A stretch of DNA of 39,047 bases from Candidatus Gastranaerophilales bacterium (GTDB taxonomy: Bacteria; Cyanobacteriota; Vampirovibrionia; Gastranaerophilales; Gastranaerophilaceae). The DNA lies in the NCBI GenBank assembly GCA_905234915.1, contig CAJOJP010000005.1, positions 1 through 39,047 on the forward strand. The letters run 5' to 3'. A program made the translations under genes and the position numbers. Positions 1 to 39,047 of this stretch are shown here, in pieces. Below the pieces are notes generated by a model. It did not search any database, was not told the DNA's origin, and worked only from the letters and a program-made list of their open reading frames with translations. Numbering within the stretch: the first letter of the stretch is position 1; each line of letters begins with the position of its first letter.

Positions 1-36
1 CCCTGACATGCCGCCAAAGCATTATTTATAAAATTT

Positions 37-105
37 ATACACCAAAATATACTTTCTGATGTATATTAACTTTAATAGTCTAATATGTATTTGAACTATG
101 ACATA
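37..105 (+). promoter_or_regulatory. Upstream element copy A (shared element)
   Basis: AT-rich element upstream of radical SAM gene 1. It contains GATGTATATTAA at 58-69, identical to a 12-mer at 2396-2407, followed by a TAGTCTAATATGTAT-like stretch also seen at 13493-13506. The flanks TATACA and TGTATA make it weakly palindromic. Related copies lie at 2375, 13465 and, on the minus strand, 25876. It may be a regulator-binding or promoter-upstream element; no function is shown. Confidence 0.45.
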
Positions 106-124
106 TTTTTCACAGGCACAATTC

Positions 125-153
125 TTGACTAATATTGCAGTAAATGATAACTT
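125..153 (+). promoter_or_regulatory. Possible promoter of radical SAM gene 1
   Basis: TTGACT at 125-130 is followed after 17 bp by TAACTT at 148-153. The -10 is poor. A GGGGAG ribosome-binding site at 169-174 then precedes the GTG start at 180. Confidence 0.3.
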
Positions 154-179
154 AATAATAAAAAGGCTGGGGAGTATTT

Positions 180-1145
180 GTGAAATATTTAAGCTGCAGA
201 TACATTGAGCACGGGTTGGATTTTGAGCATACAAGGCTTGAAACTTGCTGTTTTACCTGTCATTCCGGCGGAGGACGAATAACGTTAAAAGATGTTTATT
301 CCGGTGAAAGTATTGATTGGGAAAAACTTTTCAAGTTAAAACGAAAATATAGAGAAGAACATAGAAACGGCAGACTTTTGCCTAATTGTACGGGCTGTAT
401 TTTCCTTGAGGAAAAAGAGTGGGATAATGAAGATTACATTAATTTTCTTCAATTTAATTATTGGATTTTATGTAACAGTAAATGCAGTTATTGTTACGAA
501 GTTCAAAATAAAAAAATGTTTGATAAAATAAAGCCCTATGATTCTGTTCCCGTTGTGAAAGAAATGATTGAAAAGAAAATTTTACGTCCCGGAGGCGAAG
601 TTTCATTTGGAGGCGGTGAACCTACCATTGCTCCCGAATTTGAAGAACTTATTAATTTATTGACAGATAACGGATTTAAAAATATGAGAATACATTCCTC
701 CGGTATTAAATATTCTCCTGCAATTGAAAAGGCAATTAACCAGGGTGTTTTGAATGTTGTTATTTCCATAGATTCAGGCTGTGAAAAAACATATAAAAAA
801 ATTAAAAATGTAAATGCCTATAAAAAAGTACTTGAAAATATGAAAAAATATGCACAGGCAAATACGAATTATTACGGACTTATGACATCAAAATATATAA
901 TAATTCCCAATATAAACGATAATAGAAAAGAAATAGACAGCTGGATAAATTCAGTTGTTGAAACAGGCGGAAAGTGGCTTGCACTTGATATTGAGGATGT
1001 TTGGTATAAAGAACACCGTTCCACCATTTCATCTTACTATCTTGATTTAGTTAATTACGTAATAGATAAAGCAAATTCACTGAATATGAAAATTGAGCTT
1101 TATGATAGAGCCCGCGGTCTTAAAGAAGGCAAGAATTATTTATAA
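180..1145 (+). CDS. Radical SAM protein 1 with N-terminal SPASM-like cysteine cluster
   Basis: Radical SAM enzyme of 321 aa with a GTG start behind a good GGGGAG ribosome-binding site. The [4Fe-4S]/SAM motif is C98-NSK-C102-SY-C105, and GGGEP at 144-148 is the SAM-binding glycine motif. Before the core are C6, C23-C24, C27, C70 and C73. The pattern YLxC...CC...CxxC resembles a SPASM auxiliary-cluster domain, but these domains normally sit C-terminal to the core. Two paralogues in this window (24726-25760 and 26789-27781, minus strand) keep the same arrangement. The substrate is unknown: there is no adjacent precursor peptide or sugar pathway, and the next gene, dapL, is convergent with a 6-bp gap. 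The family call is firm; the auxiliary cluster is inferred from cysteine spacing. Confidence 0.85.
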   Translation: MKYLSCRYIEHGLDFEHTRLETCCFTCHSGGGRITLKDVYSGESIDWEKLFKLKRKYREEHRNGRLLPNCTGCIFLEEKEWDNEDYINFLQFNYWILCNSKCSYCYEVQNKKMFDKIKPYDSVPVVKEMIEKKILRPGGEVSFGGGEPTIAPEFEELINLLTDNGFKNMRIHSSGIKYSPAIEKAINQGVLNVVISIDSGCEKTYKKIKNVNAYKKVLENMKKYAQANTNYYGLMTSKYIIIPNINDNRKEIDSWINSVVETGGKWLALDIEDVWYKEHRSTISSYYLDLVNYVIDKANSLNMKIELYDRARGLKEGKNYL

Positions 1146-1151
1146 GTAACC

Positions 1152-2330
1152 TCAAAAAAGTTTTATAAATCTTTTCATTGCTTCAACGGTTCTTTCTCTG
1201 TTTCCAAAAGACGTGAGTCTGAAATAACCTTCACCGTTTTTTCCGAAACCGCTTCCGGGTGTACCAGCTATTTCTGCATTTTTAAGCAGAAAATCAAAAA
1301 ATTCCCAGCTTGTCATATTATTTGGACATTTAAGCCAGATATAAGGAGAATGTTTACCACCCGTGTACCAAATTCCAAGTTTATCCATTGTATCAGAAAT
1401 TATTTTGGCATTTTCGCTGTAATATTGAATATTTTCTTTAATCTGTTTTTGTCCTTCCTCGCTAAATACGGCTTCTGCTGCTTTTTGTACAATGTATGGA
1501 ACACCATTAAATTTTGTTGTTTGTCTTCTTAACCAGAATTTATTCAGCATTGAGTTTTGTCTTACGAGTTCTTTCGGAACAATGGTATAACCGCATCTTG
1601 TGCCGGTAAAACCTGCTGTTTTAGAAAGCGAACAAAATTCAATCGCACATTTTTTTGCCCCTTCTATTTCATATATACTGTTTGGTAAATCTTCCGATTT
1701 TATAAAACATTCATAAGCAGCATCAAAAAGAATTACTGCATCATTTTTAATTGCATAATCGACCCATTTTTTTAATCCGTCTTTTGTATAAACTGCCCCG
1801 GTGGGATTATTCGGCGAGCAAATGTATATTATATCACATTTGATTTTATCCTCAGGCAGCGGCAAAAATCCGTTAGTTTCGTTTGCATTTGAATATATAA
1901 TTTTTCTTCCTGCCATTATATTAGTATCAACATAAACGGGATATACCGGATCCGGTACAAGAACCGTATTATTCAGCGAAAAAATATCTAAAATATTTCC
2001 CAAATCACTTTTTGCACCGTCAGATATAAATATTTCTTCTACATCTAAAAATACGTTTTTCCTTGTATAATATTTTTTTATTGCTTCCCTTAAAAACATA
2101 TAACCCTGTTCGGGGCCGTAACCTTTAAAAGTTTCCTGCCTGCCCATTTCATCAGCCGCATTTTTTATTGCCTCAACTACAATAGGGGCTAAGGGCAGCG
2201 TAACATCACCTATACCAAGTCTTATAATATCTGCAGTTTTATTGTTTTTTAAAAACTCATTTATTTTTTTTGCAATTGTCGAAAATAAATAGCTTTCTTC
2301 TAATTCCAGATAATGTTTATTGATATCCAT
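1152..2330 (-). CDS. dapL: LL-diaminopimelate aminotransferase
   Basis: PLP enzyme (aminotransferase class I/II) of 392 aa, usual length for DapL. It converts tetrahydrodipicolinate directly to LL-diaminopimelate in lysine and peptidoglycan synthesis, bypassing the succinylase or acetylase steps. SPNNPTG at 172-178 and SLSKTAGFTGTRCGY, with K237 as the Schiff-base lysine, are clear. The N-terminal GIGDVTLPLAP and KGYGPEQGY stretches are typical of DapL. The ATG follows a GGAG site. DapL is characteristic of cyanobacteria, plants and chlamydiae and fits the suggested lineage. It ends in TGA, which is evidence that TGA is a stop in this genome. It is divergent from mutS2. Confidence 0.93.
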   Translation of the reverse strand: MDINKHYLELEESYLFSTIAKKINEFLKNNKTADIIRLGIGDVTLPLAPIVVEAIKNAADEMGRQETFKGYGPEQGYMFLREAIKKYYTRKNVFLDVEEIFISDGAKSDLGNILDIFSLNNTVLVPDPVYPVYVDTNIMAGRKIIYSNANETNGFLPLPEDKIKCDIIYICSPNNPTGAVYTKDGLKKWVDYAIKNDAVILFDAAYECFIKSEDLPNSIYEIEGAKKCAIEFCSLSKTAGFTGTRCGYTIVPKELVRQNSMLNKFWLRRQTTKFNGVPYIVQKAAEAVFSEEGQKQIKENIQYYSENAKIISDTMDKLGIWYTGGKHSPYIWLKCPNNMTSWEFFDFLLKNAEIAGTPGSGFGKNGEGYFRLTSFGNRERTVEAMKRFIKLF

Positions 2331-2374
2331 ATATACTCCAATTAAATGTTACAAAACTATTATAAATAAAAAAA

Positions 2375-2436
2375 TTCTGAAATAATATATTTTTAGATGT
2401 ATATTAATTTTTGACAATCCGAATGTATTTATGCTT
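2375..2436 (+). promoter_or_regulatory. Upstream element copy B (shared element)
   Basis: Second copy of the shared element, in the dapL/mutS2 intergenic region. It contains AATATAT, then GATGTATATTAA at 2396-2407 and ATGTATTTATG further on. GATGTATATT starts 80 bp before the mutS2 ATG, close to the distance in copies C and D. Confidence 0.45.
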
Positions 2437-2441
2437 AGGCA

Positions 2442-2470
2442 TTGATAGCAGTATTTTTTGTGCTTAAATT
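2442..2470 (+). promoter_or_regulatory. mutS2 promoter, probably giving a leaderless mRNA
   Basis: TTGATA (2442-2447), a 17-bp spacer, then TAAATT (2465-2470). The mutS2 ATG follows only 5 nt after the -10, so transcription is expected to start at or next to the ATG. AGGG at 2471-2474 is too close to the ATG to be a normal ribosome-binding site. Confidence 0.5.
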
Positions 2471-2475
2471 AGGGT

Positions 2476-4845
2476 ATGAGCAAAAAAATAACCGAAATTT
2501 TAGAATTTGATAAAGTGCTTGAATATTTGAGTTCCTATGCAATCAGCAGTTTAGGTGCTAAAAGGTGTCTTAATGCAGTTATTTATGAGGATGTTAATAC
2601 CATAAATAAAGAACTGCAATTAACAACAGAAGCAAAAAATGTAATAAATGAAGCCATTAACATTCCTTTAGATAATATTTATGATATTGAAAAAAGTTTA
2701 AAGGATTCTAAAAAACAAATACGGCTTAATGAAGAGGAAATTGTTAATACGGCTAAAACACTTCGTACTTCAAGATTAATGCGCAGTTTTTTAGTCGGTA
2801 TATCAAAAGATTATTCAATATTATCAGCTAAGAGTGAAGAACTTTTTTGCGATAAAGAGCTTGAAGATAATATTTTTAATACTTTTACTCCTTCTCTTAC
2901 CGTAAAAGAAGATGCTTCGCCCGAATTAAAACGACTTTATCAAATGCTAAGAGATACAAATTTAAATGTTAAAGCCTGTATTTCGTCGCTTCTTCAAAAC
3001 AGCGATTTTACAGCCAATTTACAGGATACTCTTTATACGGAACGTGACGGAAGAACTGTTTTTCAGGTTAAAGCCGAATGTAAAAATAAAATTTCAGGAA
3101 TAATTCATGATGTTTCAAACAGCAGTCAGACATTTTTTATAGAACCTGAAATTTTAGTGGGATTAAATAATAAGATTAGAGAAATTGAAATTCAGATTAA
3201 AATTGAAATTGAAAAAATATTAAAAAAATTATCCTTGCAAATAGGCGAAAAAGCTCAGGAAATACAAAATTCCAATATGCAATTGACAGAGCTTGATTTC
3301 ATTTTTGCAAAAGCTAAATATTCTGCATCTTTTGACGGTGTCGCCGCTAAAATTTCAAACAGTAAAGTTATTAATTTAAAAATGATGAAAAATCCCGTTT
3401 TAATAAAAACAGGAACTTACATAGTCGAAAATGATTTTTATATTGATTCCGAAAAAAACTGTATGATAATAACAGGTTCAAATACGGGAGGAAAAACAGT
3501 TGTACTGAAAACGGCAGGATTATGCACTCTTATGACTAAAGCAGGACTGCATATTCCTTGTTATAAAGCTGAAATTTATCCGTTTAAAAAAATTTATGCC
3601 GATATAGGCGATGAACAAAGCATAATACAAAGTCTTTCAACTTTTTCCTCGCACATGACAAATATAGTTAATATAATAAATCATGCAGATAATAATACTT
3701 TGATTCTTTTGGATGAAATAGCGGCTGGAACAGACCCGAAAGAAGGAGCATCACTTGCGCAGGCTATTTTAGAGTATTTACAAAAATGCGGTTCTTTTAT
3801 AATTGTAACAACTCACTACGGAGAATTAAAATCAATTGCATATCTTAAAAAAGGATTTATTAATGCTTCGGTTGAGTTTAATATAAATACTCTTAAACCT
3901 ACCTATAAACTCTTAATAAATATTCCAGGCGCAAGTAACGCTATAGCAATAAGCAAAAATCTCGGATTAAAAGAAGAAATTATTAATTCGGCTCGGGATA
4001 TGTATTTTAATCAAAAAGATACAACAGCTCAGGTGCTTGAAGAACTGCAAAAAACACAGCAGACTCTTTCCGATTCCCAAAAAATTATTGAAGAAAAACA
4101 GGAAAATGTAAGACGTTTAGAACAAAGTCTTAATGATAAATTAACGGAAATTAAAAAAGATAAAAGGAAAAATATTCATATTTATAAGAAAAAATATGAA
4201 ACTTCAATAGAAGAAGCAAAAGAAGAAATAAAAGATATTTTAAAGCAAATGAGGGAAGAAAAATCCGAAAAAGTAGCACGCAGAAGTTTCAACCGTTTAG
4301 CAAATATAGAAACCGTAATGAGAAATAACTTTAATAGAGATGAAGATGAAATTGCAGAAAAATATACACCTATTGATTGGCAAAATATTAACATTGGTGA
4401 TAAAGTCATGATTACGGATTTAAATCAGGAAGTTACTATTTTAGAATTGCCCGATAAAAATAATAACGTACAAATTCAAATGGGTTTATTAAAAACAAAA
4501 ATAAAACAAAATAAACTTGCTGTACTTAATAAAAATCTTATAAAACGAGAAAAGAAAGCAAAAGGAGTTTATAAAAGCAATTTTTCCATTGAACGCAGAA
4601 ATTTATCCCAAACACTTGATCTTAGAGGTTTTAGAGTTGATGAAGCATTGGATGCAATTGAAGCGTACTTAGATAAAGCCAGTCTTGTTAATTTAACACC
4701 TGTATATATAATTCACGGTCACGGAACAGGAGCTTTAAAACAGGTTATAAGAGATTATCTTTCACATTCTCCTTATGTCGCAAAATTTAGAGCAGGTGAA
4801 GCAGCAGAAGGCGGCGACGGGGTAAGTGTTGTTGATATTGCATAA
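2476..4845 (+). CDS. mutS2: Endonuclease MutS2 (MutS-family ATPase with Smr domain)
   Basis: Protein of 789 aa with full MutS2 architecture: a helical core and clamp, an ABC-type ATPase with Walker A GSNTGGKT near residue 334 and Walker B LILLDE near 410 followed by the IAAGTDPKEG signature, a charged coiled coil (about 515-620), and a C-terminal Smr nuclease domain from LDLRG near 714, with HGHGTGAL in its core. In other bacteria MutS2 suppresses recombination or rescues collided ribosomes; it lacks the MutS mismatch-reading domain. The SGNH hydrolase gene begins 28 nt downstream. Confidence 0.95.
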   Translation: MSKKITEILEFDKVLEYLSSYAISSLGAKRCLNAVIYEDVNTINKELQLTTEAKNVINEAINIPLDNIYDIEKSLKDSKKQIRLNEEEIVNTAKTLRTSRLMRSFLVGISKDYSILSAKSEELFCDKELEDNIFNTFTPSLTVKEDASPELKRLYQMLRDTNLNVKACISSLLQNSDFTANLQDTLYTERDGRTVFQVKAECKNKISGIIHDVSNSSQTFFIEPEILVGLNNKIREIEIQIKIEIEKILKKLSLQIGEKAQEIQNSNMQLTELDFIFAKAKYSASFDGVAAKISNSKVINLKMMKNPVLIKTGTYIVENDFYIDSEKNCMIITGSNTGGKTVVLKTAGLCTLMTKAGLHIPCYKAEIYPFKKIYADIGDEQSIIQSLSTFSSHMTNIVNIINHADNNTLILLDEIAAGTDPKEGASLAQAILEYLQKCGSFIIVTTHYGELKSIAYLKKGFINASVEFNINTLKPTYKLLINIPGASNAIAISKNLGLKEEIINSARDMYFNQKDTTAQVLEELQKTQQTLSDSQKIIEEKQENVRRLEQSLNDKLTEIKKDKRKNIHIYKKKYETSIEEAKEEIKDILKQMREEKSEKVARRSFNRLANIETVMRNNFNRDEDEIAEKYTPIDWQNINIGDKVMITDLNQEVTILELPDKNNNVQIQMGLLKTKIKQNKLAVLNKNLIKREKKAKGVYKSNFSIERRNLSQTLDLRGFRVDEALDAIEAYLDKASLVNLTPVYIIHGHGTGALKQVIRDYLSHSPYVAKFRAGEAAEGGDGVSVVDIA

Positions 4846-4873
4846 TTGTATCTTTTATGATACCGTTATTAAT

Positions 4874-5776
4874 ATGAAAAGAAAAATAGCAGTCTTTTTA
4901 TTAAATCTAATAGTTATTTTAGTTTTATTATTAGTTGCAGACATGATTTGTTATAGAATTCTGTCAAAAAGACCTTTTTCCTTTCAAGATTATATTGTTT
5001 CAACCAAATTAATAACATTTGAAGATATTGTTTCTAATTTTAAATATAGAGATGTAATCAAACCAAAAAGTAAAAAGAAGCCTGTTTTAATTTTTGGTTG
5101 TTCATTTGCCTATGGATATGGGTTGGAATTTGAACAATCATTATCTTATAAATTAGCTGATTTGACGGGGAGAAGTGTATATAATCGTGCAGTACCAAGC
5201 ACGGGGCTCCAATATTTTCTTTATATGTTGAAACATTTTGATATTCAAAAAGAAATACCAACTCCTGAATATATTATTTATCTGATGATTGACCACCATC
5301 TGTTTCGTTTATTTAGACCATATTGGGGCTATACTGATCCTATTATTGATATAAGATATAAAAATGATAATGGGAAATTGAAGGAATACATAAATAAATT
5401 TTATCAATTGGGTAAATTTACTATATATAGAACTTTAAGTTATAGATTTAATGATTTTATTTTTAATCATACTTTATTTGATGAAAAATTTGATTTTATG
5501 AAAATGTACTATAAAGAAGCAAAAGAAATCATAAACAAAAAATTTCCAAATTCCAAAATAGTTATTTTATGTTATGAAGAAAATGAAAATTCTTTCTTAT
5601 ATAGGAGTCCCAGATGGAAAGAACTTGAAAAAGAAGGTTTTATTGTTCTGAATTCATATACGCTTACAGGAGTGCATTTATCTGAATTAAAATACAAAAT
5701 AGAAAATGACGTACATCCTAACGAAAAGGCATTTGATACTGTTGCAAAAGCACTGGTAAATGAGCTTAAAATTTGA
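4874..5776 (+). CDS. Membrane-anchored SGNH/GDSL-type hydrolase
   Basis: Protein of 300 aa from ATG 4874. One transmembrane segment (residues about 5-24, FLLNLIVILVLLLVADMI) anchors a domain facing outward. SGNH blocks are visible: GCSFAYG at 75-81 (nucleophile S77), NRAVPSTG for the block II glycine/asparagine region, and NDVHPNEKAF near 278-287, giving the D279/H281 pair. The family deacetylates or deacylates carbohydrates and lipids; an envelope glycan O-acetyl esterase role is inference. A GTG at 4826 inside mutS2 would add 16 residues without membrane-protein character, so the ATG is preferred. It ends in TGA. Confidence 0.7.
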   Translation: MKRKIAVFLLNLIVILVLLLVADMICYRILSKRPFSFQDYIVSTKLITFEDIVSNFKYRDVIKPKSKKKPVLIFGCSFAYGYGLEFEQSLSYKLADLTGRSVYNRAVPSTGLQYFLYMLKHFDIQKEIPTPEYIIYLMIDHHLFRLFRPYWGYTDPIIDIRYKNDNGKLKEYINKFYQLGKFTIYRTLSYRFNDFIFNHTLFDEKFDFMKMYYKEAKEIINKKFPNSKIVILCYEENENSFLYRSPRWKELEKEGFIVLNSYTLTGVHLSELKYKIENDVHPNEKAFDTVAKALVNELKI

Positions 5777-5808
5777 TAACAACTATTGTTATACTTCAAG
5801 CTCTTTTT
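5762..5808 (+). terminator. Probable rho-independent terminator after SGNH gene
   Basis: Two stacked stems: outer GAGCTT (5762-5767) with AAGCTC (5798-5803), inner ATAACAA (5776-5782) with TTGTTAT (5786-5792), then TTTTT at 5804-5808. The outer stem overlaps the last codons of the gene. Confidence 0.5.
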
Positions 5809-5932
5809 GTAAATCTCTTTTTTATAAATTCTTAACCTCTTTATTATATAAAATTTCTTTTCTTGGTTGAATTAATTCTGTTGAACATTTGAGTTTGTGT
5901 AATTTATACAATAAAATATTTTTGTAACGAAA

Positions 5933-5948
5933 TCTTAATATATCATTT
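5933..5948 (+). repeat. 16-bp intergenic repeat TCTTAATATATCATTT, copy 1
   Basis: The exact 16-mer recurs at 9922-9937. Here it lies about 83 bp before the start codon of the Gly/Ser-repeat protein gene. It could be a regulator site or chance in AT-rich DNA. Confidence 0.35.
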
Positions 5949-6030
5949 AATACACTAAAGTAATTGGAAAAAACAGCCGAATACATGTTTGCAGTGTGTT
6001 ATAAAAAACAAAATAGAAAAGAGGTTATCA

Positions 6031-7452
6031 ATGAGTGAAAATGTAGGCGGCAGCAACGAACTTGCAGCACAAATCATAAATAAATATAAGGAAATGTACA
6101 AAACTGCCGGCGGAAATAATGCAGATTCTATCAGTGATAATGAAATAGCAAGTATTTTCCAAAAAGATTTACTAGACGGTAAAATTGACGGTAAAAGTAA
6201 AGATGATAAAAATAATCCCGTAGAATTGATAGCCGATTTTGAACAAAAAGTTTCTGCTGATGATGTAAAGGCTTTAGAAAGTGCCGTAGCTGAATTAGCC
6301 GGTCAAATACAAAGTGACAGAACAGGTGGAGCTAATCCAAGAGGCAGCGTAAACGGCAATGGAAGTCTCAGTAATCAAGGAAGCGTCGGCGCCGGTGGTA
6401 GTGCAAATACAAACGGAAGTACACATTCTGCTTCAAACGGAAGCTATAATGAAAATGATTATTGGTCAATGCAAAATTATATCATATCAAAACAATCCAG
6501 TAATAATGTTACTGCCGATAAAGCAAATGAAAAATTTGAAGCATTTCAAAAAGATAAAGACACCATGAGTTTTGCTGATTTAGCCAAAAAATACCAAAAT
6601 GATGAAAGATTCAAGATATTTGACAAAATGACAAAAACTGATTATGTAAAAGCTAATATAACAAGTGAAGAACAGCGGCAGGCATATATAATAAACCGAA
6701 TGAGCAATGCATTACGTCTGGATGTTGCAACAGGAGAAGGTAAAGTTACAGAAATTGAAGTTCCCTCCATTAAGCCAAAATTGAGTGATGAGGAAAAACA
6801 ACTTGCGCAAGACATTGCAAGCGGAAAAATAAGCGGTCAGGGCTGGGCTGCCGATCCAAAACATCCGTTCCATAGTTTGGATGCAAAGAGGATTAACTAT
6901 ATAATGAATGAAGCTACACTAATTAAACATGGCAGAACGTCAGAGGATGAGCCGGAAAGTAAACCAGCAGATAAGCCTGAAGATGCTTCTGCAGGAAATG
7001 TAGGCGGTCAAGGCAGCTTAAGTGGTAACGGAAGTGTTAGTGGCAAAGGCAGTACTGTAGATCCGACAAAAGCTAATGATAAAAGTGCAAAACACGGTAT
7101 TCCCAATTTTGAAAATATGACTAAAGCAGAAAAGAAAGTTGCACTTAGAGCACGTGAAAAAGAACTAAAAGAGCAAATAAAAGCTGCAAAAGAAAAATTG
7201 AAAGCAAATCCTGATGATAGAGATGCAATATTAGAGAAAGAAAGGTTAGAAGATGAAAAGAATAAAGCACATCAAGCTTTAAGAACAATACAGCCTGCAC
7301 TGTTTGGTAGAGTTATGAGTGTTCTTAATCCGCTGCTTGGTTTAACAGGTGTATTCGGAGGTGCATTGGGTCTTGCATCTAATATAGTTGATACAGTTAA
7401 AGATGTCAATTCAGGACTTACAAACATAACAAAATTAACAAAGATCAAATAA
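6031..7452 (+). CDS. Orphan Gly/Ser/Asn-repeat protein
   Basis: Unrecognised protein of 473 aa. The ATG at 6031 is chosen because GAGG lies 7 nt before it; an upstream TTG at 5989 has no such site. An acidic helical start is followed by a low-complexity tract (about residues 98-137) built on GS-x-x-GNGS units such as NGNGSLSNQGSVG. A Lys/Glu-rich middle follows, then a second similar tract (about 330-345, GQGSLSGNGSVSGKGS), a charged coiled coil (KAEKKVALRAREKELKEQ and onward), and a hydrophobic C-terminal segment (NPLLGLTGVFGGALGLASNI). No signal peptide is visible. The two linkers look like flexible spacers between helical modules; the C-terminus may insert in a membrane. It is monocistronic, with a strong terminator. 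Confidence 0.65.
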   Translation: MSENVGGSNELAAQIINKYKEMYKTAGGNNADSISDNEIASIFQKDLLDGKIDGKSKDDKNNPVELIADFEQKVSADDVKALESAVAELAGQIQSDRTGGANPRGSVNGNGSLSNQGSVGAGGSANTNGSTHSASNGSYNENDYWSMQNYIISKQSSNNVTADKANEKFEAFQKDKDTMSFADLAKKYQNDERFKIFDKMTKTDYVKANITSEEQRQAYIINRMSNALRLDVATGEGKVTEIEVPSIKPKLSDEEKQLAQDIASGKISGQGWAADPKHPFHSLDAKRINYIMNEATLIKHGRTSEDEPESKPADKPEDASAGNVGGQGSLSGNGSVSGKGSTVDPTKANDKSAKHGIPNFENMTKAEKKVALRAREKELKEQIKAAKEKLKANPDDRDAILEKERLEDEKNKAHQALRTIQPALFGRVMSVLNPLLGLTGVFGGALGLASNIVDTVKDVNSGLTNITKLTKIK

Positions 7453-7470
7453 TATATACTTTAAAGAGAA

Positions 7471-7496
7471 AAAGCGGATTTTAATCCGCTTTTTTT
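7471..7496 (+). terminator. Rho-independent terminator
   Basis: AGCGGATT (7473-7480), TT loop, AATCCGCT (7483-7490), then a T run to 7496. Strong terminator for the gene ending at 7452. Confidence 0.9.
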
Positions 7497-7555
7497 GCTG
7501 CAATTAATAGTTATTTTAAAATAAATATATATAAGAGAAATTTAATTTTATGTAA

Positions 7556-7584
7556 TTGACAAAAAGTAGTATATATACTACCAT
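7556..7584 (+). promoter_or_regulatory. Toxin-antitoxin promoter with 16-bp palindromic operator
   Basis: TTGACA (7556-7561), a 17-bp spacer and TACCAT (7579-7584) form the likely promoter. Between and overlapping them lies the perfect palindrome GTAGTATATATACTAC (7566-7581), where an antitoxin or antitoxin-toxin complex would be expected to bind. The toxin ATG follows 6 nt after the -10. Confidence 0.6.
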
Positions 7585-7590
7585 AAAAAT

Positions 7591-7920
7591 ATGGAAAAAG
7601 AAATTGAATATTATGAAACAGCAAATGGAATATGTCCTTATATTGAATGGCTTGAAAGTTTAGATAATTCTATACAAATAAAAATTTTAAAACGGATTGA
7701 TAAACTAAAGGATGGACTATACGGTGATTATAAAACACTGCAAAAGTCTGAATTATCGGAACTCCGGCTGAATTTTGGAAAGGGTTACAGAATTTATTTT
7801 TATGATTTAAATAACAAATTAGTATTATTTTTGGCCGGAAGTGAAAAGAAAAACCAAAAAACTATTATAAAAAAAGCAAATGAATATTATTCAGATTATA
7901 AACAACAAAAAGGATTATAA
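7591..7920 (+). CDS. RelE/ParE-superfamily toxin (HigB/Gp49-like addiction killer)
   Basis: Protein of 109 aa matching the family of phage-derived Gp49-like or addiction-module killer proteins: IEYYETANGICPYIEWLESL, then KILKRIDKLKDGLYGD, then LSELRLNFGKGYRIYFY and the LVLFLAGSEKKNQ strand. The family consists of mRNA endonucleases acting on the ribosome. The conserved R-x-x-FGKGYRIYF core and the Lys-rich end are present, so it looks intact. It precedes its antitoxin by 1 nt. There is no ribosome-binding site, and the ATG sits at the expected transcription start. Confidence 0.85.
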   Translation: MEKEIEYYETANGICPYIEWLESLDNSIQIKILKRIDKLKDGLYGDYKTLQKSELSELRLNFGKGYRIYFYDLNNKLVLFLAGSEKKNQKTIIKKANEYYSDYKQQKGL

Positions 7921-7921
7921 A

Positions 7922-8227
7922 ATGGTAATAAAACATGATGATTATATGATTAAACGTTTACAAGATCCTATTTTTCAAAAAAAATGGATAGAAGAAACAA
8001 TGCGTGATTATATTGAAACCGGGGATTATAATGCATTTTTTAGAGGTCTTGAATATGTTATAAAATCAAGAATGACAGTTGCTCAATTTGCCAAAAATAT
8101 TGGAATGGATAGAGTTCAGCTTACGGATATTTTGCATGGAAAAAATAAAAATCCAAGTTTGCAGACAATAACAAAAATTTTGTCCGGATTTGGATATACA
8201 TTATCTATTAGTGAACAAATTGCTTAA
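7922..8227 (+). CDS. Addiction-module antitoxin, XRE-type helix-turn-helix
   Basis: Protein of 101 aa starting at ATG 7922, chosen because AAAGGA lies 7 nt before it. The C-terminal helix-turn-helix (MTVAQFAKNIGMDRVQLTDI, then LHGKNKNPSLQTITKILSGF) matches antidote proteins that pair with Gp49-like toxins. It should neutralise the preceding toxin and repress the operon through the palindrome at 7566-7581. Its last 27 nt overlap the 3' end of the convergent endonuclease III gene, so the two transcripts are complementary there. Confidence 0.85.
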   Translation: MVIKHDDYMIKRLQDPIFQKKWIEETMRDYIETGDYNAFFRGLEYVIKSRMTVAQFAKNIGMDRVQLTDILHGKNKNPSLQTITKILSGFGYTLSISEQIA

Positions 8228-8860
8228 AGTCTTATAATATTTACAAAAATCAGTCAGTTTGCACTTATGGCATAAGGGTTTGGAAGGTTTACAGATATTT
8301 TGCCCGAGTGTAACAAAAAGAGTATTTATTTCACTCCAGCAGCTCTTGTTCAGATTATTTTTTAATGCAAATTCCGTTTCCTCCGGTTCTTTTGTTTCAC
8401 ATAACCCCAGACGATTTGATATTCTGTGGACATGAACATCAACACAAATGCTCGGAATATTATAACCTTTTGATTGTACTAAATTTGCAGTCTTTCTGCC
8501 TACACCTTTAAATTTTATAAGTTCATCTATTTCTTTGGGTACAACGCTATCATAATTGTGATAAAGTTCATAGGCAATATCAAGTATTTGTTTTGCTTTA
8601 TTTTTATAAAAACCGACAGGATAAATAGCTTTTTCCATATCTTCCGTTTTTACGGTTAAAAAATCTTTCGGAGTTTTTCCCAGCTTTAACATTCTCATTG
8701 CAGCAGGATATGTTGTTTTATCGTTTGTTCTTAATGATAATATGCAGGCAATTAAGACTATAAACGGGTCATGAATATCCTCCATAAATTTTACAAATTC
8801 GGTTTGCGGAAGTTTCATTAATTTTATACCTGTTATAATTTCATTAAAATTTTTAATCAT
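8201..8860 (-). CDS. nth: Endonuclease III
   Basis: Base-excision-repair DNA glycosylase/AP lyase of 219 aa. The helix-hairpin-helix FKGVGRKTANLV carries the catalytic Lys, VDVHVHRISNRLG supplies the catalytic Asp, and the C-terminal C-x6-C-x2-C-x5-C motif (CKPSKPLCHKCKLTDFC) binds a 4Fe-4S cluster. The length is normal. The start is uncertain: no ribosome-binding site precedes ATG 8860, although TAAAAT lies 6 nt upstream, and the sigma factor gene ends 31 nt before it, so it may be read from that transcript. Confidence 0.93.
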   Translation of the reverse strand: MIKNFNEIITGIKLMKLPQTEFVKFMEDIHDPFIVLIACILSLRTNDKTTYPAAMRMLKLGKTPKDFLTVKTEDMEKAIYPVGFYKNKAKQILDIAYELYHNYDSVVPKEIDELIKFKGVGRKTANLVQSKGYNIPSICVDVHVHRISNRLGLCETKEPEETEFALKNNLNKSCWSEINTLFVTLGQNICKPSKPLCHKCKLTDFCKYYKTLSNLFTNR

Positions 8861-8891
8861 AATTAAATTTTATCAGGAAAATATTAAAGAT

Positions 8892-9767
8892 TTATGATAA
8901 ATAATCATTATAAAGACTCAATATTTGTTTATTCCTTCTTAATTTATTTAATGCTCTTGCTTCTGTTTGTCTTATGCATTCTTTTGTTACACCGTAAATT
9001 CTGCCTATTTGCTCAAGAGTTTGTTTTTCCCCGCCGTCTAAACCAAACCTCAATGAAATTACTTTCTGTTCTCTGTCTTTTAATCCGTTTAATAATTTAA
9101 CAATTTCTTTTTTAAAATTTTCTCTTTCAATTCTATAGGATACCGAACTTTTTTTATCTTCTATAATATCAATCAATCTTACTTCCGAACCGTTTTGCAT
9201 TTCATAATCACCTTCAAGTGACAGTGTTTTTTTATTTGCATTCAAATATCTGTTGATTTTAGCCGAATCAATATTCATTTTTTGAGCTATATCTTCAATT
9301 TCGGCAATTATTCCTTCTCTTTCGATATCAGCTTTTATTTTTGAATATTTTGATAAAGTTTCCTGTATATATACAGGAATTTTTACACTGTGAGATTGCT
9401 CCGAAATTGCTTTAAACATAGCCTGTTTAATCCACCAGGCAGCATAAGTCGCAAAACGATAGCCGAACTTCCAATTAAATTTATCTACAGCTGCAATTAA
9501 ACCTATATTACCTTCCTGAATTAAATCAATCATAGGAAGCTTGCTTGTATGAATAATTTTTCTTGCAATTATTACAACCAGTTTTAAATTTGCTTTAATC
9601 AATTTTTGTTTTGCTTCTAATGAACCTTCTTTTGCTGCTTTTGCAATTAACTGTTCTTCATCTGCGTTTAAATTCGGATACTTTGAAATTTCTCTGATAT
9701 ATTCGTTAAGATTATCAGCTTCTGTTTTAACTTCTGTTTCGTTTAAAGATACACAATTTAATGCCAT
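8892..9767 (-). CDS. RNA polymerase sigma-70 family factor (non-primary type)
   Basis: Sigma factor of 291 aa with regions 1.2 (about 20-50), 2 (about 55-130), 3 and 4 (about 225-285), but no region 1.1. Region 2.4 reads WWIKQAMFKA (111-120): Q115 aligns with E. coli Q437, but F118 replaces T440, a -10 contact. In region 4.2 (TKECIRQTEA, 261-270), K262 and C264 replace R584 and R586, while E263, R266 and Q267 keep E585, R588 and Q589. It is therefore more likely a group 2 or alternative factor than the housekeeping one. ATG with AGGAG site. A long AT-rich upstream region with repeated motifs may hold its control. Confidence 0.85.
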   Translation of the reverse strand: MALNCVSLNETEVKTEADNLNEYIREISKYPNLNADEEQLIAKAAKEGSLEAKQKLIKANLKLVVIIARKIIHTSKLPMIDLIQEGNIGLIAAVDKFNWKFGYRFATYAAWWIKQAMFKAISEQSHSVKIPVYIQETLSKYSKIKADIEREGIIAEIEDIAQKMNIDSAKINRYLNANKKTLSLEGDYEMQNGSEVRLIDIIEDKKSSVSYRIERENFKKEIVKLLNGLKDREQKVISLRFGLDGGEKQTLEQIGRIYGVTKECIRQTEARALNKLRRNKQILSLYNDYLS

Positions 9768-9921
9768 AGTTTATACTCCTGATTTACTTTTTGAACACAC
9801 ATCCGCATAAGAATAAAAATATTTTTATGCAGAACAATTAGACCTTAATTAAGGCTTGATTTTTTTAATAATGTAAAACACACAATTTTAAAGTTTTAAT
9901 TTAAATATATCTTTTGTATAT

Positions 9922-9937
9922 TCTTAATATATCATTT
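9922..9937 (+). repeat. 16-bp intergenic repeat TCTTAATATATCATTT, copy 2
   Basis: Exact copy of 5933-5948, here upstream of the sigma factor gene, which lies on the opposite strand. Confidence 0.35.
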
Positions 9938-9964
9938 TTGAATTTTAATTTCAATACTAATATG

Positions 9965-10015
9965 AACAAATATTAAGATAAATTTTTAATTTTATGATTT
10001 TTCTTAATATTTGTT
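9965..10015. repeat. Perfect 14-bp inverted repeat, 23-nt spacer
   Basis: AACAAATATTAAGA (9965-9978) is the exact reverse complement of TCTTAATATTTGTT (10002-10015). It could be a two-site operator for the sigma factor gene or an RNA hairpin. No T tract follows, so it is not an obvious terminator. Confidence 0.5.
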
Positions 10016-10106
10016 TACTTTAAAATAATTAAAGCCTGTTCACACTATCAGGGAAGTAAATACAAATAAACTGCCCCTTGACGAAAATATTTAAAAATAA
10101 ATCAAA

Positions 10107-10292
10107 TTATGCATTTTTTTTAATACAATCAATATTTTGTTTTTCTTTTGAATACGCCATATACAAATCATAAGCAGATTGTGCATTCATCCAAAATTCC
10201 GGAGTAGTACCAAATAAATTAGCAAGTTTAAGTGCCATTAAAGGAGAAATACCGCATTTTTTATTATAATTTAATCCGGCTAAAGAATACTT
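10107..10292 (-). pseudogene. higA antitoxin remnant (C-terminal half only)
   Basis: The last 62 codons match the C-terminal half of HigA/VapI-type XRE antitoxins: SLAGLNYNKKCGISPLMALK, then LANLFGTTPEFWMNAQSAYDL. The recognition-helix half and the start codon are missing. Upstream on this strand the reading frame runs into antisense-like sequence of the cysteine-rich gene, whose stop codon coincides with the point where HigA similarity begins. No HigB toxin gene is nearby. It is best read as a truncated antitoxin left after recombination. Confidence 0.7.
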
Positions 10293-10728
10293 ACCTGCAG
10301 TACTGTCTAAATGAAACACCATATGTTCGCGAGCCATTAGTAATGCCTTCCCCCATTCTTGCCCAGTCACACTCAGCATCTTCAGGTATATTACATCCGC
10401 TATAGTCGATATTTGCATATTCACTACCTCGCCAATAATGCATTAAAACACGTGTGTGAGTTTCAAGCGGTCTTACGTATGCTCTGTGGTATCTTCCAAT
10501 CATGTTATCAATATCAGGACCTTGAGTATTACACCACTCTAAACATGCAGTATATGATGCATTTTCAGGCGCGTCACAATAAGTATCTAAATATGCATAA
10601 CGCACAACTGCATAAAGAAGTTCATCACTTTCACCAACAGTTACAAGTGCATTCACATGGCAGTCACAAGCTATTTTGTCATATACTGCAATATCGTCAT
10701 ATAGTTGTCTTACGTCTTCATCGCTCAA
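10291..10728 (-). CDS. Cysteine-rich protein, copy A (unrecognised family)
   Basis: Protein of 145 aa in no family I recognise, but clearly homologous to the one at 38406-38882. All eight cysteines (C21, 23, 51, 62, 66, 112, 120, 144) align with the other copy, as do LYxDIA, NASYxxCxxWCN and AECDWARM. There is no signal peptide. The only in-frame start seen is TTG 10728. Homology to the other copy continues upstream as IDLIENLS, and ATG 10753 would give MNYDLIENLS if one base near 10744 were removed, so this copy probably has a 1-nt frameshift next to its true start. GC content is visibly higher than in its neighbours, hinting at transfer. The stop abuts the higA remnant. Confidence 0.65.
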   Translation of the reverse strand: MSDEDVRQLYDDIAVYDKIACDCHVNALVTVGESDELLYAVVRYAYLDTYCDAPENASYTACLEWCNTQGPDIDNMIGRYHRAYVRPLETHTRVLMHYWRGSEYANIDYSGCNIPEDAECDWARMGEGITNGSRTYGVSFRQYCR

Positions 10729-10766
10729 GTTTTCTATTAAATCTATAGTTCATAAGAAATAAATGT

Positions 10767-10785
10767 CAATATTGTTAAAATATTG
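10767..10785. promoter_or_regulatory. Inverted repeat overlapping the XRE gene start region
   Basis: CAATATT (10767-10773) and AATATTG (10779-10785) flank GTTAA, ending 2 nt before the ATG of the XRE gene. TAAAAT (10776-10781), a possible -10, lies inside it. Its position suits autorepression by the small regulator. Confidence 0.4.
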
Positions 10786-10787
10786 GC

Positions 10788-11006
10788 ATGGATAAAAATG
10801 AAATTATAAAATTGTTTGCAGCTAATCTTAGAGCAGAGCGTGCCAGAAAAAATTTCTCGCAGGAATATCTTGCGGAAAAAGCTAATATAACAACAGAATA
10901 TTTGAATAGAATAGAAAGAGAAAAATACAGCCCTTCTTTGATAGTAATTGCAAATTTAGCATTGGCACTTGATGTTGATATGAATACCCTGCTTCCTATA
11001 AAGTAA
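10788..11006 (+). CDS. Small XRE-family transcriptional regulator
   Basis: Protein of 72 aa consisting of one Cro/C1-type helix-turn-helix (NLRAERARKNFSQEYLAEKA, then NITTEYLNRIEREKYSPSL), of the kind found as stand-alone repressors in accessory regions. The ATG has no ribosome-binding site and lies 6 nt after a possible -10 (TAAAAT), again suggesting a leaderless start. An inverted repeat at 10767-10785 is a likely binding site. The divergent neighbour is the cysteine-rich gene, whose expression it could control (inference). Confidence 0.85.
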   Translation: MDKNEIIKLFAANLRAERARKNFSQEYLAEKANITTEYLNRIEREKYSPSLIVIANLALALDVDMNTLLPIK

Positions 11007-11049
11007 TAAATATTCCTGTTTTTTTAGTATTATAAATTTAGAGGGAATT

Positions 11050-11781
11050 ATGCCGCATTTTTTAATAAAAAGTAATCAGATAAACGGTAATCTTCTTATT
11101 ATAGATGATAAAGATTTATACAAACACATAATTAAAGTTATGCGTGCAAAAATAGGTGAAAAAATTTTATTTATAGACGAAAATGAAATTCAATATGAAA
11201 CCAAAATTATTAAAATAACATCAACTTCTTTTGAAACCGAAATTCAATCACAATACAAATCGCAAAGGAAACTGCCTTTAAATTTATATATTGCTTTTAG
11301 TGTTTTAAATTCCGATGCACAAATAAGCTCTATACAAAAAGCAACCGAGCTGGGAGTTAAAGGTATCATTCCTCTTTACAGCGATAATTGTTCCGTAAAG
11401 GAAAATGTTATAAAATCAAAAATCGAAAAATGGCAAAAAATAGCTGTTGAATCGGTTAAACAGTGTGAAAGAGCCGATATTCCCAAAGTTTTTGATATGT
11501 CTTATATAAAAGAGGTTATAAAAAAATATGATAATATTATTGTTTTTGCTGAAAAATATACCGATAAAAATTTTATTGAGTATTTAAAAGAAAATAATAT
11601 TGATAAAAATTCATCAATACTGGTTATAATTGGGCCTGAGGGAGGATTTAGCGAAGCAGAATTTGATTTATTTAAAGCTCAAAAAATTCCGCTGATTACG
11701 CTCGGAAATTTAATATACAGAGCAGATACCGCACTTACTGCCGCTTTAACCACTGTTATAAACGGAGTGTTATATGGATAA
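11050..11781 (+). CDS. rsmE: 16S rRNA (uracil-1498-N3)-methyltransferase
   Basis: SPOUT-class methyltransferase of 243 aa acting on the small-subunit rRNA. It has an N-terminal PUA-like domain (HIIKVMRAKIGEKILFIDEN) and a C-terminal trefoil-knot SAM site with IGPEGGFSEAEFDLF and LGNLIYRADTALTAAL, the latter standing in for the usual LGxRILRxETA motif (Y for L and D for E). GAGGG precedes the ATG. It overlaps the CCA-adding enzyme gene by 8 nt, so translation is probably coupled. Confidence 0.92.
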   Translation: MPHFLIKSNQINGNLLIIDDKDLYKHIIKVMRAKIGEKILFIDENEIQYETKIIKITSTSFETEIQSQYKSQRKLPLNLYIAFSVLNSDAQISSIQKATELGVKGIIPLYSDNCSVKENVIKSKIEKWQKIAVESVKQCERADIPKVFDMSYIKEVIKKYDNIIVFAEKYTDKNFIEYLKENNIDKNSSILVIIGPEGGFSEAEFDLFKAQKIPLITLGNLIYRADTALTAALTTVINGVLYG

Positions 11782-13177
11782 AATAAAAAATAATCCTGTT
11801 TTAAAAATAATTAAACCTTATTTGAAAGATAAAAAAGCTTATATTGTCGGCGGTTATATCAGAGATATATTAATGAATAATGACAGTCTTGACCTTGATT
11901 TAATTATTTGCGAGTCCGATATAAAATATTTTGCGAAGGAATTAGCCGAAAAAATTAATGCTTATTTTATAGAACTTGATAATGAAAATTCAATATACAG
12001 ACTTGTTTTAGAAGATAAAATTAATTATCTTGATATAACAAAACCCGTTGAAGATAATATTGAAAAAGATATTTTAAGACGTGATTTAACGATAAATGCA
12101 ATAGCTTATGATATAAATGAAGAAAAAATAGTTGATTTAACAAACGGAATAAGTGATATTCAAAATAAAATAATAAAAGGAATTTCAGATAAAAATTTTG
12201 AAGATGACCCGTTGCGTCTATTAAGAATATTCAGATTTGCGGCTAAAACAGGATTTAATATTTCTGATGAATTAATTGAGCTTACAAAAAAACTTGCACC
12301 GTTAATTCATAAAAGTGCAAAAGAGCGTGTTAACACTGAACTTATGAAAATGTTTGAAGGCAAATTTACGGCGGAGGCATTGTTAAAAATGTTGGAAACA
12401 GGGCTTTTAACCGAAATTTTTCCAATATATAACGACGTAAAAAAAATACCGCCTAATTCTCATCATCATTTGGATTTAATTCATCATTTGATTGAAACCG
12501 TAAGACAAATACAAATAATATATGAAAATTCCGAGGAAAAAGTAAAAGAACATCTTGATAATATTGATTTCGGCTCGGTAAAAGAGCTTGCATATCTTAA
12601 ATTTGCGGCTTTCCTGCATGATATCGGGAAACCATACTGCTGGACAATAGAAGAAGAAACTCAAAGACACAGATTTATTAAGCATGATGAAATAGGGGCA
12701 AATTTATGTATTCCTATTTTACGAGATTTAAAATTTTCTAAAAAACAAATTGATTATATTAAAACACTTATAAAATATCATATTTATCCTTCCTCAATGG
12801 TATGCGCTCCTGATGTTAACGAGAAGGCATATATGCGTTTTTACAGAAAAATGGAAAATAGTGTTATTGATGTAATTATACTCGCAATGGCTGACCGCTT
12901 AAGTGCAAGAGGTGAAAAAGTTACCAGGGAAATGGTTGAAAAAAATATAAATTCATTAACTGAACTTTTAAAAAATTATTTTCAAATTAAAAATGATTTA
13001 AAACCATTGCCTAAACTGCTCAGCGGAAATGAAATAATGGATATTTTAAATATTAAACAGTCGCCTTTTTTGGGAGAAATTATTAATATGCTTAAAGAAG
13101 CTCAGATTTCAGGCGAAGTTAATACAAAAGAAGATGCCGTCAACTTTATAAAAAATGTACCATTATTAACAAAATAA
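11774..13177 (+). CDS. cca: CCA tRNA nucleotidyltransferase / poly(A) polymerase family, with HD domain
   Basis: Class II nucleotidyltransferase of 467 aa. The head domain shows YIVGGYIRDILM, the acidic pair DLDLI, RRDLTINAIAYD, and DDPLRLLRIFRFAAKTGF in the neck. The C-terminal half carries an HD phosphohydrolase domain (HHLDLIHHLIET, then LHDIGKP, then KYHIYPS). It adds or repairs the CCA end of tRNAs. Whether this copy adds CCA, only A, or only C cannot be read by eye. GGAGTG lies before the ATG, inside rsmE. Confidence 0.9.
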   Translation: MDKIKNNPVLKIIKPYLKDKKAYIVGGYIRDILMNNDSLDLDLIICESDIKYFAKELAEKINAYFIELDNENSIYRLVLEDKINYLDITKPVEDNIEKDILRRDLTINAIAYDINEEKIVDLTNGISDIQNKIIKGISDKNFEDDPLRLLRIFRFAAKTGFNISDELIELTKKLAPLIHKSAKERVNTELMKMFEGKFTAEALLKMLETGLLTEIFPIYNDVKKIPPNSHHHLDLIHHLIETVRQIQIIYENSEEKVKEHLDNIDFGSVKELAYLKFAAFLHDIGKPYCWTIEEETQRHRFIKHDEIGANLCIPILRDLKFSKKQIDYIKTLIKYHIYPSSMVCAPDVNEKAYMRFYRKMENSVIDVIILAMADRLSARGEKVTREMVEKNINSLTELLKNYFQIKNDLKPLPKLLSGNEIMDILNIKQSPFLGEIINMLKEAQISGEVNTKEDAVNFIKNVPLLTK

Positions 13178-13234
13178 TTGCTTAGTTTTTTATGAATGTT
13201 AATTACTTGATTTTTTTGAATTTTTATGTGAGTA

Positions 13235-13240
13235 TATAAT
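13235..13240 (+). promoter_or_regulatory. Possible -10 box of tRNA-Ile
   Basis: Perfect TATAAT 46 bp before the tRNA. TTGATT (13207) lies too far upstream and TTGAAT (13216) too near for a standard -35, so only the -10 is proposed. Confidence 0.35.
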
Positions 13241-13285
13241 TAGGAATTTTGGGAAGTAAGAAACCAAATTCAAATTAAAAAATTA

Positions 13286-13362
13286 GGGCTATTAGCTCAG
13301 GTGGTTAGAGCGTACGCCTGATAAGCGTAAGGTCCCTGGTTCGAGTCCAGGATGGCCCACCA
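13286..13362 (+). tRNA. tRNA-Ile (anticodon GAT), CCA encoded
   Basis: The acceptor stem GGGCTAT pairs with ATGGCCC (one G-U), discriminator A at 13359, then CCA at 13360-13362. The anticodon arm is TACGC-CTGATAA-GCGTA, reading GAT. The D arm (AGCTCAG...GAGC) and T arm (CCTGG-TTCGAGT-CCAGG) are complete. It is a solitary gene, not in an rRNA operon as tRNA-Ile(GAT) often is. Confidence 0.97.
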
Positions 13363-13363
13363 T

Positions 13364-13395
13364 AAAAGCCAAATCTTTATGATTTGGCTTTTATT
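13364..13395 (+). terminator. Rho-independent terminator of tRNA-Ile
   Basis: AAAAGCCAAATC (13364-13375) and GATTTGGCTTTT (13381-13392) form a perfect 12-bp stem with a 5-nt loop; the T-rich end continues past the stem. Confidence 0.88.
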
Positions 13396-13464
13396 ATTAT
13401 ATCTACATTTTAGCCATTTTAGAAAAATTTTGTTTCTCTGTCAAAGATATAATTATTTAATGCA

Positions 13465-13516
13465 ACAACAATATACTTATTGGTGTATATTTAGTCTAAT
13501 ATGTTATGAACCGGAA
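13465..13516 (+). promoter_or_regulatory. Upstream element copy C (shared element)
   Basis: Contains AATATACTTATTGGTGTATA and the 16-mer ATATGTTATGAACCGG (13499-13514), which recurs exactly on the opposite strand at 25813-25828. GGTGTATATT starts 76 bp before the WYL gene ATG. Same order and orientation relative to the gene as in copies A, B and D. Confidence 0.5.
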
Positions 13517-13523
13517 CAAATAA

Positions 13524-13551
13524 TTGTCTTTTTTTTAATTTATTTTACAAT
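13524..13551 (+). promoter_or_regulatory. Promoter of WYL gene 1, probably leaderless
   Basis: TTGTCT (13524-13529), a 16-bp spacer, TACAAT (13546-13551). The ATG at 13558 lies 6 nt after the -10 and has no ribosome-binding site. Confidence 0.5.
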
Positions 13552-13557
13552 ATATTT

Positions 13558-14499
13558 ATGGAATTACAGGGTGTTAAAGAGCAGCATAAAAGTATTTGGA
13601 TTAGCACAACAGGCTATAGAATTTTTTTAGAACTGAAATCGCTTATAGAAAATCCTAAAACGTTTGACGAACTTATTGAAGTTATTAAAAATGATAAATA
13701 TTTAAAAAAAGAAATTTCAAAAGATACGTTAAGATTTGATATTAGCACATTAAGAAGCGCAGGATGCATTATTTCAAAGCCGTCAAAAAATAATAATTAT
13801 AAATTACAGCTTTTGTATCATCCTTTTAATTTGAATATATCGGATGAAGAACTTTCTTTATTGATTGAATTAAGAGAAAGTTTAGCTTCCGAGCTTTCAT
13901 TAAATGAAGTTTTTATTTTGAATGATTTATATGATAAAATAGCTGCTTTAACCTTTAATAACGAACAAATTCAAGAAATAAGCAATTCTAAACTGCTTTT
14001 TGATATTAATAAAAATATATTAAAAGAAATTTCAAACCCTAATATAACAGGTAAAAAAGTAGGGATAAAATACAAATCACCTAAGTTTGGAGAGGAAGAT
14101 ACCGATATTATTCCTTTAAAAATTTTGTACGAGAATAAAAAAGTATATTTATATGCCTATAATTATAAATACAAAAGTGATAGTTATTTTGAAGTTTCTA
14201 AAATATTAAAAATTAATTCTGTATCTTTAAATAAAGAAAATGAAATTTCCCCCTCATTTAAAGTTATTTATGAATTAAAAGGAGAGGCTTTAAATGAGTT
14301 TGAATTAAAATCCTACGAAAAAATTATTAATCGGCAGAACGATAAAATAATTGTAGAAGCGGAAGTTACAAACGAGTTTATGTTTACACAGCGTTTATTG
14401 CTTTTTGGCAGAGATTTTAAAATAATTTCTCCTGACTTTTTTAGAACAAAATTAATAGATAAAATTAAATTAATACAAAAGGGATATAGAAATGATTAA
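13558..14499 (+). CDS. WYL-domain transcriptional regulator 1 (PafB/PafC-like)
   Basis: Protein of 313 aa. An N-terminal winged helix (about 10-75, ISTTGYRIFLELKSLIENPK, then SKDTLRFDISTLRSAGCII) is followed by a WYL-type ligand-binding domain (about 165-225, IPLKILYENKKVYLYAYNYK) and a C-terminal dimer extension (ELKSYEKI...). Such regulators often work as tandem PafB/PafC pairs responding to DNA damage or nucleic-acid ligands. It overlaps the next WYL gene by 8 nt, so the two are likely made as a complex. Preceded by shared element C. Confidence 0.8.
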   Translation: MELQGVKEQHKSIWISTTGYRIFLELKSLIENPKTFDELIEVIKNDKYLKKEISKDTLRFDISTLRSAGCIISKPSKNNNYKLQLLYHPFNLNISDEELSLLIELRESLASELSLNEVFILNDLYDKIAALTFNNEQIQEISNSKLLFDINKNILKEISNPNITGKKVGIKYKSPKFGEEDTDIIPLKILYENKKVYLYAYNYKYKSDSYFEVSKILKINSVSLNKENEISPSFKVIYELKGEALNEFELKSYEKIINRQNDKIIVEAEVTNEFMFTQRLLLFGRDFKIISPDFFRTKLIDKIKLIQKGYRND

Positions 14500-15412
14500 A
14501 TCTGAAAAAAGCCACGATACAGGCTTAAGGATTATGGAAGTTCTGAAAATTCTCCTTGAGGAAGATGTAGATAAACACACAATTATTGAAAAATTAAAAT
14601 CAAATAATGATATAAGTAATGCTTATACAAATGAAGCATATTTAAAATATTTCAATACGTTTGAGTTGTTAGGATTAAATATTGAAAAAACTTCTGAGGG
14701 CTACAGTTTAAAGAATGCACTTCATCATATCGAGTTAACAGTGCAGGAGGAAAAAATTCTTATAAAATTAATTAAGTCAATTAATAAATTAAATAACAAA
14801 AAACAGGAAGAAACCATAAAAAAACTAATTTCCAGACTGGATAAATATGTAAATCTTGATTTAAAAGATGAACTTAAAAAAGCTGAAAATGAACCCATAA
14901 GTGAAAGTTTAAAAATTAATATTATAAATACACTAAAGCAATCAATGGAAGATAAATCCGAGGTTACAATTACGTATAAAAAACGTAACGGTACCAAAGA
15001 AACACTTGATGCTGCCATAAAAAAAATTTTGGAGGAGAAAGGACATTATTATGTAATGTGTTTTAATCCTTCAATGTTAAGAAATAAAAGAATCAGTATT
15101 AATTCAATTATGTCCGTAAAACGAAGCCCTAAGCAGGCTCAAGATTTGAAATCAAAAAGTTCTGTTATTTTTGAGGTTTATGGAAGATTATCTAAATCAT
15201 ATAAAATAAAATCCTGGGAAACGTTAAATGATTTTGGCGATGGTTATTTACGAATTACCAATACAAAAGAAGATTTTGACATTCTTTTACACAGACTTTT
15301 AAAATACGGTGAAAACTGCAAAATTATTCAACCGTCAAATGTTATAAACGAATTTTTATCTCTTACCGATGATATTTTGAATAATTTAGAGGAAAATATA
15401 TGTCAGAAATAG
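14492..15412 (+). CDS. WYL-domain transcriptional regulator 2 (PafB/PafC-like)
   Basis: Protein of 306 aa, diverged paralogue of the preceding gene. The helical N-terminus (RIMEVLKILLEEDVDKHTII) is followed by a WYL-like domain (about 150-215, VTITYKKRNGTKETLDAAIK, then GHYYVMCFNPSMLRNKRISI) and a C-terminal extension (FEVYGRLSKSYKIKSWETL). The signature W-Y-L residues are poorly conserved, so the ligand site may differ. AGGGATATAGAA precedes its ATG inside gene 1, and its 3' end overlaps the DUF4127 gene by 13 nt: a tightly packed three-gene operon. Confidence 0.75.
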   Translation: MIKSEKSHDTGLRIMEVLKILLEEDVDKHTIIEKLKSNNDISNAYTNEAYLKYFNTFELLGLNIEKTSEGYSLKNALHHIELTVQEEKILIKLIKSINKLNNKKQEETIKKLISRLDKYVNLDLKDELKKAENEPISESLKINIINTLKQSMEDKSEVTITYKKRNGTKETLDAAIKKILEEKGHYYVMCFNPSMLRNKRISINSIMSVKRSPKQAQDLKSKSSVIFEVYGRLSKSYKIKSWETLNDFGDGYLRITNTKEDFDILLHRLLKYGENCKIIQPSNVINEFLSLTDDILNNLEENICQK

Positions 15413-16773
15413 CATTTATACCGGCAGATAACCGACCGGTCTGTTTTCAGCTTCCTCGATTGGTTACAGCGCAGGCAAAGGAACACAATCTTTATCTGCC
15501 GGATATTGAATTTATGGGCAGTTTAACAAAAGCTTCAAATACAGATGAAATATTTAACTGGTTAAAAGAGTTAAAGAATATTGATATATATATAATTTCA
15601 CTTGATACTATAGCTTATGGCGGTTTGATTTCTTCAAGACGCACTAATGATGGTATAGAGAAGATTATAAACCGTATTAATGAATTTTTTGAAATTATTC
15701 AAAATACAAAATCAAAAAATGCTAAGGTATTTGCTTTTTCAAGTATAATGCGCATTTCAGATAATAATATAAACGAAGAAGAAAAGTCATACTGGGCTTA
15801 CTGGGGTAAAAAAATTTTTGAGTATTCATACAATTTTCATAAAAAGGGAATTTTTAAAACAGACATTCCAAAAGAAATTTTACATGATTACCTTGATACA
15901 AGAAAACGAAATTTTGAAGTAAATAAATATTATATGGAACTAAAAAAACAGGGATTGATTGATTTTCTTGTATTTTCAAAAGATGACTGTGCAAAATTCG
16001 GTTTAAATGTGCTTGAAGCTAAAGAATTAGAAATGCTTTCAAGAGGTTTGAATAATGTATTTATAAAAACAGGAGCCGATGAAATTCCTTTGGTTCTTTT
16101 GTCAAATGCATTGAATAAAGAAAAAAAGATTAAAATATATCCGTTTTATTTATACCCTTTTAGTATAGACCGTATTTCACGATATGAAGATATTACGGTT
16201 AAACAGGCGGTAGAAAATCAAATTGAACTTTCGGGCGGTATTGTTTCAACCGAAGAAAATTTTGATATGATGCTTATTGTTAATAATTTTAAAAGAGAAC
16301 AAGGGGAACTTGTTATGGATATAAAAGTTCCTCTTTTTGACGGCAGTTTAAATATAGGCGATAAACCTTATTTTATAGCAGATATATTAAATGCAAACGG
16401 AGGTGATAATAACTTTGTATCTAAGCTGTTGTCAAAAAATTTAGAAAATTTCTATGGTTATGCTGCATGGAATACAACAAGTAACACTCTTGGCAGTGTA
16501 ATATCCGGGGCTTTAACATATTATAAAGCCGAAAAACCTGATAAATCAGCTTTTAATGAACTGCAAACCGTAAGATTTTTAGATGATTGGGCTTATCAAG
16601 CAAATGTGAGAAATAAAATAAGAGATAATATTTTAAATTTGTCACCCGAAATTTTAAAAAATAAAATGAAAGAATACGAAAAAATTATTATTTCTAAATT
16701 TCCGATAAAAAAAGAAATACTATATTATTTCCCCTGGAACAGATTTTTTGAAATAGGAGTTTTATTAAAGTAA
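15400..16773 (+). CDS. DUF4127 family protein
   Basis: Protein of 457 aa recognised as DUF4127 by its N-terminal FIPADNRPVCFQLPRLV (family pattern P-x-D-x-RP), DTIAYGGLISSR, and GYAAWNTTSNTLG near the C-terminus. Length is at the short end of the family. No biochemical role is known to me; it has no signal peptide or membrane segment. It overlaps the WYL gene by 13 nt, so it may be controlled with that pair. Confidence 0.8.
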   Translation: MSEIAFIPADNRPVCFQLPRLVTAQAKEHNLYLPDIEFMGSLTKASNTDEIFNWLKELKNIDIYIISLDTIAYGGLISSRRTNDGIEKIINRINEFFEIIQNTKSKNAKVFAFSSIMRISDNNINEEEKSYWAYWGKKIFEYSYNFHKKGIFKTDIPKEILHDYLDTRKRNFEVNKYYMELKKQGLIDFLVFSKDDCAKFGLNVLEAKELEMLSRGLNNVFIKTGADEIPLVLLSNALNKEKKIKIYPFYLYPFSIDRISRYEDITVKQAVENQIELSGGIVSTEENFDMMLIVNNFKREQGELVMDIKVPLFDGSLNIGDKPYFIADILNANGGDNNFVSKLLSKNLENFYGYAAWNTTSNTLGSVISGALTYYKAEKPDKSAFNELQTVRFLDDWAYQANVRNKIRDNILNLSPEILKNKMKEYEKIIISKFPIKKEILYYFPWNRFFEIGVLLK

Positions 16774-16793
16774 GTTTTAGTTTTAAAAATCTA

Positions 16794-16823
16794 TTGTTAA
16801 AAATATTAAAAATCTGATACAAT
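16794..16823 (+). promoter_or_regulatory. Promoter of M16 peptidase pair
   Basis: TTGTTA (16794-16799), 18-bp spacer, TACAAT (16818-16823). A normal leader with AGAGGA before the ATG at 16850 follows, in contrast to the leaderless-looking genes of the window. Confidence 0.5.
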
Positions 16824-16849
16824 TTAACTGGAGCATATAGAGGATTATT

Positions 16850-18193
16850 ATGGAAAATATAAAAAAAACGCTGGTAAAATATCCTTATTTGGAAAAACCG
16901 ATTGAAATATATGAAAGAGAATGCGGACATAAAATAGTTTTTGCTTATAAAAAAGGATGTTTAATAAATATTAGCAGCTGGGTAAAAACAGGCTCAATAA
17001 ACGAAAATGATGAAAATAACGGAATTTCTCATTTTCTTGAACACCTTATGTTTAAAGGAACATCAAAGCATAAAGCCGGTGAATTCGATAAAACTCTTGA
17101 AGCAAGAGGGGCTATTGTAAATGCTGCTACGTGGAAAGATTATACCTTCTATTATGTTACTATTCCAAAAGGTAGTGATGACAGGAATTTTAAAGATACT
17201 CTGGAACTTCATGCCGATATGATGCTTGATCCTGTTATTCCTGAAGAAGAAATCGGAGCTCCGTTTGATTTAAAAGAAAAAGTTACTGTTAAAAGAGAAC
17301 GCCATGTTGTAATTGAAGAAATAAGAATGCGAAAAGATCAGCCCTGGACAAAAGTTTACAATCAAACTAACGCAAATATGTATATCTCGCATCCTTATAA
17401 AAGGGATGTTATCGGTAATGAAAAAATTATATCAACCATTACACGGGAAACCGTGCTTGATTATTATAAAACTCATTATACGCCCAATAATATTACAACA
17501 ATTATTGTCGGTGATTTAAATCCTGATGAGATAATAGAACAGGTTGTTCAAAAATTTGATTTTAAAAACAGAAAAAACAGAATAAATGAAATATATGAAA
17601 AAGATAAAGGAGTAAATGAAACAAAAATTATTCAAAGCTATTCACAGATAACAACCGGATTTTTAATGTTCGGTTATCTTGCCCCTATTGCTGCCGATAT
17701 AAAAACTAATACAATTTTAGAAATGACAGCTCTTATTTTAGGTCAGGGTCAGAGTTCAAGGTTATATCAAGAACTTGTTGAAAAAGCTGCAAATCCCATA
17801 TTTAATGTTGTTTCAACAGATTACTACCAGTTTCGTGACGGCGGTAATTTCTTTATTCAGGCTAATTTTAAACCGGATAAAAAAGATGAAGCTGTTGAAC
17901 TTATAAAAAATCAGATTGAAAAGCTTATTAAGTACGGTATAAGTGAAAATGAGCTAAAAAAAGCCAAGAAAAAATTAAAAGCCGGATTTGCCGAAAATTC
18001 GGAAACCGTATCGGATATTGCGGAAACAATAGGTTTTTATATGACTGTCTGCAATAATCTAAAATGCGTTGAAGAATATATCAGAGTTTTAGAGGAAATA
18101 ACTCTTGAAGATATTAAAAATACTGCTGCTGAATATTTAAATATAAATAAAGCGGTAATATCTTTGTTATTACCTGAAGAAAATGCTATATAA
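16850..18193 (+). CDS. M16 family zinc metallopeptidase (catalytic subunit)
   Basis: Protein of 447 aa with the inverted zinc motif HFLEH in GISHFLEHLMFKGTSKHKAG (about 61-65) and the distal glutamate in HVVIEEIRMRKDQP. Two M16 halves are present, with the C-terminal substrate-binding RxY-type region near GQSSRLYQELVE. There is no signal peptide, so it is likely cytosolic. Family members degrade peptides or process precursors. The following gene encodes the non-catalytic partner, 14 nt downstream. Confidence 0.92.
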   Translation: MENIKKTLVKYPYLEKPIEIYERECGHKIVFAYKKGCLINISSWVKTGSINENDENNGISHFLEHLMFKGTSKHKAGEFDKTLEARGAIVNAATWKDYTFYYVTIPKGSDDRNFKDTLELHADMMLDPVIPEEEIGAPFDLKEKVTVKRERHVVIEEIRMRKDQPWTKVYNQTNANMYISHPYKRDVIGNEKIISTITRETVLDYYKTHYTPNNITTIIVGDLNPDEIIEQVVQKFDFKNRKNRINEIYEKDKGVNETKIIQSYSQITTGFLMFGYLAPIAADIKTNTILEMTALILGQGQSSRLYQELVEKAANPIFNVVSTDYYQFRDGGNFFIQANFKPDKKDEAVELIKNQIEKLIKYGISENELKKAKKKLKAGFAENSETVSDIAETIGFYMTVCNNLKCVEEYIRVLEEITLEDIKNTAAEYLNINKAVISLLLPEENAI

Positions 18194-18207
18194 TAAAGGA
18201 ATTCAGA

Positions 18208-19443
18208 ATGGAAAAATATACACTTAAAAACGGAATAAACGTTGTATCGGAATATAATCAAAATACTCCAAGAACTGCTGTTGTACTTTATGCGGGAATA
18301 AATAACGACGAAAAAATTACAGGACTTCATTATTTAATGACCCAGTTATTGTTTCAAGGGACTAAAAACAGGTCGTCAGAAGAACTTGCAGCAGAAATGG
18401 ACGAAAATGCAATTGATATTTCCATAGAAAAAAAAGCAGATTATATAAGATTTAAGTTATATTGCCTTAATGAAGATATAGAACACGGACTTGAAATTTT
18501 ACGTGATATTATTGAAAATTCAACTTTCGATGATTTTGAAAAAGAAATTATAAAAATAAAAGGTGAATTTGAATCCGATTTGGATTCTGCAAAAATTCAA
18601 GCACAGGATAATTATTATAGAACAATCTTCAAAAAACATCCTTACGGCAGTGGAAGAAAAGAAATAATGGAGTCAATTTCTTCAATTACCAAACAGGATT
18701 TAATTGAGGCATTTAATGAAATAAAATATAAATCTCCTAAAAATATTTCAGCAGCGGGAGATATAAATCAAAATACTTTAAAAACTCTTTTACAAAAGTA
18801 TTTTGAAAATTTAACAATTACCGCGCAGCAAGATACAAGGAAAAAAGTAAGTAATTTAATGGAAAACGGCATTTCCGTTATTGAAAAAGAAGATGCCAAC
18901 CAGGCGCAAATATTTAAAGGCTGGATTTTACCATCTTTATACAGCGGAGATTATCCTGCATTTATACTGTTAAATACTCTTTTAGGTGCTTCGGGGCTTT
19001 CTTCCCGTTTATTTCTGGAACTTAGAGAAAAACAGGGACTCGCTTATACCGTAAGAAGCGTATATGAACCTTATGTTCTCGGCGGTAATTTCTTTGTTTA
19101 TATTGCTACAGAGCCTAAAAATATTAAAGTTTCACTTGAAGGTTTTGAAAAAGAAATAAATAAAATTATGACTGAACTTATAGGTGATGAAGAACTTGAA
19201 AATGCAAAAAATAATGCAATAGGAAAACGTCAATTCTATCGTGAAACCAATTTAATGGAAGCTTCCTTAAACGGTTATTATGAATTTTTAGGTCTTGGCT
19301 GTGATTATGAAGAAAAACTTATTTCGGAAATCAAATCACTATCGAGTGAAAAGCTGCTTGAAACAGCAAAAAAATATTTCGACGGTTATAGTGCATTAAG
19401 TGTATTAGCTCCTAAAGAATATTTACAGGTATTGAATAAATAG
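18208..19443 (+). CDS. M16 family peptidase-like protein, inactive partner
   Basis: Protein of 411 aa with an M16 fold. Where the zinc motif should lie it reads HYLMTQLLFQGTKNRS (H-x-L-M-T in place of HxxEH), so the catalytic Glu and second His are missing. The C-terminal GASGLSSRLFLELREKQGLAYTVRS keeps the R/Y substrate-binding motif. This matches the usual heterodimer of one active and one binding subunit. AAAGGA precedes the ATG. It ends 11 nt before a convergent small orphan gene. Confidence 0.9.
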   Translation: MEKYTLKNGINVVSEYNQNTPRTAVVLYAGINNDEKITGLHYLMTQLLFQGTKNRSSEELAAEMDENAIDISIEKKADYIRFKLYCLNEDIEHGLEILRDIIENSTFDDFEKEIIKIKGEFESDLDSAKIQAQDNYYRTIFKKHPYGSGRKEIMESISSITKQDLIEAFNEIKYKSPKNISAAGDINQNTLKTLLQKYFENLTITAQQDTRKKVSNLMENGISVIEKEDANQAQIFKGWILPSLYSGDYPAFILLNTLLGASGLSSRLFLELREKQGLAYTVRSVYEPYVLGGNFFVYIATEPKNIKVSLEGFEKEINKIMTELIGDEELENAKNNAIGKRQFYRETNLMEASLNGYYEFLGLGCDYEEKLISEIKSLSSEKLLETAKKYFDGYSALSVLAPKEYLQVLNK

Positions 19444-19454
19444 TGAAAGTAAAA

Positions 19455-19733
19455 TTACTTTTCTTCAAAAATATTGATTTTTTCTAAAAAAGGAAACCAA
19501 TTTTCAAGTAAGAAATTTTTGCATAGTTGAACAAATTCATCATTTGCATTAACGGGAGTTGTTTTGTCCTGTTCATCGCTTGTATTTGTAAAATCGTTAA
19601 TTTCAGTTACATTTTGTTTTTCTGTATTTTTATAACTGAGTTCAGGTTCAACGATTGTTGTAAAATTATTATCTTTATATGTTGTATGAGTTCTATTTTC
19701 CAATGAATTTTTACTATCATTAACAATTCTCAT
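19455..19733 (-). CDS. Small orphan acidic protein
   Basis: Protein of 92 aa, not recognised. A strong GAGGA site 7 nt before the ATG supports it as a gene. The first 60 residues are polar and Asn/Thr/Glu-rich (probably disordered); the last 30 (EFVQLCKNFLLENWFPFLEK) form a likely amphipathic helix, which could be a docking segment. It lies downstream of the HD-domain gene on the same strand, with a 112-bp gap. Confidence 0.55.
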   Translation of the reverse strand: MRIVNDSKNSLENRTHTTYKDNNFTTIVEPELSYKNTEKQNVTEINDFTNTSDEQDKTTPVNANDEFVQLCKNFLLENWFPFLEKINIFEEK

Positions 19734-19845
19734 TTTAAATTCCTCTTTCCATAAATTGCTTATAATATATTTAAAACAATTTATAGAAAAAAATTAACCT
19801 GTATTAGGGGAAGGGTGAATTAACCCGTAAAAGCTATTTATTTTA

Positions 19846-20958
19846 TTAATCGCCAAATACTATAAACGGCAGGTCGTTAGCTATTGCATATTCACGTAAA
19901 AATTGAGTTCTTTCTTTTGTTGATTGTATTGGTAAATGCCAATCTGAAAGGAATTTTTCTTCGGCGGGTGTTATTTGAGTCTTTTGAAGGAAATCTAAGG
20001 GATTTTTTACTTCAACAGCTTCATCTAAACTATATGCAAATACTCCCATCGGTAATTTTGGATTAGTTACATACATTTCGTTGTAGCGTCTGTTTCCGTT
20101 TCTTTCGTTTGAATTTATATTTGCAAATGCTTTTATAAGTTCTTCTCTTTTTTCAATTGGGTCAATTTCCTGCATTGATTTATTTTCATTATCATTTACA
20201 AATTTAATATAATCCTCATTATTTAATTCTAATTTTGATTTTATTAAATCTGATATATATTTTCTGTCTGATTCTCTTTTAGCCCCGAAGCAGTAGTTGT
20301 TTATAAAATCTTCTATATTTTTTTGATATCCTGAGCCTGCATCTGTTTCACCGCCGCCATGGATATTTTTTGTATCACAGTTTAGTAAAATTCCCTGCGG
20401 TCTAAAAAATCTAAATTTACTTTCGGGGCGTTCAGCGTAACTTACAGATAGAAGTGCATCGGATTTAGATAGAGCAAACGCGTAGAACTTAGCAAGCTGG
20501 TTTGGAAAATCAAGACCGTGTACTAAAAATTTAATGTTTCCGGTATCAACATTTTCATCGAGCTCGGTCAGTGTTTTAATTCCTTTTGTTTTACTGTTAA
20601 TGGGAAAACCTATTTTATTTAAATTATCGTTTTCAAGTTCATTGTATTTTATAACAATAAGTCCGTCTTTATCTTTATAAACTCCGGGGATATTTGTAGT
20701 GCCGTCAGATTTTATTTCTGTTATTGCTTTGTCTATTGTGCTTGCTTTTGGCAGCTGTGTAACAGGCAGAATTGGCTGAGTCTGCTGTAATTCATCAATA
20801 TATTCCTGTATTTTTGCGCCGAGAAAGTCCGCAGCATCTCCAAAACTTCTTGTAATCCCTTCATAATCGGTTCTTTTCGGATGCGGATTTCCTTTTTCAT
20901 CGGTTGTTAAATCATGAAATTTATCATTTACTCCTTTTAAATCGGCATGTGTAAGCAT
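19846..20958 (-). pseudogene. C-terminal part of HD-domain protein, separated by in-frame TGA
   Basis: A 370-codon frame that continues exactly in phase from the preceding frame after one TGA (20961-20959). It opens with MLTHADLKGVN, the usual last helix of an HD domain (the H-x-D metal/helix motif), so the HD domain is split between the two frames. The rest is an unrecognised domain (FLVHGLDFPNQLAKFYAFAL; GGGETDAGSG; ending in LPFIVFGD). No ribosome-binding site precedes the ATG. Either the gene is inactivated, or readthrough or reinitiation makes the second half. Confidence 0.6.
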
Positions 20959-22743
20959 TCATTCCATATCAAATAAATTGCTGTATTGCATGTGAAATGC
21001 ATAAAATTTTAAATGTCTTGTTCTTTCAGCTTCATTATTATTTACCGAATTTGCATATTTTAACCATTCATGCGTAGATATAAGTTTTTCAAGCTTATAT
21101 TCTTCATTATTTGTTAAATTAAATTTTTTGATTATAGATTTTACATCAGTACTTGAGTTAACAGCGTGATAAATATCGTCAATCCCTTCTTGTTTTGCGA
21201 TATCGTGTAGTAATGATGCCAAAAGCATTATTTTTTTATCAGAGTCATTTAAATCTTTAAATTTCGGATTTTGAACAACTCCCTGCATTACTTTTAGAGA
21301 ATGATTAAACACATCAAATTGATGCGGGCCTTTTGTTCCGTTCATTCCGTGTTGTATTCTTCCGATTGTTGTTCTTAATTCGGGAAGTGCTTTTATTATA
21401 TTATTTAATTTTTCTTCAAGCTTTTTATCAGAACACTTAATTTTATTGTTTTCTCTAAATTTTTGAACATCTTCACTTAAGTTTTCAATAACCTTTTTTG
21501 TTTCATGTTCTTTTATATAGTTAAGTTTTTCACTATTTTCGGGATTAAACGGATAACCTGATATTGAATATCCTATTCCGTCTTTTTTAAAACTTGCATT
21601 TTCATTTTCGTATATTTCAAAATTAAAATAATCATATACTTTTTGTTTTTCTTTATCGGGTAAATTTTTTACTTTATCAAGAACATTAAGAGTAAATTCA
21701 TCTTTTGTATATTCCTGTGTAATTGTTTTTGTTATATCTTTAAATTCTTTATCATTCATATTTAAAAGAATATTTGAAATATCAAATAAATTTTTATTAA
21801 AATCAGAAATTTCTTTATCAGTTAATTTATTTGTTTCAAAATATAATGAATTTACAACTTGAGGAAGAAAAGAACAGTATTCTTTTTGATTTTTAGGAAT
21901 TAAAGGAAACATTTTACGCATATCGTCAGAAATATTAAATAATTCGGAATTGGAACGAATTAAACTAAAAAGTATATCATCTTTGTCGTTTTTGGATAAT
22001 TCATTCAGGTTTGTTTTTTTATATAACGGTAAAAAATTAATGGAAAAACCTAATTCATTAATTGATAAATTGTCTGCCGTTTCTTTCCCAATCGTTTTAT
22101 CGAGTTTTTCAATATCTTCCTCCAAAGAAGGATCCCAGTATAAAAGCATAAAAAGCTTTTTATTTTCGGGCAGTTCTGTATCATCAAGCAATTGTAATTT
22201 TTTATCAGCTATTATCGGATAATTTGAATTGTTAATTATCTCAGGTGCTAATACTACAATATTTTCATTATTGTAAAAATCCTCATTAGAAAGAATTTTA
22301 CCTGCTAATTTTGCCTTATCTTTAGTATTTACGGTTTTAACTATATCCGGAGCCAAAATCATTAATGTTTGATTATTATATAATTTTTCATTAGAAATTA
22401 TTTTATTAGCAACTTTAAGACTAAATTCATTTCTTATACTCCATTTTAAAACATCTTCTTTTATTTCCGAAGGAAGTTTATCTCTATTTGCGATATATTC
22501 ATCTATCAGTTGATTTAATTTTTCTTTCTCGTTCAATTCTTGATTTTGAATATTGCCTTTAAAAGATAAATTAATTTTAGGAATGGTATAATTTGCTAAA
22601 GCTGTTTGAGCATCAACTTTTTGTTTTTCACTATTTGTTTCGTTGTTCCTGAAATTCTTATTTATGGATGTTTTATCCGTTTTTATTTCAGCACTCTTAA
22701 GGGGTGCAGTAAATGCTGCACTGTTCAAACTAACTAAACTCAT
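20959..22743 (-). CDS. HD-domain protein, N-terminal part (ends at in-frame TGA)
   Basis: A 594-codon frame from ATG 22743, chosen because AGG lies 8 nt before it; a TTG at 22749 is possible. The N-terminus is polar with an NLSFKG stretch; the middle is helical with repeats of the form KIISNEKLYNNQTLMILAPD / KILSNEDFYNNENIVVLAPE (about residues 117-168). A metal-dependent HD phosphohydrolase domain follows with NHSLKV and LLHDIAK (HD near 513-514). The HD domain is cut off at LFDME by TGA, and its last helix appears in phase just beyond. The substrate (nucleotide, tRNA or signal molecule) is unknown. Likely cotranscribed with the Gln-rich gene 37 nt upstream. Confidence 0.65.
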   Translation of the reverse strand: MSLVSLNSAAFTAPLKSAEIKTDKTSINKNFRNNETNSEKQKVDAQTALANYTIPKINLSFKGNIQNQELNEKEKLNQLIDEYIANRDKLPSEIKEDVLKWSIRNEFSLKVANKIISNEKLYNNQTLMILAPDIVKTVNTKDKAKLAGKILSNEDFYNNENIVVLAPEIINNSNYPIIADKKLQLLDDTELPENKKLFMLLYWDPSLEEDIEKLDKTIGKETADNLSINELGFSINFLPLYKKTNLNELSKNDKDDILFSLIRSNSELFNISDDMRKMFPLIPKNQKEYCSFLPQVVNSLYFETNKLTDKEISDFNKNLFDISNILLNMNDKEFKDITKTITQEYTKDEFTLNVLDKVKNLPDKEKQKVYDYFNFEIYENENASFKKDGIGYSISGYPFNPENSEKLNYIKEHETKKVIENLSEDVQKFRENNKIKCSDKKLEEKLNNIIKALPELRTTIGRIQHGMNGTKGPHQFDVFNHSLKVMQGVVQNPKFKDLNDSDKKIMLLASLLHDIAKQEGIDDIYHAVNSSTDVKSIIKKFNLTNNEEYKLEKLISTHEWLKYANSVNNNEAERTRHLKFYAFHMQYSNLFDME

Positions 22744-22780
22744 TTCCAATACCTATTCTTGACTTTAACTGTTCAATTTA

Positions 22781-22993
22781 TTAAAAAAGTTTATTAAAAA
22801 AGCTGTTTTGATTTTGCATATTTTGCTGCTGTTGAAGCATTTGCTGATGCATAATTTGTTCTTGCTGTTGTCTTAGCTGTTCTTGCTGCTGTTGTTGAGC
22901 TAATTGTTGCTGCTGACGCATTATTTCCTGCTGCTGCATCATCATAAAGTTATTATGTGCTTGCATGTGCGCTTGCATTCCCATATTCATCAT
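22781..22993 (-). CDS. Gln/Met-rich low-complexity small protein
   Basis: Protein of 70 aa that is almost half Gln, plus many Met (MMMQQQEIMRQQQQLAQQQ, then QQEQLRQQQEQIMHQQM), ending in NSFFNKLF. A strong AAGGAG site 9 nt before ATG supports expression. It resembles prion-like or coiled-coil polyQ segments. CAG/CAA codons alternate, so this is not a simple triplet run. Function unknown; probable first gene of the operon leading into the HD-domain gene. Confidence 0.65.
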   Translation of the reverse strand: MMNMGMQAHMQAHNNFMMMQQQEIMRQQQQLAQQQQQEQLRQQQEQIMHQQMLQQQQNMQNQNSFFNKLF

Positions 22994-23173
22994 TTTTTTA
23001 TACTCCTTACTTTATAAATAATAAAACACGCAGTTTAAAACAAATGTAATGAAAAAAAATTGCCTTTAAAAGAATATTTATTAAGATTTTTTACAAAAAT
23101 AAGAATATTGGCAAAATTTTTATATTATGAGTTTTATGTTAAATGCAAGTGTTAAGAAAGGAGTTTAATAGTT

Positions 23174-23413
23174 ATGAGTATGAATTTTACAACGAAGTAT
23201 GAACCTGTAAAGACGCCTCTTTTTGTAAAGGAAATGGATACACCTGATAACAAGCCGAGTTATGTAAATGTAAATGATTTGGTAAACATAAGACAAACGG
23301 CAGATAATTACTGGGAAGCTGAGTCTATGCACGGAATGAATAAATTTGGCGGGAAAGCTGTATATCATTTTGATAATGCAGGTGCAAAACAAATTTTAAA
23401 TCGTTTGGCATAA
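23174..23413 (+). CDS. 79-aa orphan protein
   Basis: Not recognised. AAAGGAG about 9 nt before the ATG at 23174 supports it. It is a soluble, mixed alpha/beta sequence (SYVNVNDLVNIRQTADNYWE, then FGGKAVYHFDNAGAKQILNR) without membrane segments. Its 3' end is followed within 40 bp by a large nested palindrome, so the mRNA would end in a long hairpin. Confidence 0.6.
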   Translation: MSMNFTTKYEPVKTPLFVKEMDTPDNKPSYVNVNDLVNIRQTADNYWEAESMHGMNKFGGKAVYHFDNAGAKQILNRLA

Positions 23414-23450
23414 CCTAAATAATTAGACTTTTTTATTTTAAAAAGCCCAA

Positions 23451-23703
23451 TTATTTACAGGACGCTCTACTGGTATAACGTCCGGTAAATAAAATAAAAA
23501 TATATAAATTGAAAGACCATAGACGAAGTTATTTAAAAATTGTTAATGAAACAACAGAAAGAGCCGCACTGTTTGAGCGTAAGCGAGTTTGCGGCTCTTG
23601 GGTTGAATTTACAATTTTAATAACTGAGGAAACTGCGTCTTTCAATTTATATATTTTTATTGTTTCAAAAAGTCCGGTTATTTACCGGATGCTATACCAG
23701 TAG
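23451..23703. repeat. Nested 250-bp palindromic element (MITE-like)
   Basis: Four concentric inverted repeats: 23467-23491 with 23679-23703 (23 of 25 paired); 23493-23517 with 23637-23661 (25 of 25); 23527-23543 with 23611-23625 (two 1-nt gaps); 23559-23568 with 23590-23599 (AAGAGCCGCA, perfect) around a 21-nt loop containing GAGCGTAAGCGAG. At the left end TTATTTACAGGACG (23451-23464) also pairs with 23479-23492 (13 of 14), offering an alternative hairpin. No protein-like content. It could be a miniature mobile element, a structured RNA or a 3'-end stabiliser. Confidence 0.75.
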
Positions 23704-23733
23704 TTATCTTCCCTATTTTTTTTAAATACAAAA

Positions 23734-23767
23734 GATGACAGAGATATATTCTGTCATCAGGTTTTTT
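23734..23767. terminator. Bidirectional rho-independent terminator
   Basis: GATGACAGA (23734-23742) and TCTGTCATC (23750-23758) form a 9-bp stem. Plus-strand reading is followed by TTTTTT (23762-23767); minus-strand reading by TTTTGTATTT. It serves the minus-strand kinase-like gene and closes the 79-aa gene/palindrome unit. Confidence 0.8.
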
Positions 23768-23786
23768 CTCTCTCTATTTACATTTT

Positions 23787-24656
23787 TTATTGTTCGGGTG
23801 ATATAAAACTGTTTGTGACATTATAAAAATAATCTAATATCTGTGTAAAATAATCTAAAGAAGATGCCCCGTTTATTATAATATCAGCATTACTCTTTTG
23901 CGGAAGAATATATTTTTTTGATGCTTCTCTGACATAAGCAAGCTGTTTTATTGCATTTTCTTTAGTTTGATTTCTTGATGTCTGTGCTCTGTATAAAAAC
24001 CATTTTTCCTGTATTAAAGGATCTATATCTATATATACTTTTATATCAAGTAAATCAGATACTTTTCCGTACATAGATGCCATACCTTCAACAATAATGA
24101 TTTTTTGTGCTTTTTTGGGTAATGCCTCGGGAACTACAATTCCTGTACCATTTACAAGATACTGTGGAATTTTTACATCTTCACCTGAAGATAATTTTGA
24201 TAAATCCTCAAATAATTGCTCTATATTAAAATTATTTGGCGAATCTACATCATACCCGGATTCCAATAATTTATCAAAAGAACCTTTTTCTTTTATTAAT
24301 TTTGATATGTCCTTAAAATAATTATCAGCACTTAAAATTTCAACAGGAAGATTTAATCGTTCGGTAGTTTGTTTAATAGTATTGCAAATTGTAGTTTTAC
24401 CGCTTGCTGATTCACCTGAAATGCCTATTAAAACATGTTTATAAGGAGTGTTAATAAGCCTTTTCATAAATTTTATAATAAAATCCGATTTTACGCTTTT
24501 AAAAACAGGGGTTTTGCTTTGTCTGTCATAAGCAAGTATTTGTTTAAATTTTGAATTTAAATATACTGCAAAAAACTCGCGCCCTGATTTTGTTGTAAAA
24601 TCCGGTTTTAATATTTTATCACTTTTTATAAGTTCTTTTTCTAACAATTGAGTCAC
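23787..24656 (-). CDS. Uridine kinase-like P-loop protein
   Basis: Protein of 289 aa. The P-loop GISGESASGKTT (78-89) and the following layout (SADNYFKD, then DVDSPNNFN, IPQYLVNGTG, IIIVEGMASMYG, and RAQTSRNQTKENAIKQLAYV as the lid) match the uridine kinase/phosphoribulokinase family. The usual YDFDxP motif appears as DVDSPNNF. About 75 extra N-terminal residues of unknown role precede the P-loop. The start is GTG with no clear ribosome-binding site; an in-frame stop lies just upstream, so no longer form is possible. It lies 69 nt downstream of radical SAM gene 2. The substrate is not certain to be uridine. Confidence 0.75.
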   Translation of the reverse strand: MTQLLEKELIKSDKILKPDFTTKSGREFFAVYLNSKFKQILAYDRQSKTPVFKSVKSDFIIKFMKRLINTPYKHVLIGISGESASGKTTICNTIKQTTERLNLPVEILSADNYFKDISKLIKEKGSFDKLLESGYDVDSPNNFNIEQLFEDLSKLSSGEDVKIPQYLVNGTGIVVPEALPKKAQKIIIVEGMASMYGKVSDLLDIKVYIDIDPLIQEKWFLYRAQTSRNQTKENAIKQLAYVREASKKYILPQKSNADIIINGASSLDYFTQILDYFYNVTNSFISPEQ

Positions 24657-24725
24657 ACCGTTTATAAATCATAAAAAAATTTTTTTTGCTATCTTATTAT
24701 TAATATTTTTGTTTTAATTCGGAAA

Positions 24726-25760
24726 TTATTGTAAATAACTTTTAGGTATTCCGCCCTCCTCCATAACACGCCTTGAAAATTCCCAGCAGCCGTCTTGAAT
24801 ACCTAATTCACTTATTCTTTTTTTATAATGTGCATAAATATCATAATAATGTTTAGGTACTTTAGGATCGGGATGATTAAATTCAGGGAAAAATCTCTTA
24901 AAATTTACATCCACTTTTGCTCTTTTTATACCGAGAGAATGAATTAAATTAATCCATTCGTCAATAGCTTCAATACTGTCATTATACCCATCAACTATAA
25001 TATATTTTGCATCCATTGCATTTATTGCATTATCGCTTACTGCAATATATCGTTTTAAATTAGCAACCACATCATCAAATGCATCTATTCTTTTGATTTT
25101 TTTATATAACTCACGATTTCCGCAATCAATTGAAAAATCAAAATTTACATGTTTAACTTCTTTTAAAGCTCTTTCTATCCCTTTGCAATAATAAATACAG
25201 GAGGAATGAAAAGACATATCTCCTGCCCCATTATCTATAATAAGATTTATTATTTTATCCGTTTCATCAAGAACTGTTAAATCTCCTCCAATCATTTCAA
25301 CATGTACATCAGGAGATATCATTTTAAGCTTATATAATTGTTCTAAATGTTTATAAACTTCATAATATTTGCTTGGCTTCGGTTCTTTTTGTAAAAATTG
25401 ACCTTGAGCACCTGAAATACAGTAAACGCATCCGCAATTGCAATGATCCCAGTGATTTAGATATATATTATCTATTAATTTATGATTGCTCCATTTTTTC
25501 TTTTCTAAATCTACACATCCGATACAGTTGTGCGGAAGAATTCCCTTTTTGCAATTTTCAATTACGGATTTACGTTTTTTTGAAATTTTTTTCCAATCTA
25601 TATCTTCTCCGTGATAGTTTTCTACAAAAGTTACCCCCTGTTTATTTGAACAACATGTTCTAAAGGCAGTATGAATAAATGTAATACCGCCATGCAGGTG
25701 CCTGCAGCTTAAATATTCTTTATCATTTCTTTTAAATAAATTTTTTATTTGTTCAAACAT
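24726..25760 (-). CDS. Radical SAM protein 2 with N-terminal SPASM-like cysteine cluster
   Basis: Protein of 344 aa, paralogue of proteins at 180-1145 and 26789-27781. N-terminal cysteines C19, C36-C37, C79 and C82 follow the same YLSC...CC...CxxC pattern. The radical SAM motif is C107-NCG-C111-VY-C114, with an extra C109 inside it. GG in MIGGDLT replaces the GGGEP glycine motif. GGAG (in GGGAGAG) precedes the ATG. Upstream lies shared element D in the same orientation as copy A before radical SAM gene 1, so the two may share control. Substrate unknown. Confidence 0.85.
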   Translation of the reverse strand: MFEQIKNLFKRNDKEYLSCRHLHGGITFIHTAFRTCCSNKQGVTFVENYHGEDIDWKKISKKRKSVIENCKKGILPHNCIGCVDLEKKKWSNHKLIDNIYLNHWDHCNCGCVYCISGAQGQFLQKEPKPSKYYEVYKHLEQLYKLKMISPDVHVEMIGGDLTVLDETDKIINLIIDNGAGDMSFHSSCIYYCKGIERALKEVKHVNFDFSIDCGNRELYKKIKRIDAFDDVVANLKRYIAVSDNAINAMDAKYIIVDGYNDSIEAIDEWINLIHSLGIKRAKVDVNFKRFFPEFNHPDPKVPKHYYDIYAHYKKRISELGIQDGCWEFSRRVMEEGGIPKSYLQ

Positions 25761-25812
25761 TTTATTCTCTCCCTTTTATAATATAGCATGAAGATATATA
25801 AAAAGCAGTGTG

Positions 25813-25876
25813 CCGGTTCATAACATATCGGACGAAATATACATCAAAATATATTTTCAGATGTAAAAATGTACAT
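25813..25876 (-). promoter_or_regulatory. Upstream element copy D (shared element)
   Basis: Read on the minus strand it contains AAAATATATTTTGATGTATA and, downstream, ATATGTTATGAACCGG (25828-25813), identical to copy C. GATGTATATT begins 85 bp before the radical SAM gene 2 ATG. The segment 25840-25865 is itself near-palindromic: TACATC and GATGTA around AAAATATATTTT. Confidence 0.5.
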
Positions 25877-25992
25877 AATTATCTAAAAAAGTATTAAAAA
25901 AAATTAACAAAAGGAATATTTCAGTAAATTTTATCTTAAAAAATGTTTTTATATATATGTGGGTAGTAAAGTTTAATAATAGTGGGGTTTTT

Positions 25993-26694
25993 ATGACAGC
26001 AAGCAATAGTTATTTTATGGGAACGGACAAAACAACATCGATTTATCAAAATCCAAATTATTTTTCGGGAGTAAGTTCAACTTCTCTTGCATTAACATCA
26101 GGCGGACAAATTACAGCCGCAAGTCTTTTTGATGAAAAATTTTTAGAACGTAAGGATAATTACAATCAAACAAGAGATTCTTATAATACAGCTCGTGCAG
26201 GACGTGATGCCGCAATTAATACTAAAATTTCCAATATCGTTTCATATATCGAAAACGGTAAAGAAGGAAAAGCAATGGATGAATATGCTAAATTATTGGA
26301 GGAAATGTCAAATCAAAACAGATATGCTCAGTTAAAACACGGTGATGATGATACTCAGCTTAGAGCTGTTGCAAGACACTTAATTGAAACTAATGCTGAA
26401 GTTAATTTGGAAAAATTAATTAAAGATAATTGCGATACTTCATTTGAAAGAGGTTTTAAAGTAAGTTTTGAAGATAAAACTTATACTCAGGAAGATATGT
26501 TAAAAGAAATGTGCGATTTAGACGAAAAAAATAAATTGACGGATTTGAAACGTGGAGCAGGCAACGCTTGCAGAATAAGTACATGTGCCGCTACAGGTGC
26601 CGGTATAGGTTTCTTTATAGGCGGCGGCCCGCTGGGGGCTGTTATAGGCGGCGGTATAGGAGCTATTGTAGGCGGAATCGGCTGTGCCTTCTAA
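25993..26694 (+). CDS. Orphan protein with C-terminal glycine-zipper segment
   Basis: Protein of 233 aa, not recognised. ATG 25993 is chosen for the TGGGG site 6 nt before it; an upstream ATG at 25957 lacks one. A polar N-terminus (MTASNSYFMGTDKTTSIYQN) is followed by a helical, charged middle and a C-terminal hydrophobic stretch rich in GxxxG (GAGIGFFIGGGPLGAVIGGG, then IGAIVGGIGCAF). Such glycine zippers form membrane-inserted helical pairs. There is no signal peptide, so a cytosolic domain with a C-terminal membrane hairpin is likely. Divergent from radical SAM gene 2; monocistronic with a good terminator. Confidence 0.65.
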   Translation: MTASNSYFMGTDKTTSIYQNPNYFSGVSSTSLALTSGGQITAASLFDEKFLERKDNYNQTRDSYNTARAGRDAAINTKISNIVSYIENGKEGKAMDEYAKLLEEMSNQNRYAQLKHGDDDTQLRAVARHLIETNAEVNLEKLIKDNCDTSFERGFKVSFEDKTYTQEDMLKEMCDLDEKNKLTDLKRGAGNACRISTCAATGAGIGFFIGGGPLGAVIGGGIGAIVGGIGCAF

Positions 26695-26741
26695 CAAAAA
26701 ATTATTAAAAAAATTTAATTGACCAAAACTAAACCATTACG

Positions 26742-26764
26742 GGCGGCTTTGCCGCCTTTTTTAT
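26742..26764 (+). terminator. Rho-independent terminator
   Basis: GGCGGC (26742-26747), TTT loop, GCCGCC (26751-26756), followed by a run of T. Ends the glycine-zipper gene transcript. Confidence 0.9.
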
Positions 26765-26788
26765 TAAAAATATATTTACCTGAATTTT

Positions 26789-27781
26789 TTATGCTTTTTT
26801 CTTTGCTATTATTGCTTTTGCCTGATCGTTTGTTTGTATATTTAGTCCTGATTCGGCTGCAATTGAGTTAAAATGCTCATATAATTCAAAATAATATTCC
26901 GGAACATTAATTGATTTAGAGTACTTATACTTTACAAAATCTACATCCATTCTAATATTGTTAACTCCCAAATCTTTTACAAGATGCACAAATTTTGATA
27001 TTTTTTCTTTATTATCGTTAATCCCGTCAACTAAAATGTATTTTAAAGTAATATTATCGCGTGCAAAATCAGAGGCTGCAATATAAGTTTTTATGTTATT
27101 TATTACGCTGTTAAAACAATCAACCTGTTTTATTTGTTTAAAAGTTTCTTTATCGGCACTATCCAAAGAAATAACCAGAATACATTTATCTTCAATAAAT
27201 GCCTGTTTTATTGACTCGGAATATTTTATGCCGGAGGTTAAAATTTCTACTTTTGTGTCTAAATATTTTGCCAGTGTTGAAAACATAGTTTCAAATTCGG
27301 GAGATATCGTTATTTCTCCGCCTGACATATAAACTCTTGCTTTTTTGGAAAGTATTTGATTTCCAATCATTGAATTTATAACAGGCAATACTCTGTATTT
27401 AAATGAATTATTTATATATCCGAAAGAACAGTAAACGCATTTTGCATTACAGGACATATTATTTTGAATAAATACTTTATTTATAATATTAGGGAAATCA
27501 GAAACTTTAGATTTTGAATACATAGAAGGCAATTCAAAACAATTTTTGCATACCTCAAGGCAAGTTTTTTTATTTCTGAAAGAATTTATTTCTTTAATCC
27601 ATTCTTTACGTTTTTTATAAACGTAATCCCAATTAATATCACGTCCGTCATAATTTTCATAAAAAACCGGTCCGGGTACATTAGAGCAGCAGGCGCGTAT
27701 ATTATCATAAAAAAAATGAATGGAATGCTTTATATTGTAGCAGTCAAGATATTTTTCTTTTTTAAATAAGCTGTCAAACAT
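26789..27781 (-). CDS. Radical SAM protein 3 with N-terminal SPASM-like cysteine cluster
   Basis: Protein of 330 aa, third paralogue. N-terminal C14, C31-C32, C74, C78 and C81; radical SAM motif C111-NAK-C115-VY-C118; MSGGEITISPEF as the glycine motif. It follows the decarboxylase gene after 6 nt on the same strand, so the two are one transcription unit. A role with an amino acid or polyamine substrate would fit but is inference. AGG lies 7 nt before the ATG. The low number of Cys outside these sites supports their role as cluster ligands. Confidence 0.85.
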   Translation of the reverse strand: MFDSLFKKEKYLDCYNIKHSIHFFYDNIRACCSNVPGPVFYENYDGRDINWDYVYKKRKEWIKEINSFRNKKTCLEVCKNCFELPSMYSKSKVSDFPNIINKVFIQNNMSCNAKCVYCSFGYINNSFKYRVLPVINSMIGNQILSKKARVYMSGGEITISPEFETMFSTLAKYLDTKVEILTSGIKYSESIKQAFIEDKCILVISLDSADKETFKQIKQVDCFNSVINNIKTYIAASDFARDNITLKYILVDGINDNKEKISKFVHLVKDLGVNNIRMDVDFVKYKYSKSINVPEYYFELYEHFNSIAAESGLNIQTNDQAKAIIAKKKA

Positions 27782-27787
27782 AAAAAC

Positions 27788-29158
27788 CTATGCTAAAACT
27801 TTTATTTTCTTTCTTGTTTCCGCAAGATAATCAATATGTTCTTTTTTTATAACTTCTCCCGGGAGTAAAACAGGAATTCCCGGGGGATAGTCAGTAATTA
27901 ATTCCATTGAGACCCTTGCAAGTGCGTGTTGAATATCGACTTCTTTATAGGGTTTTCCCCATAGAGCGGCGGGAGTGTACCTCATTCTGGGTTCCAGTGT
28001 TGATAATATATCATACTTTGATTTTTCGGGAGTTAATTTAATATTATTATCACATATTGAAAACAATGCCTTTTCCAATTTATTGAGTTTTGATTCGCTA
28101 GTACCTATTCCTGTTAAATATAAGACGGATTTTTCATTTGAAAGTTCATCTTCAATTCCGTATTTATTAATCATAATATCAGAAAGCTCGCGGCCTGACA
28201 TATTGGTAACTTTAACCAATATTTTGGTAATATCATTATTAGTTGAATAAACCTCGAGATTTGGTATTGTTTTTAAAGAACGAATAATGCGGTTAAGTTT
28301 TTTTATATAATTTTGAATATATAATTGTCCTTTTTTTGAAGCAAGATAAGTAATTACGGCTTCAATATTTAATAACAAAGGGTAAGAAGGAGAGGTTGTA
28401 GTAAACAAATTTAGTGACTGCTGAACAAATTTAGGTTCAATATTTGATTCCCAGCCGAGATGTAAAAGTGCGGAAGGATTTAAAGCTCCTGCGGTTTTGT
28501 GGAGTGATTGAATTACGATATCAGCACCCTGTAAAAGAGAGGGAATACCTATTGCTTTATGAAAATTCCATAAAGCTCCGTGTGCTTCATCAACAATCAA
28601 AACAGCTCCGTATTTTTTGCACATTGCGGAAATACGGCTTATATCAAACATTACCCCCTCATAAGTAGGATTTGTAATTATAACCGCTTTAACTTCCTTG
28701 TTTTTATATAACAATTCTTCAAGATAATTAAGATTTAAAGAATCATAAATACCCCATTCGGGATTATAATCAGGCATCAGCCAGATAGGAATTGCCCCCG
28801 TAAGAACCAGACCGTTATATACCGATTTATGACAATTTCTTGCTATAATTACTTTATCATTTCTGTTTAGAACCGAATACATAGCGGCAATAATACCTGA
28901 GGTTGAACCGTTAGTCAAAAAGAAAGTTGATTTAGCTCCGTATATAGCGGCTGCATCCTCCTGAGCAGCTCTAATCATCCCCGATGGATTTGCAAGATTA
29001 TCAAATCCTTCTATTTCGGAATAATCACAGGAAAAAAACTTTGCCCCGATTAATTTATGTGATTTAGGAGCAGTAAAATCTCCCTGCGAATGCGAAGGAG
29101 TTGTATAAAGTATTCTTTTTTTCTTTTTATAATTTTCAATAAAATTTATAATTGACAT
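27788..29158 (-). CDS. Orn/Lys/Arg decarboxylase family protein
   Basis: Fold-type I PLP decarboxylase of 456 aa. It shows TPSHSQGDF near the N-terminus, FLTNGSTSGIIAAMYSVL, VDEAHGALWNFH (PLP-contacting Asp and His), and SLHKTAGALNPSALLH with the Schiff-base Lys. A C-terminal decarboxylase domain ends with YPPGIPVLLPGEVI. It resembles the shorter (Bacillus SpeA/cyanobacterial) type without a response-regulator-like wing domain. Substrate (Arg, Lys or Orn) cannot be told by eye. ATG 29158 is preferred over an upstream start at 29251, because the promoter at 29197-29168 lies between them and the family similarity starts after 29158. Confidence 0.88.
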   Translation of the reverse strand: MSIINFIENYKKKKRILYTTPSHSQGDFTAPKSHKLIGAKFFSCDYSEIEGFDNLANPSGMIRAAQEDAAAIYGAKSTFFLTNGSTSGIIAAMYSVLNRNDKVIIARNCHKSVYNGLVLTGAIPIWLMPDYNPEWGIYDSLNLNYLEELLYKNKEVKAVIITNPTYEGVMFDISRISAMCKKYGAVLIVDEAHGALWNFHKAIGIPSLLQGADIVIQSLHKTAGALNPSALLHLGWESNIEPKFVQQSLNLFTTTSPSYPLLLNIEAVITYLASKKGQLYIQNYIKKLNRIIRSLKTIPNLEVYSTNNDITKILVKVTNMSGRELSDIMINKYGIEDELSNEKSVLYLTGIGTSESKLNKLEKALFSICDNNIKLTPEKSKYDILSTLEPRMRYTPAALWGKPYKEVDIQHALARVSMELITDYPPGIPVLLPGEVIKKEHIDYLAETRKKIKVLA

Positions 29159-29167
29159 TCTTTTTTT

Positions 29168-29197
29168 ATTATAGAATGAATAAGCATAACTAATCAA
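29168..29197 (-). promoter_or_regulatory. Promoter of decarboxylase-radical SAM operon, near-leaderless
   Basis: On the minus strand: TTGATT (29197-29192), 18-bp spacer, TATAAT (29173-29168). The ATG at 29158 follows after 9 nt, leaving at most a few nt of leader and no ribosome-binding site apart from an A-rich run. Confidence 0.55.
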
Positions 29198-29206
29198 GAA
29201 TATTAA

Positions 29207-31240
<2,034 letters not shown>

Positions 31241-31258
31241 GAAGGGCAGAGTAAATAA

Positions 31259-31708
31259 ATGAAAAAAAATATAAGAGTAATTACTATTAACGGTATAAAC
31301 GGTATAATTATGGCAATATTTATCGTTTTCGGGCTTGTTTCGGGGTTTATTATAGCTCCTGCCTTTGTATGTATGAAACTTTGGAACAGTTTATTGTGTA
31401 ATTACGTTTCTGTTTCTCAAATGAATATTTATCAGGGGCTTTTATTATGGAGTATTATTGCTCTTATTGTTTACGCCCGGAATAATAAGCGCGCATTAAT
31501 CGGCTTCGGGGCTTATCAAAAACTTTCTAACGAGCAAATAAGAGATATTGTAAGAAAATCACAAATGTATAATCCTAATTTATTTCCTGATTTTGAAAGC
31601 CTGCAAAATAAAATAAAAGCAGAAATAAATAAATCCGCAAATTTTGAAAAAGAAACCAATGCTGATCAGGAGCAAGCTCCTGATAATAATAAAGAAATCG
31701 GGAGTTAA
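31259..31708 (+). CDS. Small membrane protein
   Basis: Protein of 149 aa, not recognised. Two transmembrane helices (about residues 12-35 and 58-78) with a short loop, then a charged C-terminal tail (about 90-149) rich in Lys, Glu, Asn and Asp, which probably faces the cytosol by the positive-inside rule (R/K after the second helix). It sits 18 nt after ligA and 2 nt before the SIMPL gene, so it is likely cotranscribed with the latter. Confidence 0.65.
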   Translation: MKKNIRVITINGINGIIMAIFIVFGLVSGFIIAPAFVCMKLWNSLLCNYVSVSQMNIYQGLLLWSIIALIVYARNNKRALIGFGAYQKLSNEQIRDIVRKSQMYNPNLFPDFESLQNKIKAEINKSANFEKETNADQEQAPDNNKEIGS

Positions 31709-31710
31709 TT

Positions 31711-32445
31711 ATGAAAAAAATCGTTTTATTTATATTATTATGTATTCCGCTGTTATCAATAAATCAAACGGCATGTGCCGAAATAAAAAAAGAAGCAGGT
31801 TATATCTCGCTTAATAATTCCATAGTAAAAGAAGTTGAACCAAATCTCGCAACAATAACTTTTGCTGTTGAAAATACAGCCTCGGAAGCTCAAAAAGCTT
31901 CGGCTGAAAATAATGAAATTTCCGATAAAATAATAAAAGCATTAAAATTAACGGCATCAGCGCAAACCGATACAATAAAAACTTCCGGATTTGCAGTTCG
32001 TCCGGTTTACGGAACAACTCCCGCCGGAAAAAGAGTAATAAAAAATTATACGGCTGTTAATTCCGTCCGTGTAGAAACAAAAGATGTAAAAAAAGTTGCT
32101 AAGTTTATAGATACGGCAATAGCAAACGGCGCAAACAGAACCGATAATTTAGTTTATTCTCTGCAAAACGAAAAAAAAATCTGCCGCGAATTATATCCTG
32201 TTTTGGCTAAAGAACTTACAGTCATGGCAAATGAACTTGCTCAAGCCTCGGGAACGGTTCTTGACGGTTTAAAACAGATGAATGTTTCTTGTAATACCGA
32301 TACCGTTTCAAACGGAAGATTTTTTGCGGCAAAAGCACTTGCTGCCGCAAACGATATGGCAGAAAATGCTTCTGTTGAAACTCCCGTTGAAGCAGGAAAA
32401 ATTAAAATCAGAGTCTATGTAAATGCAGATTATTACGTTAAATAG
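31711..32445 (+). CDS. SIMPL (DUF541) domain exported protein
   Basis: Protein of 244 aa with a signal peptide (MKKIVLFILLCIPLLSINQT, cleavage near ACA-E). The SIMPL/DUF541 pattern is present: EVEPNLATITFAVENTASEA, then IKTSGFAVRPVYG, YTAVNSVRVETKDVKKVAKF, and GANRTDNLVYSLQNEK. Proteins of this family are periplasmic or outer-membrane associated (for example E. coli YggE) with poorly defined roles in stress tolerance. GGGAG precedes the ATG. Confidence 0.85.
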   Translation: MKKIVLFILLCIPLLSINQTACAEIKKEAGYISLNNSIVKEVEPNLATITFAVENTASEAQKASAENNEISDKIIKALKLTASAQTDTIKTSGFAVRPVYGTTPAGKRVIKNYTAVNSVRVETKDVKKVAKFIDTAIANGANRTDNLVYSLQNEKKICRELYPVLAKELTVMANELAQASGTVLDGLKQMNVSCNTDTVSNGRFFAAKALAAANDMAENASVETPVEAGKIKIRVYVNADYYVK

Positions 32446-32454
32446 GCTGGTATT

Positions 32455-34185
32455 ATGTTAAAACCAAAACATTCCGTTGATAAAATGACCGGTTATCCTG
32501 TTCCGATGTATGAAAAACCTTGGGATATAAAGATAGACAGCAATGAAAATAACTATGGGGCTTCACCTAAAGTAAAAGAAGCTCTTAGAAATTGCGATAT
32601 AAATAATATCAGTTTTTATCCTTTTTACGGTGAATTATCTCAAAAAATTGCGCAATACCGGAATTGTTCAATAAATAACATAAAAGTTACAAACGGAGCT
32701 GATGAAGCAATTCAAGGGATTATTCAAACTTATCTTGAAACCGGTGAAGCTCTTTTAACTCTTGATATTTCGTTTGATATGCCTGTTATATATTCACAGA
32801 TACAAAACGGACAAATCATAAAAGTACCGTTTGAAGAAAAATGGAAATTCCCTGTTGATAATTTTTTAAAACATTTGAAAAACGATAAAATTAAAATAGT
32901 TTATATAGCTTCACCCAATAATCCGACCGGAAATATAATTGAAGAAAAGGATTTACAAAAAATAATTGAAAATGCGAAAGGTAAAGCAGTTATTATTGAT
33001 GAAACTTATGCCAACTATGCAGGTATTACTTATCAAAAATATTTGGCGGAATATAATAATATATTTATAGTCCGTTCTTTTTCAAAAGATTTTGCGCTTG
33101 CAGGGTTAAGGCTCGGATATATAATAAGCAGTGAAGAAAATATTAACAATTTAAAAAAAGTTATAAGCCCTTTCAGCGTAAATGCACTTGCTATAAAAGC
33201 AGGTATTGCAGCACTTAGCGACATAGAATATTTTGAAAAAATAAAGTCCGAAATTGAAAAAACAAAAAATGAATTAAAAGAGTTTTTTAGAAGCTTTAAT
33301 TTTAACGTATATGACTCTTATGCAAATTTTTTATTGGTTGATTGCGGAAAAAAAGCGGAATTTGTACATTATAAACTCAAAAAAGCAAATATCTCGGTAA
33401 AACTCTTTAAAAAAGGAAGCTTATTAGAAGGACATTTAAGAATAACTATCCCTACGAAAGAAGGTTTTGAAAAAATAAAAAATGCACTGAAAATAAAACC
33501 TTCACTTGTTTTTGATATGGATGGCGTCCTTATAAATGCAAAGTCTTACAGAGAATCAATCCGTAAAACATTTGAATTTTATACCGGAAAAACCGTAACA
33601 CACGAAGAAATTCAAACCGTAAAGAACGGCGGCGGAATGAATAATGATTGGGATTTAACTCAATATTTGCTAAAAAAAGCAGGATTTAATATTCCTTATG
33701 ATGAAATTGTTCAAACCTTCCAAAAAATATATTGGAATAACGGCTCGGGTTTAATTAATATTGAAACTCCTTTATTTGAAAGGGAATTATTTGAAGAACT
33801 TTCAAAGAATTATAATTTGGCAATATTTACAGGGCGCGTAAGGCAGGAAGCAATGTTTGCAATAAATAAATTTAATATTCAAGATTTATTTTTTCCTGTT
33901 ATAACAACCGATGATATACCTGAAGGAATGGGAAAACCAAACCCTATAGGGCTTAATATTGTAAAAGATATGATTATATCGGATAAATTTTATTATTTTG
34001 GCGATACAACCGATGATATTTTATGTGCAAAATCAGCGAAATATATTGCAATAGGTGTTCTGCCGCCGCAGGATAAATCTGAAAATTTAATAAAATTAAT
34101 GAAAAATAAAGGTGCACAAGAAGTAACAACTTCCGTAAGCAATATTAAATCGTTATTGGAGAAAAATTATGAGACAGTGCAGTAA
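32455..34185 (+). CDS. Histidinol-phosphate aminotransferase fused to HAD phosphatase
   Basis: Bifunctional protein of 576 aa. Residues about 1-345 are a HisC-type PLP aminotransferase: KIDSNENNYGASPKV, ASPNNPTGN, VIIDETYANYAG, and SFSKDFALAGLRLGY with K211 as Schiff-base lysine. Residues about 350-576 are a HAD phosphatase (FDMDGVLINA with D354 and D356; IFTGR; GKPNPIGL; FGDTTDDILCA). It overlaps hisB by 17 nt. HAD and HisC act in consecutive histidine steps, the aminotransferase producing histidinol phosphate and the phosphatase removing phosphate. The HAD is thus the probable missing histidinol phosphatase; it is not the DDDD-type HisB-N domain. Confidence 0.85.
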   Translation: MLKPKHSVDKMTGYPVPMYEKPWDIKIDSNENNYGASPKVKEALRNCDINNISFYPFYGELSQKIAQYRNCSINNIKVTNGADEAIQGIIQTYLETGEALLTLDISFDMPVIYSQIQNGQIIKVPFEEKWKFPVDNFLKHLKNDKIKIVYIASPNNPTGNIIEEKDLQKIIENAKGKAVIIDETYANYAGITYQKYLAEYNNIFIVRSFSKDFALAGLRLGYIISSEENINNLKKVISPFSVNALAIKAGIAALSDIEYFEKIKSEIEKTKNELKEFFRSFNFNVYDSYANFLLVDCGKKAEFVHYKLKKANISVKLFKKGSLLEGHLRITIPTKEGFEKIKNALKIKPSLVFDMDGVLINAKSYRESIRKTFEFYTGKTVTHEEIQTVKNGGGMNNDWDLTQYLLKKAGFNIPYDEIVQTFQKIYWNNGSGLINIETPLFERELFEELSKNYNLAIFTGRVRQEAMFAINKFNIQDLFFPVITTDDIPEGMGKPNPIGLNIVKDMIISDKFYYFGDTTDDILCAKSAKYIAIGVLPPQDKSENLIKLMKNKGAQEVTTSVSNIKSLLEKNYETVQ

Positions 34186-34753
34186 AGTTCGTAAAACGGC
34201 AGAAACAGAAGTTTGCGTAAATCTTAATCTGGATGGAAAAGGAATTCATAAAATAAATACAGGTATAAAATTTTTTAATCACATGCTTGAGCAATTGGCT
34301 TATCACGCTTCATTTGACCTCGAAATTAATGTTGTATCAAAAGATAACGATAATCATCATATAGTCGAGGATGTTGCTCTTACGCTTGGAAGTGCAATGA
34401 AAGAGGCTCTGGGCGATAAAAAAGGAATTCAAAGATACGGAGAAAAAATTCTGCCTATGGATGAAGCCCTTGTTTTAAGTGTTGTTGATATATCAGGCAG
34501 AGTGTTTTCTAAAGTAACAACAGAAATAAAAGATGAAAAAACTTCTGATTTTGAAACCGTAATACTTCCTCACTTTTTTTCAAGTCTGGCGCAGAATGCA
34601 CAAATTACAATTCATATAAGAATGCTGGACGGATATGATACACACCACATAATCGAAGCTGTTTTTAAATCATTTGCACACGCGCTAAAAAAAGCTGTTT
34701 GTGTTGATGAACAAAATTTAGGAAAAATTCCTTCTACAAAAGGTATGCTTTAA
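34169..34753 (+). CDS. hisB: Imidazoleglycerol-phosphate dehydratase
   Basis: Monofunctional HisB of 194 aa for histidine synthesis. The Mn-binding repeats are NHHIVEDVALTLG and DTHHIIEAVFKSF, with FFNHMLEQLAYH, PMDEALVLSVVDISGR and the C-terminal PSTKGML. It has no fused phosphatase domain, consistent with the HAD domain on the upstream protein. GGAG precedes the ATG inside the previous gene. Confidence 0.95.
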   Translation: MRQCSKVRKTAETEVCVNLNLDGKGIHKINTGIKFFNHMLEQLAYHASFDLEINVVSKDNDNHHIVEDVALTLGSAMKEALGDKKGIQRYGEKILPMDEALVLSVVDISGRVFSKVTTEIKDEKTSDFETVILPHFFSSLAQNAQITIHIRMLDGYDTHHIIEAVFKSFAHALKKAVCVDEQNLGKIPSTKGML

Positions 34754-34804
34754 ATTTTCGGTATTTTTCAGGTGTAAAAATCTATATAATTCTCAAAATT
34801 TATT

Positions 34805-35308
34805 TTATTTTTCCTCAATATAAGTCGGAGCAGTTTTAGGGCTTTTTCCTTTTATAACATTATGATAATATGCATAAGTCATCGGCTTATTATTATTCAA
34901 AATATCACCGTTTTTTACATCTGCAATAAATACTGTATGAGTGGAAGTTTCAACTTTTGTTTTAACCTCGCATATTAAATATCCGCAGGCATCTTTTATA
35001 ACAGGCAAATTATCAACGATTTCATAAGGTATGACAGAATATTTATCAAAATCACGTCCGCTTCTAAAACCAAAAGTTCCGATTGATAAAGGATTTGACT
35101 CCTCTGACAAAATGGAAACAGAAAATTTTCCATTTTTTTCTATAACAGAATGAGTATAGTTATTATGATTTACGCTCAACGCTATTGTAGCAGGTTCTGA
35201 TGTTATCTGCATAATACTATTAACCGTACAACCCGTAAACTTATTATCATCTTTTACTGATACAATATAAACACCGTAAGATAAATTTCTAAAAACCTGA
35301 TTATTCAT
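34805..35308 (-). CDS. Flavin reductase-like FMN-binding protein
   Basis: Protein of 167 aa with the split-barrel FMN-binding fold of the flavin reductase family: LSYGVYIVSVKDDNKFTGCT, VNSIMQITSEPATIALSVN, and KNGKFSVSILSE. Possible partner of rubredoxin or another redox protein; none is adjacent. A perfect AGGAGG site precedes the ATG, the best in the window. It follows the toroid gene by 14 nt on the same strand. Confidence 0.85.
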   Translation of the reverse strand: MNNQVFRNLSYGVYIVSVKDDNKFTGCTVNSIMQITSEPATIALSVNHNNYTHSVIEKNGKFSVSILSEESNPLSIGTFGFRSGRDFDKYSVIPYEIVDNLPVIKDACGYLICEVKTKVETSTHTVFIADVKNGDILNNNKPMTYAYYHNVIKGKSPKTAPTYIEEK

Positions 35309-35322
35309 TATAAACCTCCTAA

Positions 35323-37194
35323 TTATTTTACGCTGATATTTTTTTCTGCAAAATATAATCTGAAAAAGAAGCAGGCAACGTGCTGAATTGAATCTACTCT
35401 AATCCATTGTCTTGTAGCTTTAAATCTTATTCCTCCAAGTGATTTTTCAGGATTTTTATGTGCATAATTATTATATTTATTGTTGGCTAACAGCATTTGA
35501 GATTTAGCATTTAACCTGCAAGCGCAAAGAAATTTTTCTGCAAGTTCCTCGTTTTTAAGTTTTTTAGCAAGATAATAGGCTCCAATTAAGCCTTCCGACC
35601 TTGCGCCGTCGGGGAAAAAGTGGTCGCCGTGATTATAGTAGAAGGCACCTTCATAATCTATATAAGGTGAATCATCAGCTTTATACATTTTACTAATCAT
35701 TGTTTCAGCATCATTAAATACGAAATCCAAATAATTCTGTTTTCTAAAATCATTATTGGAAGCCCATTCTTCAATAGCCTGCATTAACCAGCCGTCAGAA
35801 GGCAGTAACGTAAATAAATTTTTATATATTTTAGGACGTTCATCAACAATCCAATCAAGAGCAATTTTGCTTTTTTCAAGTACTTCAGATTTAAGTTCAT
35901 TGTCATCTTCAAAATAATTGGCAAAAAGAGCTAAACCAAGCAAGGCTTCACCGGGGTAATAAAAAGAAAAAGTTTCAAGTCTTTCTTTATCTGACATTTC
36001 AATAAGCGGTTCACCGTTTTGATAAGACGGGTGAATATAATACCCCATAAACTCACCTGTTTTATTCATTCTTGAAAGAATATGCCTTACATATTTTTTT
36101 ATGTATTCATCGTAAGATTTATCGTTTGTTTCAGCTCTATACTTCATTAATGCTGCAAGAATTAATCCTGTTCCGCCAAGTTTTGCTTTTTTATTATAAA
36201 AAGTGTATGCAGCAATTTTTCCGTTATAATCGTGTTCTTGTGTAATACTTATTGAAAAATCAATTCCTTTTTTGGCAGCTTCAAGATATTTGTTATCCTT
36301 AGTTAATTGATAAGCTCTTATTAAAGTAATAATACCGCCGCAATGTCTTAATTCATTATAATATAAATCATCTAACGGTCTTGTCGGGTGTTCGTGGTCA
36401 ATATAATTATCTTCTTTTGCATCATAATAATACAAATATCTGCCGTCATCATTTTGATATCTTAATATCCAATCAGCTCCCGCCAATGCGATATTTTTAA
36501 TGTTTTCGCTATCATATTTATAAAGAATATTTCCTCTGTAAAGTGGCAGTACGTTATCTTCAAAGGTTATAAAGCACCTGCTTTTTATTACAAACAGTTC
36601 ATATTTTGATAATTCCAGTATTTTTAATTGATCATCAAAATTTTTAGTCAAATCTTTTATGCAAGTTTTATTCAAAACTCCATTGTATGCGTTTTTTCTT
36701 TCTATTTGAGAATTTATCCAGGCATCATTTGGCATATAATAATATCTTTGACCGTTTAAAACAAGTTTCAACCCTGTAATACCGGGTTCAAATCTTGTAT
36801 CAACAAATGTTGCATATTTTACATCAGAAAGTTTTGCGGGAATTTCTTCCGTAACATATTCAATCATTATACGGCATTTACTTGCATCATTTACTGAAAA
36901 ATCCTTATATTTAGGATTTGTTTTTATTTTAGAAATAATTCGCTTTACGGTTTCATCAAGATTAGCTCTAATTGAGCCGAAACGAAGCGGTTTTAATCCT
37001 GCCTGAAAAAGTGTTATATAGATTTGCGTAATATCCGGTTTAAAATCTAATATTCCGGTTAAATCAATATCTTCTGCACTAAATTTTCTAAAACTTACAA
37101 AACTTTCACGCACTCTATGCAGGAACTTTTTTATATTTGAAAAATCCTTATTAAAATATTCTCGTTCCAAATTATTCTGAACAGAAAAATCCAT
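35323..37194 (-). CDS. Two-domain protein: AMMECR1-like N-terminus plus alpha/alpha-toroid domain
   Basis: Protein of 623 aa. Residues about 30-200 (ITQIYITLFQAGLKPLRFGS, then NDASKCRIMIEYVTEEIPAK) look like a small alpha/beta domain reminiscent of AMMECR1. Residues about 230-600 show repeated helical pairs with aromatic and Gly motifs (ELRHCGGIITLIRAYQLT, KLGGTGLILAAL, YYPGEALLGLALF, GARSEGLIGAYYLAKKL) typical of six-hairpin (alpha/alpha) glycosidase or epimerase toroids. No signal peptide, so it is probably cytosolic. The substrate is unknown. AAGG precedes the ATG. Confidence 0.6.
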   Translation of the reverse strand: MDFSVQNNLEREYFNKDFSNIKKFLHRVRESFVSFRKFSAEDIDLTGILDFKPDITQIYITLFQAGLKPLRFGSIRANLDETVKRIISKIKTNPKYKDFSVNDASKCRIMIEYVTEEIPAKLSDVKYATFVDTRFEPGITGLKLVLNGQRYYYMPNDAWINSQIERKNAYNGVLNKTCIKDLTKNFDDQLKILELSKYELFVIKSRCFITFEDNVLPLYRGNILYKYDSENIKNIALAGADWILRYQNDDGRYLYYYDAKEDNYIDHEHPTRPLDDLYYNELRHCGGIITLIRAYQLTKDNKYLEAAKKGIDFSISITQEHDYNGKIAAYTFYNKKAKLGGTGLILAALMKYRAETNDKSYDEYIKKYVRHILSRMNKTGEFMGYYIHPSYQNGEPLIEMSDKERLETFSFYYPGEALLGLALFANYFEDDNELKSEVLEKSKIALDWIVDERPKIYKNLFTLLPSDGWLMQAIEEWASNNDFRKQNYLDFVFNDAETMISKMYKADDSPYIDYEGAFYYNHGDHFFPDGARSEGLIGAYYLAKKLKNEELAEKFLCACRLNAKSQMLLANNKYNNYAHKNPEKSLGGIRFKATRQWIRVDSIQHVACFFFRLYFAEKNISVK

Positions 37195-37407
37195 TACTAA
37201 AACCTTATTTTCCTAATATTGAAACAAGTATAGCATATTGGACAAAAACTTGACAATAGAGAAAATTTTTTATATAGTTTCTTTGTAACGTATATATAGT
37301 TTTTGGGCATGTTGGTTTTTTGATTTTGTAAGTTTAAATCATATATTGTTGTATTCTGTGTATTCGTTAATAAATACTAAGCTGCGTAAAATATAGAGAT
37401 ATAGTTG
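37195..37407. other. Divergent intergenic region, 213 bp
   Basis: AT-rich, no gene. TTGACA (37251-37256) could serve as a -35, but no good -10 follows at the right distance. It separates the toroid gene from the broken ATP-grasp gene. Confidence 0.3.
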
Positions 37408-38404
37408 ATGTTAAAAAATTTTATTGATTGGATGAAAATCCAAGACGAAATAGGTGAACCTCCGTGGGAATACGACTTTCTCTACAATCTCCCGGAGAGC
37501 GAGTATCCTAAATATTTAAAAAAGATTTTCAAATATCGCACGGGTGAAGATTTACCGTTAAAATATGTTTTTAAATTACATAATTGGATTATAGATAAAA
37601 AAAGATGTAAAACATTTAATCAAAAAATTCAATATATAAAATTGTATTGTATAACTCCTCTAATGCGTAATTGTGCTGATAAAGTAAATGTACGCGGATT
37701 TGTTGGTGAAAAAATCGGAACAGAATATTTAAAACCTGTACTTCAAGTAGTTAGGAGTGAGGAGAGTGGAGTTAGGAGCAATAATTTAAATTTTTCACTC
37801 TCAACTCTTAACACTCCGCTCTTCGATAAAATCGACTTTGAAAAACATAAAATGCGCTCACGGGTGCAAGTGGCATTATACGATAAGAGGCAAAAATATT
37901 TTTCTGGAAAATAAACAAATATTTGATATTGTAAAACGAAACATAACAGGCTGGTTAGAGCAGGAGTTTTTTCCTTATGAAGGCTTTGAACTTCAATACA
38001 AGGGAATGCAACCAAAGTTATTAATTGAACCTTTTATGAGGGAAAACAGACTCATTGAGGTATATTGTTTTAACGGTCAACCAAAAGTTTTTGCGGATAT
38101 TCACCTTGATAAAGGTGTCAGGATTTGTACTTACAATGAAGATTGCAGTTATGCGGATTTAGTATTAAAACCAGAGGATAGAAAATTAATGCAGAAGTTT
38201 CCTGCTGACGAAATATTAAAACAATCAATTGATTTAAGTAAAAAGCTGTCGAAAGATTTTAGGTTTGTTCGCGTTGATTGGATGTTACATCAAAATAAAT
38301 TGTATTTTGAAGAATTAACCTTTACACCCTACAGCGGGTTTAGCACTTTTGATAAAAAGTGGAATTTAAAAATGGGAAATTGGATAAATTTGGAAGGAGT
38401 TTAA
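37408..38404 (+). pseudogene. TupA-like ATP-grasp gene, frameshifted
   Basis: Family of ATP-grasp proteins linked to capsular or teichuronate-type polysaccharides. The N-terminal half runs KTFNQKIQYIKLYCITPLMR, CADKVNVRGFVGEKIGTEYL. The C-terminal half, in the +1 frame, runs CAHGCKWHYTI, NITGWLEQEFFPYEGFELQY, VRVDWMLHQNKLYFEELTFT. Between them an extra stretch of about 24 codons (VRSEESGVRSNNLNFSL...) replaces two or so residues, and near 37845-37852 about 20 nt of the expected LPxxFVLK codons are missing, with a frame change after EKHK. The first frame ends at 37914. Spacing (1 nt) suggests cotranscription with the cysteine-rich gene. Confidence 0.75.
37749..37821. repeat. Small degenerate repeat insert inside ATP-grasp gene
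   Basis: About 72 nt with near-tandem GGAGTGAGGAGAGTGGAG-type units on the left and ACTCTCAACTCTTAACACTC-type units on the right, giving an imperfect inverted repeat around an AT-rich centre. It is in frame and encodes VRSEESGVRS-like residues, a kind of small palindromic insert seen in other bacterial genes. Confidence 0.55.
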
Positions 38405-38405
38405 A

Positions 38406-38882
38406 GTGGATTTTGATAGTTTAGAAAAACTTTCACCGGAAGAAATAAGTGAACTATATAATGATATTGCGGAAAAAGATAATTTAGCCTGTATATGTTG
38501 GGCTAATACATACGTAACTATTGATAGTGATGAAAGCGGACAGCTTTTTCGTGCTATTAGTAAAATGAAACGTAACTATACATATTGCGATAATGAGGTA
38601 AATGCCAGTTATGCTAACTGTAAGGCTTGGTGTAATAATCAAAATTTACCTCTTGAGGAATTACCCGGCAGACGTATAGGGTCATTAACTGAGCTTGATA
38701 ATTATAGTCGGGAAGTTCAAACCACGGTATTTTCTTGGGATGGAAGCATTAGATCTAGTGTTACGTATGGTCATTGTATAATACCCAGTGAAGCGGAATG
38801 TGATTGGGCAAGAATGTCAACAGGCGGGAGAGTTCTTTCTAATGCAAGCATTTTGGCGTTTAGAAGGCATTGCAGCCAGTAA
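38406..38882 (+). CDS. Cysteine-rich protein, copy B (unrecognised family)
   Basis: Protein of 158 aa with GTG start and a strong GGAAGGAG site. Eight cysteines (C29, 31, 61, 72, 76, 124, 132, 156) match copy A at 10291-10728 in order and almost in spacing (Cx1C, Cx10Cx3C, Cx7Cx23C), with the shared stretches LYNDIAEKD, NASYANCKAWCN, IIPSEAECDWARM and FRRHC. There is no signal peptide or membrane segment. The pattern suits metal or iron-sulfur binding, or disulfides if exported by another route. It lies 1 nt after a frameshifted ATP-grasp gene. Function unknown. Confidence 0.75.
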   Translation: MDFDSLEKLSPEEISELYNDIAEKDNLACICWANTYVTIDSDESGQLFRAISKMKRNYTYCDNEVNASYANCKAWCNNQNLPLEELPGRRIGSLTELDNYSREVQTTVFSWDGSIRSSVTYGHCIIPSEAECDWARMSTGGRVLSNASILAFRRHCSQ

Positions 38883-38885
38883 GTT

Positions 38886-38975
38886 GTGGAAAAACCAACA
38901 AAAACTAATATAACTTTTGATAATTTTGCCGATAAATCCAACGCTTCAATAGATTCCGTAACAAGTTTTGTGTAA
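38886..38975 (+). CDS. Possible 29-aa peptide in phase after cysteine-rich gene
   Basis: GTG 38886 opens a 29-codon frame (MEKPTKTNITFDNFADKSNA...) that is in the same phase as the cysteine-rich gene, 1 codon after its TAA. Codon use looks coding and there is no stop. No ribosome-binding site is seen. It may be a C-terminal extension lost by a stop mutation, or a free peptide. Confidence 0.25.
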   Translation: MEKPTKTNITFDNFADKSNASIDSVTSFV

Positions 38976-38985
38976 ACCTTGATTT

Positions 38986-39015
38986 GAGAGATTAGAGAAA
39001 TTTTTCTAATCTCTC
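38986..39015. repeat. Perfect 11-bp hairpin at window end
   Basis: GAGAGATTAGA (38986-38996) and TCTAATCTCTC (39005-39015) with an 8-nt loop. No T tract follows on either strand, so it is only a weak terminator candidate for the cysteine-rich gene unit. Confidence 0.5.
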
Positions 39016-39047
39016 ATTAAAATATATCAAAAATTGATTAAAAATCA

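Follow-up and report, generated by a model that had tools for sequence, protein, structure and literature searches.

The three proteins described here belong to a family of radical SAM proteins in which a four-cysteine, twitch-type domain stands before the CxxxCxxC core. Our results strongly support this order as fixed throughout the family. The surprising part is the expansion of the family within a single Gastranaerophilales genus, to about 5 to 42 copies per small genome. The members are probably radical SAM enzymes whose N-terminal twitch carries an auxiliary cluster, which catalyze a net oxidation and which represent old paralogues working on different substrates.

Three members are encoded in the window, the whole stretch of 39,047 nucleotides that was analyzed. 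P0001 (positions 180-1145, plus strand) starts with GTG and contains 321 residues. Its predicted twitch domain (residues 1-95, positions 180-464, plus strand) contains the ligand-type cysteines C6, C23, C70, and C73, and the radical SAM [4Fe-4S] motif CNSKCSYC follows at positions 471-494 of the same strand with the arrangement C98-x3-C102-x2-C105. P0002 (24726-25760, 344 residues) and P0003 (26789-27781, 330 residues) are paralogues with the same domain order, both on the minus strand. The predicted twitch domain of P0002 occupies positions 25449-25724 (minus) and its motif CNCGCVYC positions 25419-25442 (minus), while those of P0003, with the motif CNAKCVYC, occupy 27458-27760 (minus) and 27428-27451 (minus), respectively. 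The plus strand is rich in stop codons at the positions of P0002 and P0003; the earlier sequence-only reading of this DNA had located all three open reading frames, which do exist, while leaving the minus strand of these two unstated. That reading had also described a YLxC...CC...CxxC pattern followed by CxxxCxxC in three paralogues, and the open reading frames, their paralogy, and their Pfam matches agree with it. Pairwise identity among the three proteins was 30-36% across the greater part of each sequence (E 1e-41 to 2e-56), and the Radical_SAM family PF04055 matched all of them above its cut-off of 29.5 bits, with 66.9, 39.8, and 50.4 bits for P0001, P0002, and P0003. A match of PF13353 on P0001 overlapped the core, and otherwise no notable Pfam domain was found in the three proteins. 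The N-terminal cysteine pattern lies within a stretch of about 95 residues ahead of the core. The AlphaFold2 model of full-length P0001 had a pLDDT of 95.2 and a pTM of 0.91, and in fold comparison its core aligned to SuiB, SkfB, PFL-AE, and BlsE, with Z values of 12-17 to SuiB, PFL-AE, and others. With the CxxxCxxC motif and the partial TIM barrel, the three proteins are members of the radical SAM superfamily.

A search of the genome from which the window comes (2.50 Mb in 146 contigs) gave 20 matches, 18 of which were full family members. Across these 18 copies the only invariant cysteines were C6, C23, C70, and C73 at the N-terminus and C98, C102, and C105 in the core (P0001 numbering). We then considered 137 members of usable length, drawn from this genome, three sister genomes, one more distant genome, and the relatives of P0001 in 16 named records (Gastranaerophilales, "Cyanobacteria bacterium", and one "Bacterium"). 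Exactly four N-terminal cysteines, C6, C23, C70, and C73, were conserved in 134 of the 137, most commonly with the spacing C-x16-C-x46-C-x2-C-x24-CxxxCxxC, so the fixed domain order proposed from the three window proteins holds for the same 134. Among 78 representatives less than 70% identical to one another, each of the four was found in 76 and the three core cysteines in all 78. C24, the second cysteine of the "CC", is unlikely to be a ligand because it was present in only 59 of the 78. The trio recognized from the sequence are thus paralogues as claimed, but the family extends well beyond them and the second half of the "CC" is not one of its conserved features.

The remaining three members (L033:3015-3893, L034:3031-3897, and L036:205-1071, all on the minus strand) form one small group that lacks all four N-terminal cysteines and keeps the core. 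Homologues without these cysteines had been named beforehand as grounds for rejecting the permuted arrangement; they occur in this single group only, and the joint loss of all four is the behavior expected of ligands to one cluster. This group can serve as a naturally occurring test for the proposed auxiliary cluster, and a family with the domain at the N-terminus together with a cysteine-less group provides a clean system for asking what the auxiliary cluster needs in terms of position.

Profile comparison related the N-terminal domain to SPASM domains. With hhalign, 76 N-domains compared with 11 C-terminal SPASM domains from the same order gave a score of 31.5 (P 5.4e-6, probability 86%), and C6, C23, C70, and C73 were aligned on SPASM cysteines. 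None of 100 column-shuffled controls reached this score (maximum 15.8), nor did any of 100 shuffles with the cysteine columns fixed (maximum 20.9). Set against 27 N-terminal SPASM domains by themselves, the N-domains gave no significant match (probability 4%), and joining the C-terminal and N-terminal SPASM sets gave P 9.5e-6. The SPASM-like character assigned to these cysteines by the sequence-only reading is thus supported by homology above shuffled controls. The homology covers the first half, the twitch, of SPASM domains. A further gene, L078:10109-11122, which shares a gene row with family members of the sister genome G014, contains Pfam SPASM at residues 5-66 (52.2 bits, cut-off 21.5) and the core at residues 97-236. 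It aligned to the family profile nearly end to end and, judged by these alignments, appears to form a bridge between the family and Pfam SPASM proteins.

The predicted structures showed a consistent topology. The first 95 residues of P0001 modeled alone had a pLDDT of 94.8, and in both P0001 models C6 was placed before a β-hairpin (strands 12-15 and 20-21), C23 after the hairpin, and C70 and C73 after the helix of residues 47-62. The twitch of SkfB, BtrN, and MoaA has a β-hairpin flanked by one cysteine on each side and a pair of cysteines following a helix (PMC6231123), and the modeled positions of C6, C23, C70, and C73 correspond to this layout. The full SPASM motif contains seven cysteines, C-x9-15-G-x4-C-gap-C-x2-C-x5-C-x3-C-gap-C (PMC6231123), whereas only four N-terminal cysteines are conserved in the family, and PF13186 (SPASM) was absent from P0001, P0002, and P0003 in the Pfam search. 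The homology to SPASM therefore stands and the full two-cluster SPASM domain does not; a four-cysteine twitch with one predicted cluster takes its place. In view of the profile homology and the modeled topology, the N-terminal domain is most likely a twitch moved to the front that would hold one cysteine-ligated auxiliary [4Fe-4S] cluster.

The four cysteines might instead have a structural role, binding zinc or a cluster far from the active site, in folding, redox sensing, or substrate docking, and a zinc site would likewise give four invariant cysteines. The best PDB sequence matches of the domain were to eS27, a ribosomal zinc protein, at chance level (E 0.5). The profile of the N-domain against the PDB returned chance hits only and no twitch, and Foldseek and VIA-align with the isolated domain found no significant PDB match and no twitch; for so small a domain both kinds of search are weak, and a difference in fold is not implied. 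The domain is, however, homologous to SPASM domains that bind Fe-S clusters, it has the twitch topology in the models, and its cysteines directly adjoin the radical SAM core, which makes a purely structural site quite unlikely.

With an N-terminal twitch as the preferred assignment, a mechanism may be proposed from what is established for the superfamily. The core cluster would cleave SAM, and the resulting 5'-deoxyadenosyl radical would take a hydrogen atom from the substrate. The twitch would hold one auxiliary [4Fe-4S] cluster fully ligated by cysteine, an arrangement favored over the open iron of the MoaA type because four cysteines are available; in MoaA the twitch cluster has an open site for GTP (PMC6231123). 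This cluster might accept the leftover electron, giving a net oxidation in the form of a dehydrogenation or a new bond, and electron acceptance by auxiliary clusters has been proposed for BtrN and anSME (PMC6231123). By analogy, the family enzymes would oxidize their substrates. A twitch placed ahead of the core could be accommodated, since strand 1 begins at the base of the barrel and the barrel finishes there as well. C-terminal twitch domains dock at this base, and a front twitch would, on topological grounds, occupy approximately the same space.

Comparison of the copies suggested that they have long been separate. Nearest paralogues within a genome were about 42% identical (median), whereas reciprocal best matches across species were mostly 60-94% identical, which points to old, separately maintained enzymes, some of them species-specific. 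The set included 16 orthologues of P0001, 78-94% identical to it, with 13 records falling at 80-94%, and the dN/dS of P0001 was about 0.04-0.09 where dS could be computed, a rough value because dS was high; judged from these substitutions, P0001 is under purifying selection. The nearest relatives of P0003 in the sampled genomes were 52% and 47% identical, and P0002 had no close orthologue in these genomes (best 32%).

Copies without a close orthologue in other species might suggest viperin-like antiviral enzymes that make modified nucleotides, with the copy number reflecting an arms race with phages, and the PADLOC pVip models did match the core, with 52 bits for P0001. MoaA and others scored similarly, which indicates general similarity of the core, and NF038283 gave 49.9, 18.2, and 35.2 bits for P0001, P0002, and P0003 against a cut-off of 180. 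P0001 moreover occupies a conserved position in numerous species and is under purifying selection, and viperin is not known to contain a twitch. Viral contigs, phages, and plasmids contained no relatives covering the N-domain and gave matches at the level of the core only. An antiviral role is thus very improbable, and an origin in defense systems or phages was rejected, the similarity being confined to the core.

The surroundings of the family genes varied. Another family member adjoined 80 of the 137, 39 had a same-strand neighbor from outside the family within 60 bp, and 26 had no same-strand neighbor within 100 bp. No fixed operon partner was found across the sampled loci. The conserved place of P0001, seen in 12-15 loci, is bounded by a 468-residue protein without a Pfam match on one side and an isochorismatase-like gene on the other. 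A MATE transporter stood beside members in 6 loci; such genes at L013:910-2229 and L051:7086-8426 adjoin members, that in L013 with an overlap of about 10 bp, and the transporter is a possible candidate for an export partner. An Orn/Lys/Arg decarboxylase gene (PF01276, positions 27788-29251, minus strand) lies upstream of P0003 on the same strand, 6 bp from its start, and a decarboxylase homologue was found directly upstream of a member in 2 sampled loci, the window included, which makes the decarboxylase a possible operon partner of P0003. The remaining neighbors were ordinary and mostly unrelated genes. The neighbors first listed for the three window genes, namely an aminotransferase (PF00155), a uridine-kinase-family gene (PF00485), and this decarboxylase, were all recovered, the name dapL for the aminotransferase being a reading of the sequence. 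Because the neighbors differ, the suggestion that the paralogues share a chemistry on different substrates is reasonable, and the diversity of neighbors and paralogues suggests several substrates.

Two further features were noted near these genes. A 245-residue protein encoded between P0002 and P0003 (25957-26694, plus strand) carries a C-terminal stretch resembling a glycine zipper and matched no Pfam family above its cut-off. An F-K/Q/T-G motif near the N-terminus of large proteins (NLSFKGN, MNSFKGT, and QPSFQGE are examples) occurs at window 20959-22749 (minus), L043:3166-3966, L064:1324-4296, and other places, and may mark a single class of proteins. As a tag of the neighboring proteins, "FKG" was not convincing, with 55 of 457 proteins against 31-50 in shuffles.

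The same genome contains TupA-like ATP-grasp genes (PF14305). Behind them there is often a gene for a short cysteine-rich protein, in which the leader is conserved (M-[DN]-x-D-xx-E-x-L-[ST]-x-x-[ED]-I-x-x-L-[YF]-x-D) and the remainder varies strongly. Genes of this cassette lie at 37405-38882 (plus) and 10291-10728 (minus) of the window and at L013:470-871, L015:8387-8878, L017:8989-9348, L018:2295-2666, and L019:1121-1597, often at contig ends, and are reminiscent of a peptide natural-product system. In the window, the ATP-grasp gene at 37405-38404 (plus) is split over two frames and has an inserted-looking stretch, SGVRSNNLNFSLSTLNTPLFDK, a near copy of which is present in L018. In this genome, hits or candidates for the ATP-grasp numbered 39-77 and leader proteins 58; the sister genome G009 nearly equaled these numbers, and elsewhere in the genus they were 0-11 and 0-5. 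The radical SAM family did not covary with the cassette over 35 genomes of the genus, and a link between them was rejected.

These cassettes bear on whether the family members act in trans as maturases of RiPP-type peptides, for example of the short cysteine-rich leader proteins, a role that would be compatible with an N-terminal twitch. The maturases SuiB and SkfB are among the best fold matches, and several copies in the window's genome have leader-like cysteine-rich proteins encoded no more than a few kb away. Amplification of the leader proteins and TupA ATP-grasp genes is, however, confined to this genome and one sister; where the radical SAM family reaches 36 or more copies, both are almost absent, and most members have no conserved small open reading frame beside them (frames of at least 45 residues considered). 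Peptide maturation is accordingly unlikely as the general role of the family.

The N-twitch family is concentrated in one genus. With an 18-row profile, it was present in 31 of the 34 other genomes of the genus, at 5 to at least 38 copies, and absent from three (G008, G019, and G032). The window's genome has 18 copies and the 2.0-Mb sister genome G014 (99% complete) has 42, the latter all strong matches with E 7e-59 or better; strong matches numbered 16 in G025 and 17 in G034. A survey of the phylum (386 genomes, best five candidates in each), which separates none or one from many and is not a count, showed richness in this genus only and 0-2 copies in other genera. In some genera of the same taxonomic family and in one genome of another there were 1-2 copies, and these frequently lay in longer frames. 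The three genomes without the family had 18-19 radical SAM genes in total, against 36 to at least 52 in other members of the genus, so the family makes up much of the radical SAM excess, and in some species N-twitch enzymes account for around half of all radical SAM genes. We tentatively suggest that the diverged, stand-alone N-twitch enzymes, up to about 42 in a set specific to this genus, may be an oxidation toolkit for many cellular substrates, an idea that we hold as possible rather than probable; no described parallel was found for so diversified a radical oxidation toolkit in so small a genome. The copy numbers (18, 42, and 0 in three species) point to a further level of modification in this gut lineage, on which little work exists.

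Placing the auxiliary domain in front is itself already catalogued. Papers describe twitch and SPASM domains as C-terminal, and a full-text literature search found no paper on an N-terminal twitch; titles on radical SAM genes of Gastranaerophilales or Melainabacteria included nothing relevant. The 398-position model NF033640 (N_Twi_rSAM), however, corresponds to SPASM-type domains over positions 2-70 and to the core beginning near position 105, so its members carry the domain in front. When the domain order was searched for across genomes, as had been proposed at the outset, the fetched loci of the genomes studied gave 29 domain hits (27 distinct sequences) with SPASM ahead of the core, in addition to the family itself. 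The architecture was initially taken as unknown, and these precedents correct that view. Some of the SPASM-before-core genes share gene rows with family members; at L078:4942-14093 in G014, six family members and three radical SAM genes with N-terminal SPASM-type domains are intermixed.

Among known systems, NF033640 resembles the window family in having an auxiliary-cluster domain ahead of the radical SAM core. It differs in that P0001, at 27.6 bits, fell far short of the cut-off of 170 and matched over the core only; P0002 and P0003 had no listed match, and none of 56 genomes of relatives had a hit above the cut-off. On these scores the family of the three window proteins is a separate, diverged group. 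TYW1 and MiaB/RimO are radical SAM enzymes whose second cluster is bound by N-terminal cysteines, as proposed for the family, but they have other N-terminal folds and three cysteines and are not twitch proteins. MoaA (GTP 3',8-cyclase), also a twitch enzyme, was among the best named core matches in the HMM libraries, although the family scores far below its cut-off. The SPASM enzymes anSME, PqqE, SuiB, and CteB (PF13186) share a homologous auxiliary-cluster domain and a radical SAM core; theirs has seven cysteines and two clusters and is C-terminal, whereas that of the family has four cysteines and one predicted cluster and is N-terminal. BtrN (2-deoxy-scyllo-inosamine dehydrogenase) differs from the family in sequence and carries its twitch at the C-terminus, opposite to the N-terminal position seen here. 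Its single twitch uses four cysteines to ligate one [4Fe-4S] cluster fully (PMC6231123), and the family domain has four cysteines too.
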